A DNA stretch of 45,136 bases from Candidatus Gastranaerophilales bacterium (GTDB lineage: Bacteria > Cyanobacteriota > Vampirovibrionia > Gastranaerophilales > Gastranaerophilaceae). The translations under genes were made by a program, and so were the position numbers. How positions within the stretch are numbered: position 1 is the first letter of the stretch; every line of letters starts with the position of its first letter. The stretch covers positions 1 through 45,136 of the forward strand of contig CALUQL010000008.1 of the NCBI GenBank assembly GCA_944322895.1, written 5' to 3'. The notes beneath the pieces are model-generated. The model ran no database searches. It worked only from the letters and a program-made list of their open reading frames with translations, and was not told where the DNA came from. Positions 1 through 45,136 of the stretch are shown piece by piece.

Positions 1-66
1 CCTGACCCATCAAACTACGGCTCATTCTTCGCCTTGTTTGTTGTGCGAATCGTGTCATCCCGACCA
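1..66 (+). other. GC-rich fragment, 3' end of an unidentified RNA or intergenic repeat
   Basis: About half of these 66 bases are G or C, against roughly 30% in the flanks, and no reading frame of note is open. The end, CATCCCGACCA, looks like a tRNA acceptor 3' strand with CCA, and GCGAATC resembles a T-loop. However, the bases that would form the T-stem (39-43 against 51-55) do not pair, so I do not call a tRNA. A strong plus-strand terminator follows at once. The element is cut by the window edge. Confidence 0.3.
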
Positions 67-69
67 TTT

Positions 70-97
70 AAAAGGAGCCTTAATTGTCTCCTTTTTT
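70..97 (+). terminator. Rho-independent terminator
   Basis: A seven-base stem AAAGGAG/CTCCTTT encloses a ten-base loop and runs into a T-rich tract on the plus strand. It ends a transcript entering from the left edge. On the minus strand the T run is shorter, but it could also serve the membrane-protein gene that ends at 114. Confidence 0.7.
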
Positions 98-113
98 ATT
101 TTAAAATATTCAT

Positions 114-620
114 TTATTTGCCTCTTTTTATTTTTTTTAATATTAAAAATATAAAACTAAAACAAAAATCTATAAAATAGGTTACGCAAAGTGAAAGAGT
201 TAAGATTTCGAAAAACTTAAGCAAAATAGCATATACTGGATCTCTCTCAATATTGATTAGATATTCTATATTATAAATATTATCAAATAATGTAACTATT
301 AAAGAAAAAATAAAGGATATGTATATTCTATTTTTTAAAATAATTGGTTTATATACAGGACGCGAAGATAATCTATATATTATCCACCCTAAAAGACTTA
401 TAGATATAACAATTTTTTCACTACTACAATTTACACTAAAATACTGAGAGGGATAATATATGAAAAATATAATATATAACATACTTTCTAAAATTGGAAT
501 ATATACTATGTCTAGCTTATAGGTTTGGTTTATTCCAAATAAATTCTTCCAACAACTTTTCTTTTCTTCATCGTTATTATGATTTTCTTCTTGATTATTT
601 TCTTTATTCTCGTCAGTCAT
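114..620 (-). CDS. Small hypothetical membrane protein
   Basis: This 168-residue protein starts with about 35 hydrophilic residues rich in Asn, Glu and Asp. About four hydrophobic segments follow, near residues 36-56, 70-84, 100-118 and 130-161, and the tail is basic (KKIKRGK). It is probably an inner-membrane protein with a cytoplasmic N-terminus. AGGA about eight bases before the ATG fits a ribosome binding site. It stands alone, divergent from the GH13-like gene. I recognise no family and assign no function. Confidence 0.6.
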   Translation of the reverse strand: MTDENKENNQEENHNNDEEKKSCWKNLFGINQTYKLDIVYIPILESMLYIIFFIYYPSQYFSVNCSSEKIVISISLLGWIIYRLSSRPVYKPIILKNRIYISFIFSLIVTLFDNIYNIEYLINIERDPVYAILLKFFEILTLSLCVTYFIDFCFSFIFLILKKIKRGK

Positions 621-749
621 AAAATTTTCCTATTTTTATAAAAGTAATATTTTGTTTATATTCCCTTTTTTTATTTTATTGAAACATATAGCTTATTTAA
701 ACTCATGCACAATGAAGTACATAGAACCGTTACTTTTTTATAAGAAACC

Positions 750-778
750 TTGCTTTAATGAAAAAATAATACTATATT
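750..778 (+). promoter_or_regulatory. Candidate promoter of the GH13-like/nagZ operon
   Basis: TTGCTT, 17 bases, then TATATT, about 48 bases before the start codon at 826. The -35 is poor (3 of 6) and the -10 good (5 of 6). It is the best pair I see in the 205-base divergent spacer. Confidence 0.35.
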
Positions 779-825
779 GGAATAAGGGGTGGGAATTGTG
801 TTACAAGGTTGTATGAGGTGTAATT

Positions 826-3114
826 ATGTTAGATTTTCTTTTCAAAAAACAAGAGGTTGATAAATCTGAAATATTTAACAATCTATACTCAAAAATAAAA
901 GAAATATACTCAAAAGAAATTATCTCTGCTAAAAGACAAAAAGAATTATCTGACGAAATAGAAAAATACGGATATCTTCCATATTCTCAAGCAAAAGCAC
1001 TTAATGAACTTACAAGTTCAGAAGTTATTTTTTGCCTTGAAAAGAAATTAGAACTAAATTCAACCATTACAAACGGAAAACTTAAAATAGCAAATAATGA
1101 AATTAGTGCAGTAAAACGTTTTGGATATGCTGATGCGGATTGGATAAAACAAGAACAGCACGATATAAAACTTATAAACCTTGCAGCTCTTGGTGACGGA
1201 GCAAAAGATTCTTCTCCCGCAAAATTTATTGATTGGCTTCGGCAAATAGTAATACTTCCATCAGGAAACCCCAAATATAATATATTATCAACAACAATAT
1301 ATCTTGTACCTTTTCAGCCTCGTGACTTTGGTAATGCTTATTTATCCGCAAGTACCGAGGAAGTAAGTGAACGTCTTACAGATAAAGGTTTAATAGAACA
1401 AGGCATAAGTGCTAAAGAACAAATACAAACTTTTATAGCATTAGCACAGCTGGCAGGACACCCTGTTATATATGATGTATTTCCACAATGCGGAAGATAT
1501 TCTAAAACAGTTATGGTTCACCCTGAAATTGCAAGATGGGTCGATGTTAAATTTTTAACTGAAGAAATTTCAAAAGCATTAAACTTTGTAGCAATAAAAT
1601 TATCACAAGAATTTGATGAAGATGATGTAACTATTGTAAGAAATATTTATAAAACAACTCTTAAAAGCGGTTCAGTAGATTTGGCTCCGGAATTTATGCC
1701 GATTTATAAGCGATTTACCGAAGAACTTGAGTCTAAACGTAAAGAACTTTCAAACTTTATGACAAAGAAAGAAGAACAAAAAAAGCTCCAAAAAAGAGTA
1801 ACAAATATAGTTGCTAAAATTGAAGGTGTAAAACCTAATAAACTAAAAAAAGATAAAGATATAACAAAACGTGGTGAAATTATTAATGCATTAATAGAAG
1901 AAGGTCTTTGGACTCTTCCTGACGGGGCTTGGTGTTCAAGCGGGATACCTATTTTTGAAAGAATGGCAGAATGTGGTTCTTACCCAATGTTTAGACATTA
2001 TAATCAAAAAGGTGATGATGTTTCCAAGTTTGCAGAATCAGACTGTCAGACACCTTTTTATTTTGTATATCTTGAAAACGGAGACTATAATCTTCCTGTA
2101 ATTAATTTTTATTTGGAACAATTACAAAAATTACAACAAGATTACAATTTTGACGGATTCAGAATTTCACATACAGATTTTGTTGTTGACGAAATGAGTG
2201 AAAAAGATTTAAGACCTATAAGTTATAGAGCACCAAGATTCTTACTCAAAAAAATCAACGAAATAATGAAAAAAGAAACACCATACTTTGCAACAATTGC
2301 AGAGTATAGATTGTGGAACTCTTACTTTAAAGAATATCATCAGGATATGAATTTCGACCTGCTTTGGGGGAATGATACAAAAACAGATTATGAAAAAATT
2401 CCAACTGAAGTAATTAACAACAATAGAGAACTTCAAGATTATAATGCTACTGTAACAAAAAATTCTCTTTTATCCATAATAAAAACATATAATAATCAAG
2501 ATGGAGAATTTAGAACGGTTAACAGATATTTAGGTTTAATGGATAAAGAAGAAGCTTTATTTAAATGGTTTAAGTTTAAGTTTCTTCCCGGAGGTAAACT
2601 AGCAAAACGTCCTGTTATGTACGTTGATGGAGATGAGTCTTTTTCTAAAGACGGAATTGAAGCAACTATACAAGAAGAAGTATCTTTAATACGTGAACAC
2701 GATGAAGATTTTTATCATAAATTTGATGCAATAAGAAGATTAGCCATTAATAATGAGCTGACTGTTGATGGTGAAGCTCAAATTATCAATCAAAATAAAA
2801 ATGGATTCATAAGTTGGATGATATCAAAAGAAACAGTTAAAGAATGTTTCATAATAGCAGCAAATTATCTTCCTTCAAATGAAAAAATATTAAAACAAAA
2901 TTCAGAAGGAATTATGGAGTACTCAATAAAAACAAATAACGCAATTGAAAACAAAAAAATTGAAATTCCGGGTGATTTTGTTCTTGCTTCTGAATTCATA
3001 TATGAAGAAGATAAACAAGATTTTATCGAGCATTACAATTCAGATAATATAAAAACAATTGAGATAGATAAACTTGAGCCTTCTGAATTCAGAATATATA
3101 AAATCAAGAGATAA
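826..3114 (+). CDS. GH13 (alpha-amylase superfamily)-like protein, active site altered
   Basis: The 762-residue protein carries recognisable GH13 barrel landmarks. Region I is VIYDVFPQCG near 214-223. Region II is DGFRISHTDFV near 443-453. A region III-like TIAEYRLW has its Glu near 493. A late KRPVMYVDGDESF resembles the usual Pviy.GdE strand near 594-606. In region II the position of the catalytic nucleophile Asp (GxRxD) is Ser448, although Asp451 is close. A charged, probably helical insertion lies near 295-345. There is no signal peptide, so it should be cytoplasmic. GAGGTG six bases before the ATG is a good ribosome binding site. nagZ starts two bases after its stop, so the two are co-transcribed. 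It may bind or process an alpha-glucan or related glycan, but classical hydrolysis is doubtful. Confidence 0.65.
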   Translation: MLDFLFKKQEVDKSEIFNNLYSKIKEIYSKEIISAKRQKELSDEIEKYGYLPYSQAKALNELTSSEVIFCLEKKLELNSTITNGKLKIANNEISAVKRFGYADADWIKQEQHDIKLINLAALGDGAKDSSPAKFIDWLRQIVILPSGNPKYNILSTTIYLVPFQPRDFGNAYLSASTEEVSERLTDKGLIEQGISAKEQIQTFIALAQLAGHPVIYDVFPQCGRYSKTVMVHPEIARWVDVKFLTEEISKALNFVAIKLSQEFDEDDVTIVRNIYKTTLKSGSVDLAPEFMPIYKRFTEELESKRKELSNFMTKKEEQKKLQKRVTNIVAKIEGVKPNKLKKDKDITKRGEIINALIEEGLWTLPDGAWCSSGIPIFERMAECGSYPMFRHYNQKGDDVSKFAESDCQTPFYFVYLENGDYNLPVINFYLEQLQKLQQDYNFDGFRISHTDFVVDEMSEKDLRPISYRAPRFLLKKINEIMKKETPYFATIAEYRLWNSYFKEYHQDMNFDLLWGNDTKTDYEKIPTEVINNNRELQDYNATVTKNSLLSIIKTYNNQDGEFRTVNRYLGLMDKEEALFKWFKFKFLPGGKLAKRPVMYVDGDESFSKDGIEATIQEEVSLIREHDEDFYHKFDAIRRLAINNELTVDGEAQIINQNKNGFISWMISKETVKECFIIAANYLPSNEKILKQNSEGIMEYSIKTNNAIENKKIEIPGDFVLASEFIYEEDKQDFIEHYNSDNIKTIEIDKLEPSEFRIYKIKR

Positions 3115-3116
3115 AA

Positions 3117-4127
3117 ATGGATATAAATAACTTAACTCTAAAACAAAAAATATCACAAATGTTTATTACAGGTTTCACAGGAAAAAACTATACCTCAAAT
3201 AAACAATTTACAGAGCTTCTTACGCAAGGGCTCGGCGGAGTCATATTTTTCTCTCACAATATTGAAAGTGAAAAGCAATTTAAAGATTTAATTTCAGACC
3301 TTACGAAAAATGCAACAATACCAATGTTTTATAGCATTGACCAAGAAGGCGGAAGAGTTGAAAGAACGGAAAAAATCCATAAAGGGAAAAAATATCTAAG
3401 TGCAAGACCGGCATATGAAATGGGGCTTTCTTATTTGCAGAATCAAACAAAAGAAATAGCGCTTGAACTCAAAAGCTATGGAATTAATATGAATTTTGCT
3501 CCGGTTCTTGATGTAAATACAAATAATGATAATCCGATTATTGGAGAAAGAGCATTTTCAAACAATCCTGATGAAGTAATTACAGCGGCAAAAGTAGTTA
3601 TAAAGGAATATAAAAAATATAAAATTATAACAGTAGGCAAACACTTTCCAGGACATGGGGCTGCAAGTGCAGACTCACATAAGACTCTGCCAATAATAAA
3701 TTTACACATTAAAGATTTAGAAGAAAATCATATAAGACCGTTTAAAGAAGCCATTAAAATAGGTATACCCGCAATAATGGCAGCACACGTTTTATATCCC
3801 GCACTTGAAGATGAAATGACACCGGCATCTGTATCAAAAAAAATTATAACTGACCTATTAATTAAAGAACTCGGATTTAATGGAGTGATAATTACAGATG
3901 ATATGGAAATGAACGGTATAAAAGGGCTTTCAAGAATTGAAGCTTGTACTAAAGCAATAAATGCTGGTGTAAATATGTTTATTTTCAGAGATACAACAAA
4001 AGAAATTATTAATTTAATAGATGACATTGGAAAATCAGTAAAAGAAGGCTATATAAACCAAGATAAAATAGATGAATCAATTAATAAAATTATTAATTTA
4101 AAACACCAATATGGAATTATCCAATAG
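3117..4127 (+). CDS. nagZ: Beta-N-acetylhexosaminidase, GH3 family (NagZ type)
   Basis: A single-domain GH3 enzyme of 336 residues, the usual NagZ length. It has the NagZ signature KHFPGHG at 175-181 followed by D186-S-H188, the Asp-His pair that replaces the separate acid/base domain of other GH3 enzymes. It also has VIITDDMEM with nucleophile Asp261. NagZ removes beta-linked N-acetylglucosamine from 1,6-anhydro-muropeptides in peptidoglycan recycling. No signal peptide is present, consistent with the cytosolic form. It begins two bases after the GH13-like gene, which suggests coupled expression. The family is certain. The muropeptide substrate is inferred from family knowledge, as no other recycling gene is adjacent. 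Confidence 0.9.
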   Translation: MDINNLTLKQKISQMFITGFTGKNYTSNKQFTELLTQGLGGVIFFSHNIESEKQFKDLISDLTKNATIPMFYSIDQEGGRVERTEKIHKGKKYLSARPAYEMGLSYLQNQTKEIALELKSYGINMNFAPVLDVNTNNDNPIIGERAFSNNPDEVITAAKVVIKEYKKYKIITVGKHFPGHGAASADSHKTLPIINLHIKDLEENHIRPFKEAIKIGIPAIMAAHVLYPALEDEMTPASVSKKIITDLLIKELGFNGVIITDDMEMNGIKGLSRIEACTKAINAGVNMFIFRDTTKEIINLIDDIGKSVKEGYINQDKIDESINKIINLKHQYGIIQ

Positions 4128-4202
4128 GAGTATACAACTTTTTTTACTTTTTTAATAATAAATAATAGGAAAACAATAAGAAGAACACAAAAAGGAGGAA
4201 CA

Positions 4203-4859
4203 ATGAGGAAATTATTTACAATCTTATCAATTTGTATGTTCACTGCTAATTATTGCTTTGCAGCAGAAATGGAACTTTCTGATTTAATTGAAACAGCAAG
4301 AGAAACAGAAGTTCAACAAACAATGCAAGAACAAACTCCAACAGTGAATACAGAAGAAGCAATGACACCTGTAAAAAATGAAACAACATCTCCTGTAATG
4401 GAAGAAACACAGGCAATTGAAAAAGTTTCTCCTGATACAACAACTATGGATACAAAAACATTAGAACAACCAATACCAACTACAACGTTAGACAAAAAAC
4501 CGACACAACAGGTTGAATCAGAAGCTCAAATGAAACAAATTAATAATGAAACCCAAACATTAGATCAACCAATACCAACTACAACATTAGAAAACAAAAC
4601 AACACAGCCTATTGAATCAGAAGCTCAAATACAACAGATTAATAATGAAACAGTTGCACCAAATACAAATAATGAACCAAAAACATTAGATCAATCCATT
4701 CCAACAACAAAGGTAGAAAACGAAATGGCACAACCGGATGAAAACATTCTACCGGAAGAAAAAACTATGGATTCAACAACAGAAATGACAGAATCTAAAG
4801 ATTCTACAGGAATAAACGGTACAACTAAAACAAAAAAAACTAAGAAGATTAAAAATTAA
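4203..4859 (+). CDS. Secreted low-complexity repeat protein
   Basis: The 218-residue product starts with a clear signal peptide (MRKLFTILSICMFTANYCFA, cut before AEME). The rest is rich in Thr, Gln, Glu and Pro. Three copies of a unit beginning TL(E/D)Q(P/S)IPTT recur at a DNA spacing of 99 and then 126 bases (33 and 42 codons), and the C-terminus is lysine-rich (KTKKTKKIKN). AAAGGAGG six bases before the ATG is near perfect. It is probably disordered, an exported or envelope-associated spacer protein. No enzymatic motif is visible. It lies 75 bases after nagZ and ends at a strong terminator. Confidence 0.7.
   Translation: MRKLFTILSICMFTANYCFAAEMELSDLIETARETEVQQTMQEQTPTVNTEEAMTPVKNETTSPVMEETQAIEKVSPDTTTMDTKTLEQPIPTTTLDKKPTQQVESEAQMKQINNETQTLDQPIPTTTLENKTTQPIESEAQIQQINNETVAPNTNNEPKTLDQSIPTTKVENEMAQPDENILPEEKTMDSTTEMTESKDSTGINGTTKTKKTKKIKN
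4458..4710 (+). repeat. Imperfect in-gene tandem repeat, three units
   Basis: Units start at 4458, 4557 and 4683 with ACATTAGA(A/T)CAA. Units 1 and 2 are 99 bases apart and closely similar over most of their length. Unit 2 carries an extra nine codons before unit 3, which is partial. All spacings are multiples of three, so the frame is kept. Confidence 0.75.
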
Positions 4860-4896
4860 AAAACATTAGATTAATTTAATTATATTAAAGATTATT

Positions 4897-4931
4897 AAGT
4901 TAAATCCTGAAATGATTTCAGGATTTAACTT
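4897..4931. terminator. Bidirectional terminator between convergent genes
   Basis: A perfect 35-base palindrome centred on 4914, with arms of 17 bases such as AAGTTAAATCCTGAAAT, is followed by TTTTATT. It separates the secreted repeat protein from the convergent sugar porter gene and should stop transcripts in both directions. Confidence 0.8.
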
Positions 4932-4947
4932 TTATTAATTATTACAA

Positions 4948-6309
4948 TTAAAAATCTCTAGGTTTTACATTATTTAACCAATTATCTTCAATTGTTTCAA
5001 GTGAAATACCTTTTGTTTCCGGAATAAAGAAATAAACAAAAATTATACATAAAAAAGAAACAAAACCAAACATCCAAAATGTTAAATCCCCGCCAATTCT
5101 GTTAAGAAGCACAGGAAAACTTGCAACAACAAAGAAATTAAAAGCAAAGTTTGAAAGAGTACAAATACTCATTGCTAAACCTCTTATTTGCAAGGGAAAA
5201 ACTTCAGATACTATTATCCAACCAATAGGTCCTAAACTGAATGCAAAACATACTATATATGAAACTAAGCTACCAACTGCAATCCATTTTAAGTTATCAC
5301 CCAGCATTTCTTCAAATCTAAATGCACAACCTAAAAATATTAAACTTAACATCACGCCTGTTAAACCTATATACAACAAGGGTTTTCTTCCGGCTCTATC
5401 TGTTAAAAATATAGCAACTATTGTCATTAAGAAATTCACAACTCCAATACCCGTTGTTGCATATATTGCATTAAGATTTGAGTCAAAACCTGCAATTTTA
5501 AATATCGTAGGAGCATAATATATTATTGTATTAATACCCGTACAAATTTGGGCAAACATTATACCGATACCTGCAACAAAAGGCATTATCATCCATTTCT
5601 TAAAATGGAATTTCTTCGCTGTTTTATATGGAGTTATTGTTGACTTTATCTCTTCTATTTCTTTATCAGCGTCTATATCAGGTTCTATTTTATTAAAAAC
5701 TTTCTTTGCTTCTTCATATTTACCTTTAGAAACAAGCCATCTTGGAGTATCACTTAAACATAACATGCCAATTAGAAGAATTATACCGGGCACAACACCG
5801 GCAAATAACATCCACCTCCAGTTATATACAGCATTGGCAAAAATAGCATTTATCATATAAGAAAATAAAATTCCTGCGGTTATTGCCCATTGATACAATG
5901 AAACTATTGTTCCTCTTAAATTCTTTGGTGATACCTCTGACAAATACAAGGGAACTACAAAATTAACTATACCAACAGCAAATCCTACTAAAATTCTTGA
6001 TAAGATTAATATATAAATATTTGGAGCTATAGCACAGAATATTGAACCTAAAATAAAAATTATTGCTGTTGCAATTATTATTTTCTTTCTTCCAAAAATA
6101 TCTGCTAAAATACCATTTATAGCAGCACCAACTACAGCACCAATCAATACTGAACTTACAAGTATACCTTGAATATAATCAGTTAAATCCCAGCTTTCAT
6201 TGATAAAAAGTAAAGCTCCTGAAATTACACCTGTATCATAACCGGATAATAATCCGCCTAAGGACGCTGTTATTGTGACTAAAAATAAAAATAAATATTT
6301 TATCTGCAT
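4948..6309 (-). CDS. MFS sugar porter (sugar/H+ symporter family)
   Basis: A 453-residue major facilitator protein with twelve predicted membrane segments and sugar-porter signatures: GGLLSGYDTGVISGAL in segment 1, ADIFGRKK in the 2-3 loop, DRAGRKP in the 8-9 loop, and PETKGISLE after segment 12. It resembles XylE, GalP and AraE proton-coupled sugar importers, but the sugar cannot be read from sequence. I chose the ATG at 6309 because TAGGAG lies seven bases upstream. An ATG at 6351 would add fourteen residues with no such site. No sugar-catabolic gene is adjacent. Confidence 0.88.
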   Translation of the reverse strand: MQIKYLFLFLVTITASLGGLLSGYDTGVISGALLFINESWDLTDYIQGILVSSVLIGAVVGAAINGILADIFGRKKIIIATAIIFILGSIFCAIAPNIYILILSRILVGFAVGIVNFVVPLYLSEVSPKNLRGTIVSLYQWAITAGILFSYMINAIFANAVYNWRWMLFAGVVPGIILLIGMLCLSDTPRWLVSKGKYEEAKKVFNKIEPDIDADKEIEEIKSTITPYKTAKKFHFKKWMIMPFVAGIGIMFAQICTGINTIIYYAPTIFKIAGFDSNLNAIYATTGIGVVNFLMTIVAIFLTDRAGRKPLLYIGLTGVMLSLIFLGCAFRFEEMLGDNLKWIAVGSLVSYIVCFAFSLGPIGWIIVSEVFPLQIRGLAMSICTLSNFAFNFFVVASFPVLLNRIGGDLTFWMFGFVSFLCIIFVYFFIPETKGISLETIEDNWLNNVKPRDF

Positions 6310-6521
6310 AATAACTCCTAATAGACCATTAAAACAATATTTTAATGCCACTTATTTTATATTTTATAACCTTTTTATTTATTACTATATAGAGTATATT
6401 ATTATATTTGACCTTTAGGTAATGACTAATCTAACTATTTTATATTAAAAATTCATCTAATATATTTCAAATGGGAAAATACGTTATGTTTTTCTATTTT
6501 TTGGAGATTCAAAATATAAAA

Positions 6522-6899
6522 ATGAAAAAATTAGTTCTAACAGTTTTTATATTAATATTTATATTCCCAATTAAAGCTGAAGGGAAAAGGTTACACAAAG
6601 AATTTGAATATCAAAAATTTTGGTGTAATAAGAATAATGGAATATTAGAATATGAATTAGATGACAAAACAAGAGTTGATTGTTTGACCGAGAATTTAGC
6701 AGTAGAAGTTGATTTCGCAAATAAATGGGCAGAATGTATTGGACAAGCTCTATATTATGGCATAAAGACAAACAAACAGCCCACTTGTTTATTAATTATT
6801 GAAAATATGGGAAACGACTTCAAATACCTAAAAAGATTGAAATGTACTGCAACATATAATAACATCAAAACTCTAACCATAACTCCTAATCAACTTTAA
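6522..6899 (+). CDS. Exported conserved protein with a nuclease-like D...ExD motif
   Basis: From the ATG at 6522 the product has 125 residues with a typical signal peptide (MKKLVLTVFILIFIFPIKAEG). An upstream ATG at 6471 would bury that signal, so I prefer 6522; GGAG lies rather far upstream at 6503. The core TRVDCLTENLAVEVDFANKW is followed by AECIGQALYYG and a hydrophobic strand. This is a conserved hypothetical family whose Asp...Glu-x-Asp layout resembles PD-(D/E)XK nuclease folds. Cysteines before and after the core could form disulfides. Catalysis is not shown, and the export of a nuclease-like fold is notable. Confidence 0.65.
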   Translation: MKKLVLTVFILIFIFPIKAEGKRLHKEFEYQKFWCNKNNGILEYELDDKTRVDCLTENLAVEVDFANKWAECIGQALYYGIKTNKQPTCLLIIENMGNDFKYLKRLKCTATYNNIKTLTITPNQL

Positions 6900-6988
6900 T
6901 ATTATAAAACTTTTACTTATAAATAAAATTAGCAAAATATCAATTTATGATTTTTAAATATAAATATATAACATTTAAAGAGGTAAAC

Positions 6989-7417
6989 GTGATTAATAAT
7001 AATTTTAGATACAATCCAACTGGATACTTACAATATGGCTTCAGTAAATTTTGTACAGATGAAATACAAAGCATTCAAAAGGGTTATATTCTTGTTCCAC
7101 AAGGAGAATCTTGGCAAGAACAACAAGCAAGAGAAGCCGCAAACAGGCTTGTAGAATATATAGGTAAAGAAGATAAAGCAGATGATGTAAAATATTATGC
7201 TATGTTTTGCGATGCAGTACATCGTGATTTTCCTGATTCGCCTGTAAAAACCTTAAAAGCTAAAAATGATATACCAATTAAGGCAACACATATAATAGGA
7301 AACTATGGTGCTAAATTAGCCGTTGTTCCAAATGCACTTGCAACATATGAAAATGTAATTAAATCTGTTGCACAAAGTTTAGACGATTTTCCAAATATAA
7401 TTGATATAACCAAATAA
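6989..7417 (+). CDS. Hypothetical protein
   Basis: A 142-residue protein from a GTG at 6989 with AAAGAGG five bases upstream. The in-frame ATG at 6947 would add 14 residues (156 aa) but has no comparable binding site. The sequence is soluble. It has an Asn-rich start (INNNFRYNPTGYLQYGF), a charged helical centre (SWQEQQAREAANRLVEYIG) and a mixed alpha/beta C-terminus. No signal peptide or known motif is visible. I do not recognise the family. It is followed by 111 bases without a gene, then a convergent gene. Confidence 0.55.
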   Translation: MINNNFRYNPTGYLQYGFSKFCTDEIQSIQKGYILVPQGESWQEQQAREAANRLVEYIGKEDKADDVKYYAMFCDAVHRDFPDSPVKTLKAKNDIPIKATHIIGNYGAKLAVVPNALATYENVIKSVAQSLDDFPNIIDITK

Positions 7418-7528
7418 TTATATTTCTCCACAAACTTTATTGAAGTCTTGAATCTGAAGATATTTGGCACCAAGAATTTTTGATTTTATACTATTTATCT
7501 TTATATATTATTTTTACTAACAAACACT

Positions 7529-8137
7529 TTAACCCAATGTAACATCAAAAAGTTCATCTAAAAATATACATAGTTTTAGAAATTCGTATATTAAATATGC
7601 TATTCCTCCATTGTATATTATTATATACACAATAGGATGTATAAATTTAATCATAAATTTTGAGATAAAACTAAAAATAAATATACAAAAAGTTAATGCA
7701 AAAAGAAAATATAATATATGTATTTCCCCGAGCCCTTTTAAAATATCATATAACGCAGGAGGCATTAAAAACCATACTGAACTTGGGGTCTTGCTTGGCA
7801 TTATTAATATATATATTATCTTTACTATTGCAAATACGGTTAGAATTCCATATGAATATAATGTAATTTTACCTAATTCTTCTAAATTATGAGCCTTTTT
7901 ATTTAAAAATGTATATACACTCATTATAAAAAGCAATACAGGTATATATATAAAAAGAAAATATTTCTTTAAAACATAGGTATCATATGCTTGAGGCGAT
8001 TTATAAAACCCTGTTTTATCAACTTGTAAAATATTTATATCTAGAAATATACAAACAACTAAAAATATCAATACGGTCAGTATTATTGTTATTTCGGGAC
8101 TTAAAGAAGGTTTTCTTGTATTATCTTTTGCAAGCAT
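7529..8137 (-). CDS. Hypothetical integral membrane protein
   Basis: The 202-residue product has five strongly hydrophobic segments (near 17-35, 60-78, 90-115, 140-160 and 165-190) after a short polar N-terminus (MLAKDNTRKPSLSPE). It starts 29 bases after sucD on the same strand and so is probably the last gene of that operon. I recognise no domain. Position next to sucD and an O-antigen ligase does not define a function. Confidence 0.55.
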   Translation of the reverse strand: MLAKDNTRKPSLSPEITIILTVLIFLVVCIFLDINILQVDKTGFYKSPQAYDTYVLKKYFLFIYIPVLLFIMSVYTFLNKKAHNLEELGKITLYSYGILTVFAIVKIIYILIMPSKTPSSVWFLMPPALYDILKGLGEIHILYFLFALTFCIFIFSFISKFMIKFIHPIVYIIIYNGGIAYLIYEFLKLCIFLDELFDVTLG

Positions 8138-8166
8138 ATTCGTTCCTTATTCTAATATATTAATAT

Positions 8167-9036
8167 TTATTTTAATATATTTTTAATACTAATACCTAAA
8201 TCTGCAGGGTTTTTACAAACAGTTACGCCGCTTGAGGTTAGTGCTTTCATTTTACTTGAAGCAGTTCCTTTTCCGCCTGATATTATCGCACCGGCGTGTC
8301 CCATTCTTTTACCCTCAGGAGCACTTAGACCTGCTATAAAACTTACAACAGGTTTTGTAACGTGAGTTTTAATATAATCAGCAGCTTCTTCTTCAGCACT
8401 GCCGCCAATTTCTCCTATCATGCAAATAGCCTCAGTTTGTTCATCTTTCTGAAATGCTTCAAGAACATCAATAAAACTTGTACCTATAATCGGGTCACCA
8501 CCTATACCTATACAAGTTGATTGACCAATTCCAAGTTTTGTTAATTGATAGACTGCTTCATATGTTAATGTACCGCTTCTTGATATTACTCCAACATTAC
8601 CCTTTCTATGGATTTTTGATGGCATTATACCTACTTTTGCTTCGTCAGGAGATATTATCCCAGGACAATTTGGACCAATCAATCTTGCACCATTTATAGT
8701 TACAGCCTTTTTGGCGTTAATCATATCATATACAGGTATACCTTCCGTAATACATACAATTAACTTTATGCCCGCTTCAGCAGCTTCTATAATAGCGTTT
8801 GCTGCAAACCTTGCCGGAACAAAAATCATACTTGTATTAGGCTTTACTTCGTTAACAGCTTCTTTTACAGTATTAAATACTGGAACACCAAGAATTTCCG
8901 TTCCGCCTTTTTTGGGTGTTACTCCGCCTACTAAGTTTGTTCCGTATTCTTGACAACTTTGTGCATGAAAGGAACCCTCTTTTCCTGTAATACCTTGTAC
9001 TATCAGCCTTGTATTTTTATTAACAAAAATAGACAT
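8167..9036 (-). CDS. sucD: Succinyl-CoA synthetase, alpha subunit (ADP- or GDP-forming)
   Basis: A full-length alpha subunit of 289 residues. The N-terminal CoA-binding Rossmann part carries [12 protein letters not shown] near 15-26 and GPNCPG at 121-126. The C-terminal ligase part carries the phosphohistidine motif KRMGHAGAI with His247, matching His246 of the E. coli enzyme. With SucC it interconverts succinyl-CoA and succinate with substrate-level phosphorylation in the cytosol. Its ATG overlaps the sucC stop by one base (TAATG), a translational coupling arrangement that helps balance the subunits. Confidence 0.96.
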
Positions 9037-10166
9037 TATATTCTTTTTATTACCTCTATTGCTTCATTTAAATCGTTTACTACTGTAAATTTTAATCCTG
9101 AATTATTCAATATCTCGGCACCTTGTTCTTTGTTTGTACCTTCCATTCTGACAATTACAGGACATTCTACGTTTAGTGTTTTTATTGCATTCTTGACACC
9201 TTCTGCAAGAAAATCACATCTCAAAATTCCGCCAAAAATGTTTATAAAAACAGCTTCTAAATTTTCATCAGATATTAAAAGCTTAAAGGCTTTTTCTATT
9301 TTTTCACTGCTTGCTCCACCACCAACATCTAAGAAATTTGCCGCATCTTTTCCTGCAAGTTTAATAACGTCCATTGTTGCCATTGCAAGCCCTGCACCAT
9401 TTACCATGCAGCCTATAGTGCCATCTAATTTAATGTAATTTAACCCGTATTTTTGAGCTTCTAATTCATATGGATTTTCTTCTGATTCATCTTTTAGCAA
9501 TAATATATCTTCATGTCTGAATAATGCATTGTCATCAAAATTAATTTTGGCATCTATTGCAATAACTTCTTTTTGTTTTGTTATTACTAACGGATTAATT
9601 TCAACGAGAGAAGCATCTTTTTCGATTGTAAGTCTATATAGCGATTTTACTATATCACATATTTTGTTTGTTATATTTTCGTCTAAACCAAGTTTTGATA
9701 CGGTTTCATAGGGATTGAAGTTAGCATCTATATGTTGAGTATATATTTTATCAGGCATAGATTTTGCTACTTCTTCAATATCCATTCCGCCTTCAGATGA
9801 AATAATAAAAGTAATACATTCATTTTTTCTGTCAAAGGTCAAACTTAAATATAATTCTTTATCAATATCAACACCTTGTTCAATTAGAATTTTATTTACT
9901 TTCTTTAGCCCTGCTTGAGTAGATTTTAACTCCATACCTAAAATATTATTAGCAATTTCAACTGCTTCATCATATGTTTTTGCAAGTTTAACTCCGCCTG
10001 CTTTACCTCTTGCACCTGAATGTACTTGCGCTTTTATTACACAAGGTAAGGATATTTCTTTTATTATATTTTCAATATCCTCACGTTTTTCACACAATAG
10101 AGAAAATGGAACTTTTATTCCATATTCTTTAAATAAATTTTTTGCTTGATATTCATGTATTTTCAT
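9036..10166 (-). CDS. sucC: Succinyl-CoA synthetase, beta subunit
   Basis: This 376-residue beta subunit starts [17 protein letters not shown], as the family does. It has an ATP-grasp domain ([19 protein letters not shown] region) and the C-terminal ligase domain with [22 protein letters not shown] and the loop FGGILRCD. The length is slightly under the usual 385-390. It supplies nucleotide binding and grasp chemistry to SucD. Its start codon abuts the stop of the O-antigen ligase gene, so it sits inside an operon that opens with envelope genes, an unusual setting for a TCA-type enzyme. Confidence 0.96.
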
Positions 10167-11534
10167 TTATTTAACCGTAGTTTCTTTCCTAATCATAACT
10201 GTTAATATTGCTGCCATTGTCCAAAATAGATATTGTATTTGGGGTCTAAAGTATACAGTATCAAATAAACCATGTACCATCACCGCTAAAATTGATATTA
10301 ATGGAACAAACAATAATATTTTGGTAATTATATCTTTTGAGTTTATAAAACATTTTACTGCTGAATATATTAATGTACCTATAAATAAGATATAAGCTAA
10401 AAGCGCAAAAATTCCGCTTTCCACTGCCATTTCAAGAAATATACAATAGCAGCTTAATGCATCAAAGCCTGATAACATATATAAACCGTATATTTCACGG
10501 AAAACTTTATTTCCTACGCCAATTCCGCAAATAGGGTTATCTTGAAACATTTGAATTGCAGAGTTATATACATTCATTCTGAAAGATGTTGAAGAATCAC
10601 CCCTCAGAATAAATATAGACATTAATCTGTTAAATATGCCATGGTTAAGGAACATAAATAAAACAGCCCCAATAGAACCTAATCCAATAAGGGTTTTCCA
10701 TAGTTTTTTTAGTTTTTCATTATTGAAATCATAAAAAATTATCTGAAATGATGCAATAACAATACCAATAATAATTGTAAATAAAGCAAGATAAGCACCT
10801 CTACAACCCGTTAAGAATATACAAAGAGCACTTATTAATAAGCAAATACCTGCTATTGTTGCTAATTTTATTTTTCTTTTTTCAACAAACAAACTAATTA
10901 CAGCTAAAATTGATGCAATTCCTGTTATTAAATATCCGCCAAATAAATTGGGATTATATGGTTTTAAAGTTCCATATACTCTTGATAGTACATCTTCTGG
11001 ATTAACATAACTTGTATCTTGCCAGGTTGAGATATTTTCTACTCCTATTGTGTTTTGTATAAGTCCTATTACACTTTCGATACTTATTAATGAAGCAATT
11101 ACAAAGAACAACATAGGAATATATTTTTTGTTATTTTTTAAAAATTGACATAAAGCAAAATAGAAAGCAAAATATATAAGCGTTTTCATAAAACCATACA
11201 GGCTTTGAAACGGCATTAAAGATGTAAAGTTTGTTATTAAGCAAATCAAAAGGTAAACTAACAAATAAAAATTACAATGTTCAAGCTCAAGCTTTTCTCC
11301 TTTTGTAATTATTGTTTTAAAAATAACAAGTGCAGGAACAAAAAATGAAATAACACCTATCATTTCTGTATTAGCAAAAGTAGAAACAACAAATGTTGAT
11401 ATTATGAAAAACAATATTAAATAATCAATATTAGATAATATAAAGCTGTTTTTTCTGACATTATCTGTTCTGCTTTGGATAAAAGCCAAAATGCTGTTTA
11501 CGACATTAAAAATTCCTGATTCTAATATTCTCAT
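10167..11534 (-). CDS. O-antigen ligase / polymerase family membrane protein (Wzy_C)
   Basis: A polytopic protein of 455 residues with about 11-12 hydrophobic segments. The large periplasmic loop and following segment carry O-antigen ligase family features: LKPYNPNLFGGYL near 190, LTGCRGAYLALF near 243, and the SSFRMNVYNSAIQMFQDNPI / GIGVGN block near 310-335, followed by EMAVESGI. Such proteins join or polymerise undecaprenyl-linked glycans at the periplasmic face. Its ATG overlaps the DUF4330 stop by one base, and sucC follows directly. Whether it is a WaaL ligase, a Wzy polymerase or another glycan ligase cannot be settled here. Confidence 0.82.
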   Translation of the reverse strand: MRILESGIFNVVNSILAFIQSRTDNVRKNSFILSNIDYLILFFIISTFVVSTFANTEMIGVISFFVPALVIFKTIITKGEKLELEHCNFYLLVYLLICLITNFTSLMPFQSLYGFMKTLIYFAFYFALCQFLKNNKKYIPMLFFVIASLISIESVIGLIQNTIGVENISTWQDTSYVNPEDVLSRVYGTLKPYNPNLFGGYLITGIASILAVISLFVEKRKIKLATIAGICLLISALCIFLTGCRGAYLALFTIIIGIVIASFQIIFYDFNNEKLKKLWKTLIGLGSIGAVLFMFLNHGIFNRLMSIFILRGDSSTSFRMNVYNSAIQMFQDNPICGIGVGNKVFREIYGLYMLSGFDALSCYCIFLEMAVESGIFALLAYILFIGTLIYSAVKCFINSKDIITKILLFVPLISILAVMVHGLFDTVYFRPQIQYLFWTMAAILTVMIRKETTVK

Positions 11535-12049
11535 TATTTATTTTGATTTTCTTCAACCTCATATACATTTGAAATAGTACCTTGGTATTTGTATTTTTCG
11601 CCTTCTATGACAACAGGAATACCCATTTTAAGTTTATTTCCGCCAACAACAAATCCATCAGGAGTTTTCTTCGCTGTATCTTCGAGTTTAACGATTAAGT
11701 CAAACAAATTAGGCATAGAAACATCTTCTATAATTCTGAAACCTTCATTTGTATTTGCAGGAATTGTAGTCATTCTCGGACGACCATCCATTGCAACAAT
11801 TTTTAATTTTGTATACGGAACATTCCTTATTGTTATAAAAGCATCTTCACCGGGTTTAAAAGGACTTTCTGTTGAAGATATTGTAACCCCTCTAAAAAAT
11901 ACATCAAATTGAACTTTTACTTCTTTTTCAATAGGAAGATTTGAAAAATTCTTTTTCTTAAATATAACAAATGCCCCAACTATAATTAATATAACAATAG
12001 CGGCAATTATTACATAATCAGTTAATTTTAGTTTTTTTAATATATTCAT
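11534..12049 (-). CDS. DUF4330 family membrane-anchored protein
   Basis: The 171-residue product has one N-terminal membrane helix (DYVIIAAIVILIIVGAFVIF, residues 11-30). A beta-rich extracytoplasmic domain follows, including KVQFDVFFRGV, GEDAFITIRNVPYTKLKIV and GNKLKMGIPVVIEG. This layout matches DUF4330, a family I associate with cyanobacteria and relatives. It lies between the heptose kinase and the O-antigen ligase with overlapping stop and start, so a role in surface glycan assembly is a reasonable inference. No catalytic motif is visible. Confidence 0.72.
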   Translation of the reverse strand: MNILKKLKLTDYVIIAAIVILIIVGAFVIFKKKNFSNLPIEKEVKVQFDVFFRGVTISSTESPFKPGEDAFITIRNVPYTKLKIVAMDGRPRMTTIPANTNEGFRIIEDVSMPNLFDLIVKLEDTAKKTPDGFVVGGNKLKMGIPVVIEGEKYKYQGTISNVYEVEENQNK

Positions 12050-12057
12050 AAAACCTC

Positions 12058-13092
12058 CTAAGCATTAATTTTACAGCTGTTAAAATCCATTTTTCTTAAA
12101 GTTTCTTTTAAAATAGGTATTGTTGTAGTAGCACAGCCAAAATACCTTATTACAATACTTGCGGCTAAATTACCTAGAATAGCAGCGTCCTTTTTAGTTA
12201 ATCCTGCTGCCATTGCAAGTGTATAAGTTGCAACTACGGTATCACCTGCGCCTGTTACATCAAATACATCAGTTTTATTGAAAACAGGTATTTTCTCAAA
12301 ATTTCCGTTCTTTTCAAATAATGCCATTCCATCACCGCCAAGAGTTATCAATGCTGATTGAGCATTTGTTTTAGCAAGCATTTCTTCTCCTGCTTTTTTT
12401 AATGTAGTTTGATCTTTAATAAAGAAACCAACAAACTTTTCGCTGTCAGGTTGATTTGGAGTCATAGATGTAACACCTTGAAATCTATCCAAATCTTTTT
12501 GAGAGTCAACAACAATGATTTTATTATATTTATGGCATAATTCTATAGCTTTATTTATAACATTTTCAGTTAAAAGACCTATATTATAATCTGATAATAT
12601 AACAGCATCATGTAATGGTATTGCTTTTTCCATTTGTGCAATTACTTTTTCTTCTGCTTCTTTTGAAAGAGGATCAATTGTTTCTCTATCAATTCTTACA
12701 ATTTGCTGTGTTACGGATTGAGAACAAGAACCTGAAATTCTTGTTTTAACGGTAGTTGCTCTTGTCTCATCTTCAACCATATAATCCGTATTAACATTTG
12801 CATCTTTAAATGCTTTTAATAATATAGGAGCATAATAGTCTTTTCCGTATGTTCCTATAACACTGACTTTTCCGCCATTCAATGATGAAATATTATGAGC
12901 AGCATTAGAGGCAGCTCCAAGTATAACTTTTGTATTGTAATGACGCAGAATTAAAACAGGAGCTTCTCTACTCATTCTGTCGGTAGTTCCGTATACCATT
13001 TCATCTATAGCCATATCACCAATAACTAGAATAGAAGGTTTTGAAAGATTATCTATTCGTCTTAAAATCTCTTCTTTTTCAACAGTGAACAT
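12058..13092 (-). CDS. hldA: D-glycero-beta-D-manno-heptose-7-phosphate kinase (HldA/RfaE domain I type)
   Basis: This PfkB-family sugar kinase is 344 residues from the chosen start. The N-terminal VIGDMAIDEMVYG and REAPVLILRHY blocks are those of the RfaE kinase domain. GAASNAAHNI forms the substrate site and DVTGAGDTVVATYTLAMAAG holds the catalytic Asp and anion hole. The cytidylyltransferase half of bifunctional HldE is absent. It phosphorylates heptose 7-phosphate on the way to ADP-heptose for lipopolysaccharide. Two ATGs exist, at 13098 and 13092. GGAG lies two bases before the first and eight before the second, so I take 13092. It is the first gene of the operon that runs to sucD. Confidence 0.85.
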   Translation of the reverse strand: MFTVEKEEILRRIDNLSKPSILVIGDMAIDEMVYGTTDRMSREAPVLILRHYNTKVILGAASNAAHNISSLNGGKVSVIGTYGKDYYAPILLKAFKDANVNTDYMVEDETRATTVKTRISGSCSQSVTQQIVRIDRETIDPLSKEAEEKVIAQMEKAIPLHDAVILSDYNIGLLTENVINKAIELCHKYNKIIVVDSQKDLDRFQGVTSMTPNQPDSEKFVGFFIKDQTTLKKAGEEMLAKTNAQSALITLGGDGMALFEKNGNFEKIPVFNKTDVFDVTGAGDTVVATYTLAMAAGLTKKDAAILGNLAASIVIRYFGCATTTIPILKETLRKMDFNSCKINA

Positions 13093-13115
13093 AACCATAT
13101 CTCCGATTTAAAAAA

Positions 13116-13144
13116 TTGTTTAAACTAATAATTTACTTTATAAT
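13116..13144 (+). promoter_or_regulatory. Promoter of the 13172 gene
   Basis: TTGTTT, 17 bases, then a perfect TATAAT, giving a predicted start near 13151 and a leader of about 20 bases. The spacer is shared with the divergent hldA gene. Confidence 0.6.
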
Positions 13145-13171
13145 AGTAGCATAAAATTATAGAATTGATTT

Positions 13172-13804
13172 ATGGATATTATAAAAGATAAAGAATCAAA
13201 GGTTTCGTTTATAGGATTATCTCTTGGCGGCTTGAGTACAACAGAGTCTGCGGTTGCAGTTTTGGATAAGAATTTGCATGTTGTCTTGTTAGATAAACTC
13301 TTTTCAATGAATGATGTAAAATATTTCCTTGATAATTGGGCAGGCAAACAAAATTCTCTTATCTTAGTATCAATACCGGAAAATGAAGTAATGCTCAGTA
13401 CAAAATGGAAATATAATTCAAGAACCTATGATATTGTTAACTTTGATAAAAAAATGATAAACCGTGACAATTGGACAAAAAGATTTTCAAATCGAGGAAG
13501 TGAATATTTTAAAGAATTATCTGATAAAGGTATTGATATCTATAGATTTGATGTTGATAATATGAAGAAATTCTTTGGAAACTGCTATGCATATAGAGAA
13601 AGAACACCTATTGATTGTAAGTCTTTGCAAGATACCCTAAGACTCAAATATAATATGTGGGAACTACCTGTTAATATGTTACCGGTTGCTCAATTAGAGG
13701 CAATTTTGGGTGCTTTCTTAGCTCAAATGATTGCTACTGATAATAAAGAGTTTAAATATAAAAGAATTGGAATATATGAAAATCTTCCTATATTGGGAAT
13801 TTGA
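13172..13804 (+). CDS. Hypothetical protein, possibly RNase H-like fold (DUF429-like)
   Basis: A soluble 210-residue protein. The start (VSFIGLSLGGLSTTESAVAV followed by LDKNLHVVLLDKLFS) resembles the first strands of RNase H-like/DUF429 proteins, and SLILVSIPENE could be the second acidic strand. The C-terminal part (LQDTLRLKYN, LEAILGAFLAQMIA) is helical. I cannot align a complete acidic catalytic set, so the fold is a tentative reading. It has its own promoter, and its stop abuts that of the convergent nucleotidyltransferase-like gene with no room for a separate terminator. Confidence 0.5.
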   Translation: MDIIKDKESKVSFIGLSLGGLSTTESAVAVLDKNLHVVLLDKLFSMNDVKYFLDNWAGKQNSLILVSIPENEVMLSTKWKYNSRTYDIVNFDKKMINRDNWTKRFSNRGSEYFKELSDKGIDIYRFDVDNMKKFFGNCYAYRERTPIDCKSLQDTLRLKYNMWELPVNMLPVAQLEAILGAFLAQMIATDNKEFKYKRIGIYENLPILGI

Positions 13805-14977
13805 TTAAATATTTAAAATAAGAGAATACATTTCTGTTATATTACCCATTTCATTTTGATTATTGGAATCTATATTTTCAAAATATTCTTTATGCTCATA
13901 ATTTTTTTGCATAAAAGAGAAATATATAATATCTCTTACAATGCTAAATTGCTCATCAAGACTCATTGATTTAAAATCTTTGATTAATTGCAATCTTTTC
14001 AAATGTTTTTCTTTTAATTTATTATTTAAGCCCCTTTGTTTCATAAGATTACTGAATCTAAACAATGGAGATTTTTTTATTTTTCTCATAAAATCAGGCG
14101 AAAAATTATTTTCATTGACTATTCCGTCACGAATCAGTTCAACCAGCATTGCACTTTTATAATACTGAGTTCTTTTATCATCATCTTTGGGTATAAAACT
14201 TGCTAATCTTATATTAAACTCTGCTGATTTAACAAAATCATTAGTGTCATCAGTTAAATTCTTTTCAAATCTTTCTAAATCTTCAGACGAGAACTCCGCT
14301 TTTTGAAAGGCTTCATCAGCTAGCTTGAGCCCTTCTTCTATATAAGAAACTGATAATACTTCAGGGAGTCCTGATGCGTGTGTAGATAATACTCTTTGAT
14401 TAACAAAATCTTTAAATTGCCACCTTATAGCTCCTGGGTACCAAGGTTCTTCATGCCATTTTGGATCTATTATCATAAATAAAGCATCACAATCACTACC
14501 GGGGATAGCCACACCTCTACCGATAGAAGAATTTTTATCATAACCTATGAACTTAACATCAAAATCTTCTTTTTGTGCTAGAAAATGAATGGATTTTTCA
14601 ATCTCACTTTCCGCTTTTTGTTTAACTTTGTCTAAATCAGGAAACCCTGTTTCTTTACAAAATAAGTCTATAAATTCCCTTTTTTGACGAAGCGATAAAT
14701 TATCCAGTATGCTAAGCTTTCTAATTGCTTCAATATTTGGAGCTATATAAGGTCCTCTATCAGGATTAAAATATTCTTTCTCAGGGTTCTCGTACTTTAT
14801 ATCATCCCAAAAAGCTTGCAAATCAGCATTTTTACATAGCGAAACCGGTTGATAATAAGCGCCCAAAACACTTTGGGATTGTTGCTCAGTATTGCATTCA
14901 GTTTTATTTGCTGAATTTTGACCATTAAAATTAATAGGTTTTATTAATTTATTATAGATACAAGAATTTATTTTCAT
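13805..14977 (-). CDS. Nucleotidyltransferase-fold hypothetical protein
   Basis: The 390-residue protein has a polymerase-beta-like motif, SSIGRGVAIPGSDCDALFMI near residues 154-173. It matches the G-S/G...D-x-D pattern of nucleotidyltransferases with Asp pair SDCD. Much of the C-terminal half is helical and charged (KIKKSPLFRF, LNNKLKEKHLKRL), as in proteins that bind nucleotides or RNA. The N-terminus contains KPINFNGQN, a short motif also found in the 24278 protein. No clear Shine-Dalgarno precedes the ATG. TATAAT ends five bases before the ATG, which would give an almost leaderless transcript. Substrate unknown. Confidence 0.55.
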   Translation of the reverse strand: MKINSCIYNKLIKPINFNGQNSANKTECNTEQQSQSVLGAYYQPVSLCKNADLQAFWDDIKYENPEKEYFNPDRGPYIAPNIEAIRKLSILDNLSLRQKREFIDLFCKETGFPDLDKVKQKAESEIEKSIHFLAQKEDFDVKFIGYDKNSSIGRGVAIPGSDCDALFMIIDPKWHEEPWYPGAIRWQFKDFVNQRVLSTHASGLPEVLSVSYIEEGLKLADEAFQKAEFSSEDLERFEKNLTDDTNDFVKSAEFNIRLASFIPKDDDKRTQYYKSAMLVELIRDGIVNENNFSPDFMRKIKKSPLFRFSNLMKQRGLNNKLKEKHLKRLQLIKDFKSMSLDEQFSIVRDIIYFSFMQKNYEHKEYFENIDSNNQNEMGNITEMYSLILNI

Positions 14978-15012
14978 ATCTATTATAAAACTTAAGATAT
15001 TTTTTTTTGCAC

Positions 15013-15041
15013 AAAAAATACCGCCATTATAATGGCGGTAT
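15013..15041 (-). terminator. Terminator of the PPi-PFK gene
   Basis: A perfect 24-base palindrome (ATACCGCCATTA and its complement) is followed on the minus strand by six T residues. It lies 20 bases after the pfp stop codon. Confidence 0.85.
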
Positions 15042-15060
15042 CTTCTTATATAAACTCTTT

Positions 15061-16740
15061 TTATACAGCAGTTAATTTCGCTGCATTTTCAAGTCTTAAA
15101 GTTTCAGTTGTAATGTCACATACACTGGATGGTCCAAAGTATTGAATTGAACCCGGGAATATGTATTTATCTTCCATAGCCCATTTTTCTCTGTTTTCTT
15201 CTAATACTTTAAATACAGGTCCATTAAGTTCAACCAAAGCTTTCTTTATAACCGGCTTGAATTGACCATGGCGTTTTTCCATATTCATCATCATTGTTAA
15301 TGGTACACCACCTGCTACCCATTCAGATGCAGGAGCTGATAAGTTCTTAACAGATGATAAATAACCTGTTAAACCAAATTTCATTAAAGCAAATGCATTA
15401 TAACCTAATGAATAGCAATAATCAGCATCAAAGTTAGAAGGGAATGCACATCTTCCTTCATAACCGAAGAAGTGACATTGCGCTGAGAATTTACCATTGA
15501 ATTCACCTGCTTTTTTCATTTCTGATAATCTTGCACTTACCATTTCTATTAACAATTTTTCAGTTTCAATTTTAGAAACTTGAACATTACCATGAGGGTC
15601 TCTGTCCATTAATAATTGTTGTTTAATCATTACAGGTAATGATGTAAATACAGCTGCATCTTCAGAATTTAATTTGCCTTTTATAATTTCAAATTTTGTA
15701 TTTTCATCAGCATTTTTATATGTTGAATCATTTTCAAGAACAGCTAAAGTATCATTTAAATTTGCAATCATTGCTTTAAATTCAGGAATAAACTCAATTA
15801 AACCTTCAGGAATTAAAGCAATACCGAAATTTTTACCTATTGCAGCTCTTCTTGCAACTATATCTGCCATATAATCAACTATTTGTTTTAATGACATTTT
15901 CTTTTCTTCAACTTCTTCAGAAATTAAAGTAATATTTGGTTGAGTTTGAAGTGCAACTTCTAAACCAACGTGAGTAGCGCTTCTACCCATTAATTTTATA
16001 AAGTGCCAATACTTTTTAGCAGAATTAGCATCTCTTAAAATATTTCCAATCAGTTCAGCATATGTTTTTGTTGCTGTATCAAAACCGAAAGAAATTTCAA
16101 TTTGATCATTTTTTAAGTCGCCATCAATTGTTTTAGGACATCCGATAACTTGAATACCTGCATTATTTTTAACAAACCATTCAGCAAGCATTGCAGCATT
16201 TGTATTAGAATCGTCACCACCAATAATTACAACACCTGTTATACCTAAATCTTTACAAACTTTTAAAGCTTTTTGGAATTGTTCTTCAGTTTCTAATTTT
16301 GTTCTGCCTGAACCGATAATATCAAATCCGCCTGTATTTCTGTATGCATCTATTTTTTCAGGAGTAAATTCAATATAATCGCCTTCAATAATACCTGAGG
16401 GGCCTCCTAAGAAACCGTATAGTTTACTTTCAGGATTTGATTGTTTTAAAGCATCATATAAACCCGCAATTACATTGTGTCCACCGGGAGCTTGTCCGCC
16501 TGATAGGATTACACCAATGTTTCTTTTTCCACATGCTTCTTTTGTTGAAGTTGTTTTGAAAGTTACAACAGGTTTTCCGTATGTGTTTGCAAATAATTCT
16601 TTAATTTGTTCTGCATCTTTTACACATTCTGTTTTGCTGCCTTCAATCATAGCAAGATTATTAATACCACCAGCTAATGATGATGGGAGTTTTGGTTGGT
16701 ATTTTAATCTTTCAATTTGAAGTGAAGAAAGTTCTTTCAT
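15061..16740 (-). CDS. pfp: Diphosphate--fructose-6-phosphate 1-phosphotransferase, long type
   Basis: A 559-residue member of the long PPi-PFK group, which has plant beta-subunit and spirochaete/chlamydial relatives. It has the PPi-type pair of motifs: GGDDSNTNA (second Asp blocks the ATP site) and [11 protein letters not shown] (Lys in place of the ATP-form residue, catalytic Asp in TIDGD). [15 protein letters not shown] forms the phosphate loop and [13 protein letters not shown] binds fructose 6-phosphate. It catalyses the reversible phosphorylation of fructose 6-phosphate with pyrophosphate and so saves ATP in glycolysis, common in anaerobes. GGAGA six bases before the ATG supports the start. 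It is a single-gene transcript with its own terminator. Confidence 0.95.
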
Positions 16741-16777
16741 TTAGTTCTCCATTCTTTTTGTACCAAATTACACAAAA

Positions 16778-16786
16778 ATTGTAGCA
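16778..16786 (-). promoter_or_regulatory. Candidate extended -10 promoter of pfp
   Basis: On the minus strand TGCTACAAT matches the extended -10 form TGnTAtAAT with one change, 37 bases before the pfp ATG. No good -35 is seen at the usual distance. Confidence 0.4.
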
Positions 16787-16874
16787 TAAAAATTTTTAAC
16801 TATCTAAAAAATTAGCTGTTTGTGTAATTTAAATGCTCTTTATTTTTCTAATAATAAATTCAAAGAGGTGGACT

Positions 16875-17225
16875 ATGAAAAATATAAAATATTGGATTCT
16901 TATTTTTGCATTAAATTGCAACTCTGTTTTCGCTTTTAATTACACTGAAACAGACAAAGAAATGTTTTATGATGCTTTTTTGGATGGTTATTTCACTGAA
17001 ATAGCGAAAAGTATTAACAAATTGGATATTGAACAATCACAAAAAGATAAACTTGTTAAAACGATAAAACAACAAACAAATAAACAAGAATTAATAAATT
17101 CTTCTTGGGCTTGTATTCAAAAATACCCTATTCAACAAATAGTTCCTGCTTCTGTTATTTGTACTTCGGACTGGACTCAAAAGCAAGCTTTAAAAAATCA
17201 AAATCTTTTCAATTCAATTAAATAA
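16875..17225 (+). CDS. Small exported hypothetical protein
   Basis: From the ATG at 16875, with GAGGTGG a few bases upstream, the product is 116 residues with a signal peptide ending NSVFA before FNYTETDKEM. An upstream ATG at 16833 would add 14 residues and hide the signal. The mature part is helical and Gln/Lys/Ile-rich, with two cysteines (SSWACIQK and VICTSDW) that could form a disulfide. Its stop codon overlaps the 3' end of the convergent glycosyltransferase by eight bases. Family unknown. Confidence 0.6.
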   Translation: MKNIKYWILIFALNCNSVFAFNYTETDKEMFYDAFLDGYFTEIAKSINKLDIEQSQKDKLVKTIKQQTNKQELINSSWACIQKYPIQQIVPASVICTSDWTQKQALKNQNLFNSIK

Positions 17226-18210
17226 AAAACGATTTTATTAATCCTCTAAAAAATCTTTTATCAAAAGATAGAAATATTCTTTTATAAATTAAAATCAAAT
17301 TTGTTTTATTGAATTTTTCTTTAAAATAATCTTTATTAGAAGATATAAATTTAAACATTTGACTTCTTATTTTTTTATTATTTCTAAAATAATTATTTTG
17401 AGTCTTTTCCTTTAAATACTTTTTATTGCCCATAACAGGATTTGCCAGTGAATAATTAGATGAATGCCTTCTATATGCATATAAGACTTTATAAATAATC
17501 GCACTCGACCCTATAAGATGACAAAAAGAAAACATAAATTTGTCAGCCGTTATTTTCAACTGTCTTGTTTTTTCTAAAAGTAATAACATATCACATACAG
17601 ATTTTCTCATCATTGCTGAAGTTGTAGGTCCCCAATGCCAAGTTGCAAAGCTGTATTTATCATTATCCAAAACTTTGACTTCTCCGTTCTCGTTATTGAT
17701 ACCTTCAGCATGTCTGTATTCTAAAAATTCTTCGTATGATTTATTTTCTATCTGGATTTTATTTCCTTTTTTTCTGGGACTATCTATTGAACTTAAAGTA
17801 TGAATAATATTATTTTCATCAATTTCTGCTTGCTGACATGTTGTTAAGGCTACTGATACTTTCATATGTGTTTCTATATGAACAGCACAGAATTCAGGAA
17901 ATAAGATATCGTCTCCATCCACAGCACATATAAATTGACCTGTAGAAACTTTTAAGCCAGCCAGGAAAGAAGCTAACTGTCCTATATTATTTTCATTTTG
18001 TATAAATTTGACAGAAAGTTCTAAATTACTATTTATAAATTCTTGTATTTTTTCTCTTGTTGAATCTTTGGAAACGTCATCAACAATAATAATTTCATAA
18101 TTTTTATAAGTCTGATTTTTTATACTCATTAAGCAATCACACACAAAGTTTTCAAAATTGTGTGTGATTACTATAAATGATACTTTTGGTAAATTTAAAA
18201 AATCTTCCAT
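17218..18210 (-). CDS. GT2 family glycosyltransferase
   Basis: This 330-residue protein begins with the GT-A fold: VSFIVITHNFENFVCDCL, then SIKNQTYKNYEIIIVDDVSKD, and the DxD-type AVDGDDILFPEF near residue 100. The middle has WHWGPTTSAMMRK, typical of acceptor-side loops. The C-terminus is basic (KRIFLSFDKRFFRGLIKSFF) and may sit at the membrane. It would move a nucleotide-activated sugar to a surface glycan. It starts two bases after the gltX stop and is probably coupled to it. That pairing of housekeeping and envelope genes is likely incidental. Donor and acceptor unknown. Confidence 0.85.
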   Translation of the reverse strand: MEDFLNLPKVSFIVITHNFENFVCDCLMSIKNQTYKNYEIIIVDDVSKDSTREKIQEFINSNLELSVKFIQNENNIGQLASFLAGLKVSTGQFICAVDGDDILFPEFCAVHIETHMKVSVALTTCQQAEIDENNIIHTLSSIDSPRKKGNKIQIENKSYEEFLEYRHAEGINNENGEVKVLDNDKYSFATWHWGPTTSAMMRKSVCDMLLLLEKTRQLKITADKFMFSFCHLIGSSAIIYKVLYAYRRHSSNYSLANPVMGNKKYLKEKTQNNYFRNNKKIRSQMFKFISSNKDYFKEKFNKTNLILIYKRIFLSFDKRFFRGLIKSFFI

Positions 18211-18212
18211 AT

Positions 18213-19679
18213 TTATACAATAGCTTTTTCTATACGGTATTTTACCTTATCTTTACCTAATACTTCAAGTATTACTCCCATATCAGCGCCATGGGTTCTA
18301 CCTGTTAGAGCTGCTCTAACAGTCCACATGGTAACTTTAGGTTTTATACCTTGTTCTTTGAAGTATGTTCTAAATTCTGCTAATTGTTCATGAAGTTTTT
18401 CTTCATTGTCAAAATCATAACTATCAAGTTGTGAATCAAAATATTTCAATATTGTTTGCGCTTGTTCCGTATCAATATTGGCTTCTTTAACACCTTCTTC
18501 ATATACAATATCTTTACCAAAGAAATATGCAACATCATTTGTTAAATCAGATAGAACTGTAATTGGTTCTCTTGTCGCTGCAATAACTTTTTCTAACTGT
18601 TCTTCAGTTAATTCAGACAAATCATATTTTGAAAGAAATGGTTTTGCTAATTTAGTTAATACTTTTATATCCATTTTCTTTATATATTGACCGTTCATCC
18701 AGTTTAACTTGTCGTACTCAAATATTGAATTAGAAGAAGAAACTTCATGAATTCTAAAATCTTGAGCTATTTCTTCTAAAGATTTAATTTCATTAGAATC
18801 TGATGGAGACCAACCAAGTAAAGCAACAAAGTTGATTAATGCTTCTGTTAAATAACCTTTTTCAACGAACTCAGATACGGCAGTTGCACCATGTCTTTTA
18901 GAAAGTTTACTTCTGTCAGGAGCTAAAATCATACCCAAATGACCGAATTTTGGAACTTCAGCACCTAATGCTTCATAAATAAGTATTTGTTTGAATGTAT
19001 TTGATATATGGTCTTCTCCACGTATAATGTGTGATATTTTCATTAACATATCATCAATTACTACCGCGAAATTATATGTAGGAGCACCATTTGATTTCAT
19101 AATTACAAAATCGCCGATTAGACTTGTATCTTGGTGAAGGTCACCTTTAACCAAATCTTCAAAATGAATAATTGGTGAATCGTGAAAAGCTTTTTGTGCT
19201 TTTGAAACAGAAAAACGAATTGCAGGTTTTCTGCCTTCTGCTCTTAATTTTTCTTTTTCTGCTTCTGTAAGGTTTTCACATTTTTTAGAATAAACATATG
19301 CTTGTTTATTTTTAGTAGCTTCTTCTTTTTCTGCTTCCAATTCTTCAGGAGTACAAAAACATTCATAAGCAAATCCTTTATCCAAAAGTTCTTGAACATA
19401 CTTTGGATAAATATCAAATCTTTCAGATTGAGTATATGGACCATACGGACCACCAACATCAGGACCTTCATCCCAATTTAAGCCTAAAGCTTTTAAACTA
19501 TCAAATATATTATCAACATATGCTTGACTTGTACGTTCAGCATCTGTATCTTCGATTCTTAAAACAAATTTACCGTTGTTCTTTTTTGCAAATAAATAGT
19601 TAAACAATGCAGTCCTAGCTGTACCCACATGTAAATTACCGCTTGGTGAAGGGGCAATTCTAACCCTGATTTCTTCCAT
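18213..19679 (-). CDS. gltX: Glutamyl-tRNA synthetase
   Basis: A class I synthetase of 488 residues. The N-terminus RIAPSPSGNLHVGTARTALF contains the HIGH motif in the form HVGT, and KLSKRHGA is the KMSKS loop. The GHLGMILAPDRS block and the helical C-terminal anticodon-binding half are typical of bacterial GluRS. It charges tRNA-Glu with glutamate, and perhaps tRNA-Gln if GlnRS is absent. The start at 19679 is an ATG with TTGGAGAAAAAG just upstream. The in-frame TTG at 19691 lies within that binding site and is rejected. The GT2 gene follows directly. Confidence 0.95.
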   Translation of the reverse strand: MEEIRVRIAPSPSGNLHVGTARTALFNYLFAKKNNGKFVLRIEDTDAERTSQAYVDNIFDSLKALGLNWDEGPDVGGPYGPYTQSERFDIYPKYVQELLDKGFAYECFCTPEELEAEKEEATKNKQAYVYSKKCENLTEAEKEKLRAEGRKPAIRFSVSKAQKAFHDSPIIHFEDLVKGDLHQDTSLIGDFVIMKSNGAPTYNFAVVIDDMLMKISHIIRGEDHISNTFKQILIYEALGAEVPKFGHLGMILAPDRSKLSKRHGATAVSEFVEKGYLTEALINFVALLGWSPSDSNEIKSLEEIAQDFRIHEVSSSNSIFEYDKLNWMNGQYIKKMDIKVLTKLAKPFLSKYDLSELTEEQLEKVIAATREPITVLSDLTNDVAYFFGKDIVYEEGVKEANIDTEQAQTILKYFDSQLDSYDFDNEEKLHEQLAEFRTYFKEQGIKPKVTMWTVRAALTGRTHGADMGVILEVLGKDKVKYRIEKAIV

Positions 19680-19789
19680 CTTTTTCTCCAATCAAAACTA
19701 GTTTTTCTATTATCTATATTTTAGTACAAACAAAAAAATTTATTTTTATAATATAATTTAAAAGATTATAAATTTATGGATATATTATT

Positions 19790-20851
19790 ATGCTGGAAAC
19801 TGAGACATTAAAAGCTCAAGAAAACGAGCAAGAAATAAAAGAATTGCCTCAAATTGAAGCAAAAGATAATAAATCTCCAATATTAGGTATATTATTTTGT
19901 GCAGTTTTTGCACTGATTTCATATTTTACTTGTAAACTTGATTTTTTTGTAAAATATAATCTAAATTCATTAACATTTGCAATTATAATCGGGATGTTAA
20001 TCGGAAATTTTTTAAACAAATTTATTCCTGAAAAATTTAAAGAAGGCATTACTTTTTCTAGTAAAAGAATTTTAAGATTTGCAATTATTTTATATGGTTT
20101 CAGAATAACATTCGGACAAATTGCACAAGTTGGTATGACTGGTTTTGTCGCCGATGTAATTATGCTGACAACTACTTATTTACTCGGCTATTATATTGGT
20201 ACAAGATTATTCAAACTTGATAAAGATCTTTGTATGCTAACTGCAATAGGTTCATCAGTATGCGGAGCCGCAGCTGTTTTAGGTACTGATTCAATATTAA
20301 AGGCAAAATCTCATAAGGTTTCTTTAGCAGTTGCAACGGTTGTTTTGTTTGGTACTATTTCAATGTTTTTATATCCATTTATATATCAGCTTGGCTTTTT
20401 AGATGCTAATGCTTTCGGTATATATATAGGTTCTTCAATACATGAAGTAGCACAAGTTGTTGCCGCAGGTAGTGCAGTTTCTAAATCTGCTATGGATACT
20501 GCTGTTATTGTTAAATTAACAAGAGTTATGATGCTTGTTCCTTATTTATTCTTGTTAAGTATGTATATAGCAAAAAAAGCAGGAACAAAAATGAGCAAGG
20601 TTCAAATACCTTGGTTCGCTATTTTATTTGTAGTTGCTTGCGGTATTAACTCAATCGGATTTATTCCTCAAAATGTAACAAGTGCAATTGTTGAATTTGA
20701 TGTTTTCTTATTGACTCTTGCAATGTTTGCTCTTGGGGTTGAAACAAACTTTAAAAAGATTCAGGGGCTGGGTTTAAAACCAATTCTTCTTGCATTGATT
20801 ATGTTTATTTGGCTTGTATTTACAGGGTTCACAGTTGCTAAGATATTATGA
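19790..20851 (+). CDS. YeiH/UPF0324 family putative sulfate exporter
   Basis: A 353-residue protein with about ten membrane segments after a polar N-terminus of about 30 residues. It carries the family blocks LTFAIIIGMLIGN, RFAIILYGFRITFGQI, IGSSVCGAAAVLGTDSI, GIYIGSSIHEVAQVVAAG and ALGVETNFKKI. YeiH-type proteins are annotated as putative sulfate exporters on limited evidence. The paired GSSVCGAAA and SSIHEVAQV re-entrant-like loops probably line the transport path. The ribosome binding site is weak. The next gene overlaps its stop by four bases (ATGA). The transported solute here is not known. Confidence 0.85.
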   Translation: MLETETLKAQENEQEIKELPQIEAKDNKSPILGILFCAVFALISYFTCKLDFFVKYNLNSLTFAIIIGMLIGNFLNKFIPEKFKEGITFSSKRILRFAIILYGFRITFGQIAQVGMTGFVADVIMLTTTYLLGYYIGTRLFKLDKDLCMLTAIGSSVCGAAAVLGTDSILKAKSHKVSLAVATVVLFGTISMFLYPFIYQLGFLDANAFGIYIGSSIHEVAQVVAAGSAVSKSAMDTAVIVKLTRVMMLVPYLFLLSMYIAKKAGTKMSKVQIPWFAILFVVACGINSIGFIPQNVTSAIVEFDVFLLTLAMFALGVETNFKKIQGLGLKPILLALIMFIWLVFTGFTVAKIL

Positions 20852-21417
20852 TTTTAGTTGAAAATAAAAACGATATTACCAGAATATACAATGATATGCT
20901 AACTCAGTTCCCGACAAATGAACTGAAATCTTTTGAGCAATTTGAATTCCTTAGTAAAAAAGATGAATACATAATTTATAATGCAATTGAGAACAATCAA
21001 AACATTGGTTATATAATCATTATTGATGATAAGAACTCAAAAAATATATGGATTGACTATATTGCAATATTTAAACAATTCCAGTCAAAAGGTTATGGAC
21101 ATAAGGTTTTAGAAAAATTAAAAGAATTATACGCTGATTATAACGGTTGTTTTTTAGAAGTTGAAAAAGAAAATAATAATAACTACAACACTATAAGAAG
21201 AGTAAATTTCTATAAATCGCAAGGGGCTGTAAAACTTCCCATAGAATATTATTATCCAGATTATAAAGAAGCATTGCCTATGGATTTATTTTATTTCCCA
21301 TATCAAAATGCAAAAAATGAAAATACTTTTAATGTAATCAAAACAGTATTTAGTATATTGCATACAGATGTAAAAAATTTAAGTGAAATATATAATAAGA
21401 TTAAACTTGTTGAGTAG
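20848..21417 (+). CDS. GNAT family N-acetyltransferase
   Basis: The 189-residue protein has the GNAT core: strand IGYIIIIDDK, strand WIDYIAIFKQFQ, then the acetyl-CoA pyrophosphate loop QSKGYGHKVLEKLKEL near 87-102, and the late NTIRRVNFYKSQGAVKLP. It probably acetylates an amine on a small molecule or protein, substrate unknown. It overlaps the YeiH-like gene by four bases and so is translationally coupled. Its last 17 bases overlap the 3' end of the convergent nrdG. Confidence 0.8.
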   Translation: MILVENKNDITRIYNDMLTQFPTNELKSFEQFEFLSKKDEYIIYNAIENNQNIGYIIIIDDKNSKNIWIDYIAIFKQFQSKGYGHKVLEKLKELYADYNGCFLEVEKENNNNYNTIRRVNFYKSQGAVKLPIEYYYPDYKEALPMDLFYFPYQNAKNENTFNVIKTVFSILHTDVKNLSEIYNKIKLVE

Positions 21418-21916
21418 GATTGCTATTGTCGTAATGCAAAACTATTTCACCCTTTTGCAGAGTTTTTTGCACATCAATAATTCTTTGATTAGAACTTCCA
21501 ACCCAGCAAAGATTATTATCTTTTAAAGCTTTAACAAATCTGCCATCAACAAGAACATCAATATATTTCATTTTGGGATGTTGTTCAAAATCTTCCCATC
21601 TAAAACCGGTATAAACCCAAACAGTTTTATCAGGATATTGTTCTTTAACTTTTCTCATTAAACGAAAAGTTTCACCACGATTAAATGGATGCAAAGGATC
21701 ACCGCCGGAGAATGTAATACCTGAAATGTGCGGTTTTGCTAAAGCTTCAAAAAGTTCATTTTCTGCGACCTCATCAAATGGAATACCACCCGTAATATCC
21801 CAAGTTATAGGATTTTGACAGTCTTCACATTGATGATTGCAGCCCGCAACCCACAAAACAACCCTCAACCCATCGCCATTTAGCATGTCGTCTTTTGTAA
21901 TATTATGATAATTCAT
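21401..21916 (-). CDS. nrdG: Anaerobic ribonucleotide reductase activating protein (radical SAM)
   Basis: A 171-residue NrdG with the cluster motif CNHQCEDC (Cys26, Cys30, Cys33), the C-x3-C-x2-C of radical SAM enzymes. It also has GGDPLHPFNR, which helps bind S-adenosylmethionine. It generates the glycyl radical on NrdD by reductive cleavage of AdoMet and works only without oxygen. It starts two bases after the nrdD stop, the usual nrdDG arrangement. The 3' end overlaps the convergent GNAT gene by 17 bases. Confidence 0.95.
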   Translation of the reverse strand: MNYHNITKDDMLNGDGLRVVLWVAGCNHQCEDCQNPITWDITGGIPFDEVAENELFEALAKPHISGITFSGGDPLHPFNRGETFRLMRKVKEQYPDKTVWVYTGFRWEDFEQHPKMKYIDVLVDGRFVKALKDNNLCWVGSSNQRIIDVQKTLQKGEIVLHYDNSNPTQQV

Positions 21917-21918
21917 GA

Positions 21919-24060
21919 TTACATACTTTTTCTATCTCTAATCTCTTCCATTTTAGCTTCGTTAAGACGAGTATCACCTTTTACTCTTGAATAAGAAAGA
22001 TAACCGTTCATCCTATCGATTTTTGTTAAATTTCGGCTTCCGCATTTAGGACAAACATCCATATTCAACTCTTGGTGACCGCAATCGTCACAATATGAAA
22101 GTGATAAGTTTACTCCTTCGTAGAATCCCATATCCATTGCTCTTTCTATTAAGGTTCTAATTGCCTCTTTATTGTAAGAGATTGGATATTTAACATATTG
22201 AATTTTTCCGCCATTCATCAAATTCCAAAATCTGTTTTCCAAATCTTGTTTTTGAATTGGGCTTATATCTTCAGAAACGTGACAGTGGAAGCTGTTTGAA
22301 ACATATCCTCTGTCTGATACGTTTGCTATAACACCATATTTTTCGCGGAATTGTTTTACCTGTAATCCGCAAAGATTTTCAGCAGGTGTTCCATATAAAG
22401 CATATAAATTACCGTCTTCTTCTTTAAACTCATTTACACGCTTATTAATGTATTCCATAACTTCAATTGCAAATTGACCATCTTCAACAAGTGATTTTCC
22501 GTTATGAATTTGTTGTAATTCATTTAATGCTGTAATACCAAATGAAGCAGTGGCAGCCTTTAATAAAGGTTTAATTTTATCGTGGAAACCTAAATGACCG
22601 CCGTAGAAACCACCCTCGCAATATGCAAGAGGATTTGTTGAAGCCTTCATTTCACCAAGATAATCATAAGTTCTGATATGCAATTTTCTGATTAATTGTA
22701 AATAGTAATCAAGCACTTCATAAAAGTCTTTGCTTTCTTTTTTCGCCTTTGCATATATCATTGGTAAATGTAAACTGATAGCACCAATATTAAATCTTCC
22801 GACAAATACAGGTACATCGTTTTCATCAGCAGGTTTCATACCGCCTCTTTCAAACCAAGGTGATAAGAAAGCTCTGCAACCCATAGGTGAAATAACTTTT
22901 TTATATTTTTTATAAATACTTGCAACGTAACCTTCACCTGTTAATGAAAGCCAATCAGGGTACATTGATTTTTGTGAACATTCAATACCCGCTTCAAAAA
23001 CATCTTCAAGTTCACAGCCGTTTCCGTGCAATTCTTTATCATATAAAAATACAATTTTAGGGAATAATACAGGCTTTTTGCATTCTTTCTTGCCTTGCCC
23101 ATTTTTTCTGGTTTCTAAAGCAATAATAGAAGCCATTTTTTCATATTCGCCTGTACCTAAACCAAGAGTAATTGTGATAAACGGATAATCACCTCTTGAA
23201 GAAGCAACAGTATTAAATTTGTATTCCCAACCTTGAAAGCCTTGTTCAAAATCAACTTTTACATCATTTAAAGCTTCTTTTCTAGCTTGTTCAAAGCTCA
23301 AGCCCATAGAAATATAACGAGAATATTGTTTTTGATATGTTTTTTCAGCATATGGTGCTAATAATTTATCTACTTCAGCAACTGTAAAACCGCCATATTG
23401 TTGGCTTGCAGCCGCCATAACGATATCACCAATAACGTCAAACGCAACAGCCAAAGATTTTGGTTCATTGTACCAAAGGTTACCCATTTCAAAACCGCCT
23501 TTAAGTACAGAAGCAACATCAAATAGACAGCAATTCATAGTATCACGTCTTGCAGACATATCATGAATGTATATGTAACCGTCACGAATAGCTTGTAAAT
23601 CTTCTACTGTTAAGAAGAATTTTTTGTATAATTCTTTGTTTAATTGATTAAATATTAAAGAACGTTTAGTAGAAACTAAAGCGGAGTCGGAATTTGAGTT
23701 TTCCTTATCTCCAATGTACATAATTTTTTGGCTTTCTTGATAAACTTTATCAAGCATTCTAACGAAATCTTGCTTGTAGTTTCTGTAATTTCTGTAGCTT
23801 TGACCTACTTTAGAGTTAACATTTTCAAGTGCATCTTCAACAATGTTGTGCATTTCTTGAATATAAACTTCATTTTTTCCACTATCTTTAACTTCTTTTT
23901 CAACAATCGAACATATATTATCAATCTGTTCTGGAGTAAAATCAATTAAAACTCTCAAAGCCGATTTTTTTACCGCATTTATAACTTTAGTTATATCAAA
24001 CTTTTCTTTAGTTCCATCTTTTTTAATAACAAAAAGTTCTTTTAATTCACTATTTTCCAT
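21919..24060 (-). CDS. nrdD: Anaerobic (class III) ribonucleoside-triphosphate reductase
   Basis: From the ATG at 24060 the protein has 713 residues, the normal size. An ATP-cone (LFVIKKDGTKEKFDITKVI) lies at about 7-95, then the glycyl-radical barrel. A C-terminal zinc site is formed by CDDC and CPKC. The radical motif RMNGYLS has Gly686. It reduces ribonucleotides to deoxyribonucleotides in strict anaerobiosis. An in-frame ATG at 24231 would add 57 residues unlike NrdD. A good promoter and a palindrome lie inside that extension, so I reject it. No class I or II reductase is in the window. Confidence 0.95.
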   Translation of the reverse strand: MENSELKELFVIKKDGTKEKFDITKVINAVKKSALRVLIDFTPEQIDNICSIVEKEVKDSGKNEVYIQEMHNIVEDALENVNSKVGQSYRNYRNYKQDFVRMLDKVYQESQKIMYIGDKENSNSDSALVSTKRSLIFNQLNKELYKKFFLTVEDLQAIRDGYIYIHDMSARRDTMNCCLFDVASVLKGGFEMGNLWYNEPKSLAVAFDVIGDIVMAAASQQYGGFTVAEVDKLLAPYAEKTYQKQYSRYISMGLSFEQARKEALNDVKVDFEQGFQGWEYKFNTVASSRGDYPFITITLGLGTGEYEKMASIIALETRKNGQGKKECKKPVLFPKIVFLYDKELHGNGCELEDVFEAGIECSQKSMYPDWLSLTGEGYVASIYKKYKKVISPMGCRAFLSPWFERGGMKPADENDVPVFVGRFNIGAISLHLPMIYAKAKKESKDFYEVLDYYLQLIRKLHIRTYDYLGEMKASTNPLAYCEGGFYGGHLGFHDKIKPLLKAATASFGITALNELQQIHNGKSLVEDGQFAIEVMEYINKRVNEFKEEDGNLYALYGTPAENLCGLQVKQFREKYGVIANVSDRGYVSNSFHCHVSEDISPIQKQDLENRFWNLMNGGKIQYVKYPISYNKEAIRTLIERAMDMGFYEGVNLSLSYCDDCGHQELNMDVCPKCGSRNLTKIDRMNGYLSYSRVKGDTRLNEAKMEEIRDRKSM

Positions 24061-24157
24061 GCCTACCCCAGCTATATTATTTGCATACCCTAAAACACGT
24101 TTAAACAACGCATTTTTAAATGATATTCTTCCCAAATCTCGAATTTGTAACAATATC

Positions 24158-24186
24158 ATTTTACACCAAAATTGCATGCCTGTAAA
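24158..24186 (-). promoter_or_regulatory. nrdDG promoter
   Basis: On the minus strand TTTACA, 17 bases, then TAAAAT, each 5 of 6 to consensus. The predicted start is near 24151, giving a leader of about 90 bases before the chosen nrdD ATG. Confidence 0.55.
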
Positions 24187-24198
24187 TACATAAAAAAC

Positions 24199-24221
24199 AA
24201 ATTGATAATAATTATCAATTT
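24199..24221. promoter_or_regulatory. Fur-type 7-1-7 palindrome upstream of nrdD
   Basis: A perfect 23-base palindrome whose core, TGATAATAATTATCA (24203-24217), equals the 7-1-7 Fur box TGATAATnATTATCA. It lies 12 bases upstream of the nrdD -35. A weaker copy, 10 of 14, lies at 24238-24252. A Fur-family regulator (Fur or a relative) is the likely ligand, by inference. None is encoded here. Confidence 0.5.
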
Positions 24222-24277
24222 TAAAATTCATTAAAGTTGAATCATATTATCAATTTGCTTGAATAAAATAAGTTTAA

Positions 24278-24787
24278 TTAATCTTCGAAAGAATCAGCAA
24301 GTTCTCGCCAAGAAACATACTCCATTTCTTGAGAGTTTTTAATAGCTACATAACCATCAGGCATCCAACTTGATTTATTAGGATCAAGCTTACCTGTAGG
24401 TATAAAACGATAGAATGGAATAATATTCTTACTAGCAGTTTCTCTGAAATTTGCGAAATCCTTTTTACTTTGTTCTGCTTTTTCTTCTTGTTCTTTAGAA
24501 TCCAAGTCATAATCAACACCATAGTTATCCTTTATGGTTTGTTTTTCAGCATCAAAAAACCAAGTTTTTGGTAAATCATTCAATTTTTGACCTTTAAAAC
24601 TTAAATTCTGAGATTTATTAATATTTATAGAAGCAAAAGCAATACTTCTTGATGCATTAGCATAAGTTTTACTATATGGTGACGTAATATTATTTTGAGC
24701 CGGGACGGCAGTATTTTCCCCCATAGATTGTTGTACATTTTGGATACCATACTTAATTGGTTGTCCCATCTGAATTGCTTGAATCAT
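24278..24787 (-). CDS. Hypothetical protein with SFKGQ motif
   Basis: A soluble 169-residue protein, started at an ATG with GAGGTGA six bases upstream. The first 65 residues are rich in Gln, Asn, Ala and Ser and look disordered, ending at NLSFKGQKLND. A compact charged domain follows (WFFDAEKQTIKDNYGVDYDL, then KKDFANFRETASKNIIPFYR and WMPDGYVAIKNSQEMEYVSW). No signal peptide is seen. I do not recognise a family. It lies between nrdD and the HD-domain gene, both on the same strand but with spacers of more than 100 bases. Confidence 0.6.
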   Translation of the reverse strand: MIQAIQMGQPIKYGIQNVQQSMGENTAVPAQNNITSPYSKTYANASRSIAFASININKSQNLSFKGQKLNDLPKTWFFDAEKQTIKDNYGVDYDLDSKEQEEKAEQSKKDFANFRETASKNIIPFYRFIPTGKLDPNKSSWMPDGYVAIKNSQEMEYVSWRELADSFED

Positions 24788-24907
24788 TTTCTCACCTCAT
24801 CTTATGTTTGTTTGTTTTAAATCAAAAATTATTTTTTTTTGCTATTTTAAGTAAATTATATAAAAATAAACATAAAATGAGAAATACATTTAATTTATCA
24901 TAACCTT

Positions 24908-27367
24908 TTAAACCAATATTATTGGTATATTATTTTCTTTTGCCGTTTGCTTAATCTGATTATCTTTAATTGAAGAATTAATAAAATCCTTTTTAGACAT
25001 TACGACAGCTTCTATTTTCGGTTGGAAAACAACAACTTCGTTAATATAATCACCCTTATTTTTTGCAGCAAGCATATATTGGTGCATATTATCCAATGCT
25101 CTTGCTGTTTCTTCTGCGGAGATTATACGTCCTGACTTTAATTTTATATCTTTTAAACGTTCTTTTTTATCAAATTTATCTATTAAATCAAAAAATTCAT
25201 AATATTCTTCATCTGTTAAATTTAATTCTTTCTTTATAAAATTCGGAAGTTCAGTTCTAAAGTTTTTATTTCGTTTTGCTTCTGATTCATTTTTTCCTTG
25301 CATAAAAATATAAGTTTCAAAAACATCACGGCCTCTTTGCCCACCGGTACCTCCTACTTTCTTTCCTGCAAGAGCGATATCTGAATTTGAAGAATGAAGA
25401 ATAACACTGACCCCTGAATTATAGTTTGTACTTAAACCATAATTAACATTAAGCAGACTGGAACTTAAACATATTTCTTTACTATCATCACAAATTGCTG
25501 ATAATTCGTTTAAAGTACCATGCGAGCTATGGCATAAAAAGTTTAAATCTTTTACTTTTGTACCTTGAGCAAAACCGAATTCAGATAAATCCTTATCAGG
25601 ATTCGAAAAATCAAGATATTTCACCCCTTCAGCATCTTGTGGGAATTTTGATTTATCTACAGGTAAATTATCAGCGAAGATTGGAATACCATTTTTTCTT
25701 ATAAATTCAATATTACTGTTAATTTCATCAACAGTAGATTCATTTGCGGCATAGGTAAAACCTGCTGATTCTGCATCGGCTTTTGCTATAATTTGTGCTA
25801 TTTTAAAATCATTAAGATATCTATATGAAGCAGCTAAATCTTTGGCATTTGTGCCATCTGTAACCCAATGGCTATTTATAATTATATTATATATTCTTTT
25901 CTTCTCATCAGAATTTATCGGAAGTTTTTTTACAAGCTCTTTTGCAAAATAAGCAGAAGGTTTTGCATGTCCTTCATCGACCATTTTCTGCCTTTTTGCT
26001 ATATCATGAAACATTACAGATAAAAATAATATTCTGAATTCTTCTTTTGATAAAGTTTTTGTTTCAGGATTTTTAAGGCATAGTTGTAAGTCTTCAAGGG
26101 TATGTTTATCAATAGAATCACCTCTATGTTGGATTTTTCCGACAACGGAAATAAATTCAGGAAATACACGGATAAATTCGTTAAGAACTTCTTCGGCTAC
26201 TTTATCGTCTTTATTCAGAACAAATTCATTATTTGCAACAAAGTCATTAACATAAACACGTGTTTTGTTTATTGCGCTTTGAACATTTGCATTAAATTCA
26301 GATATATCCGAATTATTTGGAACAGGGAATTTAACAATATCATTTTCATTATCTATTTTAAATTGAAAATAATCAAAGACCTGTTTTCTATCATTAGGGT
26401 TTAAGTCTTTAATTACTGAATTAAAGTCTTGAATAAAACTATCACGAGAATATTTTAAAGGTAAACCTTTTTCATATTTAGATAAATCTAAATTGCCTAT
26501 AGTATTCTGTAGATTTTCAAAACAAAAAGTATCACTTTCAACAAAATGAGAAAGAGAATCTTGACTACATTCGATAAACTTAACAGGCTGATTTTTCATC
26601 CTAGCTTTCAGTTCAGATTGTAGTGCCGCATTTGAACCACATCTTTTGATATCATTTATCAGGTTAAGTTTTAATAAAGGATCATTTTCATTTAAAGAAT
26701 TTATATAATTTTCACAAAAATTATGTTTAAAATAGCGTATAAAATTAACTTGATTTGCTGTTGTCATAAAATCAAACTCATCATATTCACGAATAGATTT
26801 TAGCCCAAAATAAATCGTTTCCCAAATATCTGATGGTGTTTGAGCTCCATTCCAAACCGAATCTTCTTTGTATTTTAATTTCGCCATCTCATGTAAGGAT
26901 TTTAACATTTCAGGAGTAAGTTCTTCTATTTCTAAAAATATTGCAATATTAGAAAGTCTTACACTTTGTACCGAAAGTTTTGCTAAATTATCCTGATAAT
27001 ATTTAAACTTTCCTTCAACATTTGTATAATCAAGACGAGAAAGTTTTTTTATCAACTCTTTATTCTTTGAAATATCTTGCAAAGAAAAACCTGAGTCTAA
27101 AAACATTTTTGTTAGTTTTATTTCATTTACTTTTTGCCTGGCTTTTTCATCAATATTTGATTGTGTTATAGCTTGTGAAACTTTTTTTATAATTTGGGGT
27201 GTTATTCCTAAATATCCACGTAAACAATCAGCAGTATTGGATGCAATATTGTGGAAATCGTTATTAAAAGACGTTTTTTGTTCGACAGTTTTCCTATAAT
27301 CTTTTCCCACATTATCTTTTGGATTTGTAACAATTATGTTTTTAGTTAAATTTTGAATAACTTGCAT
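24908..27367 (-). CDS. Large HD-domain hypothetical protein
   Basis: From the ATG at 27367 (GGTGGT upstream) the protein has 819 residues. The in-frame ATG at 27418 has no such site. The first 380 residues are helical and unrecognised. An HD metal-dependent phosphohydrolase core follows: His422 in DKHTLEDL, HD at 454-455 in MFHDIAK, His500 in INSHW, and Asp531 in KADAESAG. The last third has a different, glycine-containing part (KVGGTGGQRGRDVFETYIFM) and a charged C-terminus. HD proteins hydrolyse nucleotides, cyclic dinucleotides or phosphoesters; the substrate is unknown. Its size and flanking domains are atypical for dGTPase or RelA/SpoT proteins. Confidence 0.65.
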   Translation of the reverse strand: MQVIQNLTKNIIVTNPKDNVGKDYRKTVEQKTSFNNDFHNIASNTADCLRGYLGITPQIIKKVSQAITQSNIDEKARQKVNEIKLTKMFLDSGFSLQDISKNKELIKKLSRLDYTNVEGKFKYYQDNLAKLSVQSVRLSNIAIFLEIEELTPEMLKSLHEMAKLKYKEDSVWNGAQTPSDIWETIYFGLKSIREYDEFDFMTTANQVNFIRYFKHNFCENYINSLNENDPLLKLNLINDIKRCGSNAALQSELKARMKNQPVKFIECSQDSLSHFVESDTFCFENLQNTIGNLDLSKYEKGLPLKYSRDSFIQDFNSVIKDLNPNDRKQVFDYFQFKIDNENDIVKFPVPNNSDISEFNANVQSAINKTRVYVNDFVANNEFVLNKDDKVAEEVLNEFIRVFPEFISVVGKIQHRGDSIDKHTLEDLQLCLKNPETKTLSKEEFRILFLSVMFHDIAKRQKMVDEGHAKPSAYFAKELVKKLPINSDEKKRIYNIIINSHWVTDGTNAKDLAASYRYLNDFKIAQIIAKADAESAGFTYAANESTVDEINSNIEFIRKNGIPIFADNLPVDKSKFPQDAEGVKYLDFSNPDKDLSEFGFAQGTKVKDLNFLCHSSHGTLNELSAICDDSKEICLSSSLLNVNYGLSTNYNSGVSVILHSSNSDIALAGKKVGGTGGQRGRDVFETYIFMQGKNESEAKRNKNFRTELPNFIKKELNLTDEEYYEFFDLIDKFDKKERLKDIKLKSGRIISAEETARALDNMHQYMLAAKNKGDYINEVVVFQPKIEAVVMSKKDFINSSIKDNQIKQTAKENNIPIILV

Positions 27368-27669
27368 TATTACCACCATAGTTGCTTTTGTGATATATAA
27401 AAAATCTAAACTTCTCAAATTGCCTAAAACAAATGAATTGTTTATAAAAATAAATATATTTTACTGCTCTGTATAAATTTTGAAAATTTTTAAAAGAGTT
27501 ATAAAAATACATTGTTGATTTTAAAAACTAATATTTAAAAGAATTATAATTAATTTGCTTCAAATTTTTTTCTAACTCAATAAATTCACCTTGTAAGTTA
27601 TTAGAATTTTTCTTTAGTATATCAATTATGTTTTCTATATCAGTTTTATAATATAAAATAAGGGCTATA
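27368..27669. other. Intergenic region between the HD-domain gene and the XRE gene
   Basis: 302 very AT-rich bases between divergent genes, presumably with both promoters, though I see no -35/-10 pair good enough to mark. On the minus strand 27531-27686 is open for 52 codons, encoding a hydrophobic stretch (KLIIALILYY) then a helical one, but without ATG, GTG or TTG. It partly overlaps the XRE gene, so I do not call it a gene. Confidence 0.5.
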
Positions 27670-27888
27670 ATGAGTTTTGAAAATTTTTATAAAAATTTAG
27701 GGAAAAGAATAAAACTGCTAAGAGAGGAAAGACATCTTACGCAAGAGAAACTTGCTGAATTAGCAGGCATAAGTTTAGATTATTTAGGTAAGATAGAGAT
27801 AAGCATAAACAGACCCGGGTTAATTACATTATTGAAAATAGCAAAAGCCCTTGATATCTCTATGGAAGAATTATTTAAAACATTATAA
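27670..27888 (+). CDS. XRE/Cro-C1 family DNA-binding regulator
   Basis: A 72-residue protein that is almost only a helix-turn-helix domain (HTH_3). KRIKLLREERHLTQEKLAEL forms helices 1-2, AGISLDYLGKIE the recognition helix, and LLKIAKALDISMEELF helices 4-5. AAGGG six bases before the ATG fits a ribosome binding site. It ends 14 bases before the first CRISPR repeat and points into the array. It could regulate its own promoter, the array or the cas operon, or be an unrelated small regulator. There is no effector domain or toxin partner. Confidence 0.85.
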   Translation: MSFENFYKNLGKRIKLLREERHLTQEKLAELAGISLDYLGKIEISINRPGLITLLKIAKALDISMEELFKTL

Positions 27889-27902
27889 TTCGGATTTTAA
27901 TT

Positions 27903-28400
27903 GTTTTGATTTTCTCTTAATTTAAAATATGTTATAATCAACTGATAAAGACAGTATATGGAGCATTTGTTTTGATTTTCTCTTAATTTAAAATATGTTA
28001 TAATAACAAGCAGAAGAACAAACATCGCAATATAGTTTTGATTTTCTCTTAATTTAAAATATGTTATAATCAAGAAATGGAAGATTGGGAGTTTAAAGTA
28101 GTTTTGATTTTCTCTTAATTTAAAATATGTTATAATTATCAGTTGAGCAAAAAGCAGAATTATTAAGTTTTGATTTTCTCTTAATTTAAAATATGTTATA
28201 ATAGGAATTGTGTACTGTTTTCTTGACATGTTGTTTTGATTTTCTCTTAATTTAAAATATGTTATAATTTGACATAATCGCCGTTTGTTTCAGAACATGT
28301 TTTGATTTTCTCTTAATTTAAAATATGTTATAATCTAGTGAGCTGTTTGAAATCTTCATAAATTGTTTTGATTTTCTCTTAATTTAAAATATGTTATAAT
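27903..28400 (+). CRISPR. Type II-C CRISPR array, 8 repeats and 7 spacers
   Basis: Eight identical 36-base repeats begin at 27903, 27969, 28035, 28101, 28167, 28233, 28299 and 28365. They start GTTTTGATTTTCTCTTAATT and end ATGTTATAAT. All seven spacers are exactly 30 bases and differ from one another. The plus strand is the crRNA sense: the repeat starts with GTTTT and the tracrRNA anti-repeat on the same strand is its complement. Every repeat ends in TGTTATAAT, a perfect extended -10, so transcription should start about seven bases into each spacer and leave about 24 guide bases. The array runs opposite to the cas genes. No long leader is visible: 14 bases separate it from the XRE gene. Confidence 0.98.
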
Positions 28401-28433
28401 AGGATATACAAAATAGATAAAATAATATATAAT
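28392..28433 (+). promoter_or_regulatory. tracrRNA promoter elements
   Basis: The last repeat ends in TGTTATAAT (28392-28400), which would start an RNA near 28407. A second perfect TATAAT at 28428-28433 would start one near 28440, at the first bases of the anti-repeat. Neither has a strong -35. Either or both could produce the tracrRNA. Confidence 0.5.
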
Positions 28434-28435
28434 AA

Positions 28436-28595
28436 CAAAGTAATATACTTTAAATTAAGAGACCAATCATAATTGACAGGAGAATAGTCGTTCCCTCTGT
28501 ATGGTAAATACACGTTATGCCTCATTCTCCAAACCTCTAAAACTTGTGACATTAGTATTTTAACTTAAAATCACCAAAATGTCATCTGTTTTTCT
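28436..28595 (+). ncRNA. tracrRNA for the II-C Cas9
   Basis: The anti-repeat occupies about 28446-28473. UUUAAAUUAAGAGA (28449-28462) pairs without a break with UCUCUUAAUUUAAA of the repeat. A small CCA/UU bulge follows, and AUCAUAAU pairs with GUUUUGAU of the repeat with one mismatch and one G-U. Downstream, GGAGAAT (28479-28485) and ATTCTCC (28524-28530) close a long stem with a small GTAT/ATAC hairpin inside. The last hairpin, TGACATT/AATGTCA (28547-28584), and a T-run end the RNA. The length is about 120-155 nt depending on the start used. It pairs with crRNA and is needed for Cas9 loading. Confidence 0.85.
28547..28594. terminator. Terminator shared by tracrRNA and the cas operon
   Basis: TGACATT (28547-28553) pairs with AATGTCA (28578-28584) around an inner ATTTT/AAAAT stem. 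On the plus strand a run of five T at 28590-28594 follows. On the minus strand TTTT follows, so it can also end cas2 transcription. The stem overlaps the last codons of cas2. Confidence 0.55.
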
Positions 28596-28918
28596 GTGTT
28601 TTCGCCCATTTGTTTTCTATATTTTGAAGAATTATAGTTTGCTTTTTCTATACATACAGAATTAGTCCATTGCCTATCTGTTAAATAAAAAATATTTATC
28701 TGACCTGTTGCAGGTGCAAGTGTTTTAACAAGTTTTATATATTGTTCTGTTTTATCATAAGTTACACAAGAACGCACATAAATTGAGTTTTGTAGCATAA
28801 AATAACCAAGTTTTAACAAATCTTTTCTAAAATTGTTTGCTTGTTTCCTTTCTTCATCATCAACAACAGGCAAATCGAAACATACAAATAACCAACCCAT
28901 ACGGTATTTACTCTTCAT
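28571..28918 (-). CDS. cas2: CRISPR-associated endonuclease Cas2
   Basis: The 115-residue protein has the ferredoxin-like Cas2 start MGWLFVCFDLPV with the conserved Asp15. RKDLLKLGYFMLQNSIYVR follows as helix 1 and strand 2, then GQINIFYLTDRQW. It bridges Cas1 dimers in the spacer-integration complex. The length and the FDLPV form are typical of type II loci. Its start overlaps the cas1 stop by 11 bases, and its stop is TGA. It converges on the tracrRNA. Confidence 0.97.
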   Translation of the reverse strand: MKSKYRMGWLFVCFDLPVVDDEERKQANNFRKDLLKLGYFMLQNSIYVRSCVTYDKTEQYIKLVKTLAPATGQINIFYLTDRQWTNSVCIEKANYNSSKYRKQMGENTEKQMTFW

Positions 28919-29858
28919 ATTCTCTATTCTTTTGCGTATCTTTGTGTAAATATTGTTCTTTTATATTTGGAAGAAAAATTTCGGAACAATCAAATAATGA
29001 AAATGAATTTGCTATTTCTTCTATATAAATATCAATTATATCTATAATTTTATAGCTATAATTTTTATGTTTAATTCTATAATCTTTTAAACAGTTAGGA
29101 ATAAATTTTATCCATTCTTGTATCTCTTCGTTTTCAAATTCAATAGAATAATTTTTTGAAAAATAATATAAGTATAAATCTATAAAAGCTCTAAATGGTT
29201 CTGTTAGATCATAAACTAAAGGTGTTGTTTTGTAATTACTTGTATGGTGTATTCCTAAATTAGGAAGTAGACCATGTACTAAAATTGAACGATAAATAAT
29301 TGTTTTTAATATTGCATATCCATAATTAAGACAAGCATTCTCAAAACTTTGGGCATTTTGATGTTCTCTTTTCATTGGTTCACTTAAATAGAAAAAGTAG
29401 TCTTGCCAGTATTTTTTTGCAATATTGGCTTCATTCATTAATGGTTTATTTATTAGATTATACAAATTATGTGTATCACAACCCATAAAATCTAATACCA
29501 TTGCTTGATTGAATGCTTTTTGCTTAACAATTTTTTTCCAAAGTTTTGTTGTAAATTCTTCATTTTGGCTAATTTGATTTTTAAAAACTTTTGTTTTAAC
29601 TATTCTAGCCAAAGGAACACTCCAGCCGATTGGTTGGAATGTTCTATCACAATGTTGTATAACAACATTATTTTTTAATAATGCTGCTATTGCGTTATTA
29701 GAAAATGAAACAGCAGGTGTACAAACTATAATTGCCTTTATATCATTAATTGGAAGTTTATATATTTCATTAGTTTTTTTTATTTCACAGAATAAAATAC
29801 CTTTATCTATTGAAATATAACTGCCTTGTTTTGTAATATGCAGAATATGGTAGCTCAT
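28908..29858 (-). CDS. cas1: CRISPR-associated integrase Cas1 (type II)
   Basis: The 316-residue Cas1 has a beta-sandwich N-terminus (ITKQGSYISIDKGILFCEI) and a helical catalytic part. Its metal ligands are the Glu of MNEANIAKKYW, the His of NLGIHHTS and the acidic pair of VYDLTEPFRAFID. It integrates new spacers into the array with Cas2. It starts 23 bases after the cas9 stop. The ribosome binding site is weak, so translation is probably coupled. All catalytic residues are kept, so adaptation should still work. Confidence 0.97.
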   Translation of the reverse strand: MSYHILHITKQGSYISIDKGILFCEIKKTNEIYKLPINDIKAIIVCTPAVSFSNNAIAALLKNNVVIQHCDRTFQPIGWSVPLARIVKTKVFKNQISQNEEFTTKLWKKIVKQKAFNQAMVLDFMGCDTHNLYNLINKPLMNEANIAKKYWQDYFFYLSEPMKREHQNAQSFENACLNYGYAILKTIIYRSILVHGLLPNLGIHHTSNYKTTPLVYDLTEPFRAFIDLYLYYFSKNYSIEFENEEIQEWIKFIPNCLKDYRIKHKNYSYKIIDIIDIYIEEIANSFSLFDCSEIFLPNIKEQYLHKDTQKNREYEE

Positions 29859-29881
29859 AATCTACATTTAATTATTTTTGA

Positions 29882-32800
29882 CTAAAAATCAACGATTTTT
29901 CTGAATTGTGCTTCTGTTAAATACTTAGTACTTGAAAGAATCTTTTTACCATTATTATCTTCAATTTCTACAGGACCATTACTCCATATTGAATTAAGCT
30001 TATATTTACCTTTTTCATAGAATAAAGAACCTGCTTTGAAATTATTGGGGATATAAATTAAACAGCCCGAAGAGAACATTTCTCCGCCATTGTATAATTT
30101 ACAACCCATTTCCATAAGATTTTCTCTTACTTCTTTAGTCGATTTATTTGCATAAACAGGCATAACCTTGATATTACCTTTAGCATCATAATAAAGAATT
30201 TGCCCTTTATGTCCTTTTGAACGCTTAAATTGACCTTTTGTTCCTTTTGTTCCAAAATCAACAAAAGAATCAAAACGCTCACGACCATTTAAATCATTCG
30301 TCAATTGTGCATTGCAATCAATTTTTGTTCGTACTTTCTTTATTTTAGTCTTTTTCGTCGGATGAATATATGTTGATAACATTTTTAACCATTCATCTTC
30401 AGATAAATTATCATTTAACTTGCTTATAAGATTTTCTCGAATAATCGGGTCTAATATCTTCTCTATCTTTTTTTTATCTTTTTTAATTTCTATTATTTCT
30501 ATTCTTTCTGTAAGACAATAATTACCATTAAACATTCTTTTTCCGTAATATGTTTCTTTTGGTCTTAGTTCTGATTTTAATGGTTTCCTATGTGTATAAG
30601 GATATGGCATTAACTCCATGATTTTTTCTTCTACTTGAGGACGATTAAATCCTTTTATTGAATATCTTCTTGTTTCTTCATCCAATTTATATTCACGTGC
30701 AAAACTTATACAGATTGCATCTAATGCATGATGTTTTGGGTTTGTTCTGTTTTTCTTTTCATCATCACCCAAAAGCGAATTTAAACTGTATGTTCTTCTT
30801 ATTTTTGCTGTAGTTGACCCATTTTCAACGTATACATGACGTTCATCCCCTTTTGTTTGCATGCCCCAACCGCAAATATAATGGGTTATTGCACTTGCTA
30901 CTTTCGCAACTTGTGCGGTTTCTGCTAAACCATTATAACTATCTATTAACTTTGCACATTTATCTGGTGGAAGTACAAGCAAGTCTGCTTTTTTCTTACC
31001 TAATCTTGGTCTTAAATTCGTTATTCTTGTATTAAACTCTTCCCATCGTGATTTATTTGTATATAACCACTCATATGGAGTTCTGCCTGCTTTATCTTGA
31101 TTCTCTTTCTTATAGCATACAACTTTATTATATAAGGCGTCATTACCACCTATACTTCTTGGATAAATATGATCTATCTCACATAGTGGATATTCAGCCG
31201 GTGAAATTCTATCTCCGCTATATATACATTTAAAATCTTGCATTTTAGCTAATTTATGCATTAAAAAATATTGTTTTGGATTACAATTGTGTTCTTCCAG
31301 TTCTTTTATTAATTGTTCGTTTTCCTTTTCCTGACTTTTCATATATTTTGCTGTATCATTTGCTTTAATACTTCCGAATAATGAATTATCAGCCCCATCT
31401 CGCACAAATTCAAAGATAACTTCATCAGGTTTCCCATTATCATATATTAATGAATTTAAGAGATTTTTAAATATTTGTAATCTGTTTCTTACAACAGGAT
31501 TTGTAATATTACCTATTAAAATATCACTTTTTATTTCAGCATTTTTCGACTCTTGTGCTAACTCATCACGATTATCACCAATAAAAAGATTATTCCAATC
31601 ACCAATTTTGGATAACATTGTTTGAATTTCTTCTTTTGTTATTCCATTTTTAGTACCTTCTTTATCTGCATATTTAGAAGCATCAATTTCATGTGGATGT
31701 AATCCTGACGTTATAATGTCTATCATTATTTGACAAGCTCGTCTGCAAAAGCTTGAACGTCCTGAAATATTTGCCTTTAAAGTTTCAACTTCATTTTTTT
31801 TGAATTTTTGACCAACTACTTTTTCTATATCTGTTTTAGGTATTGAAAATGTTGCTGTTGACTTTATTCCTTTCCTCAAGTCTGTTAGATTTTTAGCCCA
31901 CTCTACAACCTTTTTGTCATATATTTCTTTTATTTCGTAAGGTGCTAATCTTCTTTGTTCTAATGTAGTATCATCTATAAATTTAATATTCTTTAACTGC
32001 ATTAAAAGAACTAAAGAAATATGCTCGATACTATCAGCACTACACACATTTCTTTTAGGAAGTAGTCTGCATTTTGCAATTACTCTATTATTAAATCTTG
32101 GAATTTTTTGACCTAATACACCTTGCCAGTCTTTTTCTGTGCCGCGGTATTGTATCCACTCAGGATTATGATATGATGCATAAGCTTCTCTATAATCTCC
32201 ATATAGAAATTCATCTATGGTAATATCTTGTATTTGAGGTATTTGTTTTTTTGCTTCTTCCCATAATTTTGAAAGTTCTTTAACCACTAATTCTCGAGGA
32301 GTTACTCTTCCTGCTTTTCTTACTTTTTCAGGATTTAAACCAATACATCTTTTTAATTCATTAGGATTATTTTCACTCCATAAACCAAGGAGTAAAGCAT
32401 CATAATAACAAGGATATTTATATTCATCTGATAGAATAAGTTCAATACCATCAATGCAAGAATATTTTTTGATTGCTTCTTCATTTTCTTTATCGTCATC
32501 TGATGTAGCCCAAGCAATATTATTATCATAACCTCTTCTTTGAATTGCATTGTGCAATGCTTTATAAATTTGCCATTCTTCTAATTTACGACCTTGAATC
32601 AGTGCAATACGTAATAATGTAGAATTATATATAGTATTATCATTTTTTTGAGCAAATTCTTTTTTAAACTTTTCATCAGTTTCTTCTAATGGTTTTAAAC
32701 CTCTGCTAATCCATAAATTTTTAAACCAAAGTTCTCTTGCCCTATGTGCTTGTATTGTTCTATAAGTTCTTCTTCTTGCTCTATTATCTACAACTGAAGC

Positions 32801-32908
32801 GTGGTCTTTATCTATAATTATTGAACCAATATCTTTAATTTCAAAATCTTCTCTTACGCAATAACCTATACTTGCTTTCCCCATATCAAATGCAAAAACT
32901 TTTTTCAT
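29882..32908 (-). CDS. cas9: Cas9, compact type II-C RNA-guided nuclease
   Basis: From the ATG at 32908 the protein has 1008 residues, within the small II-C range. RuvC-I is VFAFDMGKASIGY with Asp8. The arginine-rich bridge helix NRARRRTYRTIQAHRAR spans about 42-58. RuvC-II is VIFEFVRD with Glu500. HNH is CEIDHIYPRS with catalytic His580 (Asp579, Asn603). RuvC-III is HHALDA with His727 and Asp730. Both nuclease centres are therefore intact. The C-terminal 200 residues should form the PAM-interacting domain. AAAGGGAT lies five bases before this ATG. The in-frame start at 32986 adds 26 residues lying over the promoter and is rejected. With only cas1 and cas2 alongside, this is type II-C. The PAM is unknown. 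Confidence 0.97.
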   Translation of the reverse strand: MKKVFAFDMGKASIGYCVREDFEIKDIGSIIIDKDHASVVDNRARRRTYRTIQAHRARELWFKNLWISRGLKPLEETDEKFKKEFAQKNDNTIYNSTLLRIALIQGRKLEEWQIYKALHNAIQRRGYDNNIAWATSDDDKENEEAIKKYSCIDGIELILSDEYKYPCYYDALLLGLWSENNPNELKRCIGLNPEKVRKAGRVTPRELVVKELSKLWEEAKKQIPQIQDITIDEFLYGDYREAYASYHNPEWIQYRGTEKDWQGVLGQKIPRFNNRVIAKCRLLPKRNVCSADSIEHISLVLLMQLKNIKFIDDTTLEQRRLAPYEIKEIYDKKVVEWAKNLTDLRKGIKSTATFSIPKTDIEKVVGQKFKKNEVETLKANISGRSSFCRRACQIMIDIITSGLHPHEIDASKYADKEGTKNGITKEEIQTMLSKIGDWNNLFIGDNRDELAQESKNAEIKSDILIGNITNPVVRNRLQIFKNLLNSLIYDNGKPDEVIFEFVRDGADNSLFGSIKANDTAKYMKSQEKENEQLIKELEEHNCNPKQYFLMHKLAKMQDFKCIYSGDRISPAEYPLCEIDHIYPRSIGGNDALYNKVVCYKKENQDKAGRTPYEWLYTNKSRWEEFNTRITNLRPRLGKKKADLLVLPPDKCAKLIDSYNGLAETAQVAKVASAITHYICGWGMQTKGDERHVYVENGSTTAKIRRTYSLNSLLGDDEKKNRTNPKHHALDAICISFAREYKLDEETRRYSIKGFNRPQVEEKIMELMPYPYTHRKPLKSELRPKETYYGKRMFNGNYCLTERIEIIEIKKDKKKIEKILDPIIRENLISKLNDNLSEDEWLKMLSTYIHPTKKTKIKKVRTKIDCNAQLTNDLNGRERFDSFVDFGTKGTKGQFKRSKGHKGQILYYDAKGNIKVMPVYANKSTKEVRENLMEMGCKLYNGGEMFSSGCLIYIPNNFKAGSLFYEKGKYKLNSIWSNGPVEIEDNNGKKILSSTKYLTEAQFRKIVDF

Positions 32909-32941
32909 TAATATCCCTTTATTATGTAAACTGTAACTTAT

Positions 32942-32970
32942 ATGATAACAAATTTTATACTGCCTGTAAA
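32942..32970 (-). promoter_or_regulatory. cas operon promoter
   Basis: On the minus strand TTTACA, 17 bases, then TATCAT, about 34 bases before the cas9 ATG. Predicted start near 32935, with AAAGGGAT as ribosome binding site at 32913-32920. Confidence 0.55.
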
Positions 32971-32986
32971 ACTTAATCTCGACCAA

Positions 32987-33015
32987 TTGCCAAAAATGTA
33001 CAGATATTCTAAAAT
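32987..33015 (+). promoter_or_regulatory. Promoter of the DppB-like gene, probably leaderless
   Basis: TTGCCA, 17 bases, then TAAAAT, both 5 of 6. The -10 ends six bases before the ATG at 33022, so the predicted first transcribed base is the A of the start codon. No Shine-Dalgarno sequence is present. Confidence 0.55.
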
Positions 33016-33021
33016 TAGCGT

Positions 33022-33990
33022 ATGAATTTAGCAGGCTATATAATTAAAAGAATTTTTCAAACGATACCGTTATTATTTTTGGTATCCATAATAAGTTTTT
33101 TTCTTATTAGACTTGCTCCTGTTGACCCTTTAGCCGAGCTTAGGTTAAATCCTTCTATTACTCAAGAAACTTTAGACTACGAAGTCCAAAGATTAGGGTT
33201 AGATAAGCCTGTTATTGTTCAATATGGGTTATGGCTCAAAAGTTTTGTTAAAGGTGATATGGGCTATTGCACCACAGGTGAAAGAGTTGCCGATAAGTTA
33301 ATGGAAAGAATTCCTAACACTCTTTTACTAACGGGGTTTGTAATTTTCTTTACCTGGGCTGTTGGTATACCTTTGGGGATTGTCGCTGCTTTGCATTGGC
33401 GAAAACCTATCGATAGGCTGCTTACTATTTTATCTAGTATTGGTATGGCAATACCTTCATTTTTCTTTGCCCTTTTGTTGCTTATTTTTGCAGTAAAAAC
33501 AGGCTGGTTTCCTACGGGCGGGCTTACAAGTTATAATCATTCGGAAATGACAATTTGGGGCAAAATAGTTGATGTTTTACATCATTTAGTTTTACCTGTT
33601 GTTGTTTTATTTACTATTTCTTTATCAGGTTTACAAAGGCAGATGAGAGGTAATCTGCTTGATGTTTTGCAATCTGATTATGTTAAATTTGCCCGTGCAA
33701 AAGGTTTAAGTGAAACGAAAGTTATATATAAACATGCATTGCGTAATGCAATAAACCCGATGGTTACATTATTAGGTTTTGAGTTTGCTTCTTTATTAAG
33801 CGGTGCCGCTTTAACCGAGTATGTTTTTCAATACCCCGGGTTAGGTCGTTTAATTCTTGAAGCTGTTATGAAATCTGATATAAATCTTGTTATGGCTTCA
33901 TTAATGATTGGTACAATAATGCTTGTTTTAGGTAATTTGATTGCCGATATTCTTTTAAAACTTGTTGACCCCAGAGTGGAGGCTGTTTAA
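33022..33990 (+). CDS. ABC transporter permease, DppB/OppB family
   Basis: A 322-residue permease with six membrane segments. It opens with IKRIFQTIPLLFLVSIISFF, has the signature RLAPVDPLAELR after segment 1, and the EAA loop DYVKFARAKGLSETKVIYKH near 228-247 that docks on the ATPase. It forms half of a peptide or nickel-type import channel with the next gene, which overlaps by one base (TAATG). No binding protein or ATPase is nearby, so these must be encoded elsewhere or shared. The substrate cannot be told. Confidence 0.93.
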   Translation: MNLAGYIIKRIFQTIPLLFLVSIISFFLIRLAPVDPLAELRLNPSITQETLDYEVQRLGLDKPVIVQYGLWLKSFVKGDMGYCTTGERVADKLMERIPNTLLLTGFVIFFTWAVGIPLGIVAALHWRKPIDRLLTILSSIGMAIPSFFFALLLLIFAVKTGWFPTGGLTSYNHSEMTIWGKIVDVLHHLVLPVVVLFTISLSGLQRQMRGNLLDVLQSDYVKFARAKGLSETKVIYKHALRNAINPMVTLLGFEFASLLSGAALTEYVFQYPGLGRLILEAVMKSDINLVMASLMIGTIMLVLGNLIADILLKLVDPRVEAV

Positions 33991-35087
33991 TGGCTAAGCT
34001 TCCTGATATAAATGGTTTCAAAAGCGAAAATCTTTTAAAGAGTATTCTTAAAGATAAATTTGCACGTGTTGCATTCATTATATTATGTATTCTTTATTTG
34101 TCCGTATTTTTAGCTTCTTTTATAAGTCCTTATTCAAAGGATTATTCAAACAGAAATAAATCATACTGCCCGCCATCTAAAATATACATAATTAATGAAA
34201 AAGGTAAACTCTCAAAACCATATACTTATAACTATATCAGATATTTTGACAAAGAAAATTTTGACACAAAATATATAGAAGACAGAACAAAAAAGTACCA
34301 GGTAAAATATTTTGCAAAAGGTGAAAAATACAAGCTTTTTGGCTTTATTCCTTTTGACAGGCATTTTTATGATGTCGAAAAAGGCGGAGAACTCTATCTG
34401 TTAGGAACGGATATTAACGGAAGAGATAATTTTTCACGTTTGCTATATGGCGGTCAAATATCGCTTACTATTGGGTTTCTTGCTTTGCTCGTTTCATTCC
34501 CGTTAGGAATGCTGTATGGCGGGTTATCAGGCTATTTGGGCGGGAAAACAGACTTTATTATGATGAGAATATCAGAAGCAATTATGTCTATACCGAGTTT
34601 TTACCTTTTAATTATATTAGCTTCGATTTTACCTGCGAATATGACAAGTGTGCAAAGATTTACCCTTATTGTACTTATATTGGCTTTAATAGGTTGGGCA
34701 GGATTTTCAAGAGTAGTAAGAGGTATGGTGCTTTCAATAAAGAAAAAAGAATTTGTAATAGCATCTGAAGCATTAGGAGCTTCAAACTTAAGAACAATAA
34801 TTCATCATATTTTGTCTCAAACAATAAGCTATGTAATCATAGCAATGACATTGAGTGTACCGTCTTATATATTATCAGAATCAGGTTTAAGTTTTCTTGG
34901 TTTAGGTATTCAACAACCTGATGCAAGTTGGGGGAATATGCTTAAAGAGGCTCAAGAATTCGTGAATATCATATCAAGACCTTGGTTGTTGACTCCCGGT
35001 TTCTTAATTTTTGTTGCGGTTTTATCTTTTAACGTGATTGGTGATACAATTAGAGATGTATTGGATCCAAACAGCAGAGAAAGATAA
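33990..35087 (+). CDS. ABC transporter permease, DppC/OppC family
   Basis: A 365-residue partner permease, longer than the usual roughly 300. Segment 1 (VAFIILCILYLSVFLASFIS) is followed by an enlarged periplasmic loop of about 100 residues rich in Tyr and Lys, then GTDINGRDNFSRLLYGGQIS, the typical start of the core. The EAA loop is KEFVIASEALGASNLRTIIH near 250-270, and ESGLSFLGLGIQQPDASWG is the family signature. It pairs with the DppB-like protein. mgtC follows three bases after its stop. Confidence 0.93.
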   Translation: MAKLPDINGFKSENLLKSILKDKFARVAFIILCILYLSVFLASFISPYSKDYSNRNKSYCPPSKIYIINEKGKLSKPYTYNYIRYFDKENFDTKYIEDRTKKYQVKYFAKGEKYKLFGFIPFDRHFYDVEKGGELYLLGTDINGRDNFSRLLYGGQISLTIGFLALLVSFPLGMLYGGLSGYLGGKTDFIMMRISEAIMSIPSFYLLIILASILPANMTSVQRFTLIVLILALIGWAGFSRVVRGMVLSIKKKEFVIASEALGASNLRTIIHHILSQTISYVIIAMTLSVPSYILSESGLSFLGLGIQQPDASWGNMLKEAQEFVNIISRPWLLTPGFLIFVAVLSFNVIGDTIRDVLDPNSRER

Positions 35088-35090
35088 AGA

Positions 35091-35804
35091 ATGCAAGATA
35101 TATTACACTACATTCAAATTGAAAACGCAGATATTTTATTAAGAATAATTTTTTCAATCATTTTAGGCTCAATAATAGGGCTTGAAAGAGAATTAACAAA
35201 TAAATCCGCAGGTTTAAGGACTCAAATAATGGTATGCTTGGGTTCTTGCCTTTTTACTATTCTTTCAATATACGGATTTTCTACCGCAGTAACCTTGTAT
35301 CCATTGGGTGATCCATCAAGAGTTGCAGCCCAAATTATTACCGGTATAGGTTTCATCGGCGCAGGAACTGTATTAAGACAAGGACTTACCGTTACAGGGT
35401 TAACTACCGCCTCTACATTATGGATTGTTGCAGCAATCGGTATGGCTTGTGGCTGCGGGAAGCTTAACATAGCAATTGTTTCAACCATACTTGCAGTTGC
35501 TATACTTGTTTTAATAAGAATGTTTGAAATGAAAATAATGCCTAAAAATTTAAAACATTTACGCAAGATTAAAATTTCTTTTGTATGCAAATATGATGAA
35601 TATAATGAAATTTATAAAAAATTAGTTGATTTGTTCCCTGAAATTATTGATTATAATCATAAAACAGTTGACGAAGACGGAGATATGCTGAAAATCAATG
35701 CTAAAGTTTTTTCAACCGAGAAAAGTCCTGTTATTCATATATATAGGACGCTTGAAGATATGAAAAATTTACAATCCGTAAGCGTTAAGGAAATTTTTGA
35801 TTAA
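35091..35804 (+). CDS. MgtC/SapB family membrane protein
   Basis: The 237-residue protein has the MgtC N-terminal membrane domain: IILGSIIGLERELTNKSAGL, RTQIMVCLGSCLFTILS, IITGIGFIGAGTVLRQG and LTTASTLWIVAAIGMA. A soluble C-terminal part of about 80 residues, probably ACT-like, follows (KISFVCKYDEYNEIYKKLVD). MgtC proteins aid growth at low magnesium, partly by acting on the F-type ATPase in some pathogens, but are not proven magnesium transporters. It is the third gene of the permease operon. That association does not show a shared job. Confidence 0.88.
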   Translation: MQDILHYIQIENADILLRIIFSIILGSIIGLERELTNKSAGLRTQIMVCLGSCLFTILSIYGFSTAVTLYPLGDPSRVAAQIITGIGFIGAGTVLRQGLTVTGLTTASTLWIVAAIGMACGCGKLNIAIVSTILAVAILVLIRMFEMKIMPKNLKHLRKIKISFVCKYDEYNEIYKKLVDLFPEIIDYNHKTVDEDGDMLKINAKVFSTEKSPVIHIYRTLEDMKNLQSVSVKEIFD

Positions 35805-35849
35805 AAAATCAAAAAAAGTGATATAATCTAAATTGTTCAGGGATTAAGT

Positions 35850-36680
35850 ATGCAAAAGACAGAAAAATTATATTCGGATATTCCTCCGACAAGATTGAGG
35901 AACAGAAAAGAAAAATTTAGAAAAGCCCAAAATTTGCCGTTTTGGACTTGGCTCGCCGACAGAATTTTATTCAGAATGTTAAGTCATAGATTTTATGCAC
36001 TTCGAATAAAAAATTTAGAAGCATTTAATGAAAGAAGAGATAAAAGATTTCCTTCTATAATATATGCTCCGCATAATAACTGGTGGGATGGTATTGTTGG
36101 CTATAATTTAATGAGACGTGCTTTTAAAGTCAGAACAAGAATGATGATAGAAGAAATGAACAGATTTCCTTTGTTCGCTTTAATTGGCGCTTTTCCTGTT
36201 AATAAAGCATCTGCACAGGAAGCTATGATTTCACTTAAATATATAGTTGATGATTTAAAAGACCCTGATATGGGATTCTGGATATTTCCTCAAGGCATTG
36301 TTAGACCACCAAATTATAGACCGATAGAATTCCAAACAGGTTTGGCTTATATCGCTCAAAATGTAGCGAAGAAACATGGTGGTGTAAATCTAATTCCTGT
36401 AGCTGTTAACTATACTTTTTTACGGGAAGATAGACCTGAATGTCTTGCTGAAGTTGGTGAACCTATTATCATTACTGCTGAAAACTGCAAGTTTGACAGG
36501 CATGAATTTACAAAAAAAATTCAAAAAGAATTTGAAGATCTTTGTAATGAACAACTTCAAACATTCTCGAAAGGCGAAGTTACTGGGTATGAGTATGTTT
36601 TTCGCCAAGATTTGCCTTGGAATAGAAAAATAGAAAAAAAATTAAAAAATATTGCTCTGGAAAATATTCAAGAAGAATAG
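35850..36680 (+). CDS. Lysophospholipid acyltransferase family protein (PlsC-like)
   Basis: The 276-residue protein has the acyltransferase motifs in order: H-x4-D as APHNNWWDGI near 72-81, substrate-binding FPVNKASAQEA near 118, FWIFPQGIVRPP near 146, and VNLIPVAVNY near 180. It would move an acyl chain to a lysophospholipid or related acceptor at the membrane face. No full membrane helix is evident, so it may be peripheral. A TATAAT at 35822-35827 may give it its own promoter after mgtC. The acceptor is not proven, as the family also includes glycolipid and carotenoid acyltransferases. Confidence 0.82.
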   Translation: MQKTEKLYSDIPPTRLRNRKEKFRKAQNLPFWTWLADRILFRMLSHRFYALRIKNLEAFNERRDKRFPSIIYAPHNNWWDGIVGYNLMRRAFKVRTRMMIEEMNRFPLFALIGAFPVNKASAQEAMISLKYIVDDLKDPDMGFWIFPQGIVRPPNYRPIEFQTGLAYIAQNVAKKHGGVNLIPVAVNYTFLREDRPECLAEVGEPIIITAENCKFDRHEFTKKIQKEFEDLCNEQLQTFSKGEVTGYEYVFRQDLPWNRKIEKKLKNIALENIQEE

Positions 36681-36698
36681 TTTTGTAACTTTTGTAAC
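36681..36698 (+). repeat. Perfect 9-base tandem repeat
   Basis: TTTTGTAAC occurs twice in direct succession immediately after the acyltransferase stop codon. It could be a regulator half-site pair or chance. No function is assigned. Confidence 0.4.
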
Positions 36699-36772
36699 AA
36701 TTAGCGATTTTGATGAAATTTCATAATAAATCTAAACTTTATATAAATATATAAGTTTATTTTGGGTTGCTT

Positions 36773-36965
36773 ATGGAGATATATTCTGACTTAGACCTAG
36801 ACAATGATATAAAATATGTAAAAACAGCTATTAATAAATATGCGGATTTCTATAAAAAAATCGAGCAGAATATACACTGTGCAAACAAAGTTTTTGCTTC
36901 AAGATTCTGCTTTATTTGTTTTCAATTCAGAAACATATTTGATAGAAGCTTATGGTTATAATTAA
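36773..36965 (+). pseudogene. Small gene with a frameshift at an A7 run
   Basis: The frame from the ATG at 36773 reads MEIYSDLDLDNDIKYVKTAI and on to DFYKK, which looks coding. After seven A residues at 36854-36860 it degenerates into FCFICFQFRNIFDRSLW. The +1 frame after the run reads YTVQTKFLLQDSALFVFN then SETYLIEAYGYN and a stop at 36963-36965, which looks coding instead. With six A residues the two parts form one 63-residue protein. Causes could be a real mutation, programmed slippage or a sequencing error. No known family. Its end overlaps the 3' end of the convergent hpt gene. The ribosome binding site is poor. Confidence 0.45.
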
Positions 36966-37507
36966 TTAGGGAAATAACCTATATAAGGAAGATTTCTATA
37001 ATATCCTTTATAGTCTAAACCATAACCGACAACAAATTTATCATCAATTTCAAATCCGTAGAAATCTGGTTCTATATCGATTTGTCTTGCACATTTCTTG
37101 TTTAAAAGAGCTGTAAATACAAGTTTTTTGGGATGATGTTTTATCTTAAACAAATCTGTTAAAAATCTTGCGGTTAAACCCGTATCAATAATATCTTCAA
37201 CAATTAAAACATTTTTTTCATGAAGGTTTGGCAATGTTAAATCTATTGCTTGTAAGTTGTTTGTTGATTTTGACTCGTGTCCGTAACTCGATATTCTTAT
37301 GAATTCCATTTGAATAGGATGCTTAAAATGTTTAACTAAATCTGTGCAAAACATAACAGAACCTTTTAAAACACAAATCACATAGATTTCTTCATCTGCA
37401 GGGAATGTTTTTTCAATATTTTCAGCCAGTGTTATTAATTTTTCTTTGATTTCATTTTCAGAAATTAAAACTTTTAGTTCTTCAATTTTCTTGTCTAGTA
37501 TTACCAT
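36962..37507 (-). CDS. hpt: Hypoxanthine phosphoribosyltransferase
   Basis: This 181-residue enzyme has the PRPP motif VLIVEDIIDTGLTARFL near 98-114, the early flexible-loop Ser-Tyr (ISSYGHES) and the purine-binding end KFVVGYGLDYKGYYRNLPYI. It salvages hypoxanthine and guanine to IMP and GMP. GGAGAG nine bases before the ATG supports the start, which lies 26 bases inside the end of tilS. The tilS-hpt pair is a widely conserved bacterial neighbourhood. Confidence 0.96.
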   Translation of the reverse strand: MVILDKKIEELKVLISENEIKEKLITLAENIEKTFPADEEIYVICVLKGSVMFCTDLVKHFKHPIQMEFIRISSYGHESKSTNNLQAIDLTLPNLHEKNVLIVEDIIDTGLTARFLTDLFKIKHHPKKLVFTALLNKKCARQIDIEPDFYGFEIDDKFVVGYGLDYKGYYRNLPYIGYFPN

Positions 37508-38861
37508 TTTTTAGACTCTCCATTTTTAATTTATGTGTCGGCCTATCTTTCGTCCGTAGTTTTTCACTAAGTCCGATTCCAATTGCCCACAAAACTTCAT
37601 TCCCTTTACATAAAAGAACAATTTTATCTCGATCGTGTTCGGGAATATTTTTGTTTATAAAATATTTTTTCAGCTTCATTTTCCCTTGCATTCCAAATGG
37701 CTGAATAATATCTCCGTTCCTTCTTGTTCTTATTGTGAGAGGAAAACTTATATTTATTAAATCTACATATGCAGAATTACTTATTGCCTTTGGAAATTTG
37801 GTAACTTTTTCTGTTGTTTCTTCTATTGATATTTTATACTCTTGGGCAAGTTCATAGATTCCTGCTTTATCTATATTTATTTCTTCTTCTATTTTTTTAT
37901 AATGCTCTGAATGAATAAAATATGTATATTTGTGTGAAACAAAAAGCCATTTATCGTTAGCAATAGAAAGGGTTTTCCCTGTTTTGGATTTTTGATTTTC
38001 CACTATAAAATTTATTAATTCCTGAATTTTAGAAAAACTTGGTTCTATTTCATTATTTACTAATAATTTATATACAAAATGCTGCTTGATGGCAGAATTT
38101 AAAATAAGAAAATTTTGTGTCAGCCATTTATTCCCAACTGTAATTTGATTTTCAATATTCTGCATTAATTCATTTATGATTTTATTGTTGCCTGTAGCAA
38201 TATCTGCAAGCGTAATTAAAGAATTTTCTATATTAGGATTAATTAATTTTATTGCAGGCATAATATTGTGCCTAATATTATTTCTTGCATATTTTGTATT
38301 TGAATTACTAGAATCATTATTTGGATATAATTCATTTTTTATACAATATTCTTCAATATCTTTTCTTGAAAAATTTAATATCGGACGAATAACCTTAAAT
38401 CCGCCTAAGTCACGAAGTTCTCTGATTCCTTCAAGACCATTTAACCCCGTACCCTTTATAATACGATATAAAATAGTTTCCGCATTATCACTTTTTGTGT
38501 GGGCTGTTAATATTGCATCAGCTTCAAACTCTTCTGCACATCGCTTGAAAAAATCATAACGCATTTCTCTTGCTACAAGTTCTGATGCTTTTGTACCTTC
38601 AGCCAATGTATCAGATATAAACGTAATATCATTTTCTTCACAAAATGCAAGACAACGTTCTTTTTCTGCTTCTGATTCTTTACCTCTCCAATTATGGTTT
38701 AAATGTGCAGCTACGAGCAAAAATCCATATTCTTTTGACAGTTTATTCATCATGTCCAAAAGACACATAGAATCCCAACCGCCCGAAAAACCAACTATAA
38801 AAGTTGTTTCACAGGAAATATCCACGTATTTTTTTAAAATGTTCCTGACAGTTTCTTTCAT
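37482..38861 (-). CDS. tilS: tRNA(Ile)-lysidine synthase
   Basis: The 459-residue protein has the N-type ATP pyrophosphatase loop VGFSGGWDSMCLLD with SGGWDS at 26-31. AHLNHNWRGKESEAE and NNIRHNIMPAIKLINPNIE are typical of TilS. The C-terminal domain (RTRRNGDIIQPFGMQGKMKL and KYFINKNIPEHDRD) recognises the tRNA. It converts the wobble C of tRNA-Ile(CAU) to lysidine so that AUA is read as Ile, essential in an AT-rich genome full of ATA codons. hpt overlaps its 3' end. Confidence 0.95.
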   Translation of the reverse strand: MKETVRNILKKYVDISCETTFIVGFSGGWDSMCLLDMMNKLSKEYGFLLVAAHLNHNWRGKESEAEKERCLAFCEENDITFISDTLAEGTKASELVAREMRYDFFKRCAEEFEADAILTAHTKSDNAETILYRIIKGTGLNGLEGIRELRDLGGFKVIRPILNFSRKDIEEYCIKNELYPNNDSSNSNTKYARNNIRHNIMPAIKLINPNIENSLITLADIATGNNKIINELMQNIENQITVGNKWLTQNFLILNSAIKQHFVYKLLVNNEIEPSFSKIQELINFIVENQKSKTGKTLSIANDKWLFVSHKYTYFIHSEHYKKIEEEINIDKAGIYELAQEYKISIEETTEKVTKFPKAISNSAYVDLINISFPLTIRTRRNGDIIQPFGMQGKMKLKKYFINKNIPEHDRDKIVLLCKGNEVLWAIGIGLSEKLRTKDRPTHKLKMESLKNGNTRQEN

Positions 38862-38891
38862 CTCTTATATTATAACAGATTTCTTTTTATT

Positions 38892-40379
38892 TTACCTGTC
38901 TGTTTTTATTTTATTTTTCTTATTGTATCTATCAAGTTCTTCAGCACATTCTGTTAAATTCCAATAATCATTTTTTATATCAATTGCTGTTCCGAACGGA
39001 ATTGACATCTTTTTATCAGAAATTACATATAATCTATTTCTAAAAGTCCCATTACCTGGGTCTTGTGTTTTATCATATGAAAGTAATAATGTTTTCTGTT
39101 TATATTCTTTTGAGAATAATATACTTGTTGCAGGAAATATCCCGTGCCATATATATCGTCTTAACTCCTTGTTATGGAATCCGGAGATTTCTTCGTGCTC
39201 TGATGGTATATACAATAATCCTTTATAGTTTTGCAATTCGTTTTGCATATATTCTATATTTTTATTCCAATAATATGTATTAACTATTTGCCAACTTGTC
39301 TGGAAAATACAGCAGATTAATGCTATACATAAGAAATTTGTATATCGGTTTTCATTTATTTTATTCGATATCATATCTTTTATAAGCAAAATAATAAATA
39401 ATATTGGTAAAAACCAGCAAGGGATTGTTCTCAAATGACCTTCCCACATCGGATAAATTGATGTTAATGGAGTATTTAATAAATATATTAAGGCTATTAT
39501 ATATATAATAATAACTAAACTTACTAATAATTTTGATATTTGTTCTTTCCTTATAGCAATTAACATTAAGATGATAATTGTAATTATTGAAAATAAAGTA
39601 TTTAATTCAAGTAAATGGGGGAAATAATCTGTTGCTTCCCTAATAAAACGAATAATTTCTCCACTTTCTCCTTCTGTTTTTAACATAAAGATTATGTTAT
39701 ATATACTTGCAGATAAAGAACCTAAACCAATTAATGTTTTTATACATTGATTTTTGAAATCTTTTTCTTGTATAACATAATGAAAATGTGCTAAGAAAAA
39801 TATAATTCCAAGAAAAGCAACATATTCATATGTTCCAAACATCATTGTTAATAAAAATAATATAAAAATGATGTCTGTTTTTTTATAATCTATTTTTGCA
39901 CTAAGATAATTCCACAGAATAAAATGAAGAGAAAATCCAATAATCGATTCAACTACAGAAAAAATCATAAAAGGACAAATAATTACACAATATGTGAAAA
40001 TATTCCAAAATAAAATATCTATCCTTTTTGTTCTTTTTGTCAGAAGAAAATTCCATAATAAAAATATTATAGGAAGTGTAAATTGTACAAAAGAATATAT
40101 TCCCATTAATATAAATTTATTTTTTATATAAAATAATGCGTGAGCTACTATAATAGGAAATTGCATTAGAAAAGACATCATAAATCTAGGATGTGTTTCA
40201 TCAAAAGATAATTTATATATTTTAGAGGAAAAATTATTCAATAAATCCAACATATAAAACCCGCCGTCACAATACATTCCTCGCATTGTAATAGTTGCAT
40301 ATATAATATGGATAATTGATATTAATATAAAAACTATAAAAAGAAGCTTAAGCTGTTTATTATTTTCTGATTCTTCCAT
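38892..40379 (-). CDS. Large polytopic membrane protein, possible GT-C-type glycosyltransferase
   Basis: A 495-residue protein with about eleven membrane segments and a soluble C-terminal domain of about 110 residues. An early acidic-containing periplasmic loop (YCDGGFYMLDLLNNFSSKIY near 36-55) and HPRFMM resemble the first loop of GT-C lipid-linked sugar transferases. I cannot identify a full family. GGAGG with a seven-base gap before the ATG is an excellent ribosome binding site. It lies upstream of tilS by 30 bases and could be co-transcribed with it. Function is not assigned beyond probable envelope glycan work. Confidence 0.55.
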   Translation of the reverse strand: MEESENNKQLKLLFIVFILISIIHIIYATITMRGMYCDGGFYMLDLLNNFSSKIYKLSFDETHPRFMMSFLMQFPIIVAHALFYIKNKFILMGIYSFVQFTLPIIFLLWNFLLTKRTKRIDILFWNIFTYCVIICPFMIFSVVESIIGFSLHFILWNYLSAKIDYKKTDIIFILFLLTMMFGTYEYVAFLGIIFFLAHFHYVIQEKDFKNQCIKTLIGLGSLSASIYNIIFMLKTEGESGEIIRFIREATDYFPHLLELNTLFSIITIIILMLIAIRKEQISKLLVSLVIIIYIIALIYLLNTPLTSIYPMWEGHLRTIPCWFLPILFIILLIKDMISNKINENRYTNFLCIALICCIFQTSWQIVNTYYWNKNIEYMQNELQNYKGLLYIPSEHEEISGFHNKELRRYIWHGIFPATSILFSKEYKQKTLLLSYDKTQDPGNGTFRNRLYVISDKKMSIPFGTAIDIKNDYWNLTECAEELDRYNKKNKIKTDR

Positions 40380-40512
40380 TTTAATCCTCCGAAAATATTA
40401 TATACAAATTATGGTTTTAAACACAAAATGTTTGCTAATAAAAAATAAACAAATAGGGAATAAATTTTTCTAATACATAATTTAAACTCTAAATAAAACG
40501 AAAGGGGAAATT

Positions 40513-40881
40513 ATGTTCTATAAAATTTTTGAGATAGAAGATTTGATTGGTGATAAAGATTCAAAACGTGCAATTATTGATTTAATGGAAAATAATGGTG
40601 CTCATTTAAAACTTGTTTCTCTAAAGAAACATGAAGAAATAGACGCTCATATGTCACATTGTGATGCTTGTATTTATGTTAATGATGGAGAAATAGAATT
40701 GGTTTTTGATCATAATGACAATTGTACTTGTCAAGCCTGTGGATGTGAAATATCAAGCGAAGATAAAAAAGAAAGTAAGAAATATAAAATAAAAAAAGGG
40801 CAAATTTTCTTTTTTGCTAAAAACACTACACACTCTGTAAAAGCTTTAAAAGATTCTGTTTTCCTATTAATAAAAATTTAA
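40513..40881 (+). CDS. Small cupin-like protein with a cysteine cluster
   Basis: The 122-residue protein fits a single cupin barrel: LKLVSLKKHEEIDAHMSHCD with metal-like His residues, CIYVNDGEIELVFD as motif 1, and GQIFFFAKNTTHSVKALKDS as motif 2 with its His. Between the motifs sits an insertion with CTCQACGC, which with C48 and C51 (SHCDAC) gives six cysteines that could bind zinc or another metal. AAAGGGGAAA lies just before the ATG. Ligand and role unknown. The stop codon lies inside the stem of the terminator that follows. Confidence 0.65.
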   Translation: MFYKIFEIEDLIGDKDSKRAIIDLMENNGAHLKLVSLKKHEEIDAHMSHCDACIYVNDGEIELVFDHNDNCTCQACGCEISSEDKKESKKYKIKKGQIFFFAKNTTHSVKALKDSVFLLIKI

Positions 40882-40907
40882 AAGCTGCAAATGCAGCTTT
40901 TAAATTT
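40874..40907 (+). terminator. Terminator overlapping the cupin stop codon
   Basis: Sixteen-base perfect arms (AAATTTAAAAGCTGCA and its complement) with a two-base centre. The TAA at 40879-40881 is part of the left arm. Confidence 0.7.
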
Positions 40908-40934
40908 GAATGAAAAAAATAATTCGTTTATAAT
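40906..40934 (+). promoter_or_regulatory. Promoter of the M48-like gene
   Basis: TTGAAT, 17 bases, then a perfect TATAAT. It overlaps the last two bases of the preceding terminator stem and lies 25 bases before the ATG at 40960. Confidence 0.6.
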
Positions 40935-40959
40935 AAAAAAGTAGAGAGTTGGAATTATT

Positions 40960-41658
40960 ATGAAACGAATTATTATACTGGTTGCTTTGTTATTTATAAC
41001 TCCCTGGTTAAATGTTTATGGAGAAGAAACAACTTCTAGTTGTCTTTCAAATGACATCAAAATACAAAAAAGAATAAGCGATATTGGTTTTCGTTTGTTA
41101 AATGCAAATAAAATTGATGTACGAATGATTTTTGTATACCAAGATAAAGAAAAATTGGTAAAAGTTGAACCTGGCTTGATGAAAAGGCAAATTATAATAT
41201 ATGATAAAACAATGCAATTTACTTCATCTGATGATGAAATAGCTGCATATTTGGCAAGAAAAATATGTAAAAGTGCAGAATCTTATGCCGGTGTTTTTAA
41301 AGGATTTGTTTCATCTACTCAAATTAAATTGGCACCAAAAAAGTATGAATTATTTTTTGATAAAAGAGCAGTAGATTTTATGGTAATGGCTGGATATAAT
41401 CCACTTGCTTTGATAACTTTTATACATAAATCTCAACCACAGAAGAGATATGATAAAATTTCAAGGCATAATTTAACATCAAAACGATTAGCACATATAT
41501 ATGAATATATATATACTAAATATCCATATTTTCTGGCCAATAATGAATATTTAAATAACGAAACTTATCAACATTTTCTTTTATCTTCTATAGAAAATAG
41601 AAAGAAATTAAATGAAAAAATAAAATCAGGCTCAAAGAAAGCAGTTGATTATGAATAA
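40960..41658 (+). CDS. Exported M48-type peptidase homologue lacking the zinc motif
   Basis: A 232-residue protein with a signal peptide (MKRIIILVALLFITPWLNVYG). The layout is that of small secreted M48 proteases: SDDEIAAYLARKICKS near 90-105 aligns with the family's DELAAVLAHEIGH, but HExxH has become Arg100-Lys101-x-x-Lys104. FDKRAVDFMVMAGYNPLALI matches the third-ligand helix with the Glu lost, and SRHNLTSKRLAHI matches the usual S.HP...R. block. It should not bind zinc or cut peptides. It may act as a scaffold or chaperone in the periplasm. The next gene overlaps its 3' end by eight bases. Confidence 0.7.
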   Translation: MKRIIILVALLFITPWLNVYGEETTSSCLSNDIKIQKRISDIGFRLLNANKIDVRMIFVYQDKEKLVKVEPGLMKRQIIIYDKTMQFTSSDDEIAAYLARKICKSAESYAGVFKGFVSSTQIKLAPKKYELFFDKRAVDFMVMAGYNPLALITFIHKSQPQKRYDKISRHNLTSKRLAHIYEYIYTKYPYFLANNEYLNNETYQHFLLSSIENRKKLNEKIKSGSKKAVDYE

Positions 41659-42241
41659 ATTGCTTTGTAAACTGTTTTCTGTTATTTTTGTTTTTCTTCT
41701 TATTGCAAGTACAACAGTAAGAGCTATAGAAGATGATGAAATTACAAAGGAATTATTAAAACATGCAAATATAACTAATCCTCAAACAAATTTAAATTAT
41801 AATTATGAATCATTTGAAAGAGTTCCTATTAAATTAGAAATATTAGAACCGATATCAACAAAAAAAGAAAGTGTAGTTGAGGGGCAAGTTATAGATTTTA
41901 TCGTAAAAGAAGATGTAATATATGACTCAAAAGTAATTATAAAAAAGGGGGCAAAAGTCACAGCTAAAGTTCAAACAGCAATGGATAGAGGGATGAATGG
42001 AGTTCCTGCTACTCTAATAATTGATGATTTTAATATAGAAGGAATAGAAAAAAATAAATTAAAAGCTACTTATATAAAAAGAGGACAAAATAGAACCCTA
42101 ATTGTTTTACCAATAAAATGGGCTCTCACATTGATACCATTTGCAGGTTATGTCTCTAACCTTATAATAGGCGGACATGCAAATATCAAAAAGAAAAATA
42201 CGATAGTTTTATTTTATTACCCTAATTGGGGTAAACAATAA
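41651..42241 (+). CDS. Exported beta-rich hypothetical protein
   Basis: A 196-residue protein with a signal peptide (MNKLLCKLFSVIFVFLLIAS, cut near VRA). The mature domain is beta-rich: EGQVIDFIVKEDVIYDSKVI, then IKKGAKVTAKVQTAMDRGMN and ATLIIDDFNIEG. A late hydrophobic stretch, LPIKWALTLIPFAGYVSNLI, could be a membrane anchor. The ATG at 41651 lies inside the last codons of the M48-like gene, so the two are coupled and may act together. A TTG two codons earlier is possible but unneeded. Family not recognised. Confidence 0.6.
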   Translation: MNKLLCKLFSVIFVFLLIASTTVRAIEDDEITKELLKHANITNPQTNLNYNYESFERVPIKLEILEPISTKKESVVEGQVIDFIVKEDVIYDSKVIIKKGAKVTAKVQTAMDRGMNGVPATLIIDDFNIEGIEKNKLKATYIKRGQNRTLIVLPIKWALTLIPFAGYVSNLIIGGHANIKKKNTIVLFYYPNWGKQ

Positions 42242-42252
42242 GGTAATTGATA

Positions 42253-42282
42253 TTGACATTAACCCTTGTTAATAAGTAAATT
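42253..42282 (+). promoter_or_regulatory. mscS promoter with a palindrome in the spacer
   Basis: A perfect -35 TTGACA, 18 bases, then TAAATT. The palindrome ATTAAC-CCTT-GTTAAT (42258-42273) fills most of the spacer, where a bound repressor would block RNA polymerase. The regulator is unknown. Confidence 0.5.
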
Positions 42283-42307
42283 AATATGTCATTAAGGGAG
42301 TAAAATA

Positions 42308-43159
42308 GTGGACGAAATAATAAAACAAATTATCTATAAAAATGCAGCTAAAATAGATTTATTTCTAATAGGGAAAAGTCTTATGGAAATAATTCTTTTT
42401 ATAATAATTCTAAGAATAGTAAATAAAACATTACACTTATTTTTTGATAAACTTTTATCAAGAATTTCAGACACAGAAACAAAAAAACACTATCAAACAT
42501 TAAGACAATTAGGCGTATACCTAATAGATGCAATTATAATATTGTTTTTTGCAACTAATATTTTAGGAAATTTTGGCATTGATATGAAACCAATATTGGC
42601 AACAGCAGGTATACTTGGTGTTGCTGTCGGTTTTGGCGGGAAAAAATTTGTTGAAGATTTATTTACTGGTCTTTCTATAATTTTAACCGGTCAATTACGT
42701 GTCGGAGACTATGTTACTGTTAACAATTCAACAGGAACTGTTGAAAAAGTAACACTTACAATGATTGTTATAAGAGCTTTTAATGGTGATGTTCACTATC
42801 TTAGAAATGGACAGATTGATACAATAGTTAATCAAACAAAAAACTATTCTTTCCCAATATTTAATATTAGTGTCGCATATAAAACAGATGTTACACATGC
42901 AATGAAAGTTTTAAGAGAATTGGGACAGGAACTAAGACAAAACTCAACTTATTCCAGATTTGTTCTTTCTGATATTGAAGTATTAGGTCTAAATGAATTT
43001 CAAGATTCCGCCATAATAATTCAATGCAGAATAAAAACAACACCACAAGAACAATGGATGGTCAAACGTAAGTTTAATCAAATGGTTAAAGAAAGATTTG
43101 AAAAAGAAGGAATAGAAATTCCATTCCCTCAAGTAGTAATTAATAAAGCAAAAGGATAA
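42308..43159 (+). CDS. mscS: Small-conductance mechanosensitive channel (MscS family)
   Basis: A 283-residue MscS-type protein with three membrane segments, near the E. coli length. The pore helix ILATAGILGVAVGFGGKKFV near 98-117 has the small-residue packing typical of the family. Then come GLSIILTGQLRVGDYVTVNN of the beta domain, and the C-terminal alpha-beta cage ending EGIEIPFPQVVINKAKG. It opens under membrane tension to release solutes on osmotic downshock. The start is a GTG with AAGGGAG eight bases upstream. galE follows after four bases. Confidence 0.93.
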   Translation: MDEIIKQIIYKNAAKIDLFLIGKSLMEIILFIIILRIVNKTLHLFFDKLLSRISDTETKKHYQTLRQLGVYLIDAIIILFFATNILGNFGIDMKPILATAGILGVAVGFGGKKFVEDLFTGLSIILTGQLRVGDYVTVNNSTGTVEKVTLTMIVIRAFNGDVHYLRNGQIDTIVNQTKNYSFPIFNISVAYKTDVTHAMKVLRELGQELRQNSTYSRFVLSDIEVLGLNEFQDSAIIIQCRIKTTPQEQWMVKRKFNQMVKERFEKEGIEIPFPQVVINKAKG

Positions 43160-43163
43160 ATGT

Positions 43164-44147
43164 ATGATTTTAGTTACAGGTGGAGCCGGTTACATTGGAA
43201 GTCATACCGTCCTTAATTTTTTAAACAAAGGTTATGAAATTGTCGTTATTGATAATCTTGAAAATGGGCATATTGAAACAATTAACACATTGAAACAAAT
43301 AGGGAATATCCATTTTATAAAAGGTGATTTAAGAAATTTAGATGATGTTGAAACTATCTTTTCAAATTATAAAATTGATACAGTTATTCATTTCGCAGGA
43401 TTTATTCAAGTTGAAGAAAGTGTAAATAATCCTGATAAATACTATAAAAATAATGTATTAGCTTCAATAAATCTTTTTAATACAATGGTAAAACACAATG
43501 TTCAAAAAGTTGTATTTTCATCATCAGCAGCAGTATATGGAGAACCTATTTACACTCCCATAGACGAAAAACATCCTAAAAAACCTTTAAATCCATATGG
43601 CGAAAATAAATCTCAGGTGGAAGAAATACTTAAAGAATATGATGCAAAATACAATTTAAAATCAATATGTTTACGATATTTTAATGTTGTAGGTGCTGAT
43701 TCACAAACAAGAATAGGCGAATGGCATGAACCAGAAACACATCTTATTCCCAATATATTAAAATCAATATTTGAAAAAGATAAAATATTTAAAATTTTTG
43801 GTACAGACTATGATACATTCGATGGTACTTGCATAAGAGATTATGTTAATGTTGAAGATTTAGCAGAAGCACATTATTTAGCATACTTGTATCTTAAAGA
43901 AAATAATAAATCTGATATCTTTAATCTTGGTACAGAAAATGGAAGCAGTGTAAAAGAAGTATTTGAAACGGTTGAAGAAATAACCAAGAAAAGAATTAAT
44001 GTAGAAATAAAACAAAGAAGATCAGGAGATGCTGCTATACTTTTAGCAAACTCATCCAGAGCAAAAGAAATTCTAAAATGGATTCCCAAACACAATCTTG
44101 AAGACAGCATAAAAACAGCTTATTTGTGGGAAAAAAGCAAACATTAA
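43164..44147 (+). CDS. galE: UDP-glucose 4-epimerase
   Basis: A 327-residue extended short-chain dehydrogenase. The NAD loop is VTGGAGYIGSHT at 4-15, the Ser of the triad is in FSSSAAVYGEP, and Tyr-x3-Lys is in NPYGENKSQ. The substrate loop RYFNVVGADSQTRIGE and the C-terminal RRSGDAAILLA are GalE-like. It interconverts UDP-glucose and UDP-galactose, supplying galactose for surface glycans. It begins four bases after mscS, with AAAGGA as binding site, and ends at a strong terminator. Confidence 0.93.
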   Translation: MILVTGGAGYIGSHTVLNFLNKGYEIVVIDNLENGHIETINTLKQIGNIHFIKGDLRNLDDVETIFSNYKIDTVIHFAGFIQVEESVNNPDKYYKNNVLASINLFNTMVKHNVQKVVFSSSAAVYGEPIYTPIDEKHPKKPLNPYGENKSQVEEILKEYDAKYNLKSICLRYFNVVGADSQTRIGEWHEPETHLIPNILKSIFEKDKIFKIFGTDYDTFDGTCIRDYVNVEDLAEAHYLAYLYLKENNKSDIFNLGTENGSSVKEVFETVEEITKKRINVEIKQRRSGDAAILLANSSRAKEILKWIPKHNLEDSIKTAYLWEKSKH

Positions 44148-44174
44148 AAAAACCACTAAAATTGTGGTTTTTTT
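44146..44174. terminator. Bidirectional terminator after galE
   Basis: Perfect 11-base arms AAAAAAACCAC/GTGGTTTTTTT around a seven-base loop, with T-runs on both strands. It starts inside the galE stop codon and serves the convergent acyltransferase gene as well. Confidence 0.9.
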
Positions 44175-44179
44175 ATGTT

Positions 44180-45136
44180 TTATACGCCAATAAATGTTCT
44201 TGTATTTTCTATATTTGTTTTCTTTAATATTGTTTTAATTATAAACAAAGTTATAAAACTTGCAAACAGAACAAATAAATACCTTAAACAAACTACTCCT
44301 GTTGCAATATAAAATTCAGTTGTGTTATTTACAGGTATTACCGGCTGTTGAGAAAAAATTTGATTAAAAGCAAATACAAAATACCAATGGATGAAAAATA
44401 ATCCAAAACTATATTTTGCAGTGACATCAAGCCAGTGATTTATTTTTTCGTGTGATTTAATTTGTTCATCGTAATGTTTTAAATATCCTAATACAAGAAC
44501 AGTTAGGAATATTTTTGAAACAGTTCCATTAAAGAACATTCCATTATAGTTAAAATAAATATCGGCAACGGAAGTTGTTATCATAAGAAAAATAAAAAAG
44601 TATCTTTTGTCATAAAAAACGTCAATTCTATCTTTATATTTTGAAAGATACATTCCAAATACATACATAGATGTAAAATGTATAAAACCACTTATAACAT
44701 ATTTTAAATATTCAATATATTTATGAAGATAATCCATATTTACAACATACGATGGTTCTATATCCATACGAGGTAAGAAAATTGTTATTAAGAACAATAA
44801 AGGTAAAAGTTTGTATAACCAATTTTTCTTTTCTAAATACAAAAGTAAGTAACTTAGTAAGAAGAAAATAAGAATCATTGGAATAAACCAAGTTGGTACA
44901 TTATGAACTCTACCTGTTGTAAGAAAAACTCCTATTTGTGCAAATGGGTTTAATCCATCAAAAGGATTGCCATAAGCTAAAGGCATACAAAAGCAAAGGA
45001 TTATACCGGGGATTGCTGTTAAAATATACGGGATAATAACATTTTTCCATTTTTTTTGTAGATAATTTTTATACTCAAATTTTGAAGAAAGATGTTGGAA
45101 TAAAAATCCCGAAATAAATATGAAAAGAGCAGTTCC
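44180..45136 (-). CDS. Acyltransferase 3 family protein, 5' end outside the window
   Basis: The frame is open to the right edge, giving at least 318 residues. The ATG at 44986 is internal. The edge portion reads GTALFIFISGFLFQHLSSKF, the family's usual segment with the SGF motif, followed by KNYLQKKWKNVIIPYIL. The rest has about eight membrane segments, including VPTWFIPMILIFFLLSYLLL and YSFGLFFIHWYFVFAF. Such proteins O-acetylate or succinylate polysaccharides and lipids at the membrane. The catalytic His-Asp/Glu region lies beyond the edge. Together with GalE and the GT2 it belongs to surface glycan decoration, by inference. Confidence 0.82.
   Translation of the reverse strand, partial: GTALFIFISGFLFQHLSSKFEYKNYLQKKWKNVIIPYILTAIPGIILCFCMPLAYGNPFDGLNPFAQIGVFLTTGRVHNVPTWFIPMILIFFLLSYLLLYLEKKNWLYKLLPLLFLITIFLPRMDIEPSYVVNMDYLHKYIEYLKYVISGFIHFTSMYVFGMYLSKYKDRIDVFYDKRYFFIFLMITTSVADIYFNYNGMFFNGTVSKIFLTVLVLGYLKHYDEQIKSHEKINHWLDVTAKYSFGLFFIHWYFVFAFNQIFSQQPVIPVNNTTEFYIATGVVCLRYLFVLFASFITLFIIKTILKKTNIENTRTFIGV

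Follow-up and report, generated by a model that had tools for sequence, protein, structure and literature searches.

How does a CRISPR array produce its guides when every repeat ends in what looks like a complete promoter element? This question is raised by a type II locus of Candidatus Gastranaerophilales bacterium (contig CALUQL010000008.1), in which all repeats close with TGTTATAAT, an exact match to the extended -10 consensus TGnTATAAT. A sequence-only reading had proposed that these repeats carry their own promoters, in the style of type II-C systems. Our follow-up supports this view: given that TATAAT is invariant in related arrays and retained in their decayed first repeats, we put the probability that repeat-embedded promoters and the II-C-type expression scheme as a whole apply here at roughly 87%.

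Array layout and chance expectation

The window, that is, the whole stretch of 45,136 nt that was analyzed, has an A+T content of 71% (29% GC) and belongs to a genome of 2.15 Mb. It contains the following features:

27670..27888, plus strand: 72-aa XRE/HTH_3 regulator (PF01381)
27903..28400, plus strand: CRISPR array, 8 identical 36-nt repeats and 7 spacers (exact search)
27910..27915 in repeat 1 and likewise in each repeat, plus strand: TTTTCT, proposed -35, not conserved in related repeats and decaying in first repeats
27930..27938, plus strand: putative extended -10 TGTTATAAT of repeat 1 (exact search), TATAAT being invariant in related arrays
28401..28440, plus strand: leader at the 3' end of the array (alignment of 26 loci)
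28437..28560, plus strand: tracrRNA with predicted ends (alignment and consensus fold, 26 loci)
28441..28469, plus strand: tracrRNA anti-repeat, pairing with repeat positions 5-33 (inverted repeat, covariation)
28571..28918, minus strand: cas2 (TIGR01573, 58.8 bits)
28908..29858, minus strand: cas1, type II (TIGR03639, 160.9 bits)
29882..32908, minus strand: cas9, 1008 aa (NF049971 Cas9d, 1098.7 bits against a cut-off of 375; TIGR01865, 253.3 bits)

An exact search of the window recovered eight copies of the 36-nt unit GTTTTGATTTTCTCTTAATTTAAAATATGTTATAAT, starting at 27903, 27969, 28035, 28101, 28167, 28233, 28299, and 28365, with the final copy closing the array at 28400. Each of the seven spacers has a length of 30 nt. 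In each copy, TGTTATAAT occupies repeat positions 28-36, the exact 3' end (starts in repeats 2-8: 27996, 28062, 28128, 28194, 28260, 28326, and 28392), while TTTTCT occupies positions 8-13 and is separated from TATAAT by 17 nt. The arrangement first described for the array, eight repeats ending in an exact TGnTATAAT with TTTTCT 17 bases upstream, is thereby confirmed. Spacers 1 and 4 begin with nine bases that are reverse complements of each other (CAACTGATA at 27939-27947 and TATCAGTTG at 28137-28145); joined at the shared nine bases they give a 51-nt sequence with an open frame, as would be expected if overlapping protospacers on opposite strands had been captured. Exact searches of viral contigs with the final 24 nt of each spacer and with the joined spacers 1 and 4 returned no target, and a similarity search of 41 genomes of the genus found nothing for spacers 1, 2, and 4 outside the array. 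As no spacer target was found, no PAM was derived.

Because the eight copies are identical, they constitute one observation rather than eight. With the repeat's own composition, the chance that a 36-mer ends in TGNTATAAT is ~2e-4, and the chance that it contains this pattern anywhere is ~0.6%. TATAAT-like strings are common in a window of 71% A+T, which speaks against a promoter reading; outside the array the window holds 4 sites of TGNTATAAT, with ~6.6 expected in all under a first-order model, and the genome-wide count of 366 for TGNTATAAT is a modest excess over the 277 found for the reversed pattern. Taken by itself, the single locus is suggestive of a promoter, and it is the comparison with relatives, not this one locus, that gives the repeat-end element its significance. 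Host promoters show a TATAAT peak 20-40 nt before start codons (139 upstream regions), with few TG sites. The genome encodes RpoD with the region 3.0 motif RIPVHMVETINK; in E. coli sigma70, TG is recognized by residues of this motif. The base composition of 456 spacers showed no purine peak at spacer positions 6-8, around the predicted start; such a peak is expected to be missing from foreign DNA, so that this result says nothing for or against starts within spacers.

Conservation and decay of the repeat in related arrays

A Cas9 relative scoring above the NF049971 cut-off is encoded by 14 of 386 genomes from the phylum and by 38 of 383 from the family. Scanning named genomes, we obtained 39 loci, of which 35 (L064-L098) fall into the Cas9 group of the window and four (L099-L102) carry distant Cas9s. 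We compared 30 arrays including that of the window, plus one further array (L044), yielding 31 arrays from Gastranaerophilales and one termite symbiont; at the remaining loci of the Cas9 group, the array finder recognized no array. TATAAT stands at the exact repeat end in 31/31 arrays, including that of Candidatus Termititenax (L089), and the TG of the extended -10 is present in 29 (exceptions: L044, AAGTTATAAT; L078, ATATTATAAT). In a second, distant Cas9 group of the same phylum (L054-L063), repeats also end in TATAAT, partly without TG at the extended position. The window corresponding to the proposed -35 (positions 8-13) is not conserved: TTTTCT, TTTACT, and TTCACT all occur, as does CTTACC in Termititenax.

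Several individual relatives deserve mention. An identical Cas9 is found in a record of Candidatus Avigastranaerophilus faecigallinarum (L064), and the host of the window is thus very probably a member of Gastranaerophilales living in an animal gut. In one relative with a cas9 broken by an in-frame stop, the array is reduced to two copies, with TATAAT still at the end (L051:4095-9052). Candidatus Termititenax aidoneus (L089:1-22982) has a Cas9 of the same type (51% identity) and an array of 70 repeats ending in TGTTATAAT, a distribution that suggests transfer between phyla.

Where related arrays contain a clearly degenerate repeat copy, it is always the 5'-most unit, which marks the 5' end as the oldest; other units are unchanged except for a single base in one array (L069, copy 8 of 44). 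The array of the window, in which repeat 1 is intact and no copy has decayed, differs in this respect from most relatives. In 27 arrays whose upstream DNA could be read (21 from this Cas9 group and 6 from the distant group), we scored the unit upstream of the first perfect repeat half by half, each half against shuffles. The 3' half was recognizable in 20/27 and the 5' half in 9/27; the 3' half alone was kept in 11 arrays and the 5' half alone in none (10 vs 0 when a related pair is counted once; sign test, P = 0.002). In 14 decayed copies, mismatch rates were 43% at positions 1-7, 50% at positions 8-13, and 39% at positions 14-18, compared to 10% at positions 19-27, 5% in TGn, and 1% in TATAAT, and a circular-shift null gave P ~1e-4 for the low rate in the last 9 nt. 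The register of these 14 copies was set partly by suffix matches, which favors the 3' end, whereas the half-by-half test is free of this bias.

No real guide depends on tracrRNA binding by the first repeat, whereas transcription of spacer 1 has to begin from it, and the pattern of decay thus fits an oldest repeat that is kept only as the promoter of this spacer. The tracrRNA-binding half and the supposed -35 are lost, while TATAAT is retained. TTTTCT had been put forward as a weak -35; given that it varies among relatives and lies in one of the most decayed parts of first repeats, it is probably not a functional -35, and the comparison suggests that the working promoter comprises the last 9-18 bases of the repeat, without a -35. 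Mutations in the additional repeats of II-C arrays have likewise been located mostly in the first 15 nt, and promoter function has been suggested as the property requiring retention (Feussner et al.; PMC12080349).

The main remaining rival to a promoter-based explanation of the decay is erosion from the outside without selection, which would also strike the 5' half first and would make the decay uninformative on promoters. The 5' half is indeed the outer half of a first repeat, in some arrays (L072, L094, L096) its replacement has the look of a sharp breakpoint, and arrays eroded past the -10 would escape recognition. However, no recognized remnant has its break inside the -10, retained lengths are mostly ~10-22 nt, and scattered point changes (L092, L059, L091) also nearly always spare TATAAT. 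We consider unselected erosion improbable and selection on the promoter half the better account of these first repeats.

Leader, tracrRNA, and the proposed expression mode

The region following the last repeat is conserved. In the window, as in most of the 26 aligned loci, the leader opens with AGGATATACAAA; its core GGATATACAA is invariant in 26/26, and most loci have a TATAAT-type promoter ~28 nt beyond the last repeat, followed by the anti-repeat. In the window, a promoter scan placed this tracrRNA promoter at 28405-28433 (TATACA-17-TATAAT), inside the leader. The consensus fold includes a conserved tracrRNA hairpin at ~28480-28531, and Rfam returned no match for 27300-29000. In the repeat:anti-repeat duplex, RNAalifold detected changes on both sides at positions 11 (13 sequences), 14 (10), 15 (2), and 18 (2). 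This covariation assigns the crRNA to the plus strand, in keeping with the orientation of the -10.

The anti-repeat pairs with, among others, repeat positions 26-28 and 30-33, and pairing of positions 30-33 is thus a second possible cause for part of the TATAAT conservation. Together with the last repeat abutting the invariant leader core, this pairing could indicate that the repeat 3' end is conserved for tracrRNA pairing, or for integration by Cas1-Cas2 at the repeat end facing the leader, and not for transcription. We give this explanation hardly any credence: the oldest repeat is leader-distal and does not serve for integration, but it is the 3' half that it retains; this half is of little use for pairing once the 5' half is gone; and positions 34-36 are invariant though unpaired.

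At the other end of the array, only 14 bases separate the stop codon of the XRE gene from repeat 1, and this lack of room for a leader had been taken as an argument for internal promoters. This argument does not hold, as the conserved leader lies 3' of the array and the XRE gene was not found beside related arrays; it is probably unrelated to the array. II-C arrays gain spacers at the last repeat (PMC12080349), and together with the conserved 3' flank this makes the short gap before repeat 1 uninformative on promoters. By analogy, we infer that acquisition occurs at the last repeat here as well.

The XRE gene is also central to a further alternative, in which its promoter drives one long pre-crRNA that is cut by RNase III and tracrRNA, the TATAAT ends being a by-product of A+T richness. 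The gene lies on the same strand, no terminator was found between it and repeat 1, and a weak promoter (TTAAAA-18-TATAAT) is present at 27521-27550. Read-through may add to internal starts, but it leaves unexplained why TATAAT is invariant where repeats otherwise vary and is retained in first repeats that have otherwise decayed; moreover, related arrays lack the XRE gene. A single long precursor is therefore very unlikely as the sole source of crRNAs. Such a transcript had been named as the observation that would overturn internal initiation, which is too strict, since transcription from upstream does not preclude internal starts. With repeat 1 intact and no terminator found after the XRE gene (27870-27938), read-through could yield an extraneous crRNA.

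For transcription from within the repeats, we propose the following sequence of events. The primary sigma factor would read TGTTATAAT at each repeat end without needing a -35, and transcription would start ~7 bases into the next spacer, leaving a crRNA of ~24 guide nucleotides followed by the next repeat; both values agree with those first predicted and are supported as predictions. The repeat portion would pair with the tracrRNA encoded directly downstream of the array, and RNase III would probably trim the 3' side of the crRNA. New spacers would enter at the last repeat, beside the 3' leader, and embedded promoters make sense in this configuration because the newest spacers are the furthest from any upstream promoter. 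RNase III had been thought potentially dispensable for 5' ends; the enzyme is encoded in the genome and the repeat:tracrRNA duplex covaries, so that it probably still makes the 3' ends, as in C. jejuni.

The tracrRNA is directly behind the array and co-directional with it, and the segment from spacer 7 through repeat 8 and the leader to the tracrRNA (28341-28560) can form one continuous fold resembling a single-guide RNA (z -2.36). A transcript started in the second-last repeat might hence extend through the newest spacer, repeat 8, and the leader to the tracrRNA and act as a natural single-guide RNA, a reading that we regard as unlikely. If it were true, and if spacers enter at the last repeat, this RNA would always carry the newest spacer and could privilege it, and initiation from repeat 8 itself would additionally yield a long tracrRNA.

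Subtype and relation to known systems

The cas genes of the locus are cas9, cas1, and cas2 only; no frame suitable for csn2 was present between or beside them, and no cas4 was detected in the genome (93% complete) at E 0.001. The array is convergent to the cas genes, the 5'-most repeat is the oldest in relatives, and the conserved flank adjoins the last repeat, all of which correspond to the II-C layout. A profile built from 14 Cas9 relatives best matched solved chains of 1055-1154-aa Cas9s (Nme/Geo-type) at ~100 bits, among them 6jdq, which we take to be NmeCas9. The same profile matched the MG34-1 Cas9d structures (9AUF, 8W2Z, 8W2S; PMC11706934) in the HNH part only, weakly, at ~41 bits. The definition of type II-D includes cas4 in the adaptation module and a II-D branch of Cas1 (PMC12669027), and assignment of the locus to type II-D was not adopted, on gene content (no cas4) and structure matches. 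Its genes and the arrangement of its array lead us to regard the locus as II-C, the placement of the Cas9 itself being tentative. NCBIfam names this Cas9 Cas9d, a name it has in common with type II-D systems although no cas4 was found here (PMC9755519, PMC11706934, PMC12669027). NF049971 may thus mix II-C-like and II-D proteins, its label covering loci without the cas4 of type II-D.

Repeat-embedded promoters have been reported for type II-C generally (PMC12080349, PMC4607530), and a survey of 132 genomes described II-C arrays that are convergent, have a decayed proximal repeat, and carry a sigma70 -10 in the 3' ends of their repeats (PMC4607530). The system of Campylobacter jejuni shares with the window a -10 box closing each repeat, a convergent array, three cas genes (PMC3656092, PMC4607530), and a tracrRNA downstream of the array (PMC4607530). 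Its crRNA starts have been mapped to promoters in the repeats and lie within spacers, whereas those of the window are predicted from sequence, and RNase III makes its crRNA 3' ends (PMC3656092); C. jejuni-type repeats end in TGGTAAAAT (PMC4607530), while the -10 of the window is the exact consensus. In Neisseria meningitidis and N. lactamica, a repeat-end extended -10 and initiation within each repeat unit are likewise described, as far as the citing article relates (Zhang et al. 2013, cited in PMC7038990), although the N. lactamica repeat ends in TGCTACAAT, unlike that of the window (PMC4607530). In Clostridium cellulolyticum H10, the last nine repeat bases resemble an extended -10, the array is opposite to the cas genes as in the window, and crRNAs observed in E. 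coli contain 23-26 guide nucleotides; its tracrRNA is located upstream of the cas genes, whereas that of the window adjoins the array (PMC7038990). The suggestion that the -10 of the window is stronger than those known was mistaken, given that repeats ending in a perfect TGCTATAAT have been published for H. parainfluenzae and C. perfringens (PMC4607530) and that the Geobacillus LC300 repeat ends in TGGTATAAT (PMC8100143).

The mode as such, including perfect TGnTATAAT repeats, is therefore already published for type II-C. New here are the lineage, a literature search having found no publication on CRISPR in Gastranaerophilales, the evidence from first-repeat decay, and the dismissal of the arguments based on the -35 and on the leader. 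The decay provides comparative evidence, independent of RNA data, for selection on the promoter half of the repeat, and the findings would add Gastranaerophilales, which are relatives of cyanobacteria from the gut, and a termite symbiont to the lineages with self-transcribing repeats.

What the first reader, a model, noticed from the sequence alone, without database searches (positions are those of the whole stretch)
29882..32908. Compact, catalytically complete Cas9 from a probable basal-cyanobacterial gut lineage
The 1008-residue Cas9 keeps Asp8, Glu500, His580, Asn603, His727 and Asp730, and has matching array, tracrRNA, cas1 and cas2. It has unusual local forms of the motifs (FAFDMGKASIGY, VIFEFVRD, HHALDA). 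If the host assignment is right, this is a small orthologue from a lineage with few characterised Cas9 proteins, and its PAM and guide structure would be of interest.
Basis: partly seen in the sequence, partly recalled or inferred. Interest (0 to 1): 0.7.

Follow-up and report, generated by a model that had tools for sequence, protein, structure and literature searches.

The report
Compact Cas9 with swapped PAM domain
This is a complete, probably working CRISPR-Cas9 immune system of a chicken-gut relative of the cyanobacteria; it is not a lone deep oddity, but its small Cas9 has recently exchanged its DNA-reading (PAM) domain with a relative from another genus, and its family appears to use an unusually short, permissive PAM.

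Summary
A 1008-aa Cas9 lies at 32908..29882 (-), with all six catalytic residues, cas1, cas2, an array of 8 repeats and 7 spacers, and a tracrRNA. The host assignment also holds: the nearest named genome is Candidatus Avigastranaerophilus faecigallinarum (Cas9 >99% identical).

First, this is neither canonical II-C nor a lone deep branch. It belongs to a large clade (Gastranaerophilales, Vampirovibrio, Margulisbacteria, Elusimicrobia, Verrucomicrobia) that NCBIfam already models as 'Cas9d' (1099 bits). It lacks the cas4 and zinc ribbons used to define subtype II-D, so I do not file it as II-D. The 'unusual' motifs are normal for the clade.

Second, the novelty lies elsewhere. Against its sister (G036), residues 1-770 are 99% identical but the WED/PAM-interacting C-terminus only 55%, inside near-identical flanking DNA. 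That domain groups with a Cas9 from another genus (AU p=0.011).

Spacers 6 and 7 match prophages 30/30. Pooled over the family, 24 protospacers give a 3' PAM of NRRV (19/24, background 0.20, p=5e-10). The window's own two PAMs are AACC and TGAC. I judge it a new member of a known kind, with useful PAM and recombination data.

The parts
29882..32908 (-). cas9, 1008 aa; RuvC-I D8, RuvC-II E500, HNH H580/N603, RuvC-III H727/D730
29882..30574 (-). Exchanged C-terminal module of Cas9 (residues 779-1008, WED/PAM-interacting): about 55% identical to sister G036/L042 against 99% for residues 1-770; groups with L015/L053 of another genus. The edge falls in a low-confidence linker (780-785) before the beta-rich domain
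28908..29858 (-). cas1, type II (NMENI-like), 316 aa
28571..28918 (-). cas2, type II, 115 aa
27903..28400 (+). CRISPR array: 8 identical repeats GTTTTGATTTTCTCTTAATTTAAAATATGTTATAAT, 7 spacers of 30 nt; each repeat ends in an extended -10 (TGTTATAAT), as in II-C arrays with in-repeat promoters
   Evidence: promoter role inferred
28269..28298 (+). Spacer 6: 30/30 match to a prophage (gene next to the terminase) in G244:C2; PAM AACC
28335..28364 (+). Spacer 7: 30/30 match to a prophage early region in G285:C3; PAM TGAC (also 25/30 in G317, TGGC)
28405..28433 (+). Probable tracrRNA promoter: TATACA-17-TATAAT, its first box within the motif AGGATATACAAA that follows the last repeat in the Gastranaerophilales relatives
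   Evidence: pattern match not above shuffles; conservation is the evidence
28441..28594 (+). tracrRNA: anti-repeat (28441 to about 28476), hairpin GGAGAAT..ATTCTCC with compensatory changes, terminator-like hairpin GACATT..AATGTC plus T-run overlapping the 3' end of cas2

Best explanation
A complete three-gene type II CRISPR-Cas immune system (cas9-cas1-cas2, array, tracrRNA). Spacers are inserted by Cas1-Cas2 with Cas9 (inferred). Pre-crRNAs start at extended -10 boxes inside the repeats, pair with the tracrRNA, and are matured or trimmed by the host RNase III (inferred; the gene is present). The Cas9-crRNA-tracrRNA complex cuts prophage-type DNA next to a short 3' PAM, NRRV in this family, with RuvC and HNH (inferred from intact catalytic residues and prophage-matching spacers). 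The array's own flank (GTTT) lacks this PAM and is spared. In the window's lineage the WED/PAM-interacting C-terminus was replaced by recombination with a Cas9 related to that of another genus, while the rest of the gene, cas1, cas2, tracrRNA and repeats stayed the same. The likely gain is altered PAM preference or escape from phage counter-measures (inferred).
For: Intact domains and catalytic residues; conserved operon in relatives; array and tracrRNA with repeat:anti-repeat duplex of -24 kcal/mol and compensatory changes in the hairpin; RNase III gene in the genome; spacers 6 and 7 match prophage DNA 30/30; 24 family protospacers give NRRV, 19/24 vs 0.196 background, p=5e-10, no 5' signal. 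Exchange: 7 differences in residues 1-778 vs about 55% identity in the C-terminus; DNA 45-73% over about 29.9-30.6 kb apart from one 90% island, with 88-100% on either side; N-tree window+L004 100/100, C-tree window+L015 100/97; AU rejects window+L004, p=0.0106.
Against: No biochemical or expression data. Only 2 of 7 window spacers have targets in the data; exact scans of IMG/VR with six window spacers and one G010 spacer found nothing. The NRRV PAM is pooled over different PAM domains, and one of the window's two PAMs (AACC) does not fit R at +3. An island at residues 883-950 is still about 94% identical between the sisters, so the exchange may be two tracts rather than one.
Confidence: 0.9

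Rival explanations
1. It is a subtype II-D (Cas9d / former II-C2) system.
For: NCBIfam NF049971 'Cas9d' matches full length with 1098.7 bits (cut-off 375), while canonical II-C proteins score about 142-151.
Against: II-D as defined by Makarova 2025 (PMC12669027) shares cas1-cas2-cas4; there is no cas4 in the locus or found in the 93%-complete draft genome. No CxxC zinc-ribbon motifs, which Aliaga Goltsman 2022 (PMC9755519) report for Cas9d and Cas9c2. PDB entries 9lgi (titled type II-D) and 9k32 match only over the HNH by sequence.
Confidence: 0.3
2. The C-terminal divergence from G036 reflects fast evolution of the PAM-interacting domain under selection, without recombination.
For: PI domains do evolve faster; C-terminal identity is lower than N-terminal in general (fit over 561 pairs).
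Against: The block has sharp edges within near-identical DNA; the pair is a -4.4 sd outlier; the C-terminus groups with another genus at 100/97 and AU rejects the sister grouping.
Confidence: 0.06
3. The locus is decaying or inactive.
For: Short array (7 spacers); an adjacent about 840-bp segment present in two relatives is missing here.
Against: All genes intact, catalytic residues kept, repeats identical, spacers not shared with relatives, two spacers matching prophages. Broken cas9 fragments do occur in relatives (e.g. G021), but not here.
Confidence: 0.05

Closest known systems
NCBIfam NF049971 'type II CRISPR RNA-guided endonuclease Cas9d' (which also captures the Akkermansia, Elusimicrobia and Termititenax members)
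   Same: Full-length match 4-1000, 1098.7 bits; same size class; cas9-cas1-cas2 neighbours
   Different: 33-35% identical to the Akkermansia/Elusimicrobia members; no cas4, so it does not meet the published II-D locus definition
Canonical compact II-C Cas9 (NmeCas9, GeoCas9, CjCas9)
   Same: Same domain order, three-gene operon, promoter-like extended -10 in the repeats, 36-nt repeats and 30-nt spacers (last points from general knowledge of II-C)
   Different: [quoted passage not shown] separate branch 100*
Neisseria meningitidis Cas9 PI-domain divergence (Nme1/Nme2)
   Same: Rest of protein 98% identical, PI domain 52% (Gasiunas 2020, PMC7606464); here 99% and 55%
   Different: Different clade; the nearest C-terminus can be placed in another genus; PAM consequence not yet measured
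Published compact II-D Cas9d (MG34-1; PDB 9lgi) and NbaCas9 (9k32)
   Same: Cas9 fold overall (VIA Z 17-18, tied with all Cas9s); compact; short PAM
   Different: 600-970 aa with zinc ribbons and a large guide RNA (PMC9755519, PMC11706934); this protein has no CxxC motif and a 1008-aa body

Membership tests
Type II CRISPR-Cas (Cas9) | Single effector with split RuvC and inserted HNH, catalytic residues kept | tested here: met
   Pfam HNH_4 and NCBIfam Csn1/Cas9d, D8/E500/H580/N603/H727/D730
Type II CRISPR-Cas (Cas9) | cas1, cas2, CRISPR array and tracrRNA with anti-repeat | tested here: met
Subtype II-A | csn2 as fourth gene | tested here: not met
   cas9, cas1, cas2 and array are contiguous with no further gene between them
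Subtype II-B | cas4 present | tested here: not met
   no Cas4 match in the locus or draft genome; the control search rings in 8 genomes
Subtype II-C | cas9-cas1-cas2 only, no csn2 or cas4 | tested here: met
Subtype II-C | Cas9 falls inside the canonical II-C clade | tested here: not met
   separate 100* branch from six II-C Cas9s of the same class; Csn1 model only 253 bits vs 615-761 for II-C
Subtype II-D (Makarova 2025) | Cas9d family protein | tested here: met
   NF049971 1098.7 bits vs cut-off 375; seed composition of the model unknown
Subtype II-D (Makarova 2025) | adaptation module cas1-cas2-cas4 | tested here: not met
   no cas4
Subtype II-D (Makarova 2025) | Cas1 inside the monophyletic II-D Cas1 branch | not testable with these tools
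   no archaeal II-D sequences could be fetched
Cas9d/Cas9c2 (Aliaga Goltsman 2022) | zinc-ribbon (CxxC) motifs in REC and near RuvC-II | tested here: not met
   no CxxC in the 1008 residues

The most novel reading that the evidence does not exclude
The exchanged C-terminal module changes PAM specificity: the window's Cas9 (and G010) reads a C at +4 (both perfect protospacers have AACC and TGAC; two weak matches have TGGC and ATGC), whereas the parental form follows the family's NRRV. That would be a natural, in situ PAM-domain transplant between genera in an uncharacterised compact Cas9 clade with a short PAM.
Probability: 0.25. Interest if true: 0.6.

Novelty: new member of a known kind. Interest (0 to 1): 0.45.

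Why it matters
Compact Cas9s with short PAMs are sought after for genome editing, and no member of this clade turned up among solved structures or in the papers searched. The near-identical sisters (window/G010 and G036) differ essentially only in the PAM-reading domain, so a simple pairwise assay would show what that domain does and whether PAM specificity is transplanted in nature. The NCBI 'Cas9d' label on a locus without cas4 or zinc ribbons also exposes an unsettled boundary between subtypes II-C and II-D.

Tried and rejected
IMG/VR exact scans with 23-nt PAM-proximal parts of window spacers 1, 2, 3, 5, 6, 7 and one G010 spacer: no hit. Phage GenBank records: only chance-level matches to Flavobacterium phages, E=0.8; only part of the relatives' spacers was in that query. 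Spacer sharing between relatives, to find the growing end of the array: none shared, all repeats identical, so undecided. Spacer matches with 3-5 mismatches (G010, L053 and others) were judged unreliable and left out of the PAM count. Rfam: nothing in the window at gathering scores. Literature: no paper in the library describing a Gastranaerophilales, Melainabacteria or Elusimicrobium Cas9. 'Novelty by deep branch' was rejected because the clade is widespread. Structure comparison does not separate the subtypes: all Cas9s tie.

Full report
What is there. Pfam finds HNH_4 and a sub-threshold RuvC_III. NCBIfam names it Cas9d with 1098.7 bits over its full length, against 253 bits for the general Csn1 model. 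cas1 and cas2 follow directly, then, on the opposite strand, a tracrRNA and an array of eight identical repeats and seven 30-nt spacers.

Host. The window is contig C8 of a 2.15-Mb genome. The nearest named genome, G010, is Candidatus Avigastranaerophilus faecigallinarum (DVJT01000160.1), Gastranaerophilaceae, Melainabacteria; its Cas9 is >99% identical. The basal-cyanobacterial gut assignment is therefore right.

Place among Cas9s. In a tree of 56 Cas9s the protein falls in a large clade with Gastranaerophilales, Vampirovibrio, Caenarcaniphilales, Margulisbacteria, Elusimicrobia, Verrucomicrobia and Lentisphaerae, cleanly separated (100*) from six canonical II-C Cas9s of the same class. Members of the clade score 581-1223 bits with NF049971 and canonical II-C about 142-151. 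The conserved motif forms quoted as unusual are clade-typical. Subtype II-D is defined by Makarova et al. 2025 (PMC12669027) partly through cas1-cas2-cas4, and Cas9d was described with zinc ribbons (PMC9755519). Neither feature is present here, so I leave the subtype open between a II-C-like locus and an NCBI 'Cas9d' protein.

Domain exchange. Compared with its sister from G036 (L042), the window's Cas9 has seven differences in its first 778 residues, but is only about 55% identical over the last 230 or so. On the DNA level the divergent block (about 29.88-30.58 kb) sits between flanks of 88-100%. An inner stretch (residues 883-950) is about 94% identical, so one exchange with a donor conserved there, or two tracts, are both possible. 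In the N-terminal tree the sisters pair with 100/100; in the C-terminal tree the window pairs with L015 from another genus at 100/97, and the AU test rejects the sister pairing (p=0.0106). The sister's C-terminus keeps the expected relation to its N-terminal relatives and the window's is lower than expected, so the window/G010 lineage is the likely recipient (inference). The edge falls in a low-confidence linker (780-785) between RuvC-III and the beta-rich WED/PAM-interacting domain of the AlphaFold2 model (mean pLDDT 81.8, pTM 0.52). The same pattern, 98% and 52%, is known from Neisseria (PMC7606464).

Targets and PAM. Spacer 6 matches a prophage in the gene next to its terminase, spacer 7 a prophage early region, both 30/30, in other genera of the family. 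Pooling arrays of relatives gave 24 protospacers with at most two mismatches. Their 3' flanks show purine at +2 (22/24) and +3 (21/24) and no T at +4 (24/24); NRRV is met by 19/24 against a background of 0.196 (p=5e-10), with no signal on the 5' side. The motif was read off the same data, so the p-value is optimistic; the absence of any like signal at other offsets is the better control. Two of the 24 (L047.1 and L047.2) are one-base shifts of one site. The array's own flank, GTTT, fails this PAM. For the window the two PAMs are AACC and TGAC; two are too few to say whether the exchanged domain shifted the preference.

RNA parts. Each repeat ends in an extended -10 (TGTTATAAT), and the tracrRNA has its own promoter-like boxes beginning in a motif, AGGATATACAAA, kept after the last repeat in the Gastranaerophilales relatives. 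The generic pattern scan finds no more promoters than shuffled DNA, so conservation is the evidence. Repeat and anti-repeat form a duplex of -24 kcal/mol, and the following hairpin shows compensatory changes. RNase III is present.

Structure. The model matches Cas9 structures in general (Foldseek E 1e-28; VIA Z 16-19, tied across subtypes) and does not by itself decide the subtype.

Verdict. A genuine, intact CRISPR-Cas9 immune system from an under-studied lineage: a new member of a known kind. What lifts it above routine is the natural PAM-domain exchange between otherwise near-identical proteins and the short inferred PAM.

Noticed in passing
window 32980-33024; L038 6521-7359; L042 about 5452-6378: Between cas9 and an oppB-like permease the window has one copy of a 45-bp motif; G010 and G036 have two copies flanking about 840 bp with a zeta-toxin-like P-loop kinase gene (interrupted by a stop in G010) and a 66-aa ORF. 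The window looks like an empty or deleted site.
   Followed up: partly
window 27670-27888 (+): A 72-aa ORF with a helix-turn-helix look ends 14 bases before the first repeat, in the same direction as the array; not tested with profiles or in relatives.
   Followed up: no
window 24908-27418 (-): 836-aa ORF without any Pfam match.
   Followed up: no
L088 6001-9009: Cas9 of the termite-gut Margulisbacterium Termititenax nests inside the Gastranaerophilales clade (100*), with a similar repeat and tracrRNA: likely transfer between gut phyla.
   Followed up: partly
L167 (G244 prophage): One prophage is targeted by spacers of at least two different species (window spacer 6; L090 spacers 16 and 18), and its host appears to carry a Cas9 array of the same family.
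   Followed up: no
L060 6678-7169 (G021); G032:C28; G161:C4: Short or broken cas9 remnants in relatives.
   Followed up: no
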